Shown here: piece after piece, positions 1 to 64,000 of the stretch
How positions within the stretch are numbered: position 1 is the first letter of the stretch
Layout: every line of letters starts with the position of its first letter
From: Lentimicrobium sp. L6
GTDB lineage: Bacteria > Bacteroidota > Bacteroidia > Bacteroidales > UBA12170
NCBI RefSeq assembly: GCF_013166655.1
Contig: NZ_JABKCA010000001.1
Coordinates: 1 to 64,000 of the forward strand
DNA: 64,000 nt
Direction of reading: 5' to 3'
The notes under the pieces: generated by a model
Database searches by the model: none
What the model saw: the letters and a program-made list of their open reading frames with translations, nothing else
Told to the model about the DNA's origin: nothing
Made by a program: the position numbers and the translations under genes

Positions 1-70
1 CAAAGCCTGATGTTCCAAAGCCTGATGTTCCAAAGCCTGATGTTCCAAAGCCTGATGTTCCAAAGCCTGA
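1..70 (+). repeat. 15-bp tandem repeat inside a coding 3' end
   Basis: Four perfect copies of caaagcctgatgttc and a partial fifth stand in tandem at the left edge. The unit length is a multiple of three and the reading frame is open, giving a repeated Pro-Lys-Pro-Asp-Val pentapeptide. The array continues off the window, so the copy number is unknown. Confidence 0.95.
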
Positions 71-95
71 CAAACCACAATTAAATAGGTTATAA
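3..95 (+). CDS. 3' end of an unknown gene with a (PKPDV)n tail
   Basis: Only the last 30 codons are in the window. They read as repeated PKPDV and end in PDKPQLNRL and a TAA at 93-95. Such Pro/Lys/Asp-rich repeats are usually extended linkers or surface stalks of exported proteins. The main domain lies upstream and is not visible, so no function is assigned. The exact tandem repeat should be prone to slippage and length variation. Since the next 14 kb consists of toxin cassettes with immunity-like genes, this could be another toxin or surface protein, but that is inference. Confidence 0.6.
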   Translation, partial: KPDVPKPDVPKPDVPKPDVPKPDKPQLNRL

Positions 96-187
96 CAAAG
101 ATAAATATTTATTATATTTGCTATTTTAATCCATATTAAAAATGCAAATTTGATTTATCGCCTTTGTTTAATAAAATATAGAAAAAA

Positions 188-709
188 ATGAATTTATATG
201 CGATAATAATCTTTATAATATTTTTCGGTCCATTTTTTTTCAAGGATCTGAAGTCAGAAAATTTAGTCAAATTCCCTTTGATTCTGAATTTTGTTTTTAC
301 ATTATATCTATTTCAATTGTATTCTACTGATATATATAAAGATTTAATTTGGCTATTTGAAGAATATTCTACTATTTTTCAAGAAATACAAATTAGTAAA
401 GAATATTTATTTCAAAACCTAATTAAACTATTTGATACTGTTGAATTTATGTTTAACAACTATATTATATACGTAATTGTCTTGTTGGTAACTAGAAAGC
501 CTAAAGGGAGGATTGCTCTTATTAAAATCTTACCAATTTTATGGGTTATGGTGTCAATTAGTTCAATTTTGGCATATAGAGACATAGAAGAATGCCCTAA
601 TTTCAAAATCTTTATTCCTTTTGTATTGTTTGTTATAGGATTTTTCTTATTTGGTGTAAATTATTGTTATAAACAGAATTTCATGAAAAGAATTTTTGTG
701 AATGATTAA
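188..709 (+). CDS. Small multi-pass membrane protein, unknown
   Basis: The 173-residue protein starts at an ATG with no Shine-Dalgarno site. It has hydrophobic segments at about residues 2-18, 28-46, 90-102, 111-130 and 140-158, so it is an integral membrane protein with four or five spans. No family motif is recognised. It lies 92 bases after the truncated PKPDV gene and before an exported L-domain protein. Small membrane proteins directly downstream of polymorphic toxins are often immunity proteins. That role is possible here because the whole island has this pattern, but nothing in the sequence proves it. Its AT-rich codon usage matches the other accessory genes. Confidence 0.6.
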   Translation: MNLYAIIIFIIFFGPFFFKDLKSENLVKFPLILNFVFTLYLFQLYSTDIYKDLIWLFEEYSTIFQEIQISKEYLFQNLIKLFDTVEFMFNNYIIYVIVLLVTRKPKGRIALIKILPILWVMVSISSILAYRDIEECPNFKIFIPFVLFVIGFFLFGVNYCYKQNFMKRIFVND

Positions 710-811
710 ATGTTTTTAAACTTATAAAATTGTAGGGTCTTACTTAAAATTCCTATTTAAATCCTGTTTAGTGATGCTTCCTTCAAATAAAACTTTAAAA
801 AAAATAAAAAC

Positions 812-1813
812 ATGAGAAAAAGCGCTTTGTTAATATTTATCCTCATTCACGTATCCGTTTATTCACAATCATGCTTACCAGATGGGATTCATTTTCAAAA
901 TCAGTATCAGATTGACCAATTTTCCCAAGACTATCCATATTGTACGAGAATTGAGGGACCTGTTATCATAGGGGATTATAGCATAACAGATTCAATAAGC
1001 AGTTTGGAAGGATTAAGTCAATTAACATCATTTGGCGCTCAATTAGCAATTGTAGGAAATGACAATCTTATGAGTTTAGACGGACTGGAATCTGTTCATA
1101 CCATTGATGGGGCTTTATATTTGTGGTGGAATCCTCGTTTAACGGATATAGATGCCCTTCAATCCTTAACTACTATTGGAGATTATTTAGCCTTAAACAG
1201 AATCGATAATCTTATCAGTTTAGAGGGGCTTTCTTCATTAACAAGTATTGGAGCACTCTTAGGAATATATGTAAATAATAGCTTAACAAGTTTGAATGGT
1301 CTGGAGCAATTAACATCTGGTCCCACAGATATTCGCATCGGTTATAATGATAATTTAGCAGATATTTCCGGCATCAATAATATTGACCCAAACTCAATAA
1401 GTGGTTCAGTAAAAATTTTTAATAATCCAGCTCTTTCAATGTGTTCTAATCAATTTATTTGCGAGTTTATGTCCTTATCTAGTGATTCATTAGATGTACA
1501 TGATAACAGCGAGGGTTGTAATAATCTGACAGAAATAGAATCTAATTGTGATACTTTATCAGTCAATAATCAAGAGTTCGAAGATGAATTGGTTATATTT
1601 CCAAATCCTACAAAAAGATTCTTGACCTTTAAAACACCTCAAGAATCTAAGGTTGATGAAATTATTATTTATGATATGGCAGGTCAAGTAGTAATGGCGT
1701 TTGCATCAAATGCTAATACTATCGATATTTCTGGTCTTAGGCATGGAGTTTTTATACTAGAATTAATTTTTGAGCAAACTTCACCTGTTCGTAGAGTTAT
1801 TGTGAAAGATTAG
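812..1813 (+). CDS. Secreted L-domain-like protein with T9SS type A sorting domain
   Basis: The 333-residue protein starts with a signal peptide (MRKSALLIFILIHVSVYSQS). Residues of about 50-220 form irregular leucine-rich, Receptor-L-domain-like repeats of the type 'L.SLEGLSSLTSIG', a beta-solenoid surface fold. From residue 263 (FPNP) to the end is a T9SS type A sorting domain, with 'IIYDMAGQVV', 'IDISGLRHGVFIL' and a basic VKD terminus. T9SS should carry the protein across the outer membrane and anchor or release it. Ligand binding is plausible but unknown. The stop TAG is followed at once, in the same frame, by RHS coding sequence. A second protein with the same repeat style, but lipid-anchored, lies at 9311-10489. 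Confidence 0.85.
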   Translation: MRKSALLIFILIHVSVYSQSCLPDGIHFQNQYQIDQFSQDYPYCTRIEGPVIIGDYSITDSISSLEGLSQLTSFGAQLAIVGNDNLMSLDGLESVHTIDGALYLWWNPRLTDIDALQSLTTIGDYLALNRIDNLISLEGLSSLTSIGALLGIYVNNSLTSLNGLEQLTSGPTDIRIGYNDNLADISGINNIDPNSISGSVKIFNNPALSMCSNQFICEFMSLSSDSLDVHDNSEGCNNLTEIESNCDTLSVNNQEFEDELVIFPNPTKRFLTFKTPQESKVDEIIIYDMAGQVVMAFASNANTIDISGLRHGVFILELIFEQTSPVRRVIVKD

Positions 1814-1846
1814 GGAATCATCAGTACGGGTGACCTATTCAAAACA

Positions 1847-3730
1847 GTGGAGCAACACACTGCCAATGGAGAGGAAATAGAAATTAAACAAAGCTTCACT
1901 TACGACCATGGCAAGCGTTTAATAGAAGCGAGTCGTCAAATTAATGAAGAAGATGAGGTGGTGGTTTCAATTCAAAAGTATAATGAGCTAGGTCAATTAA
2001 GCCATAAGAGACTCCATGACGGCCTACAACAAATAGATTACGATTATAATATCAGAGGATGGTTAACCCAAATCAATAATCCCAATAGTTTGGATAATGA
2101 TTTATTTGCCATGCAATTGGATTATGAAACTGGAACAAATCCACAGTTTAATGGAAACATCAGTTCTGTATCGTGGAGTAGTGAGTATTATGAAGATTTA
2201 AAGCAATACGAGTTTGAGTATGATGCTCTAAACCGACTAACAGCGGCAGACTATGCCATTAATGCAGCCTATTCCACTTCTTATGCTTACGATAAAAATG
2301 GAAACATCAGCCACCTCTCACGCAATGGGATAGTAAATGAAACAGTAGGTGAAATTGATGATTTGTTCTATGCCTATAATGGAAACCAATTAAAAAGAGT
2401 AACAGATTTTGCCACAGGAGATTATAATTCATTTGGGTTTAATGAAGGTGTTGCCAATTACACTATCGATTATGATTATGACGCCAATGGCAATATGATT
2501 TTGGATGAAAACAAAGGAATATCAAGTATTTCTTATAACCACCTTAACTTGCCAACTAAAATTAATATTGAAAGAGACGAAAGCAAGCAAATTAAATATA
2601 TCTACACAGCCACAGGCAATAAGCTACGAAAACAAACCATAGGTAATGCCGCAGAAAACATCACTACTGACTATGTAGGGACTTTCGTTTATGAAACCAC
2701 CAATGACTTAGAGCTACAATTTATCCAAACCAGCGAAGGCCGTTTAGTACCCAATGCAGGAGGAGGCTATAACTACGAATATGCCCTAAAGGATCATCTT
2801 GGCAATACCCGAGTGATGTTCTCCCAAACGGGAGATATATTACAAGACCAAAGCTATTATCCCTTTGGTATGAGCTTAGGGAATGAATTAACTTATCAAA
2901 ACACCACTGATTCTCCCAAAAATAAATATCTTTACAACGGAAAAGAGTTGCAGACCGATTTTGAATTGGGTTGGTACGATTATGGGGCGAGGTTCTATGA
3001 TCCGCAGATCGCCCGTTGGCACGTTATTGACCCAATGTATGATCGTCATTATGATTGGACACCATATGCATATGTTTTAAACAATCCGATTATTAATATT
3101 GACTTATATGGATTTACTGATTGGAAAGCAATAATGAAAGGTTCGGCGATGGTTGTTGGCGGATTAACTTCGGTGATAGGCGGAGTTGCTATGGCTTCAA
3201 CTCCAACAGGAGTTGGGCAGTATGCAGGAGGTGCAGCAATAGTTACTGGGGTTCCTACTATGGGAGTTGGAATAGGTATGATAGCAGCAGGAATTAAAGA
3301 TGATGGAACGGCACAAAATATTCCAACGGGTCCAGGAGAAACGGCTGGTATGGCAGGAGATAAATTAATGGGGAACGAAAATAATGAATTACGAAATGCT
3401 GGCTCTGCTCTTGACCTAGGCATTAATATTGCTACAGCAAACCCACAAACAGCAATAGAGGAAGTTGCATTGGGAGTTGACATTGCAATATCAGTTGATA
3501 ACATTGTTAACAATGACAATAGCAGTACTGGTACTAATACTAGTTCCAAGCAAACAACACAATCAAATAGCAAGTCTGAAAATGGAAATGGAATTGATTT
3601 AGTGTTAGGTCAGCATTTGAAGAGTTCTGATCCAGACTATTGGAACACATTAACAAATGAACAGCAAACAGGATATAATCAAGATAGAGTTGATAGATAT
3701 CAGCAGCACCTTATAAATGATGACAAATAA
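1847..3730 (+). CDS. 5'-truncated RHS repeat protein with variable toxin-like C-terminus
   Basis: RHS/YD repeats fill residues 1-300 ('YDYNIRGWLTQIN', 'YDYDANGNMI'). The RHS core follows: 'LKDHLGNTRVMFS' near residue 314, 'NGKELQ' near 364, 'GARFYDPQIARW' near 380, and 'NNPIINIDLYG' near 413. The last 200 residues are a different module, a Gly/Ala-rich hydrophobic stretch followed by a polar tail, as in polymorphic toxin tips. I do not recognise its activity. RHS homology starts at 1814, directly after the TAG of the previous gene and in the same frame, so the normal N-terminal part is missing. GTG 1847 is the first possible start; it may not be translated. The next gene starts 12 bases later. 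The core sequence differs from those at 4786 and 11822, so it came from another RHS parent. Confidence 0.8.
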   Translation: MEQHTANGEEIEIKQSFTYDHGKRLIEASRQINEEDEVVVSIQKYNELGQLSHKRLHDGLQQIDYDYNIRGWLTQINNPNSLDNDLFAMQLDYETGTNPQFNGNISSVSWSSEYYEDLKQYEFEYDALNRLTAADYAINAAYSTSYAYDKNGNISHLSRNGIVNETVGEIDDLFYAYNGNQLKRVTDFATGDYNSFGFNEGVANYTIDYDYDANGNMILDENKGISSISYNHLNLPTKINIERDESKQIKYIYTATGNKLRKQTIGNAAENITTDYVGTFVYETTNDLELQFIQTSEGRLVPNAGGGYNYEYALKDHLGNTRVMFSQTGDILQDQSYYPFGMSLGNELTYQNTTDSPKNKYLYNGKELQTDFELGWYDYGARFYDPQIARWHVIDPMYDRHYDWTPYAYVLNNPIINIDLYGFTDWKAIMKGSAMVVGGLTSVIGGVAMASTPTGVGQYAGGAAIVTGVPTMGVGIGMIAAGIKDDGTAQNIPTGPGETAGMAGDKLMGNENNELRNAGSALDLGINIATANPQTAIEEVALGVDIAISVDNIVNNDNSSTGTNTSSKQTTQSNSKSENGNGIDLVLGQHLKSSDPDYWNTLTNEQQTGYNQDRVDRYQQHLINDDK

Positions 3731-3742
3731 CAAACTAAAAAT

Positions 3743-4189
3743 ATGCTTGAAAATCAGGATAATAAAACTGTTAATAGTATGGATGTAAAATTTAAACCAG
3801 CTTTTTTAAACAAAGGCTTCCTTTATTTAATTGTTATAGGGCTTATAATAAGTCTAATTATCTTTATTACCTTGAGCATAGACATTACATTTCGGTACAT
3901 GTTTAGTGCCTTGATTGTCTTTGCTGGTCTGCTTGTTGTGTTTTTTATCAATAGAAATGAGCCAGAGAAAATAGAGATTAAGGATAACAAAATCTATATC
4001 ACTTTTTTTAATAAGTCATTTTTTAAAAGAAAGCCTATTGATTTTTCTATTCAAGAACTTGAATCTAAAATAAGTGAAAATGGAATTATTCATTTGACTA
4101 ATAAAGGAAAGTTAATTGCAATAATCAGAAAAGATGCTTTGATGGAAAGTGACTGGAAAGAATTAAAAAAATTGCTGGTTTCAGGCTAA
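3743..4189 (+). CDS. Two-TM membrane protein, probable immunity protein of the RHS tip
   Basis: The 148-residue protein has a polar N-terminus, two adjacent hydrophobic spans (about residues 27-47 and 51-68, in the style 'LIVIGLIISLIIFITL' and 'FSALIVFAGLLVVFF'), then about 80 cytoplasmic residues of PH-like alternating beta pattern. This plan is seen in small PH-domain-like membrane proteins. It starts 12 bases after the RHS stop and is followed by a strong terminator, so the two genes form a closed cassette. Position and size suggest an immunity protein. This is inference; no known immunity family is recognised. Confidence 0.65.
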   Translation: MLENQDNKTVNSMDVKFKPAFLNKGFLYLIVIGLIISLIIFITLSIDITFRYMFSALIVFAGLLVVFFINRNEPEKIEIKDNKIYITFFNKSFFKRKPIDFSIQELESKISENGIIHLTNKGKLIAIIRKDALMESDWKELKKLLVSG

Positions 4190-4214
4190 TTAAAGACTGG
4201 CATATATCTACAAT

Positions 4215-4241
4215 AAAACCCGGCATCGTCCGGGTTTTTTA
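4215..4241 (+). terminator. Rho-independent terminator of the first RHS cassette
   Basis: A nine-base stem aaaacccgg/ccgggtttt with loop catcgt is followed by a T run. It lies 26 bases after the putative immunity gene. Confidence 0.85.
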
Positions 4242-4284
4242 TTTAGCGTAAGCGTGTTTATTTTTAAAATCACGTATAAGGGCA

Positions 4285-4320
4285 CCCGCTAGCGCGGATT
4301 TGTAATCCGTGCGTATAACA
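4285..4320 (+). repeat. Left inverted end of RAYT copy 1
   Basis: CCCGCTAGCGCGG followed by a short palindrome CGGATT-TGT-AATCCG, then TGCGTATAACA. It is the reverse complement of the right end except for a few bases. Confidence 0.9.
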
Positions 4321-4346
4321 TAGCCAAAACCAACAATAAAAATTTC

Positions 4347-4354
4347 TATCTTTG
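4347..4354 (+). promoter_or_regulatory. TAnnTTTG box of RAYT copy 1
   Basis: TATCTTTG matches the Bacteroidota -7 box and ends exactly four bases before the RAYT ATG at 4359. The same spacing is found in all four copies (boxes at 8067-8074, 10861-10868 and 11383-11390). No convincing -33 TTTG is present. Confidence 0.6.
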
Positions 4355-4358
4355 ATTC

Positions 4359-4731
4359 ATGTCCGATAAATACAAAACGCACGAGCCAGATAAAGCCTAT
4401 TTTATAACAATGACAACGGTTGGTTGTGAGACAGATAGAGGATGAGCCAGAAAGCAGACGAGAATGGCTATTGCCATTATTGCAAAAATACTGTGAGCAT
4501 TTAAAGCGAGAACAAGAATATAAATTATGGCAAAGTGGTAATCATTCTAAAGTTATATATACCACAAAGTTCTTTTATGAGAAATTGAATTATATTCACC
4601 AAAATCCAGTGCAAGATATGATAGTAGAAAAACCAGAGGATTATTTGTTTAGCTCAGCTAGAAATTATGCTGAGTTGTCGAGCGTTTTAGATATTATATT
4701 GGAAACTCCTGAATTGAAGACTTATGTTTAA
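4359..4731 (+). pseudogene. RAYT (Y1_Tnp) transposase remnant, HUH motif deleted
   Basis: The ATG at 4359 opens the usual RAYT N-terminus (MSDKYKTHEPDKAYFITMTT), but 197 bases are missing after 4426. The deletion removes the HUH metal-binding segment and shifts the frame, so the N-terminal frame stops after a few codons. The C-terminal part (from about 4427) remains open and keeps 'KLNYIHQNPVQDMIVEKP', which probably holds the catalytic tyrosine. A protein started at TTG 4420 could not be an active nuclease. It may act only as a substrate for a transposase supplied in trans. Confidence 0.85.
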
Positions 4732-4746
4732 TGATATGGTAAACAG

Positions 4747-4785
4747 TGTTATATGACGCACGGATTGCAAATCCGCGCTAGCGGG
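4747..4785 (+). repeat. Right inverted end of RAYT copy 1
   Basis: TGTTATATGACGCACGG-ATTGCAA-ATCCGCGCTAGCGGG, the reverse complement of the left end with a two-base difference in the spacer. All three complete right ends in the island are nearly identical. Confidence 0.9.
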
Positions 4786-6051
4786 AATTGGCGGTTTGGA
4801 AATAAAATATGGTATGGACGATCAAAGGTTATACCAAAAAGCTACTTTAACCAATGGTATTATTAAAGAAAAATACTTTATTGGAGGATTGTACGAAAAA
4901 GAAATAACAAACGGGATAGAGAGAGAATTATGCTATATTAGCACTCCAGCTGGTACAATAGCGGTTAAAGAATCCAAAAACAATACAGATAAATGGTATT
5001 TCTTAACCCACGACCACCTGGGAAGCGTTCATTGCATATTGAATGAAGAAGGAAATATTGAACAGGAATTAAGTTTTGACCCATTTGGAAACAGAATAGA
5101 TCCTTTAACATGGCAAGCATTTGAAGATGGAACTGAACCCGATTATATATTTGATAGAGGATATACTATGCACGAACATTTAGATAATTTTGATCTAATC
5201 AATATGAATGGAAGAGTTTATGATCCTGTTGTTGCACGATTCCTTAGCCCTGATCCTTATGTGCAAGCTCCCGGTTATTCACAAAGCTTTAATAGGTACT
5301 CTTATGTGATGAATAATCCACTGAAATATACTGATCCAACTGGAAACAAATGGTGGCATTGTGCTTTGGGTGATGTGTTGTCTGGAGGTGCACTAAGCTC
5401 TGCTGCAGTTTTATTTGGGATCCTGTTATTGCAACACTTAATATACAAACTGCAACAGCCATGTCGACAACTTCATTAACAACACTAGCTTATGATCTTG
5501 TAAAAAATGGCAAAACCACTCAACTTACAAAAAATGCATTTGCTATTGATCTTGGAATGATGAACAATATCCCTGCTTTTGAGTCACCACAGGCTATTGC
5601 TGGCAATTATTTAGCCCATTATAGAAATTTGAATGGAGAAGTATCAAATGTTGAGAATGGCATAGGATATACGTTAGTAAATGGTCCTGGTCAAAGACAA
5701 GGTGTAACTTTAGGAGGATATATAAATGGATGGGGTATAAGACAGGATTTCAAACAAGATCCTTTATTTGTTCATGAATTTGGTCACACAATTCAAAGTA
5801 AACTAATAGGTCCAATGTATTTGCACTCCGTAGGAATTCCTAGTGGTTTAAGTGGAATTTTTGACTATGAAACTAACACAATAACACATGACCATAATAA
5901 AACTTGGTTTGAAATAAATGCTAACCAGTTTGGACAAGCTTTTTTTACCCCAACTTATCAGGTTGGAGATTCTCCATCACAATATCCAAGAGATTATAAT
6001 GAAATAGATTGGAATTGGTTTTTATTATTTAATCCATTAATACTACTGTAA
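4786..6051 (+). pseudogene. RHS toxin fragment with zincin metalloprotease tip, frameshifted
   Basis: The reading frame enters from the RAYT right end without its own start (first possible start TTG 4796). It holds the RHS core: 'LTHDHLGSVHCIL', 'DPFGNR', 'NMNGRVYDPVVARFLSPDP' and 'NNPLKYTDPTG'. At GGG 5417-5419 the frame breaks. Restoring one G gives a continuous path '...LFGDPVIATLNIQTA...' into the second frame, which ends at 6051. That part carries 'HEFGHTIQS' (HExxH, bases 5773-5787), 'GPMYLHSVGIPS' and 'WFEINANQFG', the layout of the HExxH...E zincin tips seen on many RHS proteins. The toxin would be an effector metallopeptidase. As it stands the gene is 5'-truncated and frameshifted, so expression needs frameshifting or is lost. 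A sequencing error in the G run is an alternative. Confidence 0.8.
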
Positions 6052-6052
6052 A

Positions 6053-6460
6053 ATGAAAACTATAATAAAAATTGTATTAATCGTAATAGCGTTGAATTTT
6101 ATCAGCTGCGAAAAGCTAATACCTGATAGATTGTATTCAATTTGGACTGTAAATAATAGTAATTATATCGTTTATAGAGAGAATAGTGTTTTACACCCTG
6201 ACACATCGTTAATCGGAAATTATAATGATGTAAATTTAATAAATCCGGGGGAGCGATTATCTATTGATAGTTTTGATCCATGGGAGGATAGGTTTAGTGA
6301 GGTTTTCAAAAATGACACCTTAATAGTTTTTTTTATTAATGTTGATACAATTGCCAAATATGGATGGGAATCAACTAAACGTGATTACAGAATTATTGAA
6401 AGAAGGGAATATAGTAAACAAGATTTAGCTAAGCAAAACTGGATGATTTATTTTCCGTAA
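6053..6460 (+). CDS. Small lipoprotein, probable immunity protein of the zincin tip
   Basis: The 135-residue protein has a lipoprotein signal (IVLIVIALNFISC, Cys at residue 19), so it should be lipid-anchored outside the inner membrane. The rest is a compact alpha/beta stretch rich in Tyr, Trp and Asp with no recognised motif. It begins one base after the toxin stop (TAA-A-ATG), which implies translational coupling. A periplasmic lipoprotein would suit neutralisation of an exported metallopeptidase. The role rests on position only. Confidence 0.65.
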   Translation: MKTIIKIVLIVIALNFISCEKLIPDRLYSIWTVNNSNYIVYRENSVLHPDTSLIGNYNDVNLINPGERLSIDSFDPWEDRFSEVFKNDTLIVFFINVDTIAKYGWESTKRDYRIIERREYSKQDLAKQNWMIYFP

Positions 6461-6632
6461 CTCATCACTAATATGGCAAAGGGTATGTCAGATATTAAAG
6501 TGCCATAAAGTAAATATTTTTTTTACCTGAAGAAAAAATTAAATATAAAAAAACAAGATACTTTATTACAAAAAGATCAGAAATTCTAACTCAATATGGT
6601 AATAAATATTATTAACGATAATAAGTAACAAT

Positions 6633-7070
6633 ATGAAAACAATTCTTAAAAACAGTTTAATATCAATACTATTAATTCTAACAATTGGTGCCTGCAAAAA
6701 ATACGATGAAGGCCCGGCAATTAGTTTACGCTCCAAAGAAAAAAGGCTTTGCCAAACATGGAAGAGTAAAGAAATGTATAGAAATGGTGAAGTTGAGGAG
6801 GTCAGCAATAAAAGTTTGTATATGAAATTAGAAAAAGATGGTTCTTACTTGATAACCGCAACTTATAATAATAGTGACGGATCTGTAGTTACAAACGATT
6901 ATACCAGTGAGTGGAGATGGGCAAATAACAAAGAAGATATAGAAATTAGAAGTTTTTTAGATATAAATTCATGGGATACCTACCATATCAAGCAACTTAA
7001 ATATAAAGAGATAATTCTTGAAAGAGATTATAAAGGCGATCTAATGCGCTATGTATATATAACAGAATAA
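6633..7070 (+). CDS. Lipocalin-like small lipoprotein
   Basis: The 145-residue protein has a lipoprotein signal ending at 'LTIGAC' (Cys at residue 20). Then comes 'LCQTWKSKEMYRNGEVEE', followed by alternating beta strands with 'LEKDGSYLITATY', 'SEWRWANNKEDIEI' and 'IKQLKYKEIILER'. This order (W-K strand, Gly-turn strand, 'W.W..' strand, 'I..L....L.L' strand) matches lipocalin-like lipoproteins common in Bacteroidota, whose ligand is usually unknown. It is preceded by 170 AT-rich bases with no gene. A convergent terminator follows. Confidence 0.7.
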   Translation: MKTILKNSLISILLILTIGACKKYDEGPAISLRSKEKRLCQTWKSKEMYRNGEVEEVSNKSLYMKLEKDGSYLITATYNNSDGSVVTNDYTSEWRWANNKEDIEIRSFLDINSWDTYHIKQLKYKEIILERDYKGDLMRYVYITE

Positions 7071-7099
7071 TTTCACTTTTGAAAATTTAGCTATAAAAG

Positions 7100-7131
7100 C
7101 AGGTGTAGAAATTAGGGCTATACCTGTTTTT
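7100..7131 (+). terminator. Probable intrinsic terminator between convergent genes
   Basis: A nine-pair stem CAGGTGTAG/CTATACCTG with one G-T pair and a nine-base loop is followed by TTTTTATTGTTTT. It serves the lipoprotein gene on the plus strand. Confidence 0.6.
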
Positions 7132-7150
7132 ATTGTTTTAATTAGAAATG

Positions 7151-7822
7151 TTAAAAGTATACATAAAAAGTTACATCAATTTCCTGATCTTTGTATAAAT
7201 AATAAGAATTGTTAATATCGGGATAATACCAAGTTGTGTTATCGTAATAAGCCATAATGCTATATACATTACTGCCATACTCCATTGCAGGAATATTTTC
7301 AAATGTTAAAAAGCCATTTTCGTTAGCAGTCCCAGTAAAATAAGCTTCAGCCAGTAAATCATCAAAATTATATTCTATGTTTGTGAAATTAGGGTGAGGA
7401 ATTAACGCTATTGATATATTGGGATAAGTCTCAAAATTAACTATTGAAATATTAACAGTTCCAGCATTAGAATATGGGTTCACCTCAATTGTTTTGTTTT
7501 CACCCGAAATAACTTGGAAATACTCTTCAATAGAATATTTCAACTTTCCTAATTGTGAACTCGCTCTACATCCGTATTCACCTTCTAACAATTTTCCTGC
7601 ATCAATAATGCCACTACTACCAGTTGTACTACTTACAAGAGTATGAGAGGAAGAGGAAAAAATTTCCACATCGGCATTTTCCACAGCATGTTGATTATTA
7701 TCTATAATTTTTACGGAGATAGCTGCACTGTTTGTTACTACAGTTTCATTGTCGGTGCATTCGTCTTTGGTGCAAGATGTCATTATTACAAATAAGACAA
7801 ATAATAGGTTTAGTTTTTTCAT
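7151..7822 (-). CDS. Lipoprotein with CarboxypepD_reg-like beta-sandwich domain
   Basis: Start is taken at the ATG giving MKKLNLLFVLFVIMTSC, since this yields a clean lipoprotein signal (Cys 17); an upstream ATG would add 13 residues before it. Of 223 residues, about 30-110 resemble a carboxypeptidase-regulatory/CNA-B-like fold ('ISVKIIDNNQHAVENADVEI', then 'GIIDAGKLLEGEYGCRAS'). The second half has a further beta-rich domain ending 'YYLYKDQEIDVTFYVYF'. It should be surface or periplasmic. It stands alone on the minus strand in the toxin island, and no partner is evident. Confidence 0.7.
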   Translation of the reverse strand: MKKLNLLFVLFVIMTSCTKDECTDNETVVTNSAAISVKIIDNNQHAVENADVEIFSSSSHTLVSSTTGSSGIIDAGKLLEGEYGCRASSQLGKLKYSIEEYFQVISGENKTIEVNPYSNAGTVNISIVNFETYPNISIALIPHPNFTNIEYNFDDLLAEAYFTGTANENGFLTFENIPAMEYGSNVYSIMAYYDNTTWYYPDINNSYYLYKDQEIDVTFYVYF

Positions 7823-7991
7823 AATGTGTTTTGTTATTGAATCGATATCTTCAGGGAACAAATATAATAAAAGAACTTATTAAGTTTGGATGTATGGTAA
7901 AATTATTTCTTGATATATTACTTTAGCGGAACGGTATTAAATTTGCCCATCCAGAAATCATTATGAATTGCCTAGTTTATTCGATGTTACA

Positions 7992-8051
7992 CCCGCTAGC
8001 GCGGAAAGCTCTACTGAGTGTATCATCAGTATGTTTTCCGTGCGTATAACA
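7992..8051 (+). repeat. Left end of RAYT copy 2, long-loop version
   Basis: CCCGCTAGCGCGGAAA, a variable inner segment, then TTTTCCGTGCGTATAACA. The outer and inner parts match the other copies; the hairpin interior does not. Confidence 0.85.
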
Positions 8052-8078
8052 AAATAAAAAAATCCCTATCTTTGTTAT

Positions 8079-8648
8079 ATGTCCGACAAATATTAAGCGC
8101 ACGAAGCAGATAAAGCCTGTTTCATAACTATGACAACGGTAGGCTGGGTTGATATTTTCACTCGAAAGAATCACAAACTAGCTATTGTTGATTCGCTAAA
8201 ATATTGTCAAGAAAACAAAGGATTGGAAATATACGGTTGGGTATTAATGCATAGTCATTTACATCTCCTTTGCAGAGCGGCAGAAGGCTTGAGATTATCG
8301 GATATATTACGAGATTTTAAGAAATACACATCGAAAAAGATTGTGAAACAAATTGAAGATGAGCCAGAAAGTAGACGAGAATGGATGTTACCTTTGTTGC
8401 ACAATTTTTGTGAGCATTTAAAGCGAGAGCAAGAATACAAACTTTGGCAAAGCGGTAATCATGCTAAAGTTATATACACAACAGAGTTCTTTTATGAGAA
8501 ATTGAATTATATTCACCAAAACCCAGTTCAAGATATGATTGTTGAAAAACCAGAGAATTATTTGTTTAGCTCTGCACGGAATTATGCTGAGTTGTCGAGC
8601 GTTTTAGATATTATATTGGAAACACCTGAATTGAAGACTTATGTTTAA
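8079..8648 (+). pseudogene. RAYT (Y1_Tnp) transposase, nonsense at codon 6
   Basis: The conserved ATG at 8079 reads MSDKY then TAA at 8094-8096, where copies 1, 3 and 4 have AAA. The rest of the frame is intact for 172 codons from ATG 8130. It contains the HUH motif in 'VLMHSHLHLL' and the probable catalytic Tyr segment 'KLNYIHQNPVQ'. RAYTs are single-strand DNA HUH endonucleases acting on REP palindromes. Internal start at 8130 would lose the first beta strand, so activity is doubtful, although this is the most complete copy and the best candidate for a residual trans-acting enzyme. Confidence 0.8.
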
Positions 8649-8663
8649 TGGTTTGGTAAGCAG

Positions 8664-8702
8664 TGTTATATGGCGCACGGATTGCAAATCCGCGCTAGCG
8701 GG
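8664..8702 (+). repeat. Right inverted end of RAYT copy 2
   Basis: TGTTATATGGCGCACGGATTGCAAATCCGCGCTAGCGGG; identical to the right end of copy 4 and one base different from copy 1. Confidence 0.9.
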
Positions 8703-8769
8703 ATTTGGCGACTCACCATTTCTTCTAGATGTTGGATATAATCAAGGAAATATAAATTTTAAGAAATAA
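8703..8769 (+). pseudogene. 3' remnant of a gene cut by the RAYT element
   Basis: An open frame leaves the element end and reads FGDSPFLLDVGYNQGNINFK and a final Lys before TAA at 8767-8769. It looks like the C-terminus of a larger protein. The next gene starts four bases later, the same cassette spacing as the RHS tips, so it is probably the last 20 residues of a lost toxin. Confidence 0.5.
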
Positions 8770-8773
8770 AAAA

Positions 8774-9166
8774 ATGAAGAATATCTTATTGGCAGTTCTT
8801 ATAATACTGATTTTTGTTTCAATTCTTATTTTTACTACTAAGAAGGATAAAAGGAAGATGAGTGAAATTAATACTGAATATACTTTACTTGAGAATGCAG
8901 ATGGATTAGATGGGGACATTATTGATAAATTTGATTATCATGCTCATCAGTTAAGGGATCCAATATCTGTTTCGAGAGTTTCGCTTAATGGGATGAAAAT
9001 TAAAATTATTGCTGATGAAGTAGAAGGAAGGACTGGCTTAGGTATAAATGAAATCATTGAAGTAAGGGATCATCTTTTAAAGAAAGAGTATAGCGATACA
9101 TTAGTTATACAGAAACAAACTGGAGTGAAATATGTTTTGTTGATAAGGAGTGTGCTTTATGATTGA
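8774..9166 (+). CDS. N-terminally anchored small protein, probable orphan immunity
   Basis: The 130-residue protein has one N-terminal hydrophobic segment (residues 2-20, 'ILLAVLIILIFVSILIF') followed by KKDKRK, so it is a type II anchored or signal-anchored protein. The soluble part is alpha/beta with no known motif. It follows the toxin-like remnant by four bases, which supports an immunity role left without its toxin. The 145 bases after it hold two small inverted repeats but no clear gene or terminator. Confidence 0.6.
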   Translation: MKNILLAVLIILIFVSILIFTTKKDKRKMSEINTEYTLLENADGLDGDIIDKFDYHAHQLRDPISVSRVSLNGMKIKIIADEVEGRTGLGINEIIEVRDHLLKKEYSDTLVIQKQTGVKYVLLIRSVLYD

Positions 9167-9310
9167 TTTGGGATTATTTTTTTATAGTATACGAGGTGTC
9201 TTGCCTCATAATGATTTAAACTCTGGAGATGTATTTGTTAAACTTGTATTGATATTTAAATGCAAGTTTAAGGAGATTTGTTAAGGTTAAATATTTCTGA
9301 AAATAAAAAA

Positions 9311-10489
9311 ATGATAAGAAAATTATATTTTATACTAATTATTGTAATAATAATTAGTTGCAAAAAAGACGAAGAAGTTGAAACCCCAATATTGGTTGAT
9401 AAAGAATATGTTGGAGATATAGTCAATCCTCCTATAAGTGAGTTAGAATCATTTCTAAATGAGAATTATACTATTATTAGAGGGAGTATTACACTTAGTA
9501 AATATGATTCATTACCTAATCTGGGTTACTTTACTAATGTAAAGGAAGTAGATGGTAGTATTATATTAAGTCAATTGCCCATTATTTCTTTATCTGGATT
9601 TGATAATATTGAAAAAGTATCTGGTAATTTTCAATTGTATTCACTCCTAATAAAAAATTTAGATGAATTATCTAATTTGCAAATTCTCAGTGGGGTCCTA
9701 GAGCTAAGTGATTTACCGCTTACTGATTTATCTGGATTAAACGGTGTTCAGGCACTAAAGTCAATTATGCTTAGAAATATTGAAGTTGAATCTTTAAATG
9801 AGCTTCATCCTGATTTAACCATAAGTAGCAGTATAAGTATTATAAAAAACACCAAATTAAAAAGTATCGATATTTTTAAGAATGTTAGTAAACTAAATGG
9901 GGATTTGATAATTAGGGGCAACGATAGTTTAAGTATTCTCGATGATTTTGCATCATTAAATGAAATCAAGGGTTCGTTTTGGTTATCTGAAAATCCTGGT
10001 ATCGTTTCCTTATCAAGTTTTAATAATCTGTCAAAAATTGGCAAGAATCTGCAAATTAGTTTGTTTAATGGAGCAACTTTTCAAGGGTTTAATAGCTTAT
10101 CAGAAATTGGAGGCTTATTAGTTATTCGTGATAATGAATTAATTACTACCCTAGATGGTTTTGAGGCCATTAAAACAATTGGGGGGGATTTAACTATAAT
10201 GAATAATCCATTGATTACAACTTTATCAGGATTTAATGGATTAGAAAGTATTGGTCAGATGTTTAATATAGTTCAAAATGCAGGTTTATTTAGTCTTGAA
10301 GGGTTTAATCAGCAAGTTAATTTTATTCGCGGTATTAATATAGAAAGCAATTTGAGTTTAGAGAACTACTGTTCTATTTCAGATTATATTTTACAACAAG
10401 GAAATGGTGGATACCCTTATCAGGTTCATTCTAATTTGTACAATCCACAATACGTTGATTATTTAGATGGGAATTGTGCAATGCAATAA
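9311..10489 (+). CDS. Receptor-L-domain-like surface lipoprotein
   Basis: Start is placed at ATG 9311 because it gives a clean lipoprotein signal (MIRKLYFILIIVIIISC, Cys 17); an upstream TTG only adds an unlikely extension. Of 392 residues, about 60-370 are irregular leucine-rich L-domain-like repeats of the form 'LSGFNGLESIGQMFNI' and 'LDGFEAIKTIGGDLTI', about 24 residues each. This predicts a beta-solenoid exposed on the cell surface. The C-terminus ends with a short Cys-containing cap ('NYCSISDYIL', 'LDGNCAMQ'), as in the T9SS-exported relative at 812-1813. Its binding partner is unknown. Confidence 0.8.
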   Translation: MIRKLYFILIIVIIISCKKDEEVETPILVDKEYVGDIVNPPISELESFLNENYTIIRGSITLSKYDSLPNLGYFTNVKEVDGSIILSQLPIISLSGFDNIEKVSGNFQLYSLLIKNLDELSNLQILSGVLELSDLPLTDLSGLNGVQALKSIMLRNIEVESLNELHPDLTISSSISIIKNTKLKSIDIFKNVSKLNGDLIIRGNDSLSILDDFASLNEIKGSFWLSENPGIVSLSSFNNLSKIGKNLQISLFNGATFQGFNSLSEIGGLLVIRDNELITTLDGFEAIKTIGGDLTIMNNPLITTLSGFNGLESIGQMFNIVQNAGLFSLEGFNQQVNFIRGINIESNLSLENYCSISDYILQQGNGGYPYQVHSNLYNPQYVDYLDGNCAMQ

Positions 10490-10645
10490 CTTATAAAGAT
10501 TAGTACTTTTTATAAATATGGGTATGTTGAATAATACTTCCTTAGCTCGTTGGAATGCTCTATTGAGTTCAATCTAAGTAAGATATATTAGCACTACTTT
10601 TACTTTCGTAATTCAGTTTTAGCAAAGTATTACCAAATTTACCAA

Positions 10646-10770
10646 TATGAAATCAATAACAAAATGGGCAAGTTTTATAATCATTATAATGATTGCAGGA
10701 GTATCTTGCAAAAAAGACAAAACAGCACCAAGTATTAAAATCCTTTCTAATGTGTATAATGAAACACAAT
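10646..10770 (+). pseudogene. 5' fragment of FGE-type lipoprotein gene, cut by RAYT copy 3
   Basis: MKSITKWASFIIIIMIAGVS-C and then KKDKTAPSIKILSNVYNETQ is the start of a lipoprotein, lost after 10769 where the RAYT left end begins. The last 36 bases match the gene at 13573-14712 exactly and the preceding bases nearly so, showing that a recent duplicate was disrupted. The 156 bases upstream contain no gene. Confidence 0.85.
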
Positions 10771-10834
10771 CCCGCTAGCGCGGATTTGCAACCGACTGCA
10801 AGGAGCTCAGCGAAGCTAATCCGTGCGTATAACA
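10771..10834 (+). repeat. Left end of RAYT copy 3, long-loop version
   Basis: CCCGCTAGCGCGGATT, an inner segment of about 31 bases unlike that of copy 2, then AATCCGTGCGTATAACA. Confidence 0.85.
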
Positions 10835-10872
10835 TAGCCAAAACCAACAATAAAAATTTCTATCTTTGATTC

Positions 10873-11316
10873 ATGTCAGATAAATACAAAACACACGAAT
10901 CAGATAAGGCCTATTTTATAACAATGACAACAGTAGGCTGGGTTGATATTTTCACTCGAAAGAATCACAAACTTGCCATTGTAGATTCTTTAAAATATTG
11001 TCAAGAAAACAAGGGATTGGAGATATACGGTTGGGTATTGATGCATAGTCATCTACATCTCCTGTGCAGAGCTGCAGGAGGCTTTAGGTTATCAGATATT
11101 CTGAGAGATTTTAAGAAATACACATCGAAAAAGATTGTGAAACAAATTGAAGAGGAGCCAGAAAGTAGAAGAGAATGGCTATTGCCATTATTACAAAAAT
11201 AGGGTGAGCATTTAAAAAGAGAGCAAAATTATAAACTGTGGCAAGATGGTAATCATGCTAAAGTAATATATACCACAAAGTTCTTTTATGAGAAATTGAA
11301 TTATATTCACCAAAAA
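10873..11316 (+). pseudogene. RAYT transposase, nonsense mutation and 3' truncation
   Basis: From the ATG at 10873 the protein is intact through the N-terminal strand, the HUH motif ('VLMHSHLHLL') and up to 'LLPLLQK', then TAG at 11200-11202 replaces the Tyr codon of the other copies. Homology continues past the stop to 'EKLNYIHQ' and is then cut by copy 4. The catalytic Tyr region is thus untranslated and mostly lost. Confidence 0.85.
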
Positions 11317-11352
11317 CCCGCTAGCGCGGAAATGTTTTCCGTGCGTATAACA
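11317..11352 (+). repeat. Left end of RAYT copy 4, short-loop version
   Basis: CCCGCTAGCGCGGAAA-TG-TTTTCCGTGCGTATAACA: the copy 2 stem sequence but with the loop of only two or three bases. Confidence 0.9.
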
Positions 11353-11394
11353 ACAAGATACCAATCAATTTATTAAATTTCCTATATTTGTTTT

Positions 11395-11767
11395 ATGTCA
11401 GACAAATACAAAACGCACGAGCCAGATAAAGCCTATTTCATAACTATGACCACGGTAGGTTGTGAGACAGATGGAGGATGAGCCAGAAAGCAGAAAAGAA
11501 TGGCTATTGCCATTATTACAAAAATATTGTGAGCATTTAAAGCGAGAGCAAAAGCACAAGGTCTGGCAAGATGGAAATCATGCAAAGGTAATTTATAGCA
11601 CAGAGTTCTTTTATGAGAAATTAAATTATATTCACCAAAACCCAGTGCAAGATATGATAGTAGAAAAACCAGAGGATTATTTGTTTAGCTCAGCTAGGAA
11701 TTATGCTGAATTGCCTAGTGTATTGGATGTTGTTTTAGAAACTCCTGAATTGAAGAATTATGTTTAA
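11395..11767 (+). pseudogene. RAYT transposase remnant, same deletion as copy 1
   Basis: ATG 11395 opens the N-terminus. At 11462/11463 the sequence jumps over 197 bases to the C-terminal half, as in copy 1 (4426/4427). The N-terminal frame ends in a stop soon after, and the C-terminal part stays open to 11767. The HUH motif is missing. Base differences from copy 1 are scattered over the gene, so this is not a just-made duplicate. Confidence 0.85.
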
Positions 11768-11782
11768 TGGTTTGGTAATCAG

Positions 11783-11821
11783 TGTTATATGGCGCACGGA
11801 TTGCAAATCCGCGCTAGCGGG
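11783..11821 (+). repeat. Right inverted end of RAYT copy 4
   Basis: Same 39 bases as the right end of copy 2, ending in CCGCGCTAGCGGG. Confidence 0.9.
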
Positions 11822-13052
11822 ATTTACAGGCCATGAACATATTGATTTATTCGAGCTTGTAAATATGAATGGAAGGATTTATGATCCCGTTATAGCTAGA
11901 TTTTTGAGTCCAGACCCATTTGTACAAGCACCTGAAAATTCTCAAGGTTTAAACAGGTATTCCTATGCCTGGAACAATCCTTTAGTTATTATAGATCCAT
12001 CTGGATACATAAATAGAACGCAGTTTGGAGCTATGGTTGCTGGTATGATTGTTTCTGCAGCAATTATTATTGCGACAGCAGGTTCAGCTAGTCCCGCTGT
12101 AGCTGCAGCTTGGGTAACCTTGGCTGGCGCAGCTGGTGCTTTAACAAGTGGTATTATTATGATGATAAATAGTAAGGTGTCGTTTAGTCAAGCCCTCCCC
12201 TATCTGTTTATGTCAACAATAATTGGTGGCTTATCTGGTGCAATTACTGCAGGTATAGGAGATATTAGTTTGTTTAAAAGCGAATTTTTGAACTTGATAG
12301 CCCGGATTCCTATGCATGGAACTTATCAAGGACTAATGAACATAACTCAAGGAGGAAAGTTTTTACATGGAATGATTGCAGCTGCAGCTGCTCAGTTAGG
12401 AGGAGCGGTAGGCTATATCAATGATATATCTGAATCAGCAACTGTTGGGTTGAATATGATAGTTTCGGCAGTTTTGGGTGGAGTAGCAACAAAAATGACA
12501 GGTGGTAATTTCGCCAACGGGGCAATAACTGCATCTTTTATAGTGTTATTTAATCATTATGTACATTCTCTTTTTAGAAGAAAATTGGCTGATAAAATTA
12601 GAAACTCACAATATTGGGGTGTTGACCATGAAGGAGTAGCTTTGCCAAACCATTACTATAAAGCGGTGGCAATGTATATTGATATTGGGGGTACTTTAAC
12701 TGGTGCAGAGGCAGATACGGGAGTGTTTTTTATATTGGCAGGAAAAGATAAAGGTAGCTTTGTTGCATTTAAAGAAGTAGCTGGTGGTGCTAGCCCTAGT
12801 GGTGGTATTGGAATTGAGTTTGGCAGAGTTGATTTTTCAGGTCCTGCAGACAAATTTAGCAGTACTGACTTATTTGGAATGAGAGTGAAAAGTTGGGTTT
12901 CTGTTTCAGTTGCTGATATTGGTAGAACTACAGGTTACACAATAGCTGGTTATGAAATTACAACTACTTCAGTTACCTTGGGCATTTCACTTTCCCCTTT
13001 TGGACCCTTTAGTGGAGGGTATAACAAGGGTGAGGTTAAACCATATCATTAA
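11822..13052 (+). pseudogene. 5'-truncated RHS fragment with membrane-active-like tip
   Basis: Coding sequence begins at the RAYT right end with 'FTGHEHIDLFELVNMNGRIY', then 'DPVIARFLSPDP' and 'NRYSYAWNNPLVIIDPSG', closely related to the RHS core at 4786. An apparent start at 11760 lies inside the RAYT element and is not natural. After the core come about 170 residues of Gly/Ala-rich hydrophobic helices (roughly bases 12030-12560), then a beta-rich polar domain with 'GVALPNHYYKAVAMYIDIGG' and many Gly/Ser strands. I do not recognise the tip; it could be a pore-former or a carrier domain plus toxin. Without the N-terminal cage it would not be delivered normally. Confidence 0.75.
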
Positions 13053-13067
13053 TTTAGAATAATTAAA

Positions 13068-13493
13068 ATGAAAAATAGTATAATACCTGGAATTGTTATT
13101 ATGTTAGGGTTTATTATTTTCGGAATAATAGATTACTATTTAAATAAAAATAAGATAGAAAAACTTATGGAAGAATATAGTGTTACCTATCCAAGTTTAA
13201 GTTATCAGGATGAAATTAATTCAACTGTCAAGAGTATTTTTTTTGGAGACCCCGTTCTTAGGAAATCAACATTCACAATTTATGTTGATTTTCAAAATGA
13301 ACAAAAGAAGACCATTTCAGCAGTAACTGAACCTATTGGCCAACATCTGCTTTATAACTTGAAAATAGGCTCATTAGTATTAAAAGCTAAAAACTCATCC
13401 ACTTTTCTTTTAGTTGATATCACTAAGCAGGATACAATTAAATACCACTTGATTGATAAGACAGGTCGAGAAATTAGTAAAAAAACAAATTAA
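13068..13493 (+). CDS. Small membrane-anchored protein, probable immunity
   Basis: The 141-residue protein has one N-terminal span (residues 5-22, 'IPGIVIMLGFIIFGIIDYYL') and a soluble domain with several predicted beta strands ('STFTIYVDFQNEQKKTISAV', 'LKIGSLVLKAKNSSTFLLVD'). It starts 15 bases after the RHS stop, repeating the toxin-immunity spacing seen at 3743, 6053 and 8774. No family recognised. Confidence 0.6.
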   Translation: MKNSIIPGIVIMLGFIIFGIIDYYLNKNKIEKLMEEYSVTYPSLSYQDEINSTVKSIFFGDPVLRKSTFTIYVDFQNEQKKTISAVTEPIGQHLLYNLKIGSLVLKAKNSSTFLLVDITKQDTIKYHLIDKTGREISKKTN

Positions 13494-13572
13494 TAGTAGT
13501 GAATATAATTAGTTTAAAAAAGATTAAGGGAAGTGCAATAAAGAAAAGAGATAATACTACCAGTATTTAACA

Positions 13573-14712
13573 ATGTATAAAAATTTGATTATGATTCAAT
13601 ACTTCAAGAATCTTAGGGGAATGGTAATCATTGCCTTAGTTATTTTGTCATCTTGCCATAAAGACAAAACAGCGCCAACCATTAAAATCCTTTCTAATGT
13701 GTATAATGAAACACAAGCCATGAAAGGTGATACCATTGTATTCCAAATATCAGCAGAAGATAAGGCTGGGGTAAAGGAATTAAAACTATTGGAGGATGGT
13801 GTATTATTACATAGCTCTCAAAGTTCCAGTTTATCCTATGATTGGTTTACCGCCGAAGTGGATAGTGGCCGTCATCATTTTACTATTATTGCTACAGATG
13901 AGGAAGATAATCAGTCGGAAGACAAGCTTTGGGTATATGTAAACGAGATAAGCTTTGCTAGAGTTGAGGGAGGCACATTTATCATGGGCTCAAACAATGG
14001 TGAAGATGATGAAGGACCAGAGCATAGTGTTACACTAGATGGTTTCGAAATCATGAAAACCGAAGTTACTGTAGGCCAATTTGCATGTTTTTTAAATGCA
14101 ATCAACTGCCCTCTCGATGGCATGGTAGATGGAAAAAGGTATTTTTATGATAATATATTGAAAGCTTATTTTGTTGCCAAGACCTTTCCTTACAAATTAC
14201 ATCCAGGCCTGGAGAATCGACCTATTTCCACAATTACATGGTATGGAGCCCAAGCTTTTGGACAATGGTTAGGTGGAAGGTTGCCTTCAGAAGCAGAATG
14301 GGAATTTGCTTGTAGGGGTGGTAATCAGAGTCAAAATTACTTATATAGTGGTAGTAATGATGCAAACGAGGTAGCCATATTGAATAGTAGCAATGATTAT
14401 TTCGTAGCTTCCAAGCTCCCAAACGAATTAGGGATTTATGATATGAGTGGGTGATTGATGGAATGGTGTTATGATTATTATGGAGAGGACTATTATTCTC
14501 ATAGTGAAGAAAACAACCCTATGGGTCCAATTGAACCAAGTGACCCTGAATATGATTTTAAAGTTCGAAGAGGCAGTAACCAAGGTCCTAGTGCTAAAGG
14601 ATGTACCTATTACAACAGAGAGCGAGATGTAATTATTTTTTCTATAATATCAGAAGTTCACTCTACTGGTTTTAGAGTTATTCGGCCTATATATAAATTT
14701 TCATTCTGCTAG
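13573..14712 (+). pseudogene. FGE-sulfatase (SUMF1-like) lipoprotein with in-frame TGA
   Basis: A lipoprotein signal ('MVIIALVILSSC', from ATG 13621; 13573 is an alternative start) leads into an Ig-like domain and then an FGE-sulfatase domain: 'FARVEGGTFIMGSNN', 'TEVTVGQFACFLNAIN', 'PISTITWYGAQAFGQWLGG', 'RLPSEAEWEFACRGG', 'GIYDMSG'. At 14452-14454 a TGA stands where the family has Asn of 'DMSGNVWEWC'; the frame goes on with 'LMEWCYDYYGEDYY', 'VRRGSN' and 'TGFRVIRP' to 14712. The nonsense change cuts off the last quarter of the fold, so this is probably a pseudogene. Many lipoproteins of this family are not true formylglycine enzymes. The 5' end is nearly identical to the fragment at 10646. 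Confidence 0.8.
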
Positions 14713-14849
14713 TTATCCTAGGGGGGCAAATACGCTAAATCTTAATAAGTTTCCTAAGTGTAAATAATACAAAAAGCTTTTTTGTAAGCCCTATTTTTCA
14801 ACAGCTCCCTATTATTCTTTATTTTAGCGGCACAATAAAATCCATTCAT

Positions 14850-15536
14850 ATGAAAAAGTGCCTCTTTGTATTATTACTCTTTGCTTATCATTTCACGAGT
14901 TCGGCTCAAGAAACCAAATCCTTCTTCTCTGTAAAGGGAAGCTACTCTATACCCGTGGGTGATTATGCCGCTTATGATTTGGATAAAGGAGGCTTTACAA
15001 CTGAAGGAATAAGCCTTGGGGCAGAAGGAGCATGGTATGTTTATAAGAATATAGGCTTTGGCGCAGATATTACTTATAGCCTGCATTCGGTAGATGCTAT
15101 TGGTATTGCTAATAAAAAGATGGAGGATGCCATATTATTAAATCAATTATATGTTCGGTCTGATCCTTATAAAATGATGACCACTTTGGTGGGCTTTTAT
15201 TATTCCATTAATGTGATAAATAGATTAACCATCGAACCCAAGCTATTGGGCGGCATGATGTTTGGCAAAAGCCCATGGCAGCTTTTTGAGCAAGAGTTAT
15301 ACCTACTCGGAGAGTCTTATTATAAAATCACCTCCTCAAAAGCTCGATCCTTTGCTTTTAAAGCTGGTGTCAGTTTTAAATATGAATTAAGCTCTTGTTT
15401 GGCTCTATCTTTATTTGCTGATTATAGTCAATCTGATTTGAGCTATGGCTTCTATTCTTCTTCTGGTGATTTGAGCTATAAAGATAGAAAGACTGCTTAT
15501 TTTGATTTTGGGGTGGGTTTGGTATTGTTGTTTTAG
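14850..15536 (+). CDS. Outer membrane beta-barrel protein, unknown
   Basis: The 228-residue protein has a signal peptide (MKKCLFVLLLFAYHFTSSAQ). The mature part has amphipathic strands with aromatic girdles, for example 'FFSVKGSYSIPVGDYAAYD', 'GFGADITYSLHS' and 'FAFKAGVSFKYEL', and ends in 'YFDFGVGLVLLF', a typical barrel C-terminus with terminal Phe. It resembles the porin-family/OmpW-like small barrels of Bacteroidota. Neighbours give no functional clue. The 137 bases upstream contain no gene. Confidence 0.75.
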   Translation: MKKCLFVLLLFAYHFTSSAQETKSFFSVKGSYSIPVGDYAAYDLDKGGFTTEGISLGAEGAWYVYKNIGFGADITYSLHSVDAIGIANKKMEDAILLNQLYVRSDPYKMMTTLVGFYYSINVINRLTIEPKLLGGMMFGKSPWQLFEQELYLLGESYYKITSSKARSFAFKAGVSFKYELSSCLALSLFADYSQSDLSYGFYSSSGDLSYKDRKTAYFDFGVGLVLLF

Positions 15537-15656
15537 TTGATGAAGAATGTAAAAGAAGAGGAACGCTAATTTTTAATTTAGGATTTTGGCGAACTTGCAC
15601 GAGTTTTGTGATGATTCTAAGCAGTTCTCAAATGCTATGAATATCAGTAAGGGCAT

Positions 15657-15685
15657 AAAAAAACCGGAAGTCTTAACTTCCGGTT
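15657..15685 (-). terminator. Intrinsic terminator of the E2 gene
   Basis: A ten-pair stem AACCGGAAGT/ACTTCCGGTT with loop CTTA; read on the minus strand it is followed by a run of seven T. It sits 18 bases after the E2 stop. The rest of 15537-15703 shows no gene. Confidence 0.9.
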
Positions 15686-15703
15686 GTATAATAAATATAA
15701 ATA

Positions 15704-17017
15704 TTAGAGTTTCAAATTCATATCGAAGTTTTCAAGATAATCTCTTAAACTTCTCAAGTACATTCCACCTAAAGCACCATCTACAATACGGTGATCGTAG
15801 GCCAAAGAAAGAATCATGATGCTTCTAATGGCAATTACATCTCCCTGAGGAGTTTCTATAACTACTGGTCGTTTAACAATAGCACCGATTCCTAAAATAG
15901 CAGCTTGTGGCTGATTGATAATAGGGGTTCCGGTAAGGCTATCGAAGCTACCAAAGTTGGTAATAGTGAATGTTCCGCCACTGATATCATCAGGGTTTAA
16001 CTTGTTGGTACGAGCTCTTCCGGCTAAATCATTAACCGATTTTGCTAATCCTACTAAATTCTTCTGGTCTGCATTTTTAATGACAGGAACAATTAGGTTT
16101 CCATCAGGAAGTGCAGCAGCCATTCCTATATTTATGTTTTTTCTGTAAATTATATTTCTACCATCAACGGAAGTATTGATTCCTGGATAGTCACGCAATG
16201 CTTTTGCAGCTGCCTCAATAAAGATGGGAGTGAAGGTTATTTTTTCGCCTTCTTTCTTCATGAATGCATCTTTATTCTTATTTCTCCAATTGACGATATT
16301 AGTCACATCGGCTTCAATAAATGAAGTCACATGGGGAGAAACTTGCTTGCTCATCACCATATGGTCAGCAATTAATCCACGCATTCTGTCCATTTGCTCA
16401 ATTCTATCACCAGAACCAACACTAACAGCCGGTGCAGAAATAGTTTTAACAGCAGCTGGAGCTGGACTAGCAGGTGTAGCTACAGTTTTAGCTTCAGCTT
16501 TTGGGGCATTATTCCTGGTTTCTAGATAATTGAGGAGGTCTTGTTTGGTCACTCTGCCTTCTTTGCCGCTTCCTGCAATATTGTCTAATTCAGTTAAGCT
16601 TACTTCTTCAGTTTTTGCAATGCTTCTCACCAATGGAGAATAAAACTTATCAGAAGAAGAAAAGTCACCCGTCTCTACATGTGCAACGGCTTCAATCTCC
16701 GCTTCAATGCTAGCTGCTGCAGCGGCAGGAGTTGCTGTATTAGCTTCTGGACTTTCGTCATCATCTTCTTCATCGCCATCCATAGCTATAATAGCTATTA
16801 CTTCGCCAACAGCAATAACATCTCCTTCCTCGTAAAGGGTTTTAATGATTTTACCTTCTACTGGAGAAGGAATTTCAGAATCAACTTTGTCGGTAGCAAT
16901 CTCAAGAATGGCATCGTCTTCGTCTACAGAATCTCCTTCAACTTTGAGCCATTTTGTAATTGTTGCTTCTATGATACTTTCGCCCAGTTTGGGCATGATT
17001 ATTTCAAATTTTGCCAT
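15704..17017 (-). CDS. Dihydrolipoamide acyltransferase (E2) of a 2-oxo acid dehydrogenase
   Basis: The 437-residue protein has an N-terminal lipoyl domain with the lipoylated Lys44 in 'EIATDKVDSEIPSP', an acidic/Ala-rich linker, a peripheral E1/E3-binding domain near residues 125-165 ('SPLVRSIAKTEEVSLTELDN', 'GSGKEGRVTKQDLLNYL'), a second Ala/Pro linker, and the CoA acyltransferase domain with 'YDHRIVDGALGG' (catalytic His). It transfers acyl groups from E1 to CoA. Whether the substrate is pyruvate, 2-oxoglutarate or branched-chain oxo acids cannot be told, and no E1 or E3 gene is nearby. It is a single-gene unit with its own promoter box and terminator. Confidence 0.93.
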   Translation of the reverse strand: MAKFEIIMPKLGESIIEATITKWLKVEGDSVDEDDAILEIATDKVDSEIPSPVEGKIIKTLYEEGDVIAVGEVIAIIAMDGDEEDDDESPEANTATPAAAAASIEAEIEAVAHVETGDFSSSDKFYSPLVRSIAKTEEVSLTELDNIAGSGKEGRVTKQDLLNYLETRNNAPKAEAKTVATPASPAPAAVKTISAPAVSVGSGDRIEQMDRMRGLIADHMVMSKQVSPHVTSFIEADVTNIVNWRNKNKDAFMKKEGEKITFTPIFIEAAAKALRDYPGINTSVDGRNIIYRKNINIGMAAALPDGNLIVPVIKNADQKNLVGLAKSVNDLAGRARTNKLNPDDISGGTFTITNFGSFDSLTGTPIINQPQAAILGIGAIVKRPVVIETPQGDVIAIRSIMILSLAYDHRIVDGALGGMYLRSLRDYLENFDMNLKL

Positions 17018-17077
17018 TTTATTTCTTTATTATTTTGTGTGGATCGATTACCAGATGGTAATAATCCAAATGCGTTG

Positions 17078-17085
17078 CAAATATA
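17078..17085 (-). promoter_or_regulatory. -7 promoter box of the E2 gene
   Basis: Read on the minus strand this is TATATTTG, followed by a leader of about 55 bases to the E2 ATG. A good -33 TTG at 19 bases is not seen (TTC is there). Confidence 0.5.
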
Positions 17086-17210
17086 CAAAAAAAGAATTTA
17101 TGTAGAATTATTCTAAATTGAAATTATGGGCTTGTTATGATATTATAGAAAAACTTAACAGTTTTTAAGAAGACAACGGAGTAATCTATGATTGATTAAA
17201 GTCCAGTGTC

Positions 17211-17801
17211 TTAAAAATACCATTTAAAACCTAGGTCGAAGTTGAAAATATGGTGGAGTTTTACCGTTTTATTATCGAAATAAGTATAAAGTCCAAAATC
17301 ATCACAGCTCAGATCCCAATATATTTCAACAACTCTTCTTTTGCCACTTGTGATGGTGAAAAAGTAATTTTGGCCGATGCTGGGGCCAATCCTATTATTC
17401 GCAGGCCACCAATAATATCCCTCAGGGTAAATTCCCTTTTTGTTTTTATTATACTGTTCTCCTATGGCATGTGAGCTGATAAAACCGATATTTATTGGAA
17501 CGATACTCAAGTTCTCATTTACTCTGAAATGCCAGGGTTTATAATTAGATTTTAAATTAAGGGTAAAAACTCGAACCCCACCAATTCCAGTGGGAAGGTA
17601 ACCAGCTAAGAAATCTATGGCTATTTTATCGTTAACAAAATCAAAACCCATTCCTCCAGCTATCCATCCAATTCCACCGGCATATTGAAGAGAGGCATGG
17701 TCAATATGATACCATTTTGTGGAAGTATCAGAATAAATAATTTGAGCTTTTGTAACAAGGAAAAGACCTAATAAGGCTATGAAGAAAATATATTTTTTCA
17801 T
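17211..17801 (-). CDS. Exported beta-rich protein, probably outer membrane
   Basis: The 196-residue protein has a signal peptide (MKKYIFFIALLGLFLVTKAQ). The mature part is aromatic- and Gly-rich with alternating strands ('GGIGWIAGGMGFDFVNDKIA', 'YFFTITSGKRRVVEIYWD') and ends in 'FNFDLGFKWYF', a barrel-like terminus. It starts one base after the metallophosphoesterase stop, so the two are co-transcribed and may act together in the envelope. Function unknown. Confidence 0.7.
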   Translation of the reverse strand: MKKYIFFIALLGLFLVTKAQIIYSDTSTKWYHIDHASLQYAGGIGWIAGGMGFDFVNDKIAIDFLAGYLPTGIGGVRVFTLNLKSNYKPWHFRVNENLSIVPINIGFISSHAIGEQYNKNKKGIYPEGYYWWPANNRIGPSIGQNYFFTITSGKRRVVEIYWDLSCDDFGLYTYFDNKTVKLHHIFNFDLGFKWYF

Positions 17802-17802
17802 A

Positions 17803-18609
17803 CTAGAACTCCACCTTTTCCATGGAGTAATCAGCTCTATTATTCGCTGTTTTCCATATTTTAATTTTCAAATACAATCTTTTCTGTGGGCTACTGGTAT
17901 TGATATATTGAATATCACCATAATAGGGAAAAGAATTTGCGAAATCATGATTATGACCATTTAATTGCATCATGGTTTTTCCTGGGTAATGGATGGCATC
18001 TACAAAGGCATCAGAAAGGCCTTCATTAAAATCTACATTGTCTGGAGGTACATGATTTATAATGATAGCTCCATTATAATTGGCGGTATCTTTAAGTTGT
18101 TCCTCAAGCCAGGTGATATTTGGTACATTTGAGGCCCAGATAAATTCACGACCGTTGGTGTTTATAAATACAAAATTAAAGCCCTGAAGCATAAATGAAT
18201 AGTCAAAGGAACCGAACATGTCTAAGTATATTTGACCTCCATTATAATTGAAATCGTGATTACCAACAGAGCACAGATAGGGGAAAGGAAGACGGTCGAA
18301 TATTGTTTTCATGGCTTCGTATTCTTGCAATACTCCAAAATCGGTCATGTCGCCAGTGAATACCATGAAGTCGATTTCCTGGTCTTGCTTGGCGTGTTCA
18401 ACCATATCTAGAGTCTCGTCGTAAAATCTTTGTACATCTCCTGTTAGCAAAAAACATATGGTGTCTTTGGGTGGAAGATCTAAAACTTGAATGAGGTTCT
18501 TATGATTGCTGTATTTCTCCTCATACGGAACTTTAGTCTCATATGGACTATATTTCACACAAGACCCCAAAGCTAAGGTAATAAGGACATAAAAAAAGAT
18601 ATTTCGCAT
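17803..18609 (-). CDS. Metallophosphoesterase lipoprotein (calcineurin-like)
   Basis: A lipoprotein signal ends at 'LITLALGSC'. The calcineurin-like phosphoesterase motifs appear in order: 'LLTGDVQ' (Gln where many members have His), 'VFTGDMTD', 'SVGNHDF', 'IINHVP' and 'LNGHNHD'. These coordinate two metal ions for phosphoester hydrolysis. With the lipid anchor, it should work in the periplasm or at the surface. The substrate is unknown. Length (268) is normal for a single-domain enzyme. It is downstream of lnt by 32 bases and one base upstream of a beta-barrel gene. Confidence 0.88.
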   Translation of the reverse strand: MRNIFFYVLITLALGSCVKYSPYETKVPYEEKYSNHKNLIQVLDLPPKDTICFLLTGDVQRFYDETLDMVEHAKQDQEIDFMVFTGDMTDFGVLQEYEAMKTIFDRLPFPYLCSVGNHDFNYNGGQIYLDMFGSFDYSFMLQGFNFVFINTNGREFIWASNVPNITWLEEQLKDTANYNGAIIINHVPPDNVDFNEGLSDAFVDAIHYPGKTMMQLNGHNHDFANSFPYYGDIQYINTSSPQKRLYLKIKIWKTANNRADYSMEKVEF

Positions 18610-18628
18610 TCATTCGTATTTAGATTGG

Positions 18629-18636
18629 CAAAAATA
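18629..18636 (-). promoter_or_regulatory. Possible -7 box for the metallophosphoesterase
   Basis: TATTTTTG on the minus strand in the 32-base gap after lnt, 19 bases before the start codon; no -33 TTG at the right distance. Confidence 0.35.
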
Positions 18637-18641
18637 TAGAA

Positions 18642-20186
18642 TTATAATGATGACTTATCATTTTGGAAAGATTTATGATATTTTTTCATGCTCATAAGGA
18701 AAATAAGGAAAGCTATACTAATGATGAAGTATCGGATTTTAGATTCATTTTGACTAAAGAAAGTAATATTAGATATTAATTGGCATTTCTGACTTAGGAT
18801 ATCTGTAGTTTTATATTTGGTAGATTGTAAAATATTACCTTTCTCGTCAATAAACCCGCTAATTCCAGTATTGGCTGAGCGGGCAATAAACCTTCGGTTT
18901 TCAATGGCTCTCAATCGGGAATAGGCAAAATGTTGTCTATGCCCTGGTGTGTCTTGCCACCAATCGTCGTTGGTGATGACTAGAAGAATCTGAGCTCCCT
19001 TTCTGGCCATTTCACTAGTGATGTCGGGAAATGCAGATTCAAAACAAATCAAAGTTCCGATTTTCCCTGCAGAGGCTAAATCGAAAACTCGTGCTTCTTG
19101 ATCTCTACCAAAACTCGCAGAATTGCCACCATCTTTTTCTATTTGCTTCTGAAATACTTGATAAAACCAATCGAAGGGCATACTTTCTCCAAAGGGTAGA
19201 AGCTTTTGTTTGTGGCGGGTACTTATGATTTCACCCTCCTCTAAATATAAGGCAGAGTTATAGTTGAGGCTATCTTTTGAATAAAATCCACCAATGAGCT
19301 GTTTGTGATGGGTTTTTGTCCATTTCAATAATTTTGATATGCTTTTAGGGTAGTTTTTTTTGCTGACGTCAAAATTTTCTGGAATGGCGGTTTCGGGAAG
19401 AACGATAAGAGGTGCCGTCTTTTTGCTATTAAGCTGATGAATGATTCTTTCACTTTGTGCTAGAGGAGTCATGCCATTAAACTTCTCAATATAGGTGTCA
19501 ATATTGGGTTGTATGACACTAATTTCAATTGATTGGGTAGGTGGAGTTTCTTGGTTTAACAAGTGGTAGGAGAGAAGTAATGGAAGAGAAATCACAAGTG
19601 ATGTTGAAACGAAAAATATGGAAGTCTTTATATATTTCTGATTCAATAATGATTTAATAAATCTAAATATCAATCCATTAATGATGAGAATCCAAAAGGC
19701 GCCTCCATAAATTCCTGTATACTCATACCACTGAATCCAATTCGGGTTATTGGCAAAAACATTTCCAAGGTCCATCCATGGCCATGATAAAGACCAGAAT
19801 AAATGCATAATTTCAAAACTCAGCCAATAAAAGCTCAAAATAATCTCGATGGGAACTTTTTTCAGTTTTTGCTTGGTGAAATGCCCAAAGGAAATGACAG
19901 AAGCCATTAAGAAAGCATTGATGATCCAAGCGCTGATACTTCCAATTACGGTAGAATGAATCATCCAATAAACAGATAGGAGGTGCCATACAATAAAACT
20001 TAAAAAACTCAGTAAAAACAGATTCTTCCAATTTCCATTTTGGGTTTTATCAATTAGATAATAAAGCGGGACAAAAGCAAAAACAACCAGCCAAGAATGT
20101 TCGGTAATTTCTGGCCACGATATTCCAAGTAATAGACCAGAAATTAAAGCCAATGCTATTTGAACAGTTTTATTCATCCAATTCAA
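18642..20186 (-). CDS. lnt: Apolipoprotein N-acyltransferase
   Basis: Lnt adds the third acyl chain to the N-terminal Cys of lipoproteins in the inner membrane. The 514-residue protein has about six N-terminal spans (residues 8-215) and a nitrilase-type domain with the Glu-Lys-Cys triad in 'LIVLPETAIPE', 'KQKLLPFGE' and 'GTLICFESAFPD'. One further C-terminal span ('YFIISIAFLIFLM') follows, as usual. It overlaps the dus-like gene by 17 bases, so the two are translationally coupled. Many lipoproteins in this window would be its clients. Confidence 0.93.
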   Translation of the reverse strand: MNWMNKTVQIALALISGLLLGISWPEITEHSWLVVFAFVPLYYLIDKTQNGNWKNLFLLSFLSFIVWHLLSVYWMIHSTVIGSISAWIINAFLMASVISFGHFTKQKLKKVPIEIILSFYWLSFEIMHLFWSLSWPWMDLGNVFANNPNWIQWYEYTGIYGGAFWILIINGLIFRFIKSLLNQKYIKTSIFFVSTSLVISLPLLLSYHLLNQETPPTQSIEISVIQPNIDTYIEKFNGMTPLAQSERIIHQLNSKKTAPLIVLPETAIPENFDVSKKNYPKSISKLLKWTKTHHKQLIGGFYSKDSLNYNSALYLEEGEIISTRHKQKLLPFGESMPFDWFYQVFQKQIEKDGGNSASFGRDQEARVFDLASAGKIGTLICFESAFPDITSEMARKGAQILLVITNDDWWQDTPGHRQHFAYSRLRAIENRRFIARSANTGISGFIDEKGNILQSTKYKTTDILSQKCQLISNITFFSQNESKIRYFIISIAFLIFLMSMKKYHKSFQNDKSSL

Positions 20187-21111
20187 ATTGATGGAAAATA
20201 AGATCTGTTGCTTTGGTATAGGAAGCCCATGATTTGGATTTCTTAATCAACTTATATACTTTATGGCTATCTACAAAGCTATGAGCTAGGTATTCCCAAA
20301 CACCCTTCATTTTAGGTACCAACTGATGTCCTTGGTATTTGTTTAAATAATGATTGATGAGTTTTTGATGGAAAGAAGATAAGCTTTCTTTAAGGTTTGT
20401 AACTTCACTTCCTTTTGCCAAAAGAGCCAACTGAGGTTTCATAATCAAGCCTCTGCCCAGCATGAACTTTTCTATCTTTCCTTCAAATAATTCTTGAACA
20501 CTCAAGATTTCTTTTTTAGAATTAAGATCACCATTATAAACCAATGGATGCTTGGATTGTTCTATTAATGGAAGAACTAGCTTAGGCTTTGCATAGCCTT
20601 TATACATTTGTTTGGCTGTTCGAGCATGAATGATGATTTCTTTCAAATCAAAGGTATTAAACAGATCAATTAAAGGGAATATTTCCTCATTCGATTCCAA
20701 ACCCATACGACATTTGATAGAAATTTCAATGGGCATTTGGGGCATAATATTTTCTAAAATCACCTTCACCAAAGCGGGTTGGTTTAATAATCCAGCACCC
20801 ATATTCCTTTTGCTCACCATTGGGTAGGGGCAACCTAAATTCCAATTGACGGTTTTATGTCCAAGCTCTTTTAACCTTTCGGATTCTTTTAGAATTAGTT
20901 CCGAATGACTACTTAAAATCTGAGGCACATAGTTCAAATACTTATTTAAAGGAGATAAGGCATCTTTTAATTGTGAATTTTTGGCATCCTTATGACTTTC
21001 GAGTCGAATATAGGGACCAAAATACTCATCTATTCCACCAAAAACTTCATGGTGAACTGAGCGAAAAACATCATCTGTGATACCTTGTAATGGACTGCTG
21101 CTTATTATCAT
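20170..21111 (-). CDS. tRNA-dihydrouridine synthase family protein
   Basis: The 313-residue TIM-barrel flavoprotein reduces uridine to dihydrouridine in tRNA. It begins with 'SSSPLQGITDDVFR' and has the signature 'NWNLGCPYPMVSKRNMGAGL' with the catalytic Cys. Then come 'IKCRMGL', the FMN-contacting 'IIHARTAKQMYKGYA', 'LVYNGDLN' and 'FMLGRGLIMKP'. It is a shorter, divergent Bacteroidota-type Dus, so DusA/B/C cannot be assigned. It is the first gene of the pair with lnt. Confidence 0.9.
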   Translation of the reverse strand: MIISSSPLQGITDDVFRSVHHEVFGGIDEYFGPYIRLESHKDAKNSQLKDALSPLNKYLNYVPQILSSHSELILKESERLKELGHKTVNWNLGCPYPMVSKRNMGAGLLNQPALVKVILENIMPQMPIEISIKCRMGLESNEEIFPLIDLFNTFDLKEIIIHARTAKQMYKGYAKPKLVLPLIEQSKHPLVYNGDLNSKKEILSVQELFEGKIEKFMLGRGLIMKPQLALLAKGSEVTNLKESLSSFHQKLINHYLNKYQGHQLVPKMKGVWEYLAHSFVDSHKVYKLIKKSKSWASYTKATDLIFHQFELDE

Positions 21112-21172
21112 TAAAATGGTTTTTATTGATTGCGAAATTAGATTAAAAAATGCTTACCATCACTTCATAATA

Positions 21173-22303
21173 TTACTTTTTATAGATTCTTCCTTTCCAT
21201 GTGAATCCTTTAAATTGACCAAATATGGCCGAATAACTAATAAAGAATGGATAGAATAGATTTAGAGGGATAAAGACCCACAATAAGTGTTTTTGAGAGG
21301 AGTCTGATGTTGCTTTTTTGAGGAATATGAAATCCACAAATCCCTTCAGAATAAATAGATAGACAAAAGTGCTGGGGAGTTGTATTTTAAATATGGAGCC
21401 TATGGCGAGTATGACAAGGCTGAGGTTGGCAAGAAAAACGAGTGTTGAGGTAAATATTAGAAATGAGTCTTTATAACCTGCCGATTTGGAAACCCATCTC
21501 ATTCTTTGATTTAGCCATCCTGAAACATTTTCTTCGGCAGTGGTTGTTATCCAATAGTTTTGGTCTTTAATAAAAGTGATAGCACTAGGTCCAAATCTTC
21601 TTTTCACCTCTTGAAGAAGGAATATATCGTCACCACTCTCATATTTATGATTCATAAGGTCCTCTTTCTCTTGAAGCAAAATTTCTTTCCGGAATGCCAT
21701 ATTGGCACCATTGCACATGATAGGTCTTTGTAGACCAATAGCAGCGCCGCCACTGGCGATCAAACTCAATAATTCCAAAGCCTGCATCTTCTGAAAAATG
21801 GATGGACTGTGATTTATTCTAATTCCGCCACTGATTAGTTTTATTGCTGGGTTTTCAAAAGCTTTAGTGCATTCTTGAAGCCATAATCTTGAAAATTCAC
21901 AATCTCCATCAGTACATTGAATAATATCATATTTTGCTAGTGAAAAAGCTTTTCTGAGAGCCATCTTTTTCCCTGTTTCATGACTAGAAAGGGTGTTTAA
22001 GGTAATATCTATTTCAGTATTGGATTTTTTAAATCTTTCCATCAAATTTAGGCTGGAATCATCGCTGTGATCATTAATAAGAATGACTTCAAAATGATTT
22101 CTTGGATAATCGAGGTCCAAGATGGATTGAAAAAGGGGGGCTAAATTTTCTTCTTCGTTTCTAGTGGCAATAACAATGCTGATTTTCTTTAAACTAGAGG
22201 ATTTAGGATTATTATCCTGAATTTTAGTCCATGCCCAATAAAACCTTAAAATCACAAAGATATAAAGTAGAACAATAAGCCAACTTAAGATTACGATTAT
22301 CAT
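21173..22303 (-). CDS. Family 2 glycosyltransferase, membrane-anchored
   Basis: The 376-residue protein has an N-terminal span (residues 2-22), then a GT-A fold with 'ISIVIATRNEEENLAPLF', the DxD-type 'CTDGDCEF', 'CNGANMAFRKE', 'SGDDIFLLQEVKR' and 'QRMRWVSK' (the QxxRW motif of processive-type GT2). Two or three C-terminal spans follow. It probably makes a polyprenyl-linked or exported glycan. The start overlaps the stop of the flippase-like gene by ATGA, indicating a two-gene operon. Confidence 0.88.
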   Translation of the reverse strand: MIIVILSWLIVLLYIFVILRFYWAWTKIQDNNPKSSSLKKISIVIATRNEEENLAPLFQSILDLDYPRNHFEVILINDHSDDSSLNLMERFKKSNTEIDITLNTLSSHETGKKMALRKAFSLAKYDIIQCTDGDCEFSRLWLQECTKAFENPAIKLISGGIRINHSPSIFQKMQALELLSLIASGGAAIGLQRPIMCNGANMAFRKEILLQEKEDLMNHKYESGDDIFLLQEVKRRFGPSAITFIKDQNYWITTTAEENVSGWLNQRMRWVSKSAGYKDSFLIFTSTLVFLANLSLVILAIGSIFKIQLPSTFVYLFILKGFVDFIFLKKATSDSSQKHLLWVFIPLNLFYPFFISYSAIFGQFKGFTWKGRIYKK

Positions 22304-23337
22304 TCTTCAGGATTTTTATCTGTTTCCTCTATTAGGTCTTTCTTTCTAATAAACTTTAAGTTAAAGATAAAAGCACCTCCAATTACTGCTGCGAATGCAA
22401 TATTGATTAACCAAAGTATAGATGTAGCAGCAATTAAACCGAGTTCAAATTCTGCCTGCGAATATTGACCTATCAATTGGAATACAAAAAGGGTGATTAA
22501 GGCCCTTACACCCAATTCTGCAACTGCAATACTCGGAATGATAGTGATTCCAAAGAAAACTAAAAACACCACCATCATTCCATCGATTATGGATAAATCG
22601 AAGTGAAAAGCCAGTAATAATAAATAGAATTGAACAGAATAGATTAAATACCTAAGGAGACTATAGGACAAAACTTTTACTAATTCATCCATTCTGTATT
22701 CAGCTAAAATATTAAGATGTTTGATAATAGGGTATCTGTAAATTCCAAAAGTTCTATTTAGTCTATTCTCAATGCTAGGGAATTTGAAGAATATAATGAG
22801 GAGGATAATATCTATACTAAGAATTAGAATTATAGAAATGGCTATCCATATGTTATTCCATTGTAAAAAATCGGTGACTATAGTTTCAGAAAAGTAGATA
22901 AGAGCCACACTTCCCATGAGTATGGTTATCAGCAGCTGACTTAAATTCCCAGTAATGGTAGCAACTGTTCCATCAAGTCTATCCCCCTTCTTTAAAATAA
23001 AAATTCGACCTAAGTAATCGCCAATTCGGTTGGGGGTGAAAATACTGATGGCTGTTCCTGCAAATACTGCTTGGATGGAATTACTTAGCTTTACATTTTC
23101 TATCTTTCGCATGAGAAATCTCCACTTGATGCTTTCAATGAGCCAGTTAAGTGGCATCAAACCAAAAGCTAATAGCAGTAAAAGAGAATCTTTCTTAGAT
23201 GCATTGAGTACTCCATTGATACTAAATTGTTCTTGATGTTTACTTAGCTCAAAGAACAAGAAAATATAAACTAAACTAACAAGCAATATCTTAAAAAAGA
23301 GATTAAAGCTTTTTCGTATTTTTGTAGAAATCTTCAC
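22300..23337 (-). CDS. Lysylphosphatidylglycerol-synthase-TM/YbhN-like membrane protein
   Basis: The 345-residue protein has about eight spans and the family segments 'IKWRFLMRKIENVKLS', 'AVFAGTAISIFTPNRIGDYL-G' and 'AVAELGVRALITLFVF'. Proteins of this flippase-like family often accompany glycosyltransferases and move lipid-linked products across the membrane, though the substrate is not known here. Start is GTG at 23335-23337, only 13 bases from the start of divergent ruvC. Confidence 0.82.
   Translation of the reverse strand: MKISTKIRKSFNLFFKILLVSLVYIFLFFELSKHQEQFSINGVLNASKKDSLLLLLAFGLMPLNWLIESIKWRFLMRKIENVKLSNSIQAVFAGTAISIFTPNRIGDYLGRIFILKKGDRLDGTVATITGNLSQLLITILMGSVALIYFSETIVTDFLQWNNIWIAISIILILSIDIILLIIFFKFPSIENRLNRTFGIYRYPIIKHLNILAEYRMDELVKVLSYSLLRYLIYSVQFYLLLLAFHFDLSIIDGMMVVFLVFFGITIIPSIAVAELGVRALITLFVFQLIGQYSQAEFELGLIAATSILWLINIAFAAVIGGAFIFNLKFIRKKDLIEETDKNPEE
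23317..23324 (+). promoter_or_regulatory. Possible -7 box for ruvC inside the neighbouring gene
   Basis: TATTTTTG lies inside the 5' end of the flippase-like gene and would give a leader of about 20 bases for ruvC. No TTG at -33. Confidence 0.4.
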
Positions 23338-23350
23338 TTAAACATAAATT

Positions 23351-23902
23351 TTGAAGCAGGATCGAATTATTTTGGGCATTGACCCGGGTACAAATATAAT
23401 GGGTTATGGTGTAATACACCAGCAAGATAATAAAATAAAGCTGGTTACCATGGGGGTATTGAAATTAGCTGGTTATGATAACCACCCAATGAAGCTTAAG
23501 AAAATATTTGAGCGCACATTGGCTCTAATTGATCAGTATAAGCCAGATGAGATAGCTATAGAGGCACCCTTTATGGGGAAAAACCCCCAGAGTATGCTAA
23601 AGTTAGGAAGGGCACAGGGAGTAGCTATGGCTTCTGGGCTTTATAGAAACCTTCCCATTTTTGAGTATGCACCTCGAAAAATAAAACAGTCCATAACAGG
23701 GAAAGGAACAGCTTCTAAAGAACAAGTTGCCGGAATGTTAAAACATCTATTAAAAATGACAGAAGAGCCAGAGTATTTAGATGCTACAGATGGATTAGCA
23801 GCTGCGGTTTGTCATTATTTCCAAAAATCTTATGGGTTTGAAAAAGAATCGTATACTGGTTGGGGTAGTTTTGTAAAGAAAAACCCAGAAAGGATAAAAT
23901 AA
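23351..23902 (+). CDS. ruvC: Holliday junction resolvase RuvC
   Basis: RuvC cuts Holliday junctions with RuvAB in recombinational repair. The 183-residue protein carries the acidic active site in 'ILGIDPGTNIMGYGVI', 'IAIEAPFMGKNP' and 'YLDATDGLAAAVCHY', plus the substrate-binding 'KIKQSITGKGTASKEQV'. The only sensible start is TTG 23351, since an in-frame TAA stands two codons upstream. Length and motifs are typical. Confidence 0.95.
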   Translation: MKQDRIILGIDPGTNIMGYGVIHQQDNKIKLVTMGVLKLAGYDNHPMKLKKIFERTLALIDQYKPDEIAIEAPFMGKNPQSMLKLGRAQGVAMASGLYRNLPIFEYAPRKIKQSITGKGTASKEQVAGMLKHLLKMTEEPEYLDATDGLAAAVCHYFQKSYGFEKESYTGWGSFVKKNPERIK

Positions 23903-23906
23903 TCTT

Positions 23907-24680
23907 TTACCTAGACCATCTATTTGAACGTCTAGATTTAGATCTATTGAAGCTACCCTGAGTTTCTTTTGCATTGAAAGTATACCTTAAGCCTACAGAG
24001 AAGTTCACATAGAAATCATTATCATCGTTACCATTTTTACCGAATCTAGCATCTAGTTTGTCTGAATTAACAAGAAAAAGAGTTCCATCAATAACAATGG
24101 TGAGGTTCTCATCAAGGTTGAATGCTCCGCCAAGGCAAAGAGGTAAAACCCATTCACTCACTCTTTTACCATGAGTAGTTTCTTTACCTTGCATTTTTAT
24201 AGTGTCTAAAGTAGAGCTATTGCGAAGCACAGAATTAAAATCTATTTGCCCATATCCTATTTTCCCATAAATGTAAAAGGGAGTTTGTTCGTTGGCAGGG
24301 TATAACAGTTGAGTAAAATTAAAGATTCCTTGAATTATATACTGGTTATAATTATTTTCGAATTGTAGTCCGGGTGTAGAACCTATAAGTTTCCCACTAG
24401 AAAATGTGAATTCGGCTCCCCCCCAATCTGTAATCCATTTCCCGGCTGTTAAAGAATAAGCAAATGAACTTTCTTCTCCGATTTTCTTAAATAGATCTTG
24501 ATCGTGAGAACTTACATCTCCATAAAAAAGGTTGAGCCCAATATTGGCTTGGACATACCAGTGTTTCCAAATCATACCACCTTTGTGAGTATCAAAGCTT
24601 CTTTGAGCCATGCTACTTCCACTTATCATAAGTAGAAATGTGATGATTAATAAAGCTTTTTGTGAGATTTTTGATTTCAC
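23907..24680 (-). CDS. Outer membrane beta-barrel protein, unknown
   Basis: The 257-residue protein has a signal peptide ending 'MISGSSMAQ'. The barrel-like mature part has 'YVQANIGLNLFYGDVSSHD', 'YIIQGIFNFTQLLYP' and 'FYVNFSVGLRYTF', then a basic Ser/Arg tail ('SFNRSKSRRSNRWSR'). Such basic tails after the last strand are unusual for barrels. It ends four bases from the convergent end of ruvC. Function unknown. The 125 bases upstream hold no gene. Confidence 0.72.
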   Translation of the reverse strand: MKSKISQKALLIITFLLMISGSSMAQRSFDTHKGGMIWKHWYVQANIGLNLFYGDVSSHDQDLFKKIGEESSFAYSLTAGKWITDWGGAEFTFSSGKLIGSTPGLQFENNYNQYIIQGIFNFTQLLYPANEQTPFYIYGKIGYGQIDFNSVLRNSSTLDTIKMQGKETTHGKRVSEWVLPLCLGGAFNLDENLTIVIDGTLFLVNSDKLDARFGKNGNDDNDFYVNFSVGLRYTFNAKETQGSFNRSKSRRSNRWSR

Positions 24681-24805
24681 TGTTAGGTTTTTTTTAGATG
24701 CGTATTAAAGAAAAAAATAATCCTATAGAACAAATATATGATCTTTTTTCAATACCACAATGTGCTTAAAGGGAAATATTAAATTTTTAACCCTCGCTTA
24801 GTTTG

Positions 24806-25666
24806 CTATCGACTTCTTTTTTTTTGTGCTCTTTTAGCCATAAATATGCTAAACTCATAAAGCACCATCAGTGGTAAAGTTACTAGTACTTGGCTAAAAA
24901 CATCAGGAGGGGTGATTAAAGCAGAAAGAATAAGAACGATTACTAACATGTATTTTCTGTTCTTCTTTAGAAACTCAATGCTAACTAAACCTGCTTTTGT
25001 TAGGAAGAAAATAACAACAGGTAGTTCAAAAACGACTCCGACAGAGATGGTAACAGTAACTACAGTGCTGATATAGCTAGTTAAGGAAATGGTATTTGAA
25101 ACTTCTTCGCTAACATGATAGGAACCAAAGAAATTCAAAGCCAGCGGGACGATTAAAAAGTAGGAGAATACTACTCCCGTAATAAATAGGAGGCTACAAA
25201 CTAATACGGTTCCACCTGAATTTTTTCTTTCGTGCTCATGTAATGCAGGTTCCACAAATTTCCAGAATTCATAAATGATATAAGGAGCGGCCATCACTAC
25301 ACCAGCCATAAAAGAAATATACATATGGGTCATAAACTGTCCAGCCATATTTATGTTGATGATTTTAAGGCTGAAATCGGAAACACAGAAATAGTCGATA
25401 TTGATAAGCATCCCCAATTTGCATAATAGTTGATTGGTAATGAAATCAGCTTCCTTAGGTGCTAGAATAATAGTATTAAAAACAAAACTCTTATAGATGA
25501 AAGCAACAATAGCTAGTAATATGATAGCTACTAGAGAACGCACCAAATGCCCCCTTAATTCTGTGAGATGATCCCAAAAAGTCATTTCTTTCTCATTGGG
25601 CTCTTCAGTCTTCGGTGAAGCTGCTTTTCTACCTTTATTCTTCTTTGTGGAGATTGTTTCGGCCAT
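24806..25666 (-). CDS. tatC: Sec-independent protein translocase TatC
   Basis: TatC is the multi-spanning receptor for twin-arginine signal peptides. The 286-residue protein has six spans and the family hallmarks 'MTFWDHLTELRGHLVRSL' at the N-terminal face, 'YEFWKFVEPALHEHER' in the first cytoplasmic loop, and 'LSALITPPDVFSQVL'. The cytoplasmic N-terminus is Lys-rich and longer than usual. No tatA/B gene is in the window. A TATATTTG box on the minus strand at 25682-25689 may be its promoter. Confidence 0.95.
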   Translation of the reverse strand: MAETISTKKNKGRKAASPKTEEPNEKEMTFWDHLTELRGHLVRSLVAIILLAIVAFIYKSFVFNTIILAPKEADFITNQLLCKLGMLINIDYFCVSDFSLKIININMAGQFMTHMYISFMAGVVMAAPYIIYEFWKFVEPALHEHERKNSGGTVLVCSLLFITGVVFSYFLIVPLALNFFGSYHVSEEVSNTISLTSYISTVVTVTISVGVVFELPVVIFFLTKAGLVSIEFLKKNRKYMLVIVLILSALITPPDVFSQVLVTLPLMVLYEFSIFMAKRAQKKRSR

Positions 25667-25724
25667 TCATTAAAATTTGAGCAAATATATTCAAATTAAG
25701 ATTATAAATCAGTTCAATTTATGA

Positions 25725-26222
25725 TTAGTATAAGTCGAGAAATTCATGTTCATTTCCTGACCAAATGAGGAATTTTTGAAAATCGGATTGGGAAATCTTT
25801 AATGAAGCAGTATTGTTATTAGGATGAAAACTTAAAAATTCACTATTCAATAAGTTTTTATCAAAGAATACATAAACATGATTATCATTATCATTAATCA
25901 ACCCAAAAAGACTAACCGAACCAGGTTTAACACCTAGGTATTTACTCATTCTTTTTTCTGAGGCAAAGGAGAGTTTCCCTTGTTTTAATTTTTGTTCCAA
26001 ATCACGAATCATGAGTTGCTGTTGGTGCTCAAAGATGACTAAATAATGCTTATTGCCTTTGTGATTTCTGAAAAATAAATTTTTACAATGGGTAGATTTC
26101 ATTTGGCCCCAATACTTAACGGCCTCTTCAATGGTTGGAGTGGGAGGGTGCTCGTGTAACTCACATTCTATATTTAACTCCTTTAAAACCTCAAAAACTT
26201 TATTTCTATCGTTCAATTCCAT
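25725..26222 (-). CDS. ProX/YbaK-type aminoacyl-tRNA deacylase
   Basis: The 165-residue stand-alone editing domain belongs to the prolyl-tRNA-synthetase-associated family, which hydrolyses mischarged tRNA (usually Ala-tRNA-Pro). Visible hallmarks are 'ECELHEHPPTPTIEEA', 'STHCKNLFFRNHKGNKHYLV', 'LSFASEKRMSKYLGVKPGSV' and 'SLFGLINDNDNHVYVFFD'. The basic Lys of 'CKNLFFR' is in place. It lies between tatC and a terminator, transcribed on its own or with tatC. Confidence 0.9.
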   Translation of the reverse strand: MELNDRNKVFEVLKELNIECELHEHPPTPTIEEAVKYWGQMKSTHCKNLFFRNHKGNKHYLVIFEHQQQLMIRDLEQKLKQGKLSFASEKRMSKYLGVKPGSVSLFGLINDNDNHVYVFFDKNLLNSEFLSFHPNNNTASLKISQSDFQKFLIWSGNEHEFLDLY

Positions 26223-26236
26223 CCTCTAAAAAATAT

Positions 26237-26286
26237 AAAAAGCCGTCTTTTTATGAATAGTGTTTCATAAAAAAGACAGCTTTTTT
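26237..26286. terminator. Bidirectional intrinsic terminator
   Basis: A long hairpin pairs AAAAAGCcGTCTTTTTATGAA with its near-perfect complement around loop tagtg; both ends carry A/T runs. On the minus strand it closes the purH-mre operon. Confidence 0.85.
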
Positions 26287-26297
26287 GTAGTACAATA

Positions 26298-27422
26298 TTA
26301 TTTACCGAATATCTCGGCTAATTTTTCTCCAAGAGCTTTGTCTCTTAGGTTTTTCTCTAAAATAATTCCTTCAGGGCTTAATAGTATATTTTGTGGGATA
26401 GATCGAATGCCATATAATTTACCAGCGGAATTTTTCCAGCCTTTTAAATCCGAAACCTGTGTCCAAGTTAAACCATCGTCTTCAATAGCTTTTAGCCATT
26501 TATCTTTATCATCATCAAAGGAAACACCTAAGACATCAAAGCCATCAGCGTTATATTTATTGTAATTTTCAACAACATTAGGGTTTTCTTTACGGCAAGG
26601 GCCACACCAAGCAGCCCAAAAATCAACCAATACATATTTCCCTTTAGTGATTTCAGAAAGTTTTAATGGGTTTCCTTTTGTATCATTCATGGTGAAATCA
26701 ATCAATGGTTGGCCTATTGCAGTCTTTTTAACGATTTCTATTCTTTCTGTTAAAAATATGCCAGGATTTGATGATTTTACTAAAGGTGTAAGTCCTTCGT
26801 ATAAAGTTAGCATATCATCTGTTCCTAAGGCATCTTCACTATCCATTAATATCTGTGCTGCTGCAATATTATCAGCATTCTTAGTGATGAAAGACTTGAT
26901 GTATTCTTTTTTTAAAAGTTGAGCACCATCATATAAGTCGTTGAGATGATCTTCGTTTTTAGCTTTTTCTTCATCAGTCATAGCACGATATTCGTTATAA
27001 TAGTAATCTTGCCATAGCTCGTCATACTTGTCCATATTGGTTTTGGCTTCAGCAAATGCAGCTTGAATTTCACTACCTTTAATTTCAACCTTATCAATAC
27101 TGTCTTTATGAAGGTTGATGCTATATGCTGTGTTTTCGAGAAACAGGGGGATTCCACCTCTATAAGCATCGGATACTAGATATACAAATTTGACATCTTC
27201 AGTACTTCCACTCATGTTGAATTTCTCTTCAACAATAATAGCTGAATCAATGGTTTCCCAACCATTTTCTCCTCTAACTTTGATAAAGGCATTTCCTTCT
27301 GTGACTCCTCTGAATTCGCCAGCTATTTCATAAGATTCTTGTTTCTGCTTAGCTTCGTTCTCACAAGCCGAGAAAATTCCTAAAGCAATAGCAAAAAGCA
27401 TTAAATATTTAATGTTTTTCAT
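26298..27422 (-). CDS. TlpA-like thioredoxin lipoprotein with DUF4369 domain
   Basis: A lipoprotein signal ends at 'LGIFSAC'. Residues of about 30-125 fit DUF4369 ('YEIAGEFRGVTEGNAFIKV', 'FLENTAYSINL'). A helical linker follows, and the last 150 residues are a TlpA/ResA thioredoxin domain with 'VDFWAAWCGPCRKENP' around residue 273 (CxxC) and 'YGIRSIPQNILLSPEG' (cis-Pro loop). It should reduce or rearrange disulfides outside the cytoplasm. It follows mreD by 10 bases and is the last gene of the operon, where mrdA and rodA often stand in relatives. Confidence 0.9.
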   Translation of the reverse strand: MKNIKYLMLFAIALGIFSACENEAKQKQESYEIAGEFRGVTEGNAFIKVRGENGWETIDSAIIVEEKFNMSGSTEDVKFVYLVSDAYRGGIPLFLENTAYSINLHKDSIDKVEIKGSEIQAAFAEAKTNMDKYDELWQDYYYNEYRAMTDEEKAKNEDHLNDLYDGAQLLKKEYIKSFITKNADNIAAAQILMDSEDALGTDDMLTLYEGLTPLVKSSNPGIFLTERIEIVKKTAIGQPLIDFTMNDTKGNPLKLSEITKGKYVLVDFWAAWCGPCRKENPNVVENYNKYNADGFDVLGVSFDDDKDKWLKAIEDDGLTWTQVSDLKGWKNSAGKLYGIRSIPQNILLSPEGIILEKNLRDKALGEKLAEIFGK

Positions 27423-27432
27423 AAGATTGAAA

Positions 27433-27930
27433 TTATTGTTGTTTTTTATAAATAACTAGTTGTGATAAAAATATGGCAATAAAAGTAGCAAAACTACTGA
27501 GAATAATGCGATAAAAAGTATCTAAAAAATGGCTAAATCGAAAAACTTCTAAAATAAAGTAGAAAACATGGTGAATGAGAATAAGAACGATTGAGTAGCT
27601 GATGAACCAGCGAAAGCCTATATGACTTAAGCTATTACGTTTTCCTTCATCTACATCAGTAGTTTTGAAAGCGTATAATATATAGGGCTGTAAAAAGGCT
27701 ATTAATACTGTTGAAGCAGCATTTAGCCCTGGGCTTTGTGAAAAAATATCAATACTGAATCCCAATAGGAAACCAGAAATTAATCGGAGCCATGCTGGAG
27801 TATTCGCCGGTAGTAGAATGATAAAAAGGACGTAGAAAGCAGGGTTGATATAACCAGAAAATTGAATATGATTAAAAACCAATACCTGAGATATTACCAG
27901 GGCAAAAAATATGAATATGCTTTTAAACAT
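27433..27930 (-). CDS. mreD: Rod shape-determining protein MreD
   Basis: The 165-residue protein has five hydrophobic spans and the family motif 'SGFLLGFSIDIFSQSPGLNA' (G-x-x-x-D-x-x-s). It is the membrane partner of MreC in the elongasome. Its start overlaps the mreC stop by one base, which together with the order B-C-D makes the call safe although MreD is poorly conserved. Confidence 0.9.
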   Translation of the reverse strand: MFKSIFIFFALVISQVLVFNHIQFSGYINPAFYVLFIILLPANTPAWLRLISGFLLGFSIDIFSQSPGLNAASTVLIAFLQPYILYAFKTTDVDEGKRNSLSHIGFRWFISYSIVLILIHHVFYFILEVFRFSHFLDTFYRIILSSFATFIAIFLSQLVIYKKQQ

Positions 27931-28814
27931 TATCTTTCATCCTCCAATGTTTTTTCTAATAAAATTTGCTCTTCATAGAACCTGTTTCGGATAATAGTAA
28001 CATGTTTTAGGCTGCTAAACTTAGTAGATAGTTTCACGCTTATATAATAGGTATTATCGGATGTGTTTCGATGATAATCTTGAATAACTCCAAGCATGAT
28101 CCCTTCGGGAAATATATGTGAATAACCACTTGTAATAATACTATCTCCAACTTTTATTGGAATATAGGTTTCAATACTATTGAATTGTGCAAGGTTTGGA
28201 TTTTGACCATCCCATTGTAAAATTCCTAATTCATTATTGGTTTTTAGCTTAGAACTAATTCTAGTTTTGATATTTAATAAAGAAACTACGGTGCTGAAAT
28301 CTTCTGATGCACTATAAACAATTCCAACTACACCATTAGGGCCTATGACTCCCATGTTTTCTCTCACCCCTTGTGCAAGCCCTTTATTAAGCATTAAATA
28401 ATTTTTTTGCTTATGAATAGAATTGCTAATAGTTTTAGCGCCAATATATTCGAAAGCTAAAATATTGGTATCCTGAGGAAGGAATTTATTTTGAGTACTG
28501 TCCCACTTTATCAAACTGTCATTTACCGAAATAGTATCAAAAGCAATGAAGTCCCTATCTAGGAAAGATTGGTCCAATTGACTCCTAAGTCTTTTATTTT
28601 CTTCAACCAATTGCTCATTAGCTTCACCAAGATCGAAATAGTGAACTATACTTTGCCAACTACTAAAAGCTTCCCCACCCATTTGGTTGCTGGTATAGGA
28701 AAATACAGCAGATTGATGTCCATTAGAAACAACCATACTTAAGGCAATAAACTCAAGTATTAAGAACAAAAAGAAAGCGTAGTTTTTCCAGAGGAAATTA
28801 AGAAGATTCTGCAT
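27930..28814 (-). CDS. mreC: Rod shape-determining protein MreC
   Basis: The 294-residue protein has an N-terminal span (about 12-30), then a coiled coil with 'LVEENKRLRSQLDQS', and the MreC beta domain: 'LNKGLAQGVRENMGVIGPNG', 'SLLNIKTRISSKLKTNNELG', 'GDSIITSGYSHIFPEGIMLG'. It links MreB to the periplasmic wall-synthesis enzymes. Confidence 0.94.
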   Translation of the reverse strand: MQNLLNFLWKNYAFFLFLILEFIALSMVVSNGHQSAVFSYTSNQMGGEAFSSWQSIVHYFDLGEANEQLVEENKRLRSQLDQSFLDRDFIAFDTISVNDSLIKWDSTQNKFLPQDTNILAFEYIGAKTISNSIHKQKNYLMLNKGLAQGVRENMGVIGPNGVVGIVYSASEDFSTVVSLLNIKTRISSKLKTNNELGILQWDGQNPNLAQFNSIETYIPIKVGDSIITSGYSHIFPEGIMLGVIQDYHRNTSDNTYYISVKLSTKFSSLKHVTIIRNRFYEEQILLEKTLEDER

Positions 28815-28828
28815 TAGGCCATCCTCTC

Positions 28829-29851
28829 TTATTTAATCAAGAATGTGAACTTATTAAAGTTTTTCAAAGCAATTCCAGTTCCACGAGCCACAGCCCTTAA
28901 TGGATCTTCAGCTACATGAATAGGAAGCTTTGTTTTTTGGTGAATTCTAACATCTAATCCTCTTAACATAGATCCTCCACCAGCTAAGAATATACCTGTA
29001 CTGAAAATATCTGCAGATAATTCAGGAGGTGTCATCTCTAAAGCATGAAGAATAGCAGATTCAATTTTAGAAATGGACTTATCTAAAGCATGAGCTATTT
29101 CAGAATAATTCACATAAATCTCCTTAGGAATTCCCGTTAGCATATCTCTACCATGAACGGCATAATCTTCAGGTGGGTTTTCAATCTCTGTAGAAGCAGC
29201 TCCTACATGGATTTTAATTTGCTCTGCAGTACGTTCTCCAATAGTGATATTATGTTGCTTACGCATATAGTCGATGATGTCCATATTGAAATCATCACCA
29301 GCTACTCGAATAGACTTGTTGTTTACAATTCCACCAAGTGCAATAACGGCAATTTCACTCGTTCCCCCCCCGATATCAATAATCATGTTTCCGGTAGGTT
29401 CCATCACATCAATTCCTATTCCAATAGCAGCAGCCATAGGCTCATGAATCAATTTCACTTCTTTGGCTCCTGCTTGTTCAGCGCTGTCTTTTACAGCGCG
29501 TTCTTCTACTGGTGTAATTCCAGAAGGAATGCAAATCACCATTTTTAAAGAAGGCTTGAACCATCTAGATGGAGCTTTTGTCATTTTGATCATTTCTTCG
29601 ATCATATATTCTGCTGATTCAAAATCAGCAATTACACCATCTCGGAGCGGACGTATCGTTTTTATATTTTCATGAGTCTTACCATGCATCATTTGGGCTT
29701 TTTTACCCACTGCAATAATTCGACCTGTATTTCTTTCAATGGCAACTATGGAGGGCTCGTCAACTACTACCTTGTCATTATATATGATAATGGTATTGGC
29801 AGTTCCTAAGTCGATAGCCAACTCTTGTGTTAAGAATGAGAATATACCCAT
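28829..29851 (-). CDS. mreB: Cell shape actin homologue MreB
   Basis: MreB is an actin-like ATPase that orients lateral wall synthesis. The 340-residue protein has 'LAIDLGTANTIIIYN' (phosphate 1), 'VCIPSGITPVEERAV', 'NMIIDIGGGTSEIAVI' (phosphate 2) and 'TGIFLAGGGSMLRGLD' (adenosine). It starts 15 bases after purH, within one transcription unit. Confidence 0.96.
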   Translation of the reverse strand: MGIFSFLTQELAIDLGTANTIIIYNDKVVVDEPSIVAIERNTGRIIAVGKKAQMMHGKTHENIKTIRPLRDGVIADFESAEYMIEEMIKMTKAPSRWFKPSLKMVICIPSGITPVEERAVKDSAEQAGAKEVKLIHEPMAAAIGIGIDVMEPTGNMIIDIGGGTSEIAVIALGGIVNNKSIRVAGDDFNMDIIDYMRKQHNITIGERTAEQIKIHVGAASTEIENPPEDYAVHGRDMLTGIPKEIYVNYSEIAHALDKSISKIESAILHALEMTPPELSADIFSTGIFLAGGGSMLRGLDVRIHQKTKLPIHVAEDPLRAVARGTGIALKNFNKFTFLIK

Positions 29852-29866
29852 TATATCTTGAGTTTA

Positions 29867-31384
29867 TTAATGTTTAAAATGTCTATTTCCTGTAAATAGC
29901 ATACTCATATTGTTTTGATTACAATAATCAATGCTATCCTGATCTCGCACTGATCCACCAGGTTGAATCACCGCTTTAACACCTGATTGATTTGCTATCT
30001 CTACTGAGTCAGCAAACGGGAAAAAAGCATCTGAAGCCAATACAGATCCTTCTAAATCTAAATTGAAGGCTTCAGCTTTTATAATCGCTTGTTTTAAGGC
30101 ATCAACTCTACTTGTTTGACCTGTTCCACTACCAATCAACTGTTTGTTCTTCACCAATACAATAGCATTTGATTTGGTATGTTTCACTATTAAGTTAGCA
30201 AATACCAAATCCTCAAGTTCTCTGATGCTTGGAGCCTGTTCTGTGATTACTTTCGTATCCTCTTTTGTCTCACTAACATCATCGGAACCTTGTACTAAAG
30301 TACCATTTAAAATTGATTTATAGATTTTTGTTGGAAAATCATAAGAATCAGCTTGTAAAATTATTCTATTTTTTTTGCTTTTCAGCACTTCTAATGCATT
30401 TTTTTCATAAGAAGGGGCAATTATTATTTCGAAAAATAGTTTATTGACAGCTTTAGCCGTTTCTTCATCCACTTCTTTATTACAAGCCAGCACACCACCA
30501 AAGGCCGAAATAGGGTCGCCAGCTAATGCTTTATTCCAGGCTTCAGATAAGCTTTTGTCGGAAGCCAATCCACAGGCATTGGTATGTTTTAGAATGGCAA
30601 AAGTTGGTTCGTCAAATTCTGATATTAATTTAATTGCTGCATCTAAGTCTACTAAGTTGTTGTAAGAGATGGCTTTACCATGGAGTTGAGAAAATACTTT
30701 TTCTAAATCACCATAAAACATGCCTTCTTGATGAGGATTCTCACCATAACGTAAAACAGCACCGTTTTTTTGTGATATTTTAAAAGAAGGAATTTCTTCA
30801 GTACCATTAAAATAATTAAAAATGGCGGTATCGTAATGAGAAGAAACATTAAAGGCTTGAGCTGCGAAATACTTACGATTCTCTATGCTAGAAGCTCCAT
30901 TTTGTTTCTGAAGCATTTTAAGAAGCTCACCATATTGATCCTGAGAAGGAATAATAATAACATCTTTGAAATTCTTAGCAGCAGCACGAATTAAACTAAT
31001 TCCGCCAATATCGATTTTCTCAATAATTTGACTTTCTTCGTCAGCTGTAGCCACTGTTTTTTCAAAAGGATAAAGATCGACTATTACTAAATCGATGGCT
31101 GGAATATTATACTTCTCCAATTCTGCTAAATCTTCGGCTAAATGACGACGATGTAAAATACCACCAAAAATATCGGGATGTAAAGTCTTCACTCTACCGC
31201 CAAAAATACCTGGGTAGTCGGTAATTGATTCAACAGTTTTTGCTTTAAAGCCTTGTTTTATAATGTGATCGTAAGTCCCGCCAGTAGAAATAATCTCTAC
31301 ATTTAATCGGTCTAGTTCTTCTAAGATTTCCTGTAATCCGTCTTTGTGAAATACAGATATGAGTGCGGTTTTTATAGTTTTCAA
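29867..31384 (-). CDS. purH: Bifunctional AICAR formyltransferase/IMP cyclohydrolase
   Basis: PurH performs the last two steps of IMP synthesis. The N-terminal MGS-like cyclohydrolase domain shows 'ISTGGTYDHIIKQGFKA', 'FGGRVKTLHPDIFGGILH' and 'DIGGISLIRAAAKNFKDV'. The C-terminal transformylase has 'LRYGENPHQEG', 'AISYNNLVDLDAAIKLI', the catalytic Lys-His in 'ILKHTNACGLAS', and 'QPGGSVRDQDSIDYCNQN'. The 505-residue length is normal. It is the promoter-proximal gene ahead of mreBCD. Confidence 0.96.
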   Translation of the reverse strand: MKTIKTALISVFHKDGLQEILEELDRLNVEIISTGGTYDHIIKQGFKAKTVESITDYPGIFGGRVKTLHPDIFGGILHRRHLAEDLAELEKYNIPAIDLVIVDLYPFEKTVATADEESQIIEKIDIGGISLIRAAAKNFKDVIIIPSQDQYGELLKMLQKQNGASSIENRKYFAAQAFNVSSHYDTAIFNYFNGTEEIPSFKISQKNGAVLRYGENPHQEGMFYGDLEKVFSQLHGKAISYNNLVDLDAAIKLISEFDEPTFAILKHTNACGLASDKSLSEAWNKALAGDPISAFGGVLACNKEVDEETAKAVNKLFFEIIIAPSYEKNALEVLKSKKNRIILQADSYDFPTKIYKSILNGTLVQGSDDVSETKEDTKVITEQAPSIRELEDLVFANLIVKHTKSNAIVLVKNKQLIGSGTGQTSRVDALKQAIIKAEAFNLDLEGSVLASDAFFPFADSVEIANQSGVKAVIQPGGSVRDQDSIDYCNQNNMSMLFTGNRHFKH

Positions 31385-31806
31385 TTCCTTAAATTTAATG
31401 TTCTACGGTGCCTCTGGCTGTCGTCGGCAAAGGTCTTAAAAAACATCCACTTGGCAATGAAAAAAGGTCAGCTTTTTAACTTGTGTTACTAACAATTTGT
31501 TAAGAGGGATTTTTAGTCTTTATAATTAAGAATTTAAGGGGTGGGGAGGCGTTTTATATGGCGTGTTTTCAATTGCAAAAAAACAAGAACTATTGAGAAT
31601 GTTAAGAATTAACAAAAGGTCTGAAACCTAAGTCCAATTTTCTTTTCCCATTAAGTCCTGTCTCCCTTCATTTATTCAATCGACAAACCAGCCATCCCCT
31701 CATTGTCCAATTTAATTAATTTCTTGCCAAAATGACAGAGAAAAAACAATGGTATCTTTTTTGTAAAATAGCCCTACAAAAGAAATAAACTAAAACATAT
31801 AATATC
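31385..31806. other. Divergent purH-htpG intergenic region
   Basis: These 422 bases hold no gene. An imperfect palindrome TTGCCA-AAA-TGACAG (31724-31738) precedes a TATCTTTTTTG stretch (31752-31762), about 45 bases before htpG, and may be the regulated heat-shock promoter. No clear purH promoter or riboswitch is seen. Confidence 0.5.
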
Positions 31807-33714
31807 ATGCAAGAGGGAAAAATTAATGTACAAACGGAAAACATCTTTCCAATCATTAAGAAGTTCTTATACTCAGATCACGAAATATTCCTAAGAGAAT
31901 TGGTTTCCAACGCTGTGGATGCTACTCAGAAATTGAAAACACTAGCTTCAATGGGCAAAGTGAAAGATGAGCTTGGAGATCTAACTATTCAGGTTATAGC
32001 TGATAAAGAAGCCAAAACCCTTACTATTAGAGATAGAGGTATTGGTATGACAGCTGAGGAAATTGATAAATACATCAATCAAATTGCTTTTTCAGGTGCT
32101 GAAGAGTTTGTGAACAAGTTTAAAAATAAGAGTGAAGCAGAACAAAATGCTATTATCGGTCATTTTGGCTTAGGTTTCTATTCTTCTTTTATGGTTTCTG
32201 ATAAAGTAGAAATCTTTTCTAAGACCTATAAAAAAGGAGGCTCAACAAAAGCTGTTCGTTGGGAATGCGACGGAAGTCCTAATTATACGATAGAGGAAAC
32301 TGATAAAACAGAAAGAGGAACTGATATTGTTCTACATATTTCTGATGAAGAAAAAGAGTTTCTTGAAGAAAGCAAGATTTTAGAATTGCTTAATAAATAC
32401 AGCAAATTTTTACCTGTGCCCATTCAGTTTGGTAAAGAAAAAAAACAAGAGAAGGTAGAAGGTGAAAAAGATAAAGATGGTAACGATGTCTATAAAGAAG
32501 TAGAAACTGATCGTATCATCAATAATAGTGACCCAATTTGGAAGAAAGCTCCTGCAGAATTAAAAGATGAAGAATACAAAAACTTCTATCATGAGCTTTA
32601 TCCAATGAATTTTGAAGAACCTCTTTTCCATATTCATTTAAATGTGGACTATCCATTTAATCTAACAGGAGTTTTATACTTCCCTAAATTAAAAAAGAAT
32701 CTAGAGGTTCAGAAAGACAAGATTCAATTATACAGTAATCAGGTTTTCGTTACTGATTCTGTTGAAGGAATAGTGCCTGAGTTCTTAACTTTATTACATG
32801 GTGTAATTGATTCTCCAGATATTCCATTGAATGTATCTCGTTCTTATTTGCAAAGTGATAGAAATGTGAAGAAAATTTCTAATCACATCACTAAGAAAGT
32901 AGCTGATAAGTTAGAGGAGATTTTTAAGAATAATCGAGAAGAGCTAGAGGCTAAATGGGACGATATCAAAGTATTCATTGAGTATGGTATGATTTCTGAC
33001 GAGAAATTTAGCGAGAAAGCCATGAAGTTTGCTTTATTGAAAAATACTGATGGTAAACATTATACTTTCGAAGAATATAATACTCAAGTTAAAGAGACTC
33101 AAAAGGATAAGGATAATAAAGTAGTTTATCTGTATTCTACTGACAAAGATGAGCAGTATAGTTATATTCAGGCCGCTAAAGATCGTGGTTATGATGTTTT
33201 GGAAATGGATGGTGTTTTAGACAATCACTTCATTAATACATTAGAGCAAAAATTAACTGATGTTCAATTTAAAAGAGTAGATGCTGATACCATTGAAAAA
33301 TTAATTGATAAAGACGAAAAGTTGCCATCTAAATTAGACGAGAAACAGCAGGAAGTATTAAAGCCTGTTATCGAGAAGAATATCGATAAAGCTAAATTTA
33401 CTGTTGTTTTCGAATCTTTAAGCGAAACAGAATCTCCAATCATTATTACTCAGTCTGAGTTTATGCGTCGTATGAAGGATATGGAAAAACTTGGTGGCGG
33501 AGGAATGATGGGGTTGGGTGGATTCCCTGAAACATATAACCTTGTGGTGAACTCAAACCATCCTTTAGTAACGGAAGTATTAGAGGAAAAAGAAGAGGAG
33601 GTTCAGCAAGCCAAGGTGAAGCAAATGTACGATTTAGCTTTGCTTTCTCAAAGTCTACTGAAAGGTAAAGAGCTCGCTGATTTTATCAAACGAAGTTTTA
33701 GCCTGATTAAATAA
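31807..33714 (+). CDS. htpG: Chaperone HtpG (Hsp90)
   Basis: The 635-residue ATP-dependent chaperone has the GHKL ATPase motifs 'EIFLRELVSNAVDATQKL', 'IRDRGIGMTAEEID' and 'IGHFGLGFYSSFMV'. The middle domain carries 'LNVSRSYLQSDRNVKKI', and the C-terminal dimerisation domain has 'PLVTEVLEEKEEEVQQ'. A charged segment rich in Lys/Glu/Asp near residues 215-240 is the short linker. It is monocistronic: terminator eight bases after the stop. Confidence 0.96.
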   Translation: MQEGKINVQTENIFPIIKKFLYSDHEIFLRELVSNAVDATQKLKTLASMGKVKDELGDLTIQVIADKEAKTLTIRDRGIGMTAEEIDKYINQIAFSGAEEFVNKFKNKSEAEQNAIIGHFGLGFYSSFMVSDKVEIFSKTYKKGGSTKAVRWECDGSPNYTIEETDKTERGTDIVLHISDEEKEFLEESKILELLNKYSKFLPVPIQFGKEKKQEKVEGEKDKDGNDVYKEVETDRIINNSDPIWKKAPAELKDEEYKNFYHELYPMNFEEPLFHIHLNVDYPFNLTGVLYFPKLKKNLEVQKDKIQLYSNQVFVTDSVEGIVPEFLTLLHGVIDSPDIPLNVSRSYLQSDRNVKKISNHITKKVADKLEEIFKNNREELEAKWDDIKVFIEYGMISDEKFSEKAMKFALLKNTDGKHYTFEEYNTQVKETQKDKDNKVVYLYSTDKDEQYSYIQAAKDRGYDVLEMDGVLDNHFINTLEQKLTDVQFKRVDADTIEKLIDKDEKLPSKLDEKQQEVLKPVIEKNIDKAKFTVVFESLSETESPIIITQSEFMRRMKDMEKLGGGGMMGLGGFPETYNLVVNSNHPLVTEVLEEKEEEVQQAKVKQMYDLALLSQSLLKGKELADFIKRSFSLIK

Positions 33715-33721
33715 CATTAAC

Positions 33722-33753
33722 AAAAAGGCTTGTCACTTCGACAAGCCTTTTTT
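33722..33753 (+). terminator. Intrinsic terminator of htpG
   Basis: A 13-pair perfect stem AAAAAGGCTTGTC/GACAAGCCTTTTT with loop acttc, ending in T. Confidence 0.92.
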
Positions 33754-33754
33754 G

Positions 33755-33762
33755 TATCTTTG
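33755..33762 (+). promoter_or_regulatory. -7 box of the lemA operon
   Basis: TATCTTTG directly abuts the htpG terminator and lies 35 bases before lemA; no TTG at -33. Confidence 0.45.
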
Positions 33763-33796
33763 AAATTGAAATATTGTAAATTAAAGAGATGATAAA

Positions 33797-34387
33797 ATGA
33801 AGAAATCTTGGATAGTTATTATCGTTATTGTGCTGTTTGTTTTAATTGGTTTCAATTACGGAAAAGGAAAATATAATAGCATGGTTGTGGCTAACGAAAC
33901 TGTTGACGCACAATGGGCACAAGTGGAAAATGTATATCAAAGAAGAGCCGATTTAATTCCGAATTTGGTAGCTACTGTAAAAGGTTATGCTGGTCATGAA
34001 AAAGAGACCTTAGAAGGTGTAGTACAAGCAAGAGCTAAAGCTACCTCTACTACAATTAATGCCAATAATATGAATCCAGCTGCTTTACAAAAATTCCAAG
34101 CAGCACAAGATGGATTGAGTTCTGCATTAAGTCGTTTAATGGTGGTTGTCGAAAAGTATCCCGACTTAAAAGCTAATCAGAACTTCTTGCAATTACAAGC
34201 TCAGTTAGAAGGAACGGAAAACAGAATTACAGTTGAGCGAAAACGATTCAATGAAACAGCTCGTGACTATAACTTGTCAGTTAAAATGTTCCCGAATAAT
34301 TTGTTCGCTAATATGTTTGGATTTGAAAACAAAGCATACTTTGAGGCAAAACAAGGATCAGATGAGGCACCAAAAGTTGAATTTTAG
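33797..34387 (+). CDS. lemA: LemA family membrane protein
   Basis: The 196-residue protein has one N-terminal span (residues 4-21) and the LemA helical bundle: 'VDAQWAQVENVYQRRADLIP', 'NLVATVKGYAGHEKETLEGV', 'QAQLEGTENRITVERKRFNE' and 'NLSVKMFPNNLFANMFGF'. LemA proteins are of uncertain biochemical role and often neighbour TPM-domain proteins, as here (next two genes 12 and 13 bases apart). Confidence 0.92.
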   Translation: MKKSWIVIIVIVLFVLIGFNYGKGKYNSMVVANETVDAQWAQVENVYQRRADLIPNLVATVKGYAGHEKETLEGVVQARAKATSTTINANNMNPAALQKFQAAQDGLSSALSRLMVVVEKYPDLKANQNFLQLQAQLEGTENRITVERKRFNETARDYNLSVKMFPNNLFANMFGFENKAYFEAKQGSDEAPKVEF

Positions 34388-34399
34388 AGTTAAATAAAT

Positions 34400-34837
34400 A
34401 TGCCAAAAGCAAAAGGATTTTTTAGTACAGCAGATGAGATGATGATTCTCAATGCTATTCGTCATGCGGAGAGTAATACTTCTGGTGAAATTAGAGTTCA
34501 TGTGGAGGATCGTTGCAAAACTGATGTTCTAGATCGAGCTAGTCAGGTTTTCGATCTTTTAAAAATGCAGAAAACCAAACTTCGAAATGGAGTACTGTTT
34601 TATTTAGCCGTGAAGGATAAAAAGTTTGCCATTATTGGAGATGCAGGAATTAATGCTAAAGTTGCAGATGATTTTTGGGACGAAATTAAGGTTATGCTTT
34701 TGCAAAATTTTAAAAAAGGTGAATTTGCTAAGGGTATATCAGATGGGATTGTGAAGGCAGGAGATCAATTAAAGGTCCACTTTGAATATATGGATGATGA
34801 TGTGAATGAATTGCCAGATGATATTTCCTATGCTTAA
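34400..34837 (+). CDS. TPM domain protein, soluble
   Basis: The 145-residue protein has a TPM_phosphatase-type fold: 'EMMILNAIRHAESNTSGEIR', 'HVEDRCK', 'LKMQKTKLRNGVLFYLAVKD', 'KFAIIGDAGINAKV', 'FKKGEFAKGISDGIVKAGDQ'. It has no signal peptide or span, so it is cytoplasmic or held by LemA. It is shorter than its neighbour and appears to be a cytosolic paralogue of it. Enzymatic activity is not certain in this family. Confidence 0.85.
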   Translation: MPKAKGFFSTADEMMILNAIRHAESNTSGEIRVHVEDRCKTDVLDRASQVFDLLKMQKTKLRNGVLFYLAVKDKKFAIIGDAGINAKVADDFWDEIKVMLLQNFKKGEFAKGISDGIVKAGDQLKVHFEYMDDDVNELPDDISYA

Positions 34838-34850
34838 AAAAACAAAAATC

Positions 34851-35645
34851 ATGAAGAAACACATAACTCTAATTATCAATCTGTTTTTTGGATTTCTATT
34901 TGCTCTGTCAGCTCAAATACCTGAAAGACCGTCTCCTCCAAGATTGGTAAACGATTTTGCCCATATTTTGACATCCGCAGAGATTAATAATTTGGAGAGA
35001 AAATTGGTAAATTATAATGATACCACTTCAACTCAAATTGCAGTGGTTACGGTATCAGATATAGCAGGAATGGATGTGGCTCAATTTGGAACAGAAACTG
35101 CACATAAATGGGAAATTGGACAAAAAGGAAAAGATAATGGTGTCCTGTTATTAATAAAAGCGAAAACTGTAAAGTCTCGTGGCCAAGCAAATATTGCAGT
35201 TGGTTATGGTTTAGAAGAGTTTATTCCTGATGCTACGGCTAAGAATATCATTGAATACGAAATGCTTCCTTTCTTCAAGGAAGGAAGGATGTACGATGGA
35301 ATTGATGCGGCAACAAGCAGTATGATGTCTTTATTATCAGGTGAGTTTTCTGCTGATCAATATAATCAAAGAGGTGCGGATGCTGGTGATGCGGTTGGAA
35401 TTATCGTATTCTTATTCATTATCGGAATATTTATGTTTGCTGGAAGGGCAAGAGGATCACAGCATGGTCTTTCTTCTCGTGCCTCAGGATTTCCTTGGTG
35501 GATATTCTTATTCTCAGGTGGAGGTAGAAGCAGTGGGAGTGGTTGGAGTGATTTTAGTGGCGGTAGTGGAAGTTTTGGTGGTGGTGGCTTTGGTGGCTTC
35601 GGTGGTGGTGGCTTTGGTGGTGGTGGTGCCAGTGGTAGTTGGTAA
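34851..35645 (+). CDS. TPM domain membrane protein with glycine-rich tail (YgcG-like)
   Basis: Start is taken at ATG 34851, 13 bases after the preceding stop, because it gives a signal peptide (MKKHITLIINLFFGFLFALS). Of 264 residues, about 25-165 form a TPM domain ('VNDFAHILTSAEINNLERKL', 'TQIAVVTVSDIAG', 'KGKDNGVLLLIKAKT', 'GYGLEEFIPDATAKNI'). A span near 185-205 follows ('VGIIVFLFIIGIFMFAG') and the protein ends in a Gly/Ser/Phe-rich tail of about 45 residues. This is the standard YgcG architecture beside LemA. Confidence 0.9.
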   Translation: MKKHITLIINLFFGFLFALSAQIPERPSPPRLVNDFAHILTSAEINNLERKLVNYNDTTSTQIAVVTVSDIAGMDVAQFGTETAHKWEIGQKGKDNGVLLLIKAKTVKSRGQANIAVGYGLEEFIPDATAKNIIEYEMLPFFKEGRMYDGIDAATSSMMSLLSGEFSADQYNQRGADAGDAVGIIVFLFIIGIFMFAGRARGSQHGLSSRASGFPWWIFLFSGGGRSSGSGWSDFSGGSGSFGGGGFGGFGGGGFGGGGASGSW

Positions 35646-35761
35646 AGCTCATTAAAGAATTTATATGCACAAATGATCAATTGATTGCTTGGGTGTTTTT
35701 TTAAGCGGAATAGGATTTTGTGAAAGGCTCTATCTTTAAAAATAGTATTCAGAATTCATCA

Positions 35762-35793
35762 TTTGTTATCTAAAGCAAATTATACTATCTTTA
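35762..35793 (+). promoter_or_regulatory. Candidate promoter of the hybrid histidine kinase
   Basis: TTTG at 35762-35765, 20 bases, then TATCTTTA at 35786-35793; one base from the consensus spacing and one from the -7 box. It lies 20 bases before the ATG. Confidence 0.45.
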
Positions 35794-35812
35794 GTTCTCC
35801 AAAAATGCACTA

Positions 35813-37576
35813 ATGAGAACTTACCAAAGAGGATTCGAACAAAACTCTATAATCACTATAGTCACCTTTATACTTCTGTATATAATGGTGTTTTTTGCTT
35901 TAGATTCTCCTCTGAATCATTTGCTATTTGCTTGGCCATCTATAATCATCTATTTGGTGATTATGGGAGGGCGCTTTTGGATGTTATTCAATGGGCAGAA
36001 AACCACAGAAGATTATAAAATTACTCAAGTTCTGATATATGCTGGTGCCATATTTTGGTCCATGAATTATGGTTTGGGTTTGATAATGCAACCAAGTATT
36101 CAAGAAAACCTATTAATCATCATCTTTCTCATGGGAATTGGAGCCGCTGGAGCTATTGGATTATCAAAAGATAGTAAACTGACAGTAGGCTTTCTTTTGA
36201 GTTTGTTTGTGCCTTCTGCTATTTTTTCCTTCATATATTTGGACAAGTTGAATCTGTTTATTGGACTCGCATTTGCGATGTATTGTGTTTACTTAATGTT
36301 TTATTCCAATAAATATTATAGAATTTCTCAGGAAAATATAGCAGGTAAATTAGAACTTGAACATCAAAAAGAAGCTCTGGAGGATCATCAAAAACTATTA
36401 ACTATACAAAATCAACAATTAGAAGAAACCTTAAGTAAGGCAAAAATGGCAGATAAGGCCAAAAGCCTTTTTCTAGCCAATATGAGCCATGAAATACGAA
36501 CACCTTTGAATGGGATTATTGGGATGAGTCATTTGTTGAAACAGACTGAAATGAATGGAGATCAATATAAAAAAGTATCTATCATTGAATTCTCAGCCGA
36601 AACACTAGTTTCTTTAGTGAATGATATCTTAGATTTTTCTAAGATTGAAGCAGGAAAGTTAGAGCTAGATTTAGATCATTTTAATCTCCATGAAGTCATC
36701 AATAATACTTGCGAATTATTTGTTGAGAAAAGTAAAGAAAAGAAATTGGAATTCCGCTGTGAAATATCACCCGATGTTCCTGTTTTTGTTTACAGTGATG
36801 AGATCCGGATTAAGCAAATTCTAATAAATCTAATTAATAATGCCATAAAATTTACCAGTGCAGGAGGAATAGATATTCACATTAACGTTGAAAATAAAAC
36901 AGAGAAGGGTTTGTTTTTAAAATTTGAAGTTATTGATTCTGGTATTGGGATTAGCAAAGAAAATCAGGAGAAGTTGTTTTCTGCATTTACACAAAGTGAT
37001 GCATCATTCACGAGAAAATTTGGTGGGACAGGTTTGGGTTTGGCTATTTCAAAAAAACTGTCATCATTACTTGGAGGGAATATTGGTTTAGAAAGTGAAT
37101 TGGGAAAGGGTTCTAATTTTTGGTTTACGGTTTCTGTTGAGGAAGGAAAGGAGAAAATACTGCAACAGGATGTCGCTGAAGTAGGAATAAGAAAAAGCTT
37201 GCAAATTTTATTATCAGAAGATAATAAGATTAATGTTCTTGTGGCAAAGCAGATGATTGAAAATGCAGGTCATAGAGTGGTAGTGGCTAATAATGGAATG
37301 GAAGCGGTGGAATGTTTTCAACAACAGGAATTCGATCTAATAATAATGGATATCATGATGCCAGAAATGGATGGCTTAGAGGCCACTTGGATTATACGAC
37401 AAATGGAAAGAGAAAAGAACACCCCCAATATTCCTATCATTGCTTTAACCGCAAATGTGGTTCGAGAAGACCAAGAAAAATATATATCCGCAGGAATGAA
37501 TGATTTTATAAGTAAGCCCATCCATCCTCAAATTCTGCTTGAAAAAATAGAAAAGTTATTTCAAGATTCAGAATAA
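35813..37576 (+). CDS. Hybrid sensor histidine kinase/response regulator
   Basis: The 587-residue protein has six spans in the first 170 residues, with no large periplasmic sensor, then a coiled coil (175-215). HisKA carries phospho-His226 in 'MSHEIRTPLNGIIGM', and HATPase_c has 'NLINNAIKFT', 'DSGIGIS' and 'GGTGLGLAISKKL'. The C-terminal receiver has phospho-Asp513 in 'IIMDIMMPEMDG' and 'IIALTANV'. There is no output domain, so the signal must pass to another protein by phosphotransfer. It probably senses a membrane or intramembrane cue. No partner regulator is adjacent. Confidence 0.93.
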   Translation: MRTYQRGFEQNSIITIVTFILLYIMVFFALDSPLNHLLFAWPSIIIYLVIMGGRFWMLFNGQKTTEDYKITQVLIYAGAIFWSMNYGLGLIMQPSIQENLLIIIFLMGIGAAGAIGLSKDSKLTVGFLLSLFVPSAIFSFIYLDKLNLFIGLAFAMYCVYLMFYSNKYYRISQENIAGKLELEHQKEALEDHQKLLTIQNQQLEETLSKAKMADKAKSLFLANMSHEIRTPLNGIIGMSHLLKQTEMNGDQYKKVSIIEFSAETLVSLVNDILDFSKIEAGKLELDLDHFNLHEVINNTCELFVEKSKEKKLEFRCEISPDVPVFVYSDEIRIKQILINLINNAIKFTSAGGIDIHINVENKTEKGLFLKFEVIDSGIGISKENQEKLFSAFTQSDASFTRKFGGTGLGLAISKKLSSLLGGNIGLESELGKGSNFWFTVSVEEGKEKILQQDVAEVGIRKSLQILLSEDNKINVLVAKQMIENAGHRVVVANNGMEAVECFQQQEFDLIIMDIMMPEMDGLEATWIIRQMEREKNTPNIPIIALTANVVREDQEKYISAGMNDFISKPIHPQILLEKIEKLFQDSE

Positions 37577-37639
37577 TTCTATGAATTCATATGTAAATTC
37601 TATAGGTTTTGTAGTTTTACACTTATTTATACGATGTAC

Positions 37640-38530
37640 ATGAAAAAAATATTTTCTCTATTTATTGTTTTATTACTTTTTGCCATTGGTGTTTTGGGTC
37701 AGAATAAATCCATCCCTGAAGATTTTTGTATTACCCAAAAAGAGTATCAATTATACGAACTCATCAATCAATATCGTGCTAAACTGATGCTTGAACCCAT
37801 TACCTTAAGTAATTCTTTATGTTTTGTGGCTAAAACCCACGCCAAAGATTTGTCTCAAAACTATCCGATTGGAGAGGATTGTAATATGCATTCTTGGTCA
37901 GCAAATAGTGATTGGAAATCATTCTGTTTTCCTGCCGATCAGAATAGGAAAAACGATATTAAGGATAAAGCTAAAGAATTAACTTCTTATCCTGGTAAGG
38001 CTTGGGAGATTACTTATTGGGATAACCAAGAATTAAATTTGGATAATGTGGTAGAGTTTTGGACCAGTATAGAATATACCGCAGCCATGCTCAGTAATAC
38101 CGAAAAATGGAAAGATAAGGTTTGGAGGAGTATTGGTCTCGGTATCTATGATGGTTATGTTTTGCTTTGGTTGGGAGAAAAGGAGGATGTTGAATTAAAT
38201 ACCATCGTCTGCGAAACTGGAGAAAGAATAATGAATAAATCCATCCCAAATGAATTGATTGTGCCGGTAGCTAGTCAAATGAGTTCATCAAGTAACACTG
38301 TAAAGGCAAAGCACTATTATATTATTATAGGTAGTTATAAAAAAAAGGCAGATGCACAAGCGGCCATTGATAGTTATCATCAGATGGGTTATCCCAATGC
38401 ACAGTTAATTGAAGAGCAAGGAAGAGTTAGGGTTGCTATCGATAAACTAGAATCCGAAGTAGATGCAAATGAATCTTTAGCAAAGTATCGTAATAAATTC
38501 CAAGGGGCTTGGGTTTTTTTAAAGCAGTAA
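37640..38530 (+). CDS. CAP/SCP-like secreted protein with C-terminal SPOR domain
   Basis: Start is placed at the second ATG (37640), which gives the signal peptide MKKIFSLFIVLLLFAIGVLG; ATG 37634 adds two residues. Residues of about 30-200 have CAP features: 'EYQLYELINQYRAKLMLEPI', 'LCFVAKTHAKDLSQNYP', 'NMHSWSANSDW' and 'VWRSIGLGIYDGYVLLWLG'. The last 75 residues form a SPOR domain ('HYYIIIGSYKKKADAQAAID', 'YPNAQLIEEQGRVRVAI'), which binds denuded peptidoglycan. This suggests a periplasmic septal or wall location. Its stop overlaps the convergent PKD gene by 12 bases. Confidence 0.82.
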   Translation: MKKIFSLFIVLLLFAIGVLGQNKSIPEDFCITQKEYQLYELINQYRAKLMLEPITLSNSLCFVAKTHAKDLSQNYPIGEDCNMHSWSANSDWKSFCFPADQNRKNDIKDKAKELTSYPGKAWEITYWDNQELNLDNVVEFWTSIEYTAAMLSNTEKWKDKVWRSIGLGIYDGYVLLWLGEKEDVELNTIVCETGERIMNKSIPNELIVPVASQMSSSSNTVKAKHYYIIIGSYKKKADAQAAIDSYHQMGYPNAQLIEEQGRVRVAIDKLESEVDANESLAKYRNKFQGAWVFLKQ

Positions 38531-41500
38531 AGTTACGGAACCTTTCATTACTTTGTGGTTGCCATTTAAATCCTTAACCCTAATTATCCAAGCATAACTG
38601 CCAATATCGGCAGGTGTGCCATCTTGCATTTTTCCATCCCAATGGTGGAAATAATCTTGACTATGGAAGAAAAGCTTTCCCCATCTATTATAAATTTTTA
38701 AGTCGTATGATTCCATTTCGAAATATTTTCCAATAGGTCCAAAGGTCTCGTTTATTCCATTTCCGTTTGGTGAAAATCCAGAAGGTACATACAAGTTATA
38801 AACTGGGAATACATAAAAGAATTTCTCCATGGTATCTTGGCAACCATAATCATTCATGGTAATAAGCTTTAGGCTATAATACCCCGTGTCGTATATGCTA
38901 TCGCCAATATGAGGTTCGTATGTGTTTTCCCATACAATTGTATCTGATAATAGCCATCTAATATATGGGTCTTCGTTAACTAAATTGGTGACCTCAATCT
39001 CTGATGAATTACTAACACTTATTTCTTCAGGATCTAATAGGAAATCAGCATCTATAATAGGATTGATGAGGAGGTAGTCCTCTAGCTCTAAAATGCTTTT
39101 ACAAAAATGGTCTGAAATATTTTCTAATTTCACATTATATATACCCTCCTCATAAATATGATAAACAGTATCTCTATTGGTTGTATTTATCGCACCATCT
39201 CCGAATATCCATAGACGTTCTGCAATTGTGCCGGTATTAATATAACTGGTGTCGATAAATTGAATCTTTGCTTCTCCACAATGGATAGTACTATCTGCAA
39301 AAAAACCTATTTTAGGTTTTGGATGAATAGTGGTGTTGAGCAGTAAACTATCGCTACAATTGTTATTAGCAGTCATTTTTAACTGAACATTGTAGGGACC
39401 ATCTTCATTATACAAATAAGAAAAAGTATTTGCTCCTGGAGAATATTGGTAAATTGAATCTACACCATTTCCTAAGTTCCAGCTTACCCATTCAAATTCT
39501 GCATTATTGATACTTGATTCATTTTGAAATTCTGAAATTTGACCATAACATACTTCATTTACGCTAAAGCTGACTTGGGGGCTTGCTAAAATTTCAACTT
39601 CTTTTTCAGAACTGTCTTTAATAATCAAATCTTCAATCTGATATTTGATTAATAATTTTGTTTGATAGTTTCCAGGATATTGGTATTGATAATAGATAGT
39701 ATCTTGTTCTACAGGGATATTTTGCATACTACCATCCCCAAAATATATTGCTTTACTTGTGATAGAATAATCTGAATTGGTATAGGTGCTATCAATAAAA
39801 ACAGCTGGAGTATTTTGACAAATCCAGTTGGTGTCATTATAATAATGTACCAAGACACAAGGGTAATGATTGATTTCTTGCATACTTATGTCTGAGCAGC
39901 CATTTATGTCTTGAATATATAAGCTGCTGTGATAAGCTCCATATAGAGGAGGGTAATGGTGGAAATGGTCTGGGGAATTAGGGCTATGTATTTCTAGATG
40001 TTCTCCATCTCCATAGTTCCATTTCCAGTAAGTTAGGGGGGTGTCTGCAGCAATACTTTCATCAGTAAAGATGCTGCTGTCATTACAATAGCTTTCTGTG
40101 AATTGGTATGATGAAATAGGGTTTTCCCATATTTTAACTTGTTTTCTGACTTCGTCAATACAACCATTTATATTCGTGGCTTGTAGAGTCACTTCAAATT
40201 CTCCAGGATTTATAAATTTATGAAGCGTTTTATTATTTGTGCTAATCAGTTGAGGGCTTCCATCTTGAAATTCCCAAGTATAATAAGAAATACTATCTTC
40301 ATCAGGTTTAATAATAAAGGTGGATAGTTCTGTAGTATCACCAAAACAAACGGTATCAGCCTGAAATCCTATTTGTAATTCAGGCTTAATAAAAATATTT
40401 TTTGTAATAGAATCTCTACATCCTCTTTCGTCTTTTATCAATAAGCTCACATCATAATAGTATCCAATATCCAAAAACACAAAATATGTTTCTGGATCGA
40501 AAGAAATATGACCATCAGGGAAATTCCACTTTAAATAATTTATATTGTTCTCGTTGGAGTAAGAGCTGTCACAGAAATATACTAATCCTTCAGTACATGC
40601 GGTATCACTGCTAATGAAATTGGCAACTGGTGGCTCCCAAACCCAGGCTGTTTTAGTAATAGTATCACTACAACCGGCATCGTTACCAGCAATTAATTGA
40701 ATCTCATAATAACCAGGATTATTATATAAATGATTTGGATTTTGTTCAGTACTAGTTTCTGTGTCTCCAAAATTCCAAATCCAGAAATCAATAGCTGATT
40801 GAGGTTGAGAAAGATCTGTAAAACTAGTTGGGGTATTAAAACAGACGGTGTCAGATCTAAAATTAGTGATAGGAGCGTTGTAAACTGGAACCATATGGCT
40901 TTTATTGTTCGTACAGTTATTGGTATCGATAATACTTAGGTTTACTATAAATTCTCCGTCAGTTGTGTATTCATGAGTAGGGTTTGAGTAATTACTCGAC
41001 AGGCCATCTCCAAAATCATAATCCCAAATACTTATTGCCCCCATATTTATGAAATCGGAGTCGTTGAACTCTGTGGGGGTGCCGAGACATGCCTCAGTAT
41101 AGGAAAAGTCTACTTCTGGATTTTCATAAATTTGAATGGGTATTTGAATGGTGTTTGAACATCCAATAGAGTTCATGACGCTGAGTGTGACATTATGATT
41201 TCCTGCAATTGAGTAAATATGAAAAGGGTTTGGTTCTTCAGAGTAATTGCCATCACCAAAACTCCAATTCCAAGAAGCAATATTTCCTTCTATAGCTTCA
41301 CTGTTATCTGAAAAATGAATAGTAGTGTTTTCACAAGCTCCTCCATCGGTGTAGGAGAAAGAGAAATCGCTAATCGGGTTGTTTTTTACCCAAACACTAT
41401 GCGTGACTTGATCAATACAAGAGTTTTCATTTTCCACCAGCAGTGTTACAGTGTAGAGGCCAGCTTGTGTGTATAAATGTGTAGGGCTGGAGACGGAACT

Positions 41501-44500
41501 AATATTACCATCTCCAAAATCCCATTCCCAAGTAGTTATTCCTACATCTGAGGAGGATAAATCATTAAAATTGGTGTAGGCACCGAAGCAAATGGTATCA
41601 AAACTAAACTCAGATATTGGATTTTCGTAGACAGGCACGATGTGGTCGATGGCGTTCTGGCAACCATTAATATCGGTAATAGAAAAAATCACATTAAAAT
41701 CTCCACTAGTAGAATAGGAGTGCGACGGGTCGGATTGGTTAGAGAAGTTTCCATCCCCAAAATCATATGCCCAAACACTAGTATTTTCTACATCGATAAA
41801 GTCGCTATCTGTGAATAGGGTCGACGACCCTAAGCAGGCTGGGGTAAAACTAAAATCAATTTCAGGTGCTAAATTGATAATGATTTGTTTTTGGATAACA
41901 TGGATGCATGAGGCAGAATTGGTTACTGTTAAAGTTACGTTATAAGTGCCAGGGCTATCGTATTCGTGAATTGGGTTTGTTACCGTTGAAAAATTTGAAT
42001 CACCAAAATTCCAATACCAATTTGTAATATCATAACTCAGACTAGTGCTTAGGTCGGTAAAACTAATATCACCCCCAGGACAAAAGGTGCCATTTAAGGC
42101 TTCGTAGTTGAAATTGGCGTGTGGACTGGGAAGTACTTCTACTGGTTTCGAAATACTATTGGTACAACCTTCGGATGTTCCAACTTCTAAACTTACGTTA
42201 TAGTTAATCACACTAGTTGGAGGATAAATATAACTAGGGTTCTGGTTTGATGAAGAACCACCATCGCCAAAACTCCAAGACCATTGATTGATAGGTGTGG
42301 ACTGGCTGATAATGGTTGATAAATCAGTAAAATGTGTTGGGTTAGATTGGCAAGATAAATCATAGCTAAAGTCAGCAACAGGAACTTCAAATACATTTAG
42401 TGAGTGAGAGACTGAGTTACTGCACCCGTATATGTCAAAGACTTCTAGATGAACGAAATACTCTCCAGTTGAGGTGTAGGTGTGAGAAGGATCTGAGCTG
42501 TTTCCGGTGTTGCCATCCCCAAATTCATATGACCACGAATTTATTTCTGATGAATTACTATAATCACTATCAATAAAGTCTGTTGTAGACCCTAGACATA
42601 CTTCGGTAAAGGAGAAGTCAACTTCAGGACTGCCAATTATTTCAATAGTTTGAATACTGTTTGAATAGCATCCTCCAGAATTCCCCACCCTTAACTCCAC
42701 TGAATAGGTACCGGAATTTGTATAGGTATAGTTAGGATTCTGTTGGTTTGAGTTGTCTCCATTACCAAAAAACCAATTCCAAGTCTCGATATTTCCTTGG
42801 GAGCTTGTACTTTCATCAATAAATTGTATTTCGGAAAATTGACAAGGGGCACCATTGTTAAATTGATAACTAAATTCCGTCTGAGGTGATTCTAAAATCT
42901 CAACTGTTTTTGATAAAGAGCTACTGCATCCCGCTGTTGTTTCAACTGTCAGAGTAACATTAAAATAGTTATTGTTCTGAATTGAGTAAGTATGACTTGG
43001 ATTTTCTTCGATTGAGGTATTTCCATCCCCAAAATCCCAATACCAAGAATTTACTGGCGTATAAGAACTAGGACAATAAGATAAATTGTTAAATAAAGTT
43101 GTTTTTCCCTCGCAGACGGTATTGTTAGAAAAGTTAGCTATTGGATTATGAAATACTTTAACACTTCTAGTAATACTATTAGAACAGCCATTTTCATCTG
43201 TTATGCTAAATGTGACATTATAGTCGCCAGGGGCATCGTAAACATGACTAGGATTAGATTGTGATGAGGTATTATTGTCGCCAAACTCATAGAACCAAGA
43301 GGTGGTAGTTTCCATATTAATATGATCACTATCATTGAAAAAGGTAGCTTGGTTCTCACAATCTTCAGTAAAAGAAAAGTATATATTAGGAGGCTCATAT
43401 ATTGAAATGCTTTGACTTATAGAATGGGAGCATGCATTTTCATTCTCTATCGTCAAGGTTACCGTATAAATTCCTCCAGTGAAATAAGTATATGTTGGGT
43501 TTTGGATATTTGAAATATTTCCATCTCCAAAATCCCAATTCCAAGTCACGGTGTTTTCAAATAAAGACTCATCGGTAAATTGGATTTCAGATTCTCCACA
43601 CTCTACTCCGTTATCAAAAGAGTATGAAAAGTTTGCAGTGGGGATTTCGGTAACGGTAACCGATTTAGTGATATTGTCAATACAGCCTCCATTATCAATG
43701 GTAAGGGTTACTTCAAACACTCCGCTATAGGAATAGATATGTTCGGGGTTTTGTTCTGTTGATGAATGTCCATCTCCAAAATCCCAACTCCAGCTAATTT
43801 CTGAATTAGAAGTGGATAAATCAGTAAATTGAGTAGCTTGTTGAGCGCAAGCGCTTGTAAAACTATAATCGGCTACTGCGCTTTCGCTCACATCAACAAA
43901 TATAGAAGTAGGGTTACTGCTTCCTTCAGAGGTGGAGACATGAAGTGTGTAGGTGCCAATATGGTCTTCAGTAGCATTTGTGATTATAGGGTTTTGCTCG
44001 GTGGAAATGTAATCATTAGGGCCTAACCAAGTATAAGAGCCTCCATCGGGAGAAGCATACAATTCGATGGTATTCCCTTCACAAACTGGGCTATTACTGG
44101 AGGGGTTAATAATCATATCAGAACATGCTGTTTCACCAGCCCCATCAGATTTTTCAATAGTAACTGTGCATGGGTCTTGAGAGTAATTCATGACTACTAG
44201 AATATAATAATCTCCAACATTCATATTTTCCGAAGGAATATTGCAGTATTCGTTCCAAGTGTAACTATAGGAACAGTCCACTTCATTAATAGATGCTAAT
44301 TGATCAGTACAAGCTCCATAGGGGCTGTCAAAAGGTCCCCAGCAGATAAAATCAACATCTTCTTCATCAGGGTTGTATATATTGAGTTCAATATCGCCGA
44401 CCTGTTCAATTTGCATGTGAAACCAAGCAGGATTTCTCTGTTGATTTAAACAAGCATAGTCTGGACCAATTTCTGCATCGTCAAAATCAAGTCCCCCAGG

Positions 44501-44689
44501 ATAGGTAACTGTCTGGTATGTACATATTAACCAAGATTCGATACAATTAAAGTTTTGCCCAAATGAATTTACATTCAAAAACATAATCATATAAAAAACA
44601 CAAGCCAGTCTAGAAAGACTGACGCCAGTAGTAAATTGTAAAATGCTTTTGTTTTTGTAAATAGGAGCAAGGCTACCATTTTGAAACAT
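38519..44689 (-). CDS. Giant secreted PKD-repeat protein with T9SS type B sorting domain
   Basis: The 2056-residue protein has a signal sequence near residues 25-45 ('RLACVFYMIMFLNVNSFG'), an N-terminal beta-sandwich domain of about 130 residues ('QIEQVGDIELNIYNPDEEDV', 'YYILVVMNYSQDPCTVTIEK'), an Ig-like domain ('CEGNTIELYASPDGGSYTW'), and about 19 PKD or PKD-like domains recognised by 'W.W.FGDG' followed by 'NP.H.Y...G.Y.V.L.V'. The end is a gliding-motility/CHU_C type B sorting domain: 'LYVPSGFSPNGNGINETFGP', 'LKIYNRWGKLFFHSQDY', 'GKMQDGTPADIGSYAWIIRV'. T9SS should export it as a long surface adhesin. Domains 1-13 form a three-domain super-repeat. Two Cys per PKD unit are common and may be oxidised. 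Confidence 0.92.
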   Translation of the reverse strand: MFQNGSLAPIYKNKSILQFTTGVSLSRLACVFYMIMFLNVNSFGQNFNCIESWLICTYQTVTYPGGLDFDDAEIGPDYACLNQQRNPAWFHMQIEQVGDIELNIYNPDEEDVDFICWGPFDSPYGACTDQLASINEVDCSYSYTWNEYCNIPSENMNVGDYYILVVMNYSQDPCTVTIEKSDGAGETACSDMIINPSSNSPVCEGNTIELYASPDGGSYTWLGPNDYISTEQNPIITNATEDHIGTYTLHVSTSEGSSNPTSIFVDVSESAVADYSFTSACAQQATQFTDLSTSNSEISWSWDFGDGHSSTEQNPEHIYSYSGVFEVTLTIDNGGCIDNITKSVTVTEIPTANFSYSFDNGVECGESEIQFTDESLFENTVTWNWDFGDGNISNIQNPTYTYFTGGIYTVTLTIENENACSHSISQSISIYEPPNIYFSFTEDCENQATFFNDSDHINMETTTSWFYEFGDNNTSSQSNPSHVYDAPGDYNVTFSITDENGCSNSITRSVKVFHNPIANFSNNTVCEGKTTLFNNLSYCPSSYTPVNSWYWDFGDGNTSIEENPSHTYSIQNNNYFNVTLTVETTAGCSSSLSKTVEILESPQTEFSYQFNNGAPCQFSEIQFIDESTSSQGNIETWNWFFGNGDNSNQQNPNYTYTNSGTYSVELRVGNSGGCYSNSIQTIEIIGSPEVDFSFTEVCLGSTTDFIDSDYSNSSEINSWSYEFGDGNTGNSSDPSHTYTSTGEYFVHLEVFDIYGCSNSVSHSLNVFEVPVADFSYDLSCQSNPTHFTDLSTIISQSTPINQWSWSFGDGGSSSNQNPSYIYPPTSVINYNVSLEVGTSEGCTNSISKPVEVLPSPHANFNYEALNGTFCPGGDISFTDLSTSLSYDITNWYWNFGDSNFSTVTNPIHEYDSPGTYNVTLTVTNSASCIHVIQKQIIINLAPEIDFSFTPACLGSSTLFTDSDFIDVENTSVWAYDFGDGNFSNQSDPSHSYSTSGDFNVIFSITDINGCQNAIDHIVPVYENPISEFSFDTICFGAYTNFNDLSSSDVGITTWEWDFGDGNISSVSSPTHLYTQAGLYTVTLLVENENSCIDQVTHSVWVKNNPISDFSFSYTDGGACENTTIHFSDNSEAIEGNIASWNWSFGDGNYSEEPNPFHIYSIAGNHNVTLSVMNSIGCSNTIQIPIQIYENPEVDFSYTEACLGTPTEFNDSDFINMGAISIWDYDFGDGLSSNYSNPTHEYTTDGEFIVNLSIIDTNNCTNNKSHMVPVYNAPITNFRSDTVCFNTPTSFTDLSQPQSAIDFWIWNFGDTETSTEQNPNHLYNNPGYYEIQLIAGNDAGCSDTITKTAWVWEPPVANFISSDTACTEGLVYFCDSSYSNENNINYLKWNFPDGHISFDPETYFVFLDIGYYYDVSLLIKDERGCRDSITKNIFIKPELQIGFQADTVCFGDTTELSTFIIKPDEDSISYYTWEFQDGSPQLISTNNKTLHKFINPGEFEVTLQATNINGCIDEVRKQVKIWENPISSYQFTESYCNDSSIFTDESIAADTPLTYWKWNYGDGEHLEIHSPNSPDHFHHYPPLYGAYHSSLYIQDINGCSDISMQEINHYPCVLVHYYNDTNWICQNTPAVFIDSTYTNSDYSITSKAIYFGDGSMQNIPVEQDTIYYQYQYPGNYQTKLLIKYQIEDLIIKDSSEKEVEILASPQVSFSVNEVCYGQISEFQNESSINNAEFEWVSWNLGNGVDSIYQYSPGANTFSYLYNEDGPYNVQLKMTANNNCSDSLLLNTTIHPKPKIGFFADSTIHCGEAKIQFIDTSYINTGTIAERLWIFGDGAINTTNRDTVYHIYEEGIYNVKLENISDHFCKSILELEDYLLINPIIDADFLLDPEEISVSNSSEIEVTNLVNEDPYIRWLLSDTIVWENTYEPHIGDSIYDTGYYSLKLITMNDYGCQDTMEKFFYVFPVYNLYVPSGFSPNGNGINETFGPIGKYFEMESYDLKIYNRWGKLFFHSQDYFHHWDGKMQDGTPADIGSYAWIIRVKDLNGNHKVMKGSVTLLL
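40630..43880 (-). repeat. ABC-ABC-ABC-ABC-A higher-order repeat of PKD domains
   Basis: Units 1, 4, 7, 10 and 13 share 'FTDLS'-type starts. Units 2, 5, 8 and 11 carry an extra Asn/Asp-Gly-x-x-Cys insert ('FDNGVEC', 'FNNGAPC', 'LNGTFC', 'TDGGAC'). Units 3, 6, 9 and 12 carry 'DSD[HYF]' with 'W.Y[ED]FGD' in place of 'W.W.FGDG' and end in 'VF' or 'VY' plus '..P'. Triplets of about 250 residues (750 bases) were thus duplicated as blocks; later units (14-19) are degenerate. Confidence 0.8.
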
Positions 44690-44745
44690 AATTCTTCCTT
44701 AAAAATAATATAAATATTTCTTGGAATGTTGGTATTTGTGTGGGT

Positions 44746-44753
44746 CAAAGATA
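44746..44753 (-). promoter_or_regulatory. -7 box of the PKD gene
   Basis: TATCTTTG read on the minus strand, 56 bases before the start codon. No TTG at -33. Confidence 0.45.
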
Positions 44754-44840
44754 TTAATTATTTAGTATTAATAGTACCTTGAGCCTATTAAAATCTTAAA
44801 ACCTTGAGTTTGAAAATGATACTTATTTTTTAAAATAATA

Positions 44841-44870
44841 TTGCTAAATAAATAAAATAAACTATTTTTG
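44841..44870 (+). promoter_or_regulatory. Promoter of rpsU
   Basis: TTG at 44841-44843, exactly 19 bases, then TATTTTTG at 44863-44870: a full match to the Bacteroidota house-keeping consensus. The leader of about 80 bases has a hairpin GCATTTT/AAAATGC (44887-44904). Confidence 0.8.
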
Positions 44871-44959
44871 TGCCCCGAAACTAGCCGCATTTTTATTAAA
44901 ATGCTGATGTGCAGTTCGTTATTTAATAATTAATTTAAAAGAAAGAGAGCGTATTTAGT

Positions 44960-45151
44960 ATGATTATTGTTCCGGTAAAGGAAGGCGAAAATATTGATAG
45001 AGCCTTAAAGAAGTTAAAGAGAAAGTTCGAGAGAACTGGAGTTGTTAAAGAATTAAGAGCTCGTAAAACCTATATCAAGCCTACCGTAAGAAAACGTGAG
45101 CAAAAACTCAAGGCTATTTATGTACAGCATTTACAAGCTCAAGAAGAGTAG
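44960..45151 (+). CDS. rpsU: 30S ribosomal protein bS21
   Basis: The 63-residue basic protein begins 'MIIVPVKEGENIDRALKKLK' and contains 'KFERTGVVKELRARKTYIKP', the bS21 signature. In Bacteroidota ribosomes bS21 helps hide the anti-Shine-Dalgarno tail of 16S rRNA. It has its own consensus promoter and a strong terminator, so it is monocistronic in most transcripts. Confidence 0.96.
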   Translation: MIIVPVKEGENIDRALKKLKRKFERTGVVKELRARKTYIKPTVRKREQKLKAIYVQHLQAQEE

Positions 45152-45172
45152 TAAATTGTCTGTAATTTAAAC

Positions 45173-45209
45173 AAAAGACTGTTTCATTTAAATGAAACAG
45201 TCTTTTTTT
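45173..45209 (+). terminator. Intrinsic terminator of rpsU
   Basis: A perfect palindrome of 34 bases (stem AAAAGACTGTTTCAT and complement, centre TTAA) followed by more T. Confidence 0.93.
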
Positions 45210-45287
45210 ATGTTTTCATTAAGATATTTTAAGAGATAGAGGAGTCTAAATTGTGTAATTTAGCTTTACGTATTAAGAAAAGGTGTT

Positions 45288-46181
45288 ATGAACGATCCCT
45301 TATGTGGTTTTATGAGTTATTTAGAGTATGAGAAGCGTTATAGTTTGCATACATGCTCAGCCTACAAAGTTGATCTTGAGCAGTTCCTTGATTTTGTGAA
45401 TAATGATTTTGGAGTTGAAGAGATGAATGCTATTTCTGATCAAATGATAAGAAGCTGGTTAGCTAGTTTAATGGATGAAGGTTTAACCGCCAGATCAATC
45501 AACAGAAAAACAAGCTCAGTGAAATCATTTTTTAAGTATTTATCTAGACAAGAAATAATAAAGAAAAACCCTAGTCTGAAAATCCAAGGTCCTAAACAAA
45601 AAAAACGACTTCCTGTTTTTATAGAGGAGTCTAAAATGGAATTGATTACTGATATGGAGGTGGATGAATCATCTTTTATTGAGTTTAGAGACAAGCTGAT
45701 TATAGATTTGTTTTACTCCACAGGAATCAGACGAGCGGAATTAATTGGTTTAACATTGAATCAAATAGATTTGAGTTTGGGGCAAATAAAGGTCTTGGGA
45801 AAAAGAAATAAAGAGAGGATTTTGCCTCTATTGCCCCATTTATTGACAAGTTTAAAAAAGTACATAGCCTTAAGAGAAAAGCATTTTATTGTAGAATCAA
45901 AAACAGAGTGGTTATTTCTTACAGAAAAAGGCAAAAAGATGTATCCAAAGCTTGTTTATAGAATAGTTAATACCTATCTTAGCACAGTAAGTACACAGGA
46001 TAAAAAAAGTCCTCATGTATTAAGGCATACATTTGCAACGCACATGTTGAATAATGGCGCGGATCTAAATGCAGTTAAAGAATTATTAGGTCATGCTAGT
46101 TTGGCAGCAACACAAGTGTATACTCATAATACTATAGAAAAATTAAAAAAGGTTTATCAACAAGCTCACCCAAAAGCTTAA
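45288..46181 (+). CDS. xerC: Tyrosine recombinase XerC-like
   Basis: The 297-residue protein has an N-terminal SAM-like core-binding domain ('YLEYEKRYSLHTCSAYKVDL') and a C-terminal catalytic domain. The active-site residues lie in 'YSTGIRRAELIGL' (Arg), 'SPHVLRHTFATHMLNNGADL' (His-x-x-Arg), 'LLGHASLAATQVYTH' (His and nucleophile Tyr). It resolves chromosome dimers at dif with a second Xer protein. Calling XerC rather than XerD rests on the conserved rpsU-xerC-hpf context. The short AAAGGTG before the start is SD-like. Confidence 0.9.
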   Translation: MNDPLCGFMSYLEYEKRYSLHTCSAYKVDLEQFLDFVNNDFGVEEMNAISDQMIRSWLASLMDEGLTARSINRKTSSVKSFFKYLSRQEIIKKNPSLKIQGPKQKKRLPVFIEESKMELITDMEVDESSFIEFRDKLIIDLFYSTGIRRAELIGLTLNQIDLSLGQIKVLGKRNKERILPLLPHLLTSLKKYIALREKHFIVESKTEWLFLTEKGKKMYPKLVYRIVNTYLSTVSTQDKKSPHVLRHTFATHMLNNGADLNAVKELLGHASLAATQVYTHNTIEKLKKVYQQAHPKA

Positions 46182-46183
46182 AA

Positions 46184-46190
46184 AAGGAGG
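46184..46190 (+). promoter_or_regulatory. Shine-Dalgarno-like site before hpf
   Basis: AAGGAGG stands four bases before the hpf ATG. Nearly all other genes in the window lack any SD, so this one is exceptional. Confidence 0.75.
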
Positions 46191-46194
46191 TTAA

Positions 46195-46491
46195 ATGAAA
46201 GTAGACATTCAATCCATTCATTTTGATGCAGATCAAAAATTAGAAGCACGTATCAATACTAAAGTTTCAAAGTTGAACACCTTTTACGATCCAATACTTG
46301 GTGCAAATGTCAATTTGCGTCTCGATAAGTCAGAGACTCGTGAAAATAAGGTGGCCGAACTCAAAGTTTTGGTTACAGGTAGCGAAATGTTTTCAAAACG
46401 ACAAGCAATTAGTTTTGAAGAGGCATTCGATCAAGCATACGAAGCGGTTAGAAACCAGCTTGTTAAGCATAAAGAAAAAACAAGAACCTAA
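46195..46491 (+). CDS. hpf: Ribosome hibernation factor (HPF/RaiA family)
   Basis: The 98-residue short-form protein has the beta-alpha-beta-beta-beta-alpha pattern: 'MKVDIQSIHFDADQKLEARI', 'VSKLNTFYDPILGANVNLRL', 'VAELKVLVTGSEMFSKRQAI', 'SFEEAFDQAYEAVRNQLVKH'. It occupies the decoding region of idle 70S ribosomes. It lies 13 bases after xerC and probably shares its transcript, with an SD that is rare in this genome. Confidence 0.92.
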   Translation: MKVDIQSIHFDADQKLEARINTKVSKLNTFYDPILGANVNLRLDKSETRENKVAELKVLVTGSEMFSKRQAISFEEAFDQAYEAVRNQLVKHKEKTRT

Positions 46492-46516
46492 ATTGGTGAA
46501 AAAAAGTAAAAAAAGT

Positions 46517-46547
46517 TTTGTTTATAACAACAGAGTTTATATTTTTG
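46517..46547 (+). promoter_or_regulatory. Promoter of the tRNA-tuf operon
   Basis: TTTG at 46517-46520, 19 bases, TATTTTTG at 46540-46547: a perfect consensus, as expected for highly expressed stable RNA. Predicted transcription start is near 46553. Confidence 0.85.
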
Positions 46548-46577
46548 CAGTCCTTTTTAAACAAGGGCTGCTTTTTT
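46547..46577 (+). terminator. Terminator of hpf nested in the tRNA-tuf promoter
   Basis: GCAGTCC (46547-46553) pairs with GGGCTGC (46565-46571), followed by six T. The 5' arm overlaps the promoter's last base and ends at the predicted start site. A competing hairpin GCTGC (46567-46571)/GCAGC (46581-46585) can form in RNAs that begin at the promoter. Confidence 0.65.
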
Positions 46578-46632
46578 ATTGCAGCAAGTTCATTGAAAGT
46601 ATGATGAATACTATATTTACAAGAGAAACGAT

Positions 46633-46705
46633 GCCGATGTAGCTCAGTTGGTAGAGCAGCTGATTTGTAATCAGCCGGTCGGCGGTTCGAGTCCGTTCAT
46701 CGGCT
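46633..46705 (+). tRNA. tRNA-Thr (anticodon TGT)
   Basis: A 73-base cloverleaf with acceptor GCCGATG/CATCGGC, D arm 'GCTCAGTTGGTAGAGC', anticodon loop TTTGTAA, T arm with GGTTCGAGTCC. The 3' CCA is not encoded. First gene of the tRNA-tuf operon. Confidence 0.96.
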
Positions 46706-46736
46706 CGTTCTTTTAAAAGATTGAGAATAAATTGTT

Positions 46737-46818
46737 GGGGGGATTCCAGAGCGGTCAAATGGGGCAGACTGTAAATCTGTTGGCTAAGCCTTCGGAGGTT
46801 CGAATCCTCCTCCCCCCA
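46737..46818 (+). tRNA. tRNA-Tyr (anticodon GTA)
   Basis: An 82-base class II tRNA with acceptor GGGGGGA/TCCCCCC, anticodon loop CTGTAAA and a long variable arm (TTGGCTAAGCCTTC). No encoded CCA. Confidence 0.96.
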
Positions 46819-46908
46819 CAAAAAAAGTTCTTAAATAGAATGTATTGAGTAATGATGTTTTTAGTATTAAGTATAGAAACTAGACATCTTAACTTAGGAA
46901 TAGCTCAA

Positions 46909-46981
46909 GCGGGAGTAGCTCATTTGGTAGAGCGAAAGCCTTCCAAGCTTTAGGTGGCCGGTTCGAGCCCGGTCTCCCGCT
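46909..46981 (+). tRNA. tRNA-Gly (anticodon TCC)
   Basis: A 73-base cloverleaf with acceptor GCGGGAG/CTCCCGC, anticodon loop CTTCCAA and T arm GGTTCGAGCCC. No encoded CCA. Confidence 0.96.
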
Positions 46982-47004
46982 CTAAGTTCTATTTCTAGAA
47001 TGCT

Positions 47005-47076
47005 GCCGATGTAGCTCAGGGGTAGAGCGTTTCCTTGGTAAGGAAGAGGTCATGAGTTCAATTCTCATCATCGGCT
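47005..47076 (+). tRNA. tRNA-Thr (anticodon GGT)
   Basis: A 72-base cloverleaf with acceptor GCCGATG/CATCGGC shared with the first Thr tRNA, anticodon loop TTGGTAA. It lies 54 bases before tuf. Confidence 0.95.
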
Positions 47077-47130
47077 CAAGAACAAAAAAAGTAATAAATT
47101 TAATTTCATTATAATAATAATAATTTCGAT

Positions 47131-48315
47131 ATGGCTAAAGAAAAATTTGATAGGTCGAAAGAGCACGTGAACATAGGTACTATTGGTCACGTTGATCATG
47201 GTAAAACAACTTTAACTGCTGCTATTACAACTGTATTAGCCGAAAAAGGATTGTCTGAAATCGCAAGTTTTGATTCTATTGATAATGCACCTGAAGAAAA
47301 AGAAAGGGGTATTACAATTAATACTGCTCACGTTGAGTATCAAACTGCAACTCGTCACTATGCCCACGTTGACTGTCCTGGTCACGCGGATTACGTAAAG
47401 AACATGGTAACTGGTGCTGCCCAAATGGACGGTGCGATTATCGTTGTAGCTGCTACTGATGGTCCAATGCCACAAACACGTGAGCACATCCTTTTAGCTC
47501 GTCAGGTAGGTGTACCTCGTCTAGTTGTTTTTATGAACAAAGTAGATATGGTAGATGATGAAGAGCTTTTGGAATTAGTAGAGATGGAAATCAGAGAATT
47601 ATTAGATTTCTACAAATTCGATGGTGATAATACTCCAGTAATCCAAGGATCTGCTTTAGGTGGATTGAACTTGGAAGGCAAGTGGGTAGAAAAGATTATG
47701 GAATTAATGGATGCTTGTGATACTTGGATTCCACTTCCAGAACGTGATAAAGATAAGCCATTCCTAATGCCTGTTGAGGATGTATTCTCAATTACTGGTC
47801 GTGGTACTGTTGCTACAGGTAGAATTGAAACTGGTATCATCAATACTGGTGACCCTGTTGATATTATCGGTATGGGTGCTGAGAAATTGAAATCAGTTGT
47901 TACAGGAGTAGAAATGTTCCGTAAGATTCTTGATACTGGTATGGCTGGTGATAACGCTGGTTTATTATTAAGAGGTATTGATAAGAATGAGATCAAAAGA
48001 GGTATGGTAATCGCTGCAAAAGATACTGTAACTCCTCATGCACATTTCAAAGCTGAAGTTTATATCTTGAAGAAAGAAGAAGGTGGACGTCACACTCCAT
48101 TCCATAATAAATATCGTCCTCAGTTCTATTTCAGAACAACAGATGTTACTGGTGAGATCTTCCTTCCAGAAGGTGTTGAAATGGTAATGCCTGGTGATAA
48201 CTTGACTATCGAAGTGAAATTAATCGCTGAGATCGCAATGACTAAAGGTTTACGCTTCGCGATTCGTGAAGGTGGTAGAACAGTTGGTGCTGGTCAGGTT
48301 ACTGAAATCATATAG
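47131..48315 (+). CDS. tuf: Elongation factor Tu
   Basis: EF-Tu delivers aminoacyl-tRNA to the ribosome. The 394-residue protein has the P loop 'GHVDHGKTT', switch II '[12 protein letters not shown]', 'NKVD', and 'GSALGG' (G5 region), then the two beta-barrel domains with '[13 protein letters not shown]' and the C-terminal '[15 protein letters not shown]'. The Thr of switch I is in 'ERGITIN'. It is co-transcribed behind four tRNAs. Confidence 0.98.
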
Positions 48316-48363
48316 GTTACGATTTCTTGAAAAAATAAATAGTGAAATTAAATTTGGTATCGA

Positions 48364-48391
48364 GCTAGAGGTACTGCAAAGTGCCTCTAGC
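48364..48391 (+). promoter_or_regulatory. Hairpin with GCAA tetraloop between tuf and trpT
   Basis: A 12-pair stem (GCTAGAGGTACT/AGTGCCTCTAGC, one G-T pair) closed by GCAA, with no T run after it. It is thus not a terminator; an RNA-processing or mRNA-stability element is likely. Confidence 0.6.
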
Positions 48392-48412
48392 ATATATCAA
48401 GTTGTTTCAAAC

Positions 48413-48485
48413 ACGGGTGTAGCTCAGTTGGTAGAGCTCTGGTCTCCAAAACCAGGAGTCGTGGGTTCGAGTCCTACCACCCGTG
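48413..48485 (+). tRNA. tRNA-Trp (anticodon CCA)
   Basis: A 73-base cloverleaf with acceptor ACGGGTG/CACCCGT, anticodon loop CTCCAAA, T arm GGGTTCGAGTCC. It lies between tuf and secE, the usual place in many bacteria. Confidence 0.96.
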
Positions 48486-48511
48486 CAAATTTTAATTAAA
48501 CTTTATATAAC

Positions 48512-48703
48512 ATGGGTTTGATAAATTACGCTAAGGATTCATATAATGAATTAGTTCATAAGGTTTCCTGGCCTACTTGGAATGAACTCCAAAACAGTGC
48601 TATTGTAGTATCCATTGCTTCCCTTATTATTGCCTTTATGGTATTTTTGATGGATATTTCGTTTAGAGAACTTTTAGATGGCTTTTATGGCCTCTTTAGT
48701 TAA
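48512..48703 (+). CDS. secE: Preprotein translocase subunit SecE
   Basis: The 63-residue single-span SecE has the amphipathic 'DSYNELVHKVSWPTWNELQN' segment and a span 'SAIVVSIASLIIAFMVFLM'. It clamps SecY in the translocon. The neighbour nusG confirms the identity. Confidence 0.94.
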   Translation: MGLINYAKDSYNELVHKVSWPTWNELQNSAIVVSIASLIIAFMVFLMDISFRELLDGFYGLFS

Positions 48704-48765
48704 TAATAGTATAGTTTCATTATAGTTATTTGATTTAATCTCTTGAAAACCTCTATTGATTTAGT

Positions 48766-49314
48766 ATGAGCGAGCAAAAGAAAAAATGGTATGTAGTCAG
48801 AGCCGTTAGTGGGAAGGAAAAGAAAGTTAAGGAATATCTCGAAAGTGAGATAAGGCGACTTAAATATCAAGACAATATCTCGCAAATACTGATTCCTACC
48901 GAGAAGGTGTATCAGATTCGAAACGGTAAAAAGATCATTAAAGAAAGGAATTATTTTCCTGGATATGTGTTAATAGAAGTTTCCAATTTGGAAGGTGAAA
49001 TAATGCATACCGTAAAAAATGTTCCTAATGTTATTGGTTTTCTTGGAACCAAAGGCGAGCCAGAACCTATTCGTGCTTCAGAAGTGAAGCGAATACTTGG
49101 AAAAGTTGATGAATTAGGTGAGAAAGGCGAAGAATTAAGTGTTCCATTTATTGTTGGAGAATCGGTTACAGTCATCGATGGACCTTTTAATAGTTTCACT
49201 GGAATTATTGAAGAAATCAACGAGGAAAAACGTAAACTTAAAGTGATGGTGAAGATTTTCGGAAGAAAGACTCCATTGGAACTAGGGTTTATGCAAGTAA
49301 GTAAAGAGTCATAA
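48766..49314 (+). CDS. nusG: Transcription termination/antitermination factor NusG
   Basis: The 182-residue protein has the NGN domain ('[20 protein letters not shown]', '[14 protein letters not shown]', '[17 protein letters not shown]') and the KOW domain ('[20 protein letters not shown]', '[20 protein letters not shown]'). It binds RNA polymerase and couples it to the ribosome or Rho. Confidence 0.97.
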
Positions 49315-49347
49315 ATCATTTCTTATTAATCCTTTTAAATATTAAAA

Positions 49348-49785
49348 ATGGCTAAAGAAGTTAGTGGATTAATTAAGTTGCAAATCAAAGGAGGAGCTGC
49401 AAATCCATCACCACCAGTAGGACCTGCATTAGGTGCTAAGGGAGTGAATATTATGGAATTTTGTAAGCAATTTAATGCGCGTACACAGGAACAAGCAGGA
49501 AAAACAATTCCTGTTATTATTACAGTGTATAAGGATAAGTCTTTTGACTTTATCTTGAAAACGCCTCCTGTTGCTGTACAGATCATGGAAGCTGCAAAAC
49601 TTAAAAAAGGTTCACCAGAACCTAATAGAGTTAAAGTGGCTACAATTACTTGGGAACAAGTTAGAGGAATTGCTGAAGGAAAAATGGTTGACATGAATGC
49701 CTTCACAGTTGAATCATGTATGAGTATGGTAGCTGGTACGGCCCGTAGTATGGGTGTTAAAATTAAAGGTGAAAGACCTTTCTAG
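49348..49785 (+). CDS. rplK: 50S ribosomal protein uL11
   Basis: The 145-residue protein has the N-terminal '[20 protein letters not shown]' and the rRNA-binding C-terminal domain ('[20 protein letters not shown]'). Part of the L7/L12 stalk base. Confidence 0.98.
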
Positions 49786-49819
49786 AGTATTTGTATACTT
49801 AATGTAAAAATTAAATTAA

Positions 49820-50515
49820 ATGGGTAAAATCACAAAAAACAGAAAAGAAGCTTTAGCAAAGTATGATGCTACTAAAGTCTATTCTTTGAGTGAAGCTGCA
49901 GAAGTTGTAAAGAAAATTACAATGACTAAATTTGATGCTTCAGTTGATCTTGACATTCGTTTGGGAGTAGACCCACGTAAAGCCAATCAAATGGTACGTG
50001 GATCTGTAACACTTCCTCATGGAACAGGTAAAGAGCTCAAAGTGTTAGTACTTTGTACACCAGATAAAGAAGAAGAAGCTAAAGCAGCCGGAGCTGATTA
50101 TGTTGGTCTTGACGAGTATGTCGCTAAGATTAAAAGCGGTTGGACGGATATTGATGTCGTGATCACCATGCCTAGTGTAATGCCAAAAGTTGGTGCACTT
50201 GGTAGAATTCTTGGACCTAGAGGCTTAATGCCTAATCCAAAAACAGGTACAGTTACCATGGAAATTGGTAAAGCTGTAACTGCTGCTAAAGCAGGTAAAA
50301 TTGATTTTAAAGTTGACAAGTTTGGTATCATCCATTCTGGTGTTGCTAGGGTATCGTTCACTCCTGAACAGATTCTGGAAAATGCTAGAGAATTGATTAC
50401 TCTTGTTCTTAAAATGAAACCTGCTGCAGCTAAAGGTACTTATGTAAAAAGTATCTTTATAAGCAGTACTATGAGTCCTGGAATTCAGGTTGATCTGAAG
50501 TCAGTTACCCAATAG
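49820..50515 (+). CDS. rplA: 50S ribosomal protein uL1
   Basis: The 231-residue L1 stalk protein has '[20 protein letters not shown]', '[17 protein letters not shown]' and '[20 protein letters not shown]'. It usually represses its own operon by binding the mRNA leader; no leader site was identified here. Confidence 0.98.
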
Positions 50516-50558
50516 CAATATATAACGTAATTTTCGGCAATCTATAAACGATTATAGT

Positions 50559-51080
50559 ATGAGGAAAGAAAATAAAAATCAATTAATCGCATCTTTAAAG
50601 GCAACAATAGATGAGTACGCTCATTTGTATGTTACTGATATCGCAGGTTTAAATGCCGAAGATACTAGTAAACTACGTAGAGAGTCTTTTAAGAAAGAGG
50701 TTAAGTTGGTTGTAGCTAAGAACACCTTGCTTAAACTAGCTATGGATGAGTCTGACAAGAACTTCGATGATATATACGAAGTACTTAAAGGCAATTCATC
50801 AATTATGTTTTCAAATGTTGGTAATGCACCTGCTAAACTTATTAAAGGTTTTAGAAAAAAAGGTAGTATTCCAATGTTAAAAGGTGCTTATGTTGAAGAG
50901 TCAGTGTATATCGGTGATGATCAACTCGATGTATTAGCAAACATCAAATCAAAAGAGGAACTTATTGGTGATATCGTTATGTTACTTCAGTCCCCTGCAA
51001 AAAATGTTATTTCAGCACTTCAAAGTGGTGGAAATACTATTGCAGGCTTAGTAAAGACATTATCAGAGCGTCCTGAATAA
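50559..51080 (+). CDS. rplJ: 50S ribosomal protein uL10
   Basis: The 173-residue protein is the stalk anchor that carries L7/L12 dimers: '[20 protein letters not shown]', '[14 protein letters not shown]', '[20 protein letters not shown]', then the C-terminal helix '[20 protein letters not shown]'. Confidence 0.96.
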
Positions 51081-51115
51081 TTTTTTATATTAGAAACAAT
51101 TTAAATTTAAATAAA

Positions 51116-51490
51116 ATGGCAGATATTAAAGCATTTGCAGAACAGTTAGTAAACTTAACTGTTAAAGAAGTAAACGAATTAGCAGAAGTTCTTAAAGAAG
51201 AATATGGTATTGAGCCTGCAGCTGCTGCAGTAGCAATGGCAGGTCCTGCAGCTGGTGGAGACGAAGCAGCTGAAGAACAAACTTCTTTTGACGTAATTTT
51301 AAAAGCAGCTGGTGCATCTAAATTAGCTGTTGTTAAACTAGTTAAAGAATTAACTAGCTTAGGACTTAAAGAAGCTAAAGGATTAGTTGATAGCGCACCT
51401 GCTCCATTAAAAGAAGGTGTTACTAAAGACGAAGCTGAAGCATTGAAAACTTCTTTAGAAGAAGCTGGAGCTGAGGTAGAAATTAAGTAA
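51116..51490 (+). CDS. rplL: 50S ribosomal protein bL12
   Basis: The 124-residue protein has an N-terminal dimerisation helix pair, an Ala/Gly-rich hinge (residues 36-58), and the C-terminal factor-binding domain with '[20 protein letters not shown]', '[18 protein letters not shown]'. Strong codon bias towards A-ending codons suggests high expression. Confidence 0.97.
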
Positions 51491-51513
51491 TTATTACATA
51501 TTACTAATACTAT

Positions 51514-51553
51514 GAAAATAGGCAAAGCAGAGTAATTCTGCTTGTCTATTTTT
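51514..51553 (+). terminator. rplL-rpoB attenuator
   Basis: AAAATAG...GCAGA pairs with TCTGC...CTATTTTT around GTAAT; it ends in five T. Partial termination here would let ribosomal proteins exceed RNA polymerase subunits. Confidence 0.7.
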
Positions 51554-51610
51554 CGTCGTATATTCAAGAGTCTTTTTCGTCAATATCATAATCATTAAAA
51601 ATTTTAAGCG

Positions 51611-54600
51611 TTGGCAACTTATCAAACAGACCGAATAAAATTTGCATCATCAAAAATTCAGCTGGATTACCCTGACTTTCTTGATATTCAACTTAAATCT
51701 TTTCAGGAGTATTTCCAACTGGAAACAAATCCTGAAAATAGAATTAATGAAGGATTGTTCAAAGTATTTAGCGAGAATTTTCCTATAACAGATGCAAGAA
51801 ATAACTTTGTATTAGAATTTATCGACTATTTTGTTGATCCTCCAAGATACTCTATGGATGAGTGTGTATATCGAGGCTTAACTTATAGCGTACCTCTAAA
51901 AGCAAAGTTGAAATTATATTGTACAGATCCTGAACATGAGGATTTTGAAACTATCATACAAGATGTTTATTTAGGGATGATTCCTTATATGACTCCCAAA
52001 GGTACTTTTATTGTTAATGGCGCTGAACGAGTAATTGTATCACAGTTGCATCGTTCTCCTGGTGTTTTCTTTGGACAAAGTCGTCATGCCAACGGAACCC
52101 AATTATATTCTGCTCGAATCATTCCTTTTAAGGGATCTTGGATGGAATTCTCTACTGATATCAATGGTGTTCTTTATGCCTATATCGATAGAAAGAAAAA
52201 ATTACCTGTAACGACATTGCTTAGAGCAATTGGTTATGAAAGTGATAAAGATATTTTAGAAATATTTGATTTAGCTCAAGAAATAAAAGTTTCTAAAACT
52301 GGACTGAAAAGAGTTGTCGGAAATAGACTTGCCGCTCATGTTGTTCGTAAATGGATAGAAGATTTCGTTGATGAAGATACTGGAGAAGTTGTTTCTATTG
52401 AAAGAACGGACGTTATTATTGAGCGTGAAACCATCATTGAAAAAGAGCATATTGAAGCGATTTTAGATTCTGGAATTAAAACTATTTTTATTCATAAGGA
52501 TTCTGAAGCTAGTAAGGATTATGCTATTATTTTTAATACTTTACAAAAAGATTCTGCCAACAGTGAGAAAGAAGCTGTTGAATATATATATCGTCAGTTA
52601 AGGAATGCTGAGCCACCAGATGAGGAAACTGCTCGTGGCATTATTGATAAATTATTCTTCTCTGACAGTCGTTATGATTTAGGTGAAGTGGGTCGTTATA
52701 GAATTAACACCAAACTTCAATTAACTACTAGTTTAGATACTAGAGTATTAACAAAAGAAGATATCATTCATATCATCAAATATCTAATTAAGTTAGTGAA
52801 TTCTAAAACTGATGTAGATGATATTGATCACTTAAGTAATCGTAGAGTTAGAACTGTAGGAGAACAATTATACCAGCAATTTGGTGTAGGTTTAGCACGT
52901 ATGGCACGTACTATTCGTGAAAGAATGAATGTGCGTGATAACGAGGTGTTTACTCCAACAGAATTGATTAACGCCAAAACATTATCATCTGTTATTAACT
53001 CTTTCTTTGGAACCAATCAGTTATCTCAGTTTATGGATCAAACGAATCCGCTTTCTGAGTTAACACACAAGAGAAGAATTTCTGCTCTAGGTCCAGGTGG
53101 ACTGTCTAGAGAAAGAGCTGGTTTTGAGGTGCGTGATGTCCACTATACTCACTATGGTCGTTTATGTACTATTGAAACTCCTGAGGGTCCAAACATTGGT
53201 TTGATATCTTCACTATGTGTTTATGCGAAAATTGATAAACTAGGTTTTATAGAAACACCTTATTATAAAGTAGAAAAAGGTGTTGTTAAGAAATTTGAAG
53301 ATCCTATATATCTAAGTGCAGAGCAAGAAGAGAATAAGATTATTGCTCAAGCTACTACTTTAATGAGTGATGATGGAGTTATCGAAAGAGATAAAGTTAA
53401 AGCTCGTTCACTTGCGGATTATCCTATTATTCCGAAAGAAGAAGTAGACCTTATCGATACTGCTCCTAACCAAATAGCATCTATAGCTGCTTCTTTGATT
53501 CCATTCTTGGAGCATGATGATGCTAACCGTGCTTTAATGGGTTCAAACATGATGCGTCAAGCAGTGCCTTTATTGAATTCTGAGGCTCCAATTGTTGGAA
53601 CAGGAATTGAAGGTAATGTAGCTCGTGATTCTCGTGTGCTTATAAATGCAGAAGGCGAGGGTGTTGTAGAATATGTGGATGCTAAAGAAATTGTTATTCG
53701 TTATTCTCGTGACGAAAGAGCTCGTTTGGTAAGTTTTGATGATGATATCAAAAAATATAGCCTGCCAAAGTTTATGCGTACCAATCAGAATACTAGTGTT
53801 AACCTTCGACCTATCGTTAAACGTGGTGACAAAGTCGTGAAAGGTCAAGTATTATGTGAAGGCTATGCTACTCAAAATGGTGAATTAGCTCTTGGTAGAA
53901 ACTTGAAAGTGGCTTTCATGCCTTGGAAAGGTTATAACTTTGAGGATGCTATTGTTATCTCTGAAAAAGTTGTTAAAGAAGACATTTTTACTTCTGTTCA
54001 CGTTGAAGAATTTACTCTAGAAGTAAGAGATACAAAACGTGGAGTGGAAGAGTTAACTAATGATATTCCTAATATTAGTGCTGAAGCGACTAAGGATTTG
54101 GATGAAAATGGTATCATTAGAATTGGTGCTGATATTACTGCGGGTGATATTTTGATTGGAAAGATTACACCAAAAGGTGAAAGTGATCCAACACCAGAAG
54201 AGAAATTATTACGTGCTATCTTTGGTGATAAAGCTGGTGATGTAAAGGATGCTTCATTAAAAGCACCTCCATCGATGATTGGTGTTGTTATTAATAAAAT
54301 GTTGTTCTCAAGAAAGATAAGAGATCGTAGATCAAAATCTAAAGAAAAAGATCTAATTGATACATTAGAGGAAACTTTCCAAAAGGAAGTAGCTGAATTA
54401 AAGAATAAACTAGTCGACAAGTTGATCGTTTTAGTTAGTGGTAAGACAAGTCAAGGTGTTTATGATAATTATAATGAGCCTATCATTCCTAAGAAATCTA
54501 AATTCTCTCAGAAATTATTAATGAGTATCGATTATCTAAATGTAAATCCTATTGGATGGACTACAGATTCCGAGAAGAATGACATGATTAAAGAAGTCAT

Positions 54601-55420
54601 TAATAATTTCACCTTGAAATATAAGCAAGCTTTAGCTGAAGTGAACAGAAATAAAATGATGACTACTATTGGTGATGAATTACCAAGTGGTATTGTTCAA
54701 ATGGCAAAAGTTTATGTGGCTAAGAAAAGAAAATTAAAAGTTGGTGATAAAATGGCGGGCCGTCACGGTAACAAAGGTATTGTTGCTAAGATTGTTCGTG
54801 AAGAAGATATGCCATTCTTAAAAGATGGTTCTCCTGTAGATATCGTATTGAATCCACTAGGAGTACCTTCAAGAATGAACTTGGGACAGATTTACGAAAC
54901 TGTTCTTGGGTGGGCTGGTAAAGAGCTTGGCTTACGATTCTCAACCCCAATTTTTGATGGTGCTTCTCTTGATCAAATAAATGATTATATGCGTCAAGCT
55001 AATCTTCCTATGAATGGTGCGGTGCATCTTTATGATGGTGGAACAGGGGAACGCTTCGATCAAATGGCAACTGTTGGATATATCTATATGTTGAAACTTC
55101 ACCACATGGTGGATGACAAGATGCACGCTCGTTCTATTGGACCTTACTCATTAATTACGCAGCAACCTCTTGGAGGTAAAGCCCAGTTTGGTGGTCAGCG
55201 TTTTGGTGAGATGGAAGTTTGGGCTGTTGAAGCATTTGGTGCTGCCAACGTTCTTCAAGAAATTCTTACCATTAAGTCTGATGATGTTATTGGCCGTGCT
55301 AAAGCTTATGAAGCTATAGTTAAGGGTGATAATATGCCAAAGCCTGGTATTCCTGAATCGTTTAATGTTTTAGTACATGAACTTAAAGGTTTAGGATTGA
55401 GTGTTAATTTTGATAAGTAA
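51611..55420 (+). CDS. rpoB: RNA polymerase subunit beta
   Basis: The 1269-residue beta subunit starts at TTG 51611 ('[20 protein letters not shown]'), matching the family N-terminus; no ATG fits better. Visible hallmarks include the rifampicin region '[20 protein letters not shown]' and '[20 protein letters not shown]', '[14 protein letters not shown]', the active-site '[16 protein letters not shown]', '[12 protein letters not shown]', and the C-terminal '[20 protein letters not shown]'. The rifampicin-pocket residues look wild type (Asp, His and Ser present). The non-ATG start may limit expression. Confidence 0.98.
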
Positions 55421-55458
55421 GGAGTTATAATAACTCAGATTTATAATACATTGTAAAT

Positions 55459-58400
55459 ATGGCTTTTAGAAAAGAAAATTATCTTACACAGGGAAGTTTT
55501 AATTCCATAACCATTAGTCTAGCTTCTCCAGAACAAATTCTGGAGCAGTCTAGTGGAGAGGTTTTGAAACCTGAAACTATCAATTACAGAACATATAAAC
55601 CAGAACGTGATGGTTTGTTTTGTGAGCGTATTTTTGGGCCTGTAAAAGATTATGAGTGTCATTGTGGGAAATATAAAAGAATTAGATACAAAGGAATCGT
55701 TTGTGATCGTTGTGGCGTTGAAGTAACTGAAAAGAAAGTTCGACGTGAAAGAATGGGTCATATTCAGTTAGTTGTTCCTGTTTCACATATCTGGTTTTTC
55801 CGTTCCTTGCCAAATAAAATTGGAGCCCTTTTAGGTCTTCAATCAAAAAAATTAGATACTATTATATATTATGAGCGCTATGTGGTGATTAACCCTGGTA
55901 TAGCTCGTAATGTAGATGGTACTGATTTAAATAAAATGGATTTCTTAACGGAAGAAGAATATTTCGATATTCTAGAAACTATTCCTGTAGAAAACCAATC
56001 TCTAGATGATAGTAATCCTGACAAGTTCGTTGCAAAGATGGGAGCTGATGCCATTTATGACATCCTTTCAAATCTTGATCTCGATAAGGTATCATTTGAA
56101 TTAAGACATAAAGCAAATACTGAAACTTCACAGCAACGTAAACAAGATGCATTAAAACGTCTACAAGTTTTTGAAGCTTTTCGTGAAGCACAATCAAGAA
56201 TTGAAAATCGTCCTGAGTGGATGATTGTTAAGGTAGTTCCGGTAATTCCACCAGAATTGCGACCTTTGGTACCTCTTGATGGTGGTCGTTTTGCTACTTC
56301 TGATTTGAATGATTTATATCGTCGTGTAATCATTAGAAATAATCGATTAAAAAGATTAATAGAAATCAAAGCTCCAGATGTAATTATGCGTAATGAAAAA
56401 CGTATGTTACAAGAAGCTGTTGATTCTTTATATGATAATTCTAGAAAAGCGAATTCAGTTAAAACAGACAGTAATCGTGCATTAAAATCTCTAAGTGATA
56501 GTTTGAAAGGTAAGCAAGGACGTTTCCGTCAGAACTTACTTGGTAAACGTGTGGATTATTCTGGACGTTCTGTTATTGTTGTTGGTCCTGAATTGAAATT
56601 GAATGAGTGTGGTTTGCCTAAGGGTATGGCCTCTGAGCTCTTCAAACCTTTTATTATTCGTAAATTACTGGAGAGAGGTATTGTAAAGACTGTAAAATCA
56701 GCTAAGAAAATTGTAGATAGAAAAGATCCTGTTGTTTGGGATATCCTTGAAAACATTTTGAAGGGACATCCAGTTATGCTAAACCGTGCTCCTACACTGC
56801 ACAGATTAGGTATTCAGGCTTTCCAACCTAAACTGATTGAAGGAAAAGCGATACAGCTTCACCCATTAGTTTGTACTGCTTTTAACGCGGATTTTGATGG
56901 TGACCAGATGGCTGTTCATGTTCCCCTAGGAAATGCTGCTATTTTGGAAGCCCAAACTCTAATGTTAGCTTCTCATAATATTTTAAACCCTGCTAATGGT
57001 GCCCCAATTACGGTACCATCTCAGGATATGGTTTTGGGTCTGTATTATATGACCAAGCCAAGAAAATCTACTGAGGAATTAGTTGTTAAAGGAGAAGGAT
57101 ATACCTTCTATTCTCCTGAAGAAGTAATTATTGCTTATAATGAGAAAAGTGTAGATCTACATGCCATAATCAAGGTTAAGGTTTATGACATGGTAGATGG
57201 TGAAGAAGTAAATCACCTTATTGAAACAACAGTGGGAAGAGTTCTTTTCAACCAAGTTGTTCCAAGAGGTTTTGCTTATATCAACCAATTGTTAACTAAG
57301 AAATCTTTAAGAGATATTATTGGTGATATGATTAAAGTATTTGGTACTGCTAAAACAACCAAATTCCTTGATGATATTAAATCGATTGGTTATAATATGG
57401 CTTTCAAAGGCGGATTGTCTTTTAACCTTGGTGATGTAATCATTCCTGAGATTAAAGAGCAGTTAGTTATTGATGCCAATCAAGAAGTAAATGAAGTAAT
57501 GAATAACTATAATATGGGTTTCATTACTAATACAGAAAGATATAATCAGATTATTGATATTTGGACCCATGCCAACTCTCATTTAACTCATACATTAATG
57601 ACTGAGTTAATTAAGGATAAGCAAGGATTTAATTCAGTTTATATGATGCTTGACTCTGGAGCGAGGGGTTCTAAAGAACAAATTCGTCAGTTAAGTGGTA
57701 TGAGGGGATTGATGGCTAAGCCACAAAAGTCTGGTGCTTCTGGAGGAGAGATTATTGAGAATCCTATTCTTTCTAACTTTAAAGAAGGTTTATCAGTATT
57801 AGAGTACTTTATTTCTACTCACGGTGCTCGTAAAGGTTTGGCCGATACTGCGCTTAAAACTGCTGATGCTGGTTATCTTACACGTCGTTTAGTCGATGTT
57901 GCACAAGATGTTATTATTTCTGAACCTGATTGTGGGACATTAAGAGGTCTTTCAGTTACAGCTTTAAAGAAAGGTGAAGAAACTGTAGAAACCATTTATG
58001 AAAGAATTCTTGGTAGAACAACTGTCTATGAAGTTTACCATCCTGTAACAAAAGAGTTAATCGTTGCTGGTGGAGATCATATAACTGAGGAGATAGCTAA
58101 AGAAATCGAAACTGCTGGAATCGAATCAGTAGAGATTCGTTCGGTATTAACTTGTGAATCTAAAAAAGGTGTTTGTGCTAAATGTTATGGACGTAACCTT
58201 GCAAGTGGAAGAATGGTTCAAAAAGGAGAGGCTGTTGGTGTTATTGCAGCTCAGTCTATTGGTGAACCAGGAACCCAGTTGACATTGAGAACTTTCCACG
58301 TTGGGGGTACTGCTTCTAATATTGCTACTGCTTCAAAGATCATGTCTAAGTTCGATGGAGAATTAGTTATCGATGAACTAAGAACTATTGAATATGTAGA

Positions 58401-59769
58401 TTCTGAAGGAGAAAAGTATAATGTGGTTATTGGACGTTCTGCAGAAATGAAAATTGTAGATAAGAAAACCAATGTTGCACTAGCTTCTTCCAATATTCCT
58501 TATGGTTCGAAACTTTATAAAAAGCCTGGAGATACTTTAAAGAAAGAAGATGTCATCTGTGAGTGGGATCCTTATAATGCGGTTATCATATCTGAAGTTA
58601 AAGGTAAGGTCGCATTTGAGAATATTATTCAAGGTATCACATTTAGAGTAGAATCTGATGAGCAAACTGGATTCCAAGATAAAGTAGTTATTGAGACTAA
58701 GAAAAAAGGTATCAACCCTAATATCAGAATATTAAATTCTGCTGGGGAAGTTGTTAAAATATATGATATTCCAGTTGGTTCTCATATTATTGTAAACGAG
58801 AAGGACAGTATCAAAGCAGGAGAAATTTTAGTGAAGATTCCTCGTGCAGTTGGTAAGTCTGGTGATATTACTGGTGGTCTGCCAAGAGTAACTGAGTTAT
58901 TCGAAGCACGTAACCCATCTGATCCTGCTAAGGTTGCTGAAATTGACGGTGTTGTTAGCTTTGGTAAGAAATTGAAGCGTGGTAATAGAGAGGTAATTAT
59001 TACAAGTAAAACTAATGAGCAAAAGAAATATTTGATTGCAACATCAAAACAAATTTTGGCTCAAGAAAATGACTTCGTAAAATCAGGTACTCCATTATCA
59101 GAAGGTGCTATGACTCCTGCCGATATTTTAGCAATTAAAGGACCTATGAAGGTTCAAGAATATATTGTGAATGAGATTCAGGAAGTATATCGACTTCAGG
59201 GGGTAAAGATCAATGATAAGCATTTTGAGGTGATTGTTCGCCAGATGATGCGTAAAGTTGAGATTATGGACCAAGGAGATACTAAGTTTTTAGAAGGAGA
59301 ATTGGCGAATCGTATTGACTTCTTGGAAGAAAATGATTTCATTTTCGGACAGAAAGTAGTTGAAGATCCAGGTGATAGTACTGAAGTAGTTGCAGGACAG
59401 ATTATAACTGCCAGAAAGCTGAGAGAAGATAATTCGATGTTGCGTCGTAAAGATTTAGCATTAATTACTTCTAGAGATGCTAAGCCAGCTACAGGGCGTC
59501 AGGTATTGCAAGGGATTACTCGTGCTTCTCTTCAAACTAAGAGTTTCATTTCTGCCGCTTCTTTCCAGGAAACAACCAAAGTATTGACCAATGCTGCTAT
59601 TAATGCTAAGCGTGATCACTTACTAGGATTGAAAGAAAACGTTATCGTTGGACATCTAATTCCTGCAGGTACTGGATTAAGAGAATATGAAAACTTAATT
59701 GTTGGTTCTAGTGAAGAGTACCAAGCTTTATTAATGAGTCGCGAAGAAAGTTTAGGTCATAACGATTAA
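55459..59769 (+). CDS. rpoC: RNA polymerase subunit beta'
   Basis: The 1436-residue subunit has the zinc ribbon '[20 protein letters not shown]', the catalytic '[12 protein letters not shown]', the bridge/trigger regions ('[20 protein letters not shown]'), and the second Cys cluster 'CGTLRG' and '[13 protein letters not shown]'. Its gap to rpoB is 38 bases and contains the small palindrome GAGTTAT-A-ATAACTC (55422-55436). Confidence 0.98.
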
Positions 59770-59780
59770 AAAATAGAATT

Positions 59781-60101
59781 ATGTCAGATAATAATTTAAA
59801 GCAAAATAAACTCAATATTGAGTTAAGCGATGAAGTAGCAGAAGGCCAATATTCAAATATGGCAGTTATCACTCACTCTCATGCTGAATTTATTATTGAC
59901 TTTGTAAAGATGATGCCAGGTGTTCCTAAGGGAAAGGTTAAGTCTAGGATTATTTTAACACCAGAACATGCCAAACGTTTGTATAAAGCATTGGCAGATA
60001 ATTTAAGAAAGTTCGAAGCTATGCACGGACCTATTAAAGAATCGAAAGGTGGGGATCCGGGGATGCAATTCTCTATGGGAGGGCCTACAGCAGAAGCTTA
60101 A
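59781..60101 (+). CDS. DUF3467 family protein
   Basis: The 106-residue acidic-to-neutral protein has 'LNIELSDEVAEGQYSNMAVI', 'HSHAEFIIDFVKMMPGVPKG', 'KSRIILTPEHAKRLYKALAD', typical of DUF3467, which often follows rpoC in Bacteroidota. Its role is unknown; position suggests a link to RNA polymerase. It starts 11 bases after rpoC and ends the operon. Confidence 0.9.
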   Translation: MSDNNLKQNKLNIELSDEVAEGQYSNMAVITHSHAEFIIDFVKMMPGVPKGKVKSRIILTPEHAKRLYKALADNLRKFEAMHGPIKESKGGDPGMQFSMGGPTAEA

Positions 60102-60105
60102 AAAG

Positions 60106-60140
60106 AAAAAGCCGTTTCAATTTTTGAAACGGCTTTTTTT
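60106..60140. terminator. Bidirectional terminator after the rpoBC operon
   Basis: A 15-pair perfect stem AAAAAGCCGTTTCAA/TTGAAACGGCTTTTT with a three-base loop; the A and T flanks let it serve both the rpoBC operon and the convergent minus-strand gene. Confidence 0.92.
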
Positions 60141-60147
60141 ATTTTGA

Positions 60148-60759
60148 CTAGTCCTCGAAGAATTGACCTCCTTTTTCTTTAAAGGCTAGCCAATCTATAT
60201 GATCTAGAATTAATTCCTCTGTATAATCTTTGATATGAATTAGTTTTATTTTTTCCTTCACTTCATGAGATTCTTTTCTTTTGATGTTCTTAATGATTGG
60301 TATTTTATTCCAAAAATTATGGATTTGATCATTTAACCTTATTCTTTTTGATCTGACTTCCTTGTATTCTAATAAGAGATGACCTCTTTCTTTAGCAATA
60401 CTGATAAAAAAGGATCTCGTATTCTTATAATGCTGAGATTTTAGAGGCGCCATGATACCAGCAAATTCTTTATTGATAATTCGTCTACTACTGTGAAATT
60501 TATAGAGTAAATTATCAAGTTTACTCGTTTTAGGTTTCCCAAATATCTGGCCAAAGGGCATCCTACTGTTTTTGGGTAAGCTATTAACTCTATCGATGAT
60601 AGATTCAATATGACCAATAATCTTCAAATAGTCATCCTCTAGCTCAATTCGATTCTGTTTAACGTTATCTTTCTTGACTACGATTTTATCTTTCCTTTGA
60701 AGCTTTTTATCTTCTTTCTTACTGATTACTTGTTCAGCCTCCTCTAACCAATGAGCCAT
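60148..60759 (-). CDS. Basic helical protein of unknown function
   Basis: The 203-residue protein is rich in Lys/Ile and mostly helical. The N-terminus is very charged ('EEAEQVISKKEDKKLQRKDK'), the middle has 'SRMPFGQIFGKPKTSKLDNL', and the end is acidic ('DYTEELILDHIDWLAFKEKG'). No domain is recognised. It starts 11 bases after butyrate kinase, so it is co-transcribed with it. No signal peptide or span, so cytoplasmic. Confidence 0.6.
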   Translation of the reverse strand: MAHWLEEAEQVISKKEDKKLQRKDKIVVKKDNVKQNRIELEDDYLKIIGHIESIIDRVNSLPKNSRMPFGQIFGKPKTSKLDNLLYKFHSSRRIINKEFAGIMAPLKSQHYKNTRSFFISIAKERGHLLLEYKEVRSKRIRLNDQIHNFWNKIPIIKNIKRKESHEVKEKIKLIHIKDYTEELILDHIDWLAFKEKGGQFFED

Positions 60760-60770
60760 AATGCGATTTC

Positions 60771-61853
60771 TTATTTATATTCGTTAATGTCAATTTCTCC
60801 TTTTAAGGCTAAATAGGAATTCATAGCAAGTGCGTCTAAGTCGTTTACGCTAGGAAATAATGCTATAGGAGCAACTGACTTTATTTTTTCACTTAAATAT
60901 TCTGTGAAAAGAGGATAGTTGAAAATGCTGCCACTTAATAAGATAGCGTCTACATTGAAATCGAGAGCTGCAGCCATACTGCCAATGTGCTTGGCTACAT
61001 TATATGCCATGGCTTCCATATAGAATTTAGCTTTTTCGTCACCATTGGCAATTCTTTCAAATATTTCATGAATATTACTTGTGCCTAGATGAGCATGAAT
61101 GCCGCCCTCTTTTGTAATCATTTTCATGATTTCTTCTTTAGTGTATTTTCCGCTAAAGCAAGTGTCTACTAGTTTACCAGTTGGTAAAGTACCTGTTCTA
61201 TGAAGAGAAAATGGGCCAGCGCCATCAAATGCTTGATTCACATCAACAACTTTCCCACCTTTGTGCGCTCCAATTGAAGTTCCACCACCACCTATATGTG
61301 CAATAATCATTCGCATGTCATAATAACATTTATTATTGCTCTTGGCAAATTTTCTTGCTATGTATTTATGATTCAAAGCATGGAAAATAGATTTTCGTTC
61401 AAATTCTGGATGGCCGGTTACTCTGGCAATATCATCAAGTTCATCGACGACTACTGGATCTGCTAAAAATGCACGAGCATTTGGTAGTTCTTTAGAAATA
61501 TTATCTGCAATAATTCCACCCATATTGGTTTCGTGCATTCCTTGATAACCAGTTAATAAATGTTCCTTCATTAAATCGTTTATCTCATATACTCCAGCAA
61601 CTTTTAAAGGTTTTATTAATCCTCCTCTGGCCACAACAACTTCTATGGCCTCATAGTTGACATCATTTGACTTTAGTTCAGAAAGTATAGCTTGCGTTCT
61701 AAAATCAACCTGATCCATTACTTGGTTAAACTTATCAAGATCCTCCGCTTTATGCTTTATTGTTTTTAGGAAGATTACATTTATATTTCGGTAAACGGCA
61801 ATTTTTGTTTGGTGTACTTGTGGGTAAATCACCAATATTTCTTTTGATATCAT
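60771..61853 (-). CDS. buk: Butyrate kinase
   Basis: Butyrate kinase interconverts butyryl phosphate and butyrate with ATP. The 360-residue ASKHA-fold enzyme has 'ILVIYPQVHQTKIAVYRN', 'EVVVARGGLIKPLKVAGVYE', 'MIIAHIGGGGTSIGAHKGGK', 'QAFDGAGPFSLHRTGTLP' and 'VDAILLSGSIFNYPLFTEYL', typical of Buk rather than acetate kinase. Branched-chain acids such as isobutyrate are also possible substrates. No phosphotransbutyrylase gene is visible; the next gene upstream is a mutase. Confidence 0.92.
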   Translation of the reverse strand: MISKEILVIYPQVHQTKIAVYRNINVIFLKTIKHKAEDLDKFNQVMDQVDFRTQAILSELKSNDVNYEAIEVVVARGGLIKPLKVAGVYEINDLMKEHLLTGYQGMHETNMGGIIADNISKELPNARAFLADPVVVDELDDIARVTGHPEFERKSIFHALNHKYIARKFAKSNNKCYYDMRMIIAHIGGGGTSIGAHKGGKVVDVNQAFDGAGPFSLHRTGTLPTGKLVDTCFSGKYTKEEIMKMITKEGGIHAHLGTSNIHEIFERIANGDEKAKFYMEAMAYNVAKHIGSMAAALDFNVDAILLSGSIFNYPLFTEYLSEKIKSVAPIALFPSVNDLDALAMNSYLALKGEIDINEYK

Positions 61854-61939
61854 GTGTGTCGTTTTTTAAGGTGTTCAATAAGCGAAGATAAAAATATTTT
61901 CAGTGAAAAATATCTATATTTTTATCTATGAAATTATAA

Positions 61940-64000
61940 CTACATATTTCTTCTGTATTGTCCACCAATATTGAATAATGCTCCGGTAATTTGACCTAAA
62001 GAACAATGTTTGGTGGTTTCCATTAATTGATTGAAAATATTTCCTCCTTTTGAAGCTACTTCTTTTAATTCTGCTATTTCTTTTTCGGATTCTTCTTGAT
62101 AAGTGTGATGTAACTGACCTAGCATTTCAATTTGATATTCCTTTTCTTCAGGTCTAGCTCTAATCACATTTTGAGGAATAATGGTAGGAGATCCATTCGA
62201 GCTCAAAAATGTATTAACACCCATGATTGGAAGTCCTCCAGAGTGTTTAAGCCCTTCATAATATAAGGATTCCTCTTGTATTTTTGAACGTTGATACATG
62301 GTTTCCATGGCTCCTAATACACCTCCTCTTTCTGTAATTCTGTCAAACTCTGAAAGTACTGCTTCTTCAACCAAAGCAGTTAATTCTTCAATAATAAATG
62401 CACCTTGAAGAGGATTCTGGTTTTTTGCCATTCCCAATTCATGATTGATGATCAGTTGAATCGCCATTGCTCGTCTAACAGACTCCTCAGTAGGTGTAGT
62501 GATGGCTTCATCATATGCATTGGTATGGAGTGAGTTACAGTTGTCGTATATGGCATAAAGTGCTTGTAGGGTAGTTCTTATGTCATTAAAATCGATCTCC
62601 TGGGCATGAAGTGAACGACCTGAAGTCTGAATATGATATTTTAGTTTTTGTGAACGACTATTGGCACCGTATTTATTCTTCATAGCTTTTGCCCAAATAA
62701 TTCTAGCTACTCTTCCTATTACTGCATATTCTGGTTCTAATCCATTGCTGAAAAAGAAAGATAGGTTAGGTGCAAATTTATTGATGTCCATTCCTCGGCT
62801 TAGGTAATATTCAACATAAGTGAAGCCATTAGAAAGTGTAAAAGCCAGTTGAGAAATTGGATTAGCACCAGCTTCTGCAATATGATATCCTGATATTGAT
62901 ACCGAATAGAAATTATTGATATTATTATCGATAAAGTATTCTTGGACATCTCCCATCAGTTTTAAGCTAAAATCAGTAGAATAAATACAGGTATTTTGGG
63001 CTTGATCTTCTTTGAGGATGTCAGCTTGAACCGTTCCTCTTACTCTGCAAATTGTGTCCTCCTTGATTCTTTGATAAACCTTATTAGGTAAAACCATATC
63101 TCCGGTTACACCCAGAAGCATTAACCCTAAGCCATTATTTGTTTCTGGAAGTTCTCCTTGATAGGATGGACGTTGAGTTCCTTTTTTGGCAAATAATTCT
63201 TCTATCTTTTTATGGACAGAATCCTCTAAGCCATTCTCTTTGATATAGATTTCGCATTGTTGATCTATAGCTGCATTCATAAAATAACCTACTAAAATAG
63301 GAGCTGGACCATTAATAGTCATGGAAACAGAAGTTTTCGGATCTGATAAATTGAAACCAGAATATAATTTCTTAGCATCATCTAAGCAAGCAATACTTAC
63401 TCCAGCATTACCTATTTTCCCATAAATATCAGGTCTACGATCTGGATCTTCCCCATAAAGCGTTACAGAATCGAATGCAGTGGAAAGCCTTTTTGCCGGC
63501 AATCCTTTAGATACATAATGGAATCGTTTATTGGTTCTTTCAGGGCCTCCTTCTCCTGCAAACATTCTCGTAGGATCTTCACCTTCTCTTTTAAATGGGA
63601 ATACTCCAGCGGCATAAGGAAACTCTCCAGGTAGGTTTTCAAGTAATGACCATTTTAAAATATCTCCTTTACTCTTGTATTTGGGGAGGGCCAGTTTATT
63701 AATCTTGAGTCCAGAAAGTGTTGTGGTGTTTGTGGTGACTTTAATTTCTTTATCTCTAACTTTATAGGAAAATTCATCACCAGAAAATTGAGCTACTTTG
63801 GTGTCCCAGTTTTTTAGTATTTCTTTGTTTCTTGGATCTAAATCTAGATTCTGTTGATGTATTTCTTTATCTAGTTCTTGGATGAGTTGAATTGATACAT
63901 GGCTAGATTCCAGATGAGATTTGGCCATTTCGAGCCCATGAAGTTGATGCGCCAATTCAGCTTGTTTTTCCACCCATTGGTTATAATTTCTGATGGTTTC
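61940..64000 (-). CDS. icmF: 3' part of fused isobutyryl-CoA mutase (IcmF-like)
   Basis: The frame is open to the window edge, so the N-terminus is missing; the GTG at 63973 is internal. The visible 687 residues are an acyl-CoA mutase substrate domain. The hallmark '[20 protein letters not shown]' has Phe where methylmalonyl-CoA mutase has Tyr/Arg contacts ('RPWTIRQYAG'), which points to IcmF, the B12-dependent isobutyryl/butyryl-CoA mutase fused to a GTPase chaperone. Further motifs: '[20 protein letters not shown]', '[20 protein letters not shown]', '[20 protein letters not shown]', '[20 protein letters not shown]', and end 'GGQYRRNM'. The cobalamin-binding and GTPase domains should lie upstream. 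Confidence 0.82.

Follow-up and report, generated by a model that had tools for sequence, protein, structure and literature searches.

The A-band of titin contains super-repeats of 7 and 11 Ig and FnIII domains, and the accessible part of PMC10665226 describes how similarity can be predicted from the place of a domain within its block, above all in the central blocks. The protein studied here, encoded in the window (a 64,000-nucleotide stretch of a Lentimicrobium sp. L6 contig), resembles titin in its tandem beta-sandwich domains, its fixed order of types and its block copying, but it is bacterial, uses PKD domains only and has a block of three, and no ruler function like that in the thick filament is known for it. 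As far as the accessible text of Bjorklund et al. 2006 (PMC1553488) goes, block expansions comprise 7 domains in nebulin, 5 in cadherin and 4 in FnIII, besides others; the duplication of several domains at once is the common mode of repeat expansion; unlike neighbours are mainly due to block duplication, which selection against aggregation may favour; and repeats are far more common in eukaryotes than in prokaryotes. PKD is absent from the main text of that article (0 occurrences), and in contrast to the repeats discussed in its accessible part, the present set is bacterial and has a conserved order of three types. In the open-access collection covered, none of the word forms that we tried retrieved an article joining the PKD domain with a higher-order repeat, or PKD with Bacteroidetes and related terms, and none of the ten articles listed out of 60 from a looser query contained 'PKD repeats'.

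A second point of comparison is the cargo of type IX secretion (T9SS) with a type B CTD, such as the giant surface adhesins like SprB. The window protein is likewise giant and repetitive, and its C-terminal sorting domain, the mark of T9SS type B cargo, exceeds the cut-offs of both PF13585 (55.1 bits, cut-off 27) and TIGR04131 (36.6 bits, cut-off 35). The window gene differs in having no PorP/SprF-family gene beside it, the three TIGR03519 matches in the genome being on other contigs (C110, C5 and C17); such a neighbour is not known to be required of all T9SS type B cargo. The protein is probably displayed on the surface. The grappling hook protein of Aureispira, GhpA, forms a heptameric hooked filament. 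Residues 196-268 of the window protein, in the Ig-like domain, match GhpA (9flp) by sequence (26 stretches, E of 4.5e-149 for the chain), and a predicted rod of four window units aligns over its length with GhpA fragments (Z 13.6-14.2, 303-311 residues, rmsd 5.0-7.0). A four-domain rod of fibronectin scores nearly as high against this predicted rod (Z 13.5, rmsd 10.5), and GhpA is absent from the 13 chains matched by the window PKD array at an E of 1e-5. The likeness is at the domain level only. Taken as a single domain, the predicted fold matches the PKD domains of two clostridial collagenases, ColG and ColH, with a Z of 13.7-14.1 and an rmsd of 1.6 for 82-84 residues; these enzymes carry one or two accessory PKD domains and not an array.

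The PKD units of the window protein follow one Ig-like domain, for which the Ig_2 match (21.7 bits) lies under its cut-off of 27; the hydrophobic stretch near the N-terminus was seen by eye in the translation. The PF18911 profile gives 681 bits with 15 stretches over its cut-off, and PF00801 gives 400 bits with 11 stretches. Together with four places below the cut-off (22.9-25.3 bits, located at 39122-40123), PF18911 marks 19 places in the gene, which agrees with the 19 PKD domains of the original prediction; to these we add a 20th, divergent unit (38795-39058), which is our own delineation and has no PF18911 match. Units 1-13 follow each other head to tail without linkers at 40628-43879 (first given as 40630-43880).

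Features of the window gene, with positions in the window
Feature	Position	Strand	Evidence or remarks
Whole gene, 2,056 aa	38519..44689	-	One reading frame: hydrophobic N-terminal stretch, N-terminal part, Ig-like domain, 20 PKD-like units, T9SS type B sorting domain
Residues 1-270: hydrophobic stretch, N-terminal part (about 45-193), Ig-like domain (194-265)	43880..44689	-	Ig_2; GhpA match
Unit 1, type A	43640..43879	-	Period test, tree
Unit 2, type B, [ND]G..C insert	43388..43639	-	Period test, tree
Unit 3, type C, DSD and W.Y[ED]FGD	43142..43387	-	Period test, trees
Unit 4, type A long form, two loop insertions	42884..43141	-	Period test
Unit 5, type B	42626..42883	-	Period test, tree
Unit 6, type C	42380..42625	-	Period test, trees
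Unit 7, type A long form	42122..42379	-	Period test
Unit 8, assigned to type B from its motif and best hits	41864..42121	-	Separated from the remaining B units in both trees
Unit 9, type C	41618..41863	-	Period test, trees
Unit 10, type A	41375..41617	-	Period test, tree
Unit 11, type B	41117..41374	-	Period test, tree
Unit 12, type C	40871..41116	-	Period test, trees
Unit 13, type A	40628..40870	-	Groups with the unit at this position in the G002 ortholog (96/84)
Units 14-20, conserved core of position-specific PKD-like domains, non-periodic	38795..40627	-	PF18911, period test, tree
T9SS type B sorting domain (CHU_C / Bac_Flav_CTERM)	38522..38794	-	PF13585, TIGR04131

Units 1-13 form a super-repeat with a period of three domains. 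Their mean identity was 44, 45, 43 and 44% at offsets of 3, 6, 9 and 12 units and 35-38% at other offsets, and the best-scoring other unit was of the same phase for 13 of the 13 units. The period of three had a z value of 5.9, which was reached in none of 5,000 permutations; periods of 2, 4 and 5 were negative, and a period of 6 was positive (z = 3.2) because it is a multiple of three. The signal was also found in the 81 shared columns (z = 5.1, 0/5,000) and in either half of the domain taken by itself (z = 5.4, 0/5,000 and z = 3.2, 15/5,000), and the period is therefore not carried by the inserts alone. These results bear out the three-domain higher-order repeat originally proposed for the array. 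Units 14-20 had no period of three (1,572 of 2,000 permutations as high).

The motifs by which the three types had been recognized were read directly from the translation. The '[ND]G..C' said to be common to units 2, 5, 8 and 11 takes the forms NGVEC, NGAPC, NGTFC and DGGAC, and the 'DSD' and 'W.Y[ED]FGD' of units 3, 6, 9 and 12 are present as described. The 'FTDLS'-like starts do occur in units 1, 4, 7, 10 and 13 (FTDLS, FNNLS, FTDLS, FNDLS and FTDLS), but they are not exclusive to these units, FTDLS being present in unit 8 as well. A domain tree was to decide whether the units cluster by position modulo three, and in the tree of the 13 units this holds for type C, which is one clade (100/99), but is not resolved for types A and B, which were not recovered as clades and yet were not rejected (AU p = 0.55 each). 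Mapping all type labels on this tree takes 3 changes, where the minimum is 2 and shuffled labels need 6.4 on average (no more than 3 in 1 of 200 shuffles). Type C remains one clade when the C domains of the orthologs of genomes G002 and G003 are included (100/98).

The duplication of triplets is supported by these data but is ancient. Synonymous sites between units 1-13 are saturated, and at identical residues the codons are identical in 45.5% of cases (46.2% in same-phase pairs) compared to 46.7% expected from codon usage, so that there is no sign of recent copying; with no excess of identical codons, a recent duplication or a gene conversion is rejected for the window. The nucleotide identity was 51-57% in eight same-phase pairs. 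The trees built from the A, B or C units and from concatenated blocks disagree on the order of the duplications and are weakly supported.

The core is present in three other genomes of the family. Orthologs of the same genus have kept this C-terminal core with one A-B-C run or none beside it: by motif, A-B-C-A adjoins the core in both G002 and G003, and G009 has one A-like unit there. Synteny was checked for G002 only, where the kinase gene upstream of the window gene also adjoins the ortholog. The order in the G002 ortholog is A-A-B-C-A, and it aligns to the window protein with gaps of 3, 2 and 3 domains, so that not every change can have been a triplet. In G003, two contigs with a common end of 99 bases very probably carry a single protein, which has about 41 PKD units with a period of three, both over all 41 units (7/2,000) and in units 8-27 (0/2,000), a range picked after looking. 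The claim that the protein grew by triplets of 250 residues thus gains from the period, from the orthologs with fewer blocks and from the runs of three in related arrays described below, while the gaps in G002 speak against strict triplets. Growth by triplets instead of single PKD domains is more than the data allow for the protein as a whole, because no such history is seen in units 14-20.

Whether the blocks were gained or inherited bears on the explanation set out below, of which one variant holds that the array was inherited whole, as a remnant of a longer ancestral a-b-c array from which relatives such as G002 and G009 lost blocks. Paralogs in the window (44-56% identity for C, 37-49% for B) are about as diverged as units 13-20 are from their G002 orthologs (39-63%), so that the copies would be about as old as the species split; the ortholog C domains nest among the window C domains, the support for this nesting being low; and the long periodic protein of G003 fits such an ancestor. 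Gain after the split was, however, not rejected (AU p from 0.18 to 0.38, the former for the window blocks as one clade), and we give inheritance of the whole array slightly less than an even chance.

To place the window array among others, PKD arrays were collected from three sources: similarity to the whole window protein, the best PKD matches in genomes from the order and the phylum, and the core. This census is not a random sample; the window array itself, with its orthologs, belongs to the first set. Frames under 500 aa were dropped in the first set and under 600 aa in the core set; loci L115 and L116 were left out of the latter because they are the already counted G003 and G002, and the sets overlap by one array or more (L051 and L120 have the same length, unit number and contig size). 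Period tests were applied to runs of at least 9 units with gaps of at most 30 residues. Among the best 80 of the 382 core loci, which were those kept, 50 arrays had 9 or more PKD domains; 23 of these had a super-repeat at p<0.01, with a period of three in 18 of the 23, many of which are mutual orthologs. In the longest array of each of nine ortholog-like groups, neighbouring called pairs were in a-b-c order in 102 of 106 cases, the types being called with models from other groups, with the core left out, and the phase labels of the training arrays being set with models from L171 alone. Distinct loop insertions of each type recur. Copy number in a-b-c arrays changes mainly by triplets: four related arrays differ inside the a-b-c stretch by runs of exactly three domains and at the N-terminal edge by single units, and the more diverged L140 shows mixed gap sizes relative to the related arrays. 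The a-b-c super-repeat is widespread in core-bearing giant PKD proteins of Bacteroidota, and the window block is most likely one branch of it.

The window array is probably a diverged member of this a-b-c set, although some evidence points the other way. In our reading, with the core left out (arrays L168 and L171, which end at contig edges, were treated as lacking it), 21 of the 23 arrays give the same correspondence of the window types to a, b and c; 13 of these 21 do so at 50/1,000 or less, with L118, L131 and L193 at 0/1,000, and L147 and L134 give another correspondence, the latter at 31/1,000. With pooled a/b/c models, in contrast, the phase of the window was not significant (1,502/20,000), and all of units 1-13 scored best as 'a' (units 3, 6, 9 and 12 by 25-35 bits), so that window units cannot be typed singly. 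The window protein shares the core and CTD with the set by construction, 22 of the 23 arrays stemming from loci that a core query picked up. Direct phase matches of the window array were not significant with G003 units 8-27 (p = 0.35), L050 (p = 0.08) or the C9 array of the same genome (p = 0.42), and that with L052 had a p of 0.005 before correction for ten pairs. The arrays of at least nine units on C9 and C81 of the same genome had no significant period.

The core itself does not follow the cycle. Type models that included the core had suggested that it is in phase (116 in order, 9 not), but models trained without it mostly disagree: when one array from each of seven groups is followed through its final eight units, 10 calls agree with the cycle and 37 do not, L172 (6 matching, 2 not) being outside this count because its group is represented by the cut array L171. 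Window units 14-20 alone gave 1,145/20,000, with a best shift that differs from that of units 1-13. A query with the single core sequence found no named relatives.

Other PKD arrays keep other periods. Grouping by phase-consistent similarity of the 44 arrays with p<0.05, partly from the best 80 of the 382 core loci, gave 12 groups, an upper limit to the number of independent origins: five with period 2, three with period 3, three with period 5 and one with period 4, which rests on one array (p = 0.027). L045 and L046, counterparts in two genomes of one genus, were left apart by the grouping threshold. No period (p of at least 0.05) was seen in 28 of the 42 arrays of the first set and in 20 of the 50 from the best 80 of the 382 core loci. 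A period of three forced by the PKD fold is thus rejected as a general rule, since the fold allows 2 or 5 elsewhere. The fixed ABC order, which had suggested a structural period or specific contacts between types, need not reflect either: recombination that pairs like units would by itself preserve the order.

The explanation that we favour, and regard as fairly probable, is a surface fibre with an anciently block-copied A-B-C super-repeat that is varied by like-with-like recombination. The protein would be a giant, secreted, surface-attached fibre: a rod of 20 PKD-like domains, topped by an N-terminal head (the N-terminal part and the Ig-like domain) and finishing with the conserved core and the type IX secretion type B sorting signal; surface location, rod shape and a function as adhesin or stalk are inferred. 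In the outer rod (units 1-13), three ancestral and already distinct PKD domains, A, B and C, would have been copied as a block, which would make similarity recur at every third domain, and homology-directed block duplication would be the likeliest origin of this beat. Domains of the same type being most alike, unequal homologous recombination would pair like with like, and copy number would therefore shift mainly by three with the order kept. Unlike neighbours may also be favoured because they reduce misfolding between adjacent domains.

A more far-reaching proposal, to which we attach only tentative and rather low credence, is that Bacteroidota possess type-IX-secreted, titin-like rods with an obligatory three-type PKD cycle, in which the triplet would be a functional module, about 12 nm long at the usual domain length, presenting a regularly spaced face or partner site, phase would be kept by selection across protein groups while triplet number varies, and the window protein would be a diverged case. 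A functional super-repeat as in titin, with the triplet as a structural or binding unit under selection for order and a face or partner site every three domains, seems unlikely. It would account for the order kept over nine groups, for the distinct, recurring loop insertions of the types, and for a window order that persisted despite saturated synonymous sites, where like-with-like recombination should be inefficient at the nucleotide identities given above; the accessible part of PMC10665226 also describes conserved surface clusters at some titin super-repeat positions. It is opposed by the arrays with period 2 or 5 (and the weak period 4), the many without a period, the non-periodic core of the same rod and the lack of a known partner. 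Generic PKD variability that fell in phase by chance or alignment artefact has a negligible probability, for although PKD units are short and types A and B weakly separated, it is already refuted by the permutation test of the period, and the signal in both domain halves and the B- and C-like units in order in same-genus orthologs also speak against it.

Titin is characterised by typed beta-sandwich domains ordered into super-repeats, and the array described here is a bacterial counterpart with a conserved order of three types, a level of organisation that the label 'PKD domain' misses. Triplet arrays may also explain assembly breaks at such genes. Together with the parallel arrays of period 2 and 5, the a-b-c arrays are natural experiments on whether domain order is held by function or by recombination alone.

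The PKD gene of the window overlaps at its 3' end with a gene on the opposite strand (37634-38530, plus), which we take to resemble a CAP/SCP domain with a SPOR-like stretch after it. In the protein encoded by the PKD gene, the part between the hydrophobic stretch and the Ig-like domain gave no named match in Pfam or NCBIfam.

Parts of the PKD gene and of the protein that it encodes
Feature	Position	Strand	Remarks
PKD gene	38519-44689	minus	2,056 aa, one long gene
N-terminal hydrophobic stretch	start of the protein	minus	seen in sequence
Single Ig-like domain	43895-44110, residues about 194-265	minus	Pfam profile Ig_2, under its cut-off
20 PKD-like units	after the Ig-like domain	minus	end to end, no linkers; PF18911 finds 19 of 20
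Periodic units 1-13	40628-43879	minus	all-against-all comparison
Type B sorting domain, type IX secretion system	C-terminus	minus	over curated cut-offs

The period of three in units 1-13 is real. When these units were compared all against all, the mean identity was 43-45% at offsets of 3, 6, 9 and 12 units versus 35-38% at all other offsets, the best match was a unit of the same phase for all 13 units, and the observed phase contrast was reached in none of 5,000 permutations. These results confirm the three-domain higher-order repeat put forward in the original prediction. The signal persists if the comparison is limited to shared columns, and each half of the PKD domain shows it; units 14-20, which precede the sorting domain and are referred to as the core, showed no such period. 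The motifs that the original prediction names for the three types (A, B and C, by phase in the triplet) were found where it puts them, although unit 8 carries FTDLS too. The predicted clustering of the domain tree modulo three is clear for type C, which forms a clade (100/99), and weak for A and B, which the tree neither resolves as clades nor contradicts. With ortholog domains added, C is still a clade (100/98), B forms a clade (97/86) that lacks unit 8 and the B unit of the related genome G003, and the A units are scattered. The interpretation as a whole is supported in part. The A units show a second pattern that simple triplets do not explain: units 4 (42884-43141) and 7 (42122-42379) have a long form with loop insertions, resembling units 1 and 2 of the related genome G002, and units 1, 10 and 13 have a short form.

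The core was detected (E-values of at most 1e-30) in 4 of 11 family genomes, namely the window's own, G002, G003 and G009. Judged by motif, unit 14 is preceded by A-A-B-C-A in G002, by a long array ending in A-B-C-A in G003, and by a single A-like unit in G009. The histidine kinase gene at 35813-37576 of the window also adjoins the G002 copy of the PKD gene. Two contigs of G003 (C169 and C125) have a 99-base end in common inside a PKD array (the end of L048 and the start of L036), and the product in G003 is therefore probably a single protein, about 4,700 aa long, in which some 41 PKD units are present. The copying of the window blocks is old, because codons at identical residues are shared no more often than codon usage predicts (1,098 of 2,412, with 1,125 expected) and the blocks have diverged from each other about as much as from their orthologs. 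Gain in the window line and loss in its relatives both fit the block comparison. The unit alignment of the window with G002 has gaps of 3, 2 and 3.

Two collections of arrays of nine or more PKD units were analyzed, neither of them random, with p-values corrected for the choice of period. Super-repeats were found at p<0.01 in 9 of 42 arrays of the first collection (period 2 in five, 3 in three and 5 in one) and in 23 of 50 arrays of the second, many of which are mutual orthologs (period 3 in 18, 2 in four and 5 in one). When the 44 arrays with p<0.05 were grouped by phase-consistent similarity with single linkage, one connected set took in 25 of the 27 period-3 arrays, including those of the window and G003. 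Outside it were L050 and L164 (JALEFZ010000040.1, Bacteroidia bacterium CC_bin17), the latter a single frame of 56 PKD units with clear three-unit periodicity (z 17); since it has no phase link to the main set, L164 is possibly an independent super-repeat. The remaining groups were five with period 2, three with period 5 and a single weak case with period 4. Two alternating PKD types make up the phase-linked arrays L053 (two frames), L064, L084, L087, L090, L177 and L185, whose eight frames span 1,668 to 2,454 aa in the available sequence. The period-5 arrays L049 (G057:C116, z 4.7) and L167 (JAHEYF010000038.1, z 7.0) have no mutual phase link. The window's own genome has similar giant frames on contigs C132 (L033), C6 (L034) and C9 (L029), each of which is cut by a contig end within or close to a PKD array; those on C132 and C6 have nearly identical final 25 residues, and it may be the repeats that interrupted the assembly.

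Without the window and G003, the connected set comprises 23 arrays in nine ortholog-like groups. Type models were trained on other groups only, with the last eight units (core) left out and the phase labels of the training arrays set by models from L171 alone. Neighboring called pairs followed the order a-b-c in 250 of 261 cases over the 23 arrays, and in 102 of 106 for the longest array per group, where chance gives about one third. The consensus of a contains 'P.vdF', that of b an insert following FGDG and ending in 'fP.nPNv.H', and that of c 'FGDP.SG.nNTSt'. All 23 arrays, whose selection had been based on period 3 across the full array, show it outside the core (0-8 of 1,000 permutations each). 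Within the a-b-c stretch, the differences among L133, L147, L170 and L175 are runs of exactly three units, and at the N-terminal edge these arrays also differ by single units. L140 shows mixed gaps at a divergence too high for clean comparison.

With the core left out, window types C, A and B correspond to a, b and c, respectively, in 21 of 23 array comparisons (three arrays at 0/1,000, ten more at 50/1,000 or less); L147 (600/1,000) and L134 (31/1,000) point to another correspondence. Units 8-27 of G003 line up likewise in 22 of 23 arrays, the exception being L168, and their marker loop (FGDPxSG and variants) occurs in units 8, 11, 14, 17, 20, 23 and 26, and also in 9, 12 (by eye) and 18; an automated hit in unit 29 proved false. 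Pooled type models count against membership of the window array, as they score units 1-13 all best as a, with a phase that is not significant (1,502/20,000). On balance, we regard the window array as a fairly probable member of the a-b-c set.

An AlphaFold model of units 10-13 (A-B-C-A, four-row alignment; three of five models were poor) shows strands in four successive domains (mean pLDDT 84.8, pTM 0.61). In the predicted structures, single window units match collagenase PKD domains at an rmsd of 1.6, and over the full length, fragments of GhpA, a grappling hook protein of Aureispira, match best (Z 13.6-14.2, rmsd 5.0-7.0), closely followed by a fibronectin rod. GhpA also matches the window Ig-like domain in sequence, in 26 stretches. 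Taken together, these modeled likenesses and the Ig-like match support a rod rather than a hook. The protein would be exported via type IX secretion, its sorting domain would retain it at the surface, and the PKD rod may keep its head away from the cell.

The order of the types would be kept most simply through recombination between like units. Bjorklund et al. (PMC1553488) describe block duplication as the usual mode of repeat growth and allow that selection against aggregation may favor it. The main rival is that selection for the periodic beat itself would keep the order, as has been argued for titin (PMC10665226). Taken by itself, the window array illustrates block duplication well but is an ordinary example of it. 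For the word forms used, the open-access literature searched gave no description of the three-type order of these PKD proteins, and the surprising part is that this order is conserved over nine groups of giant proteins.
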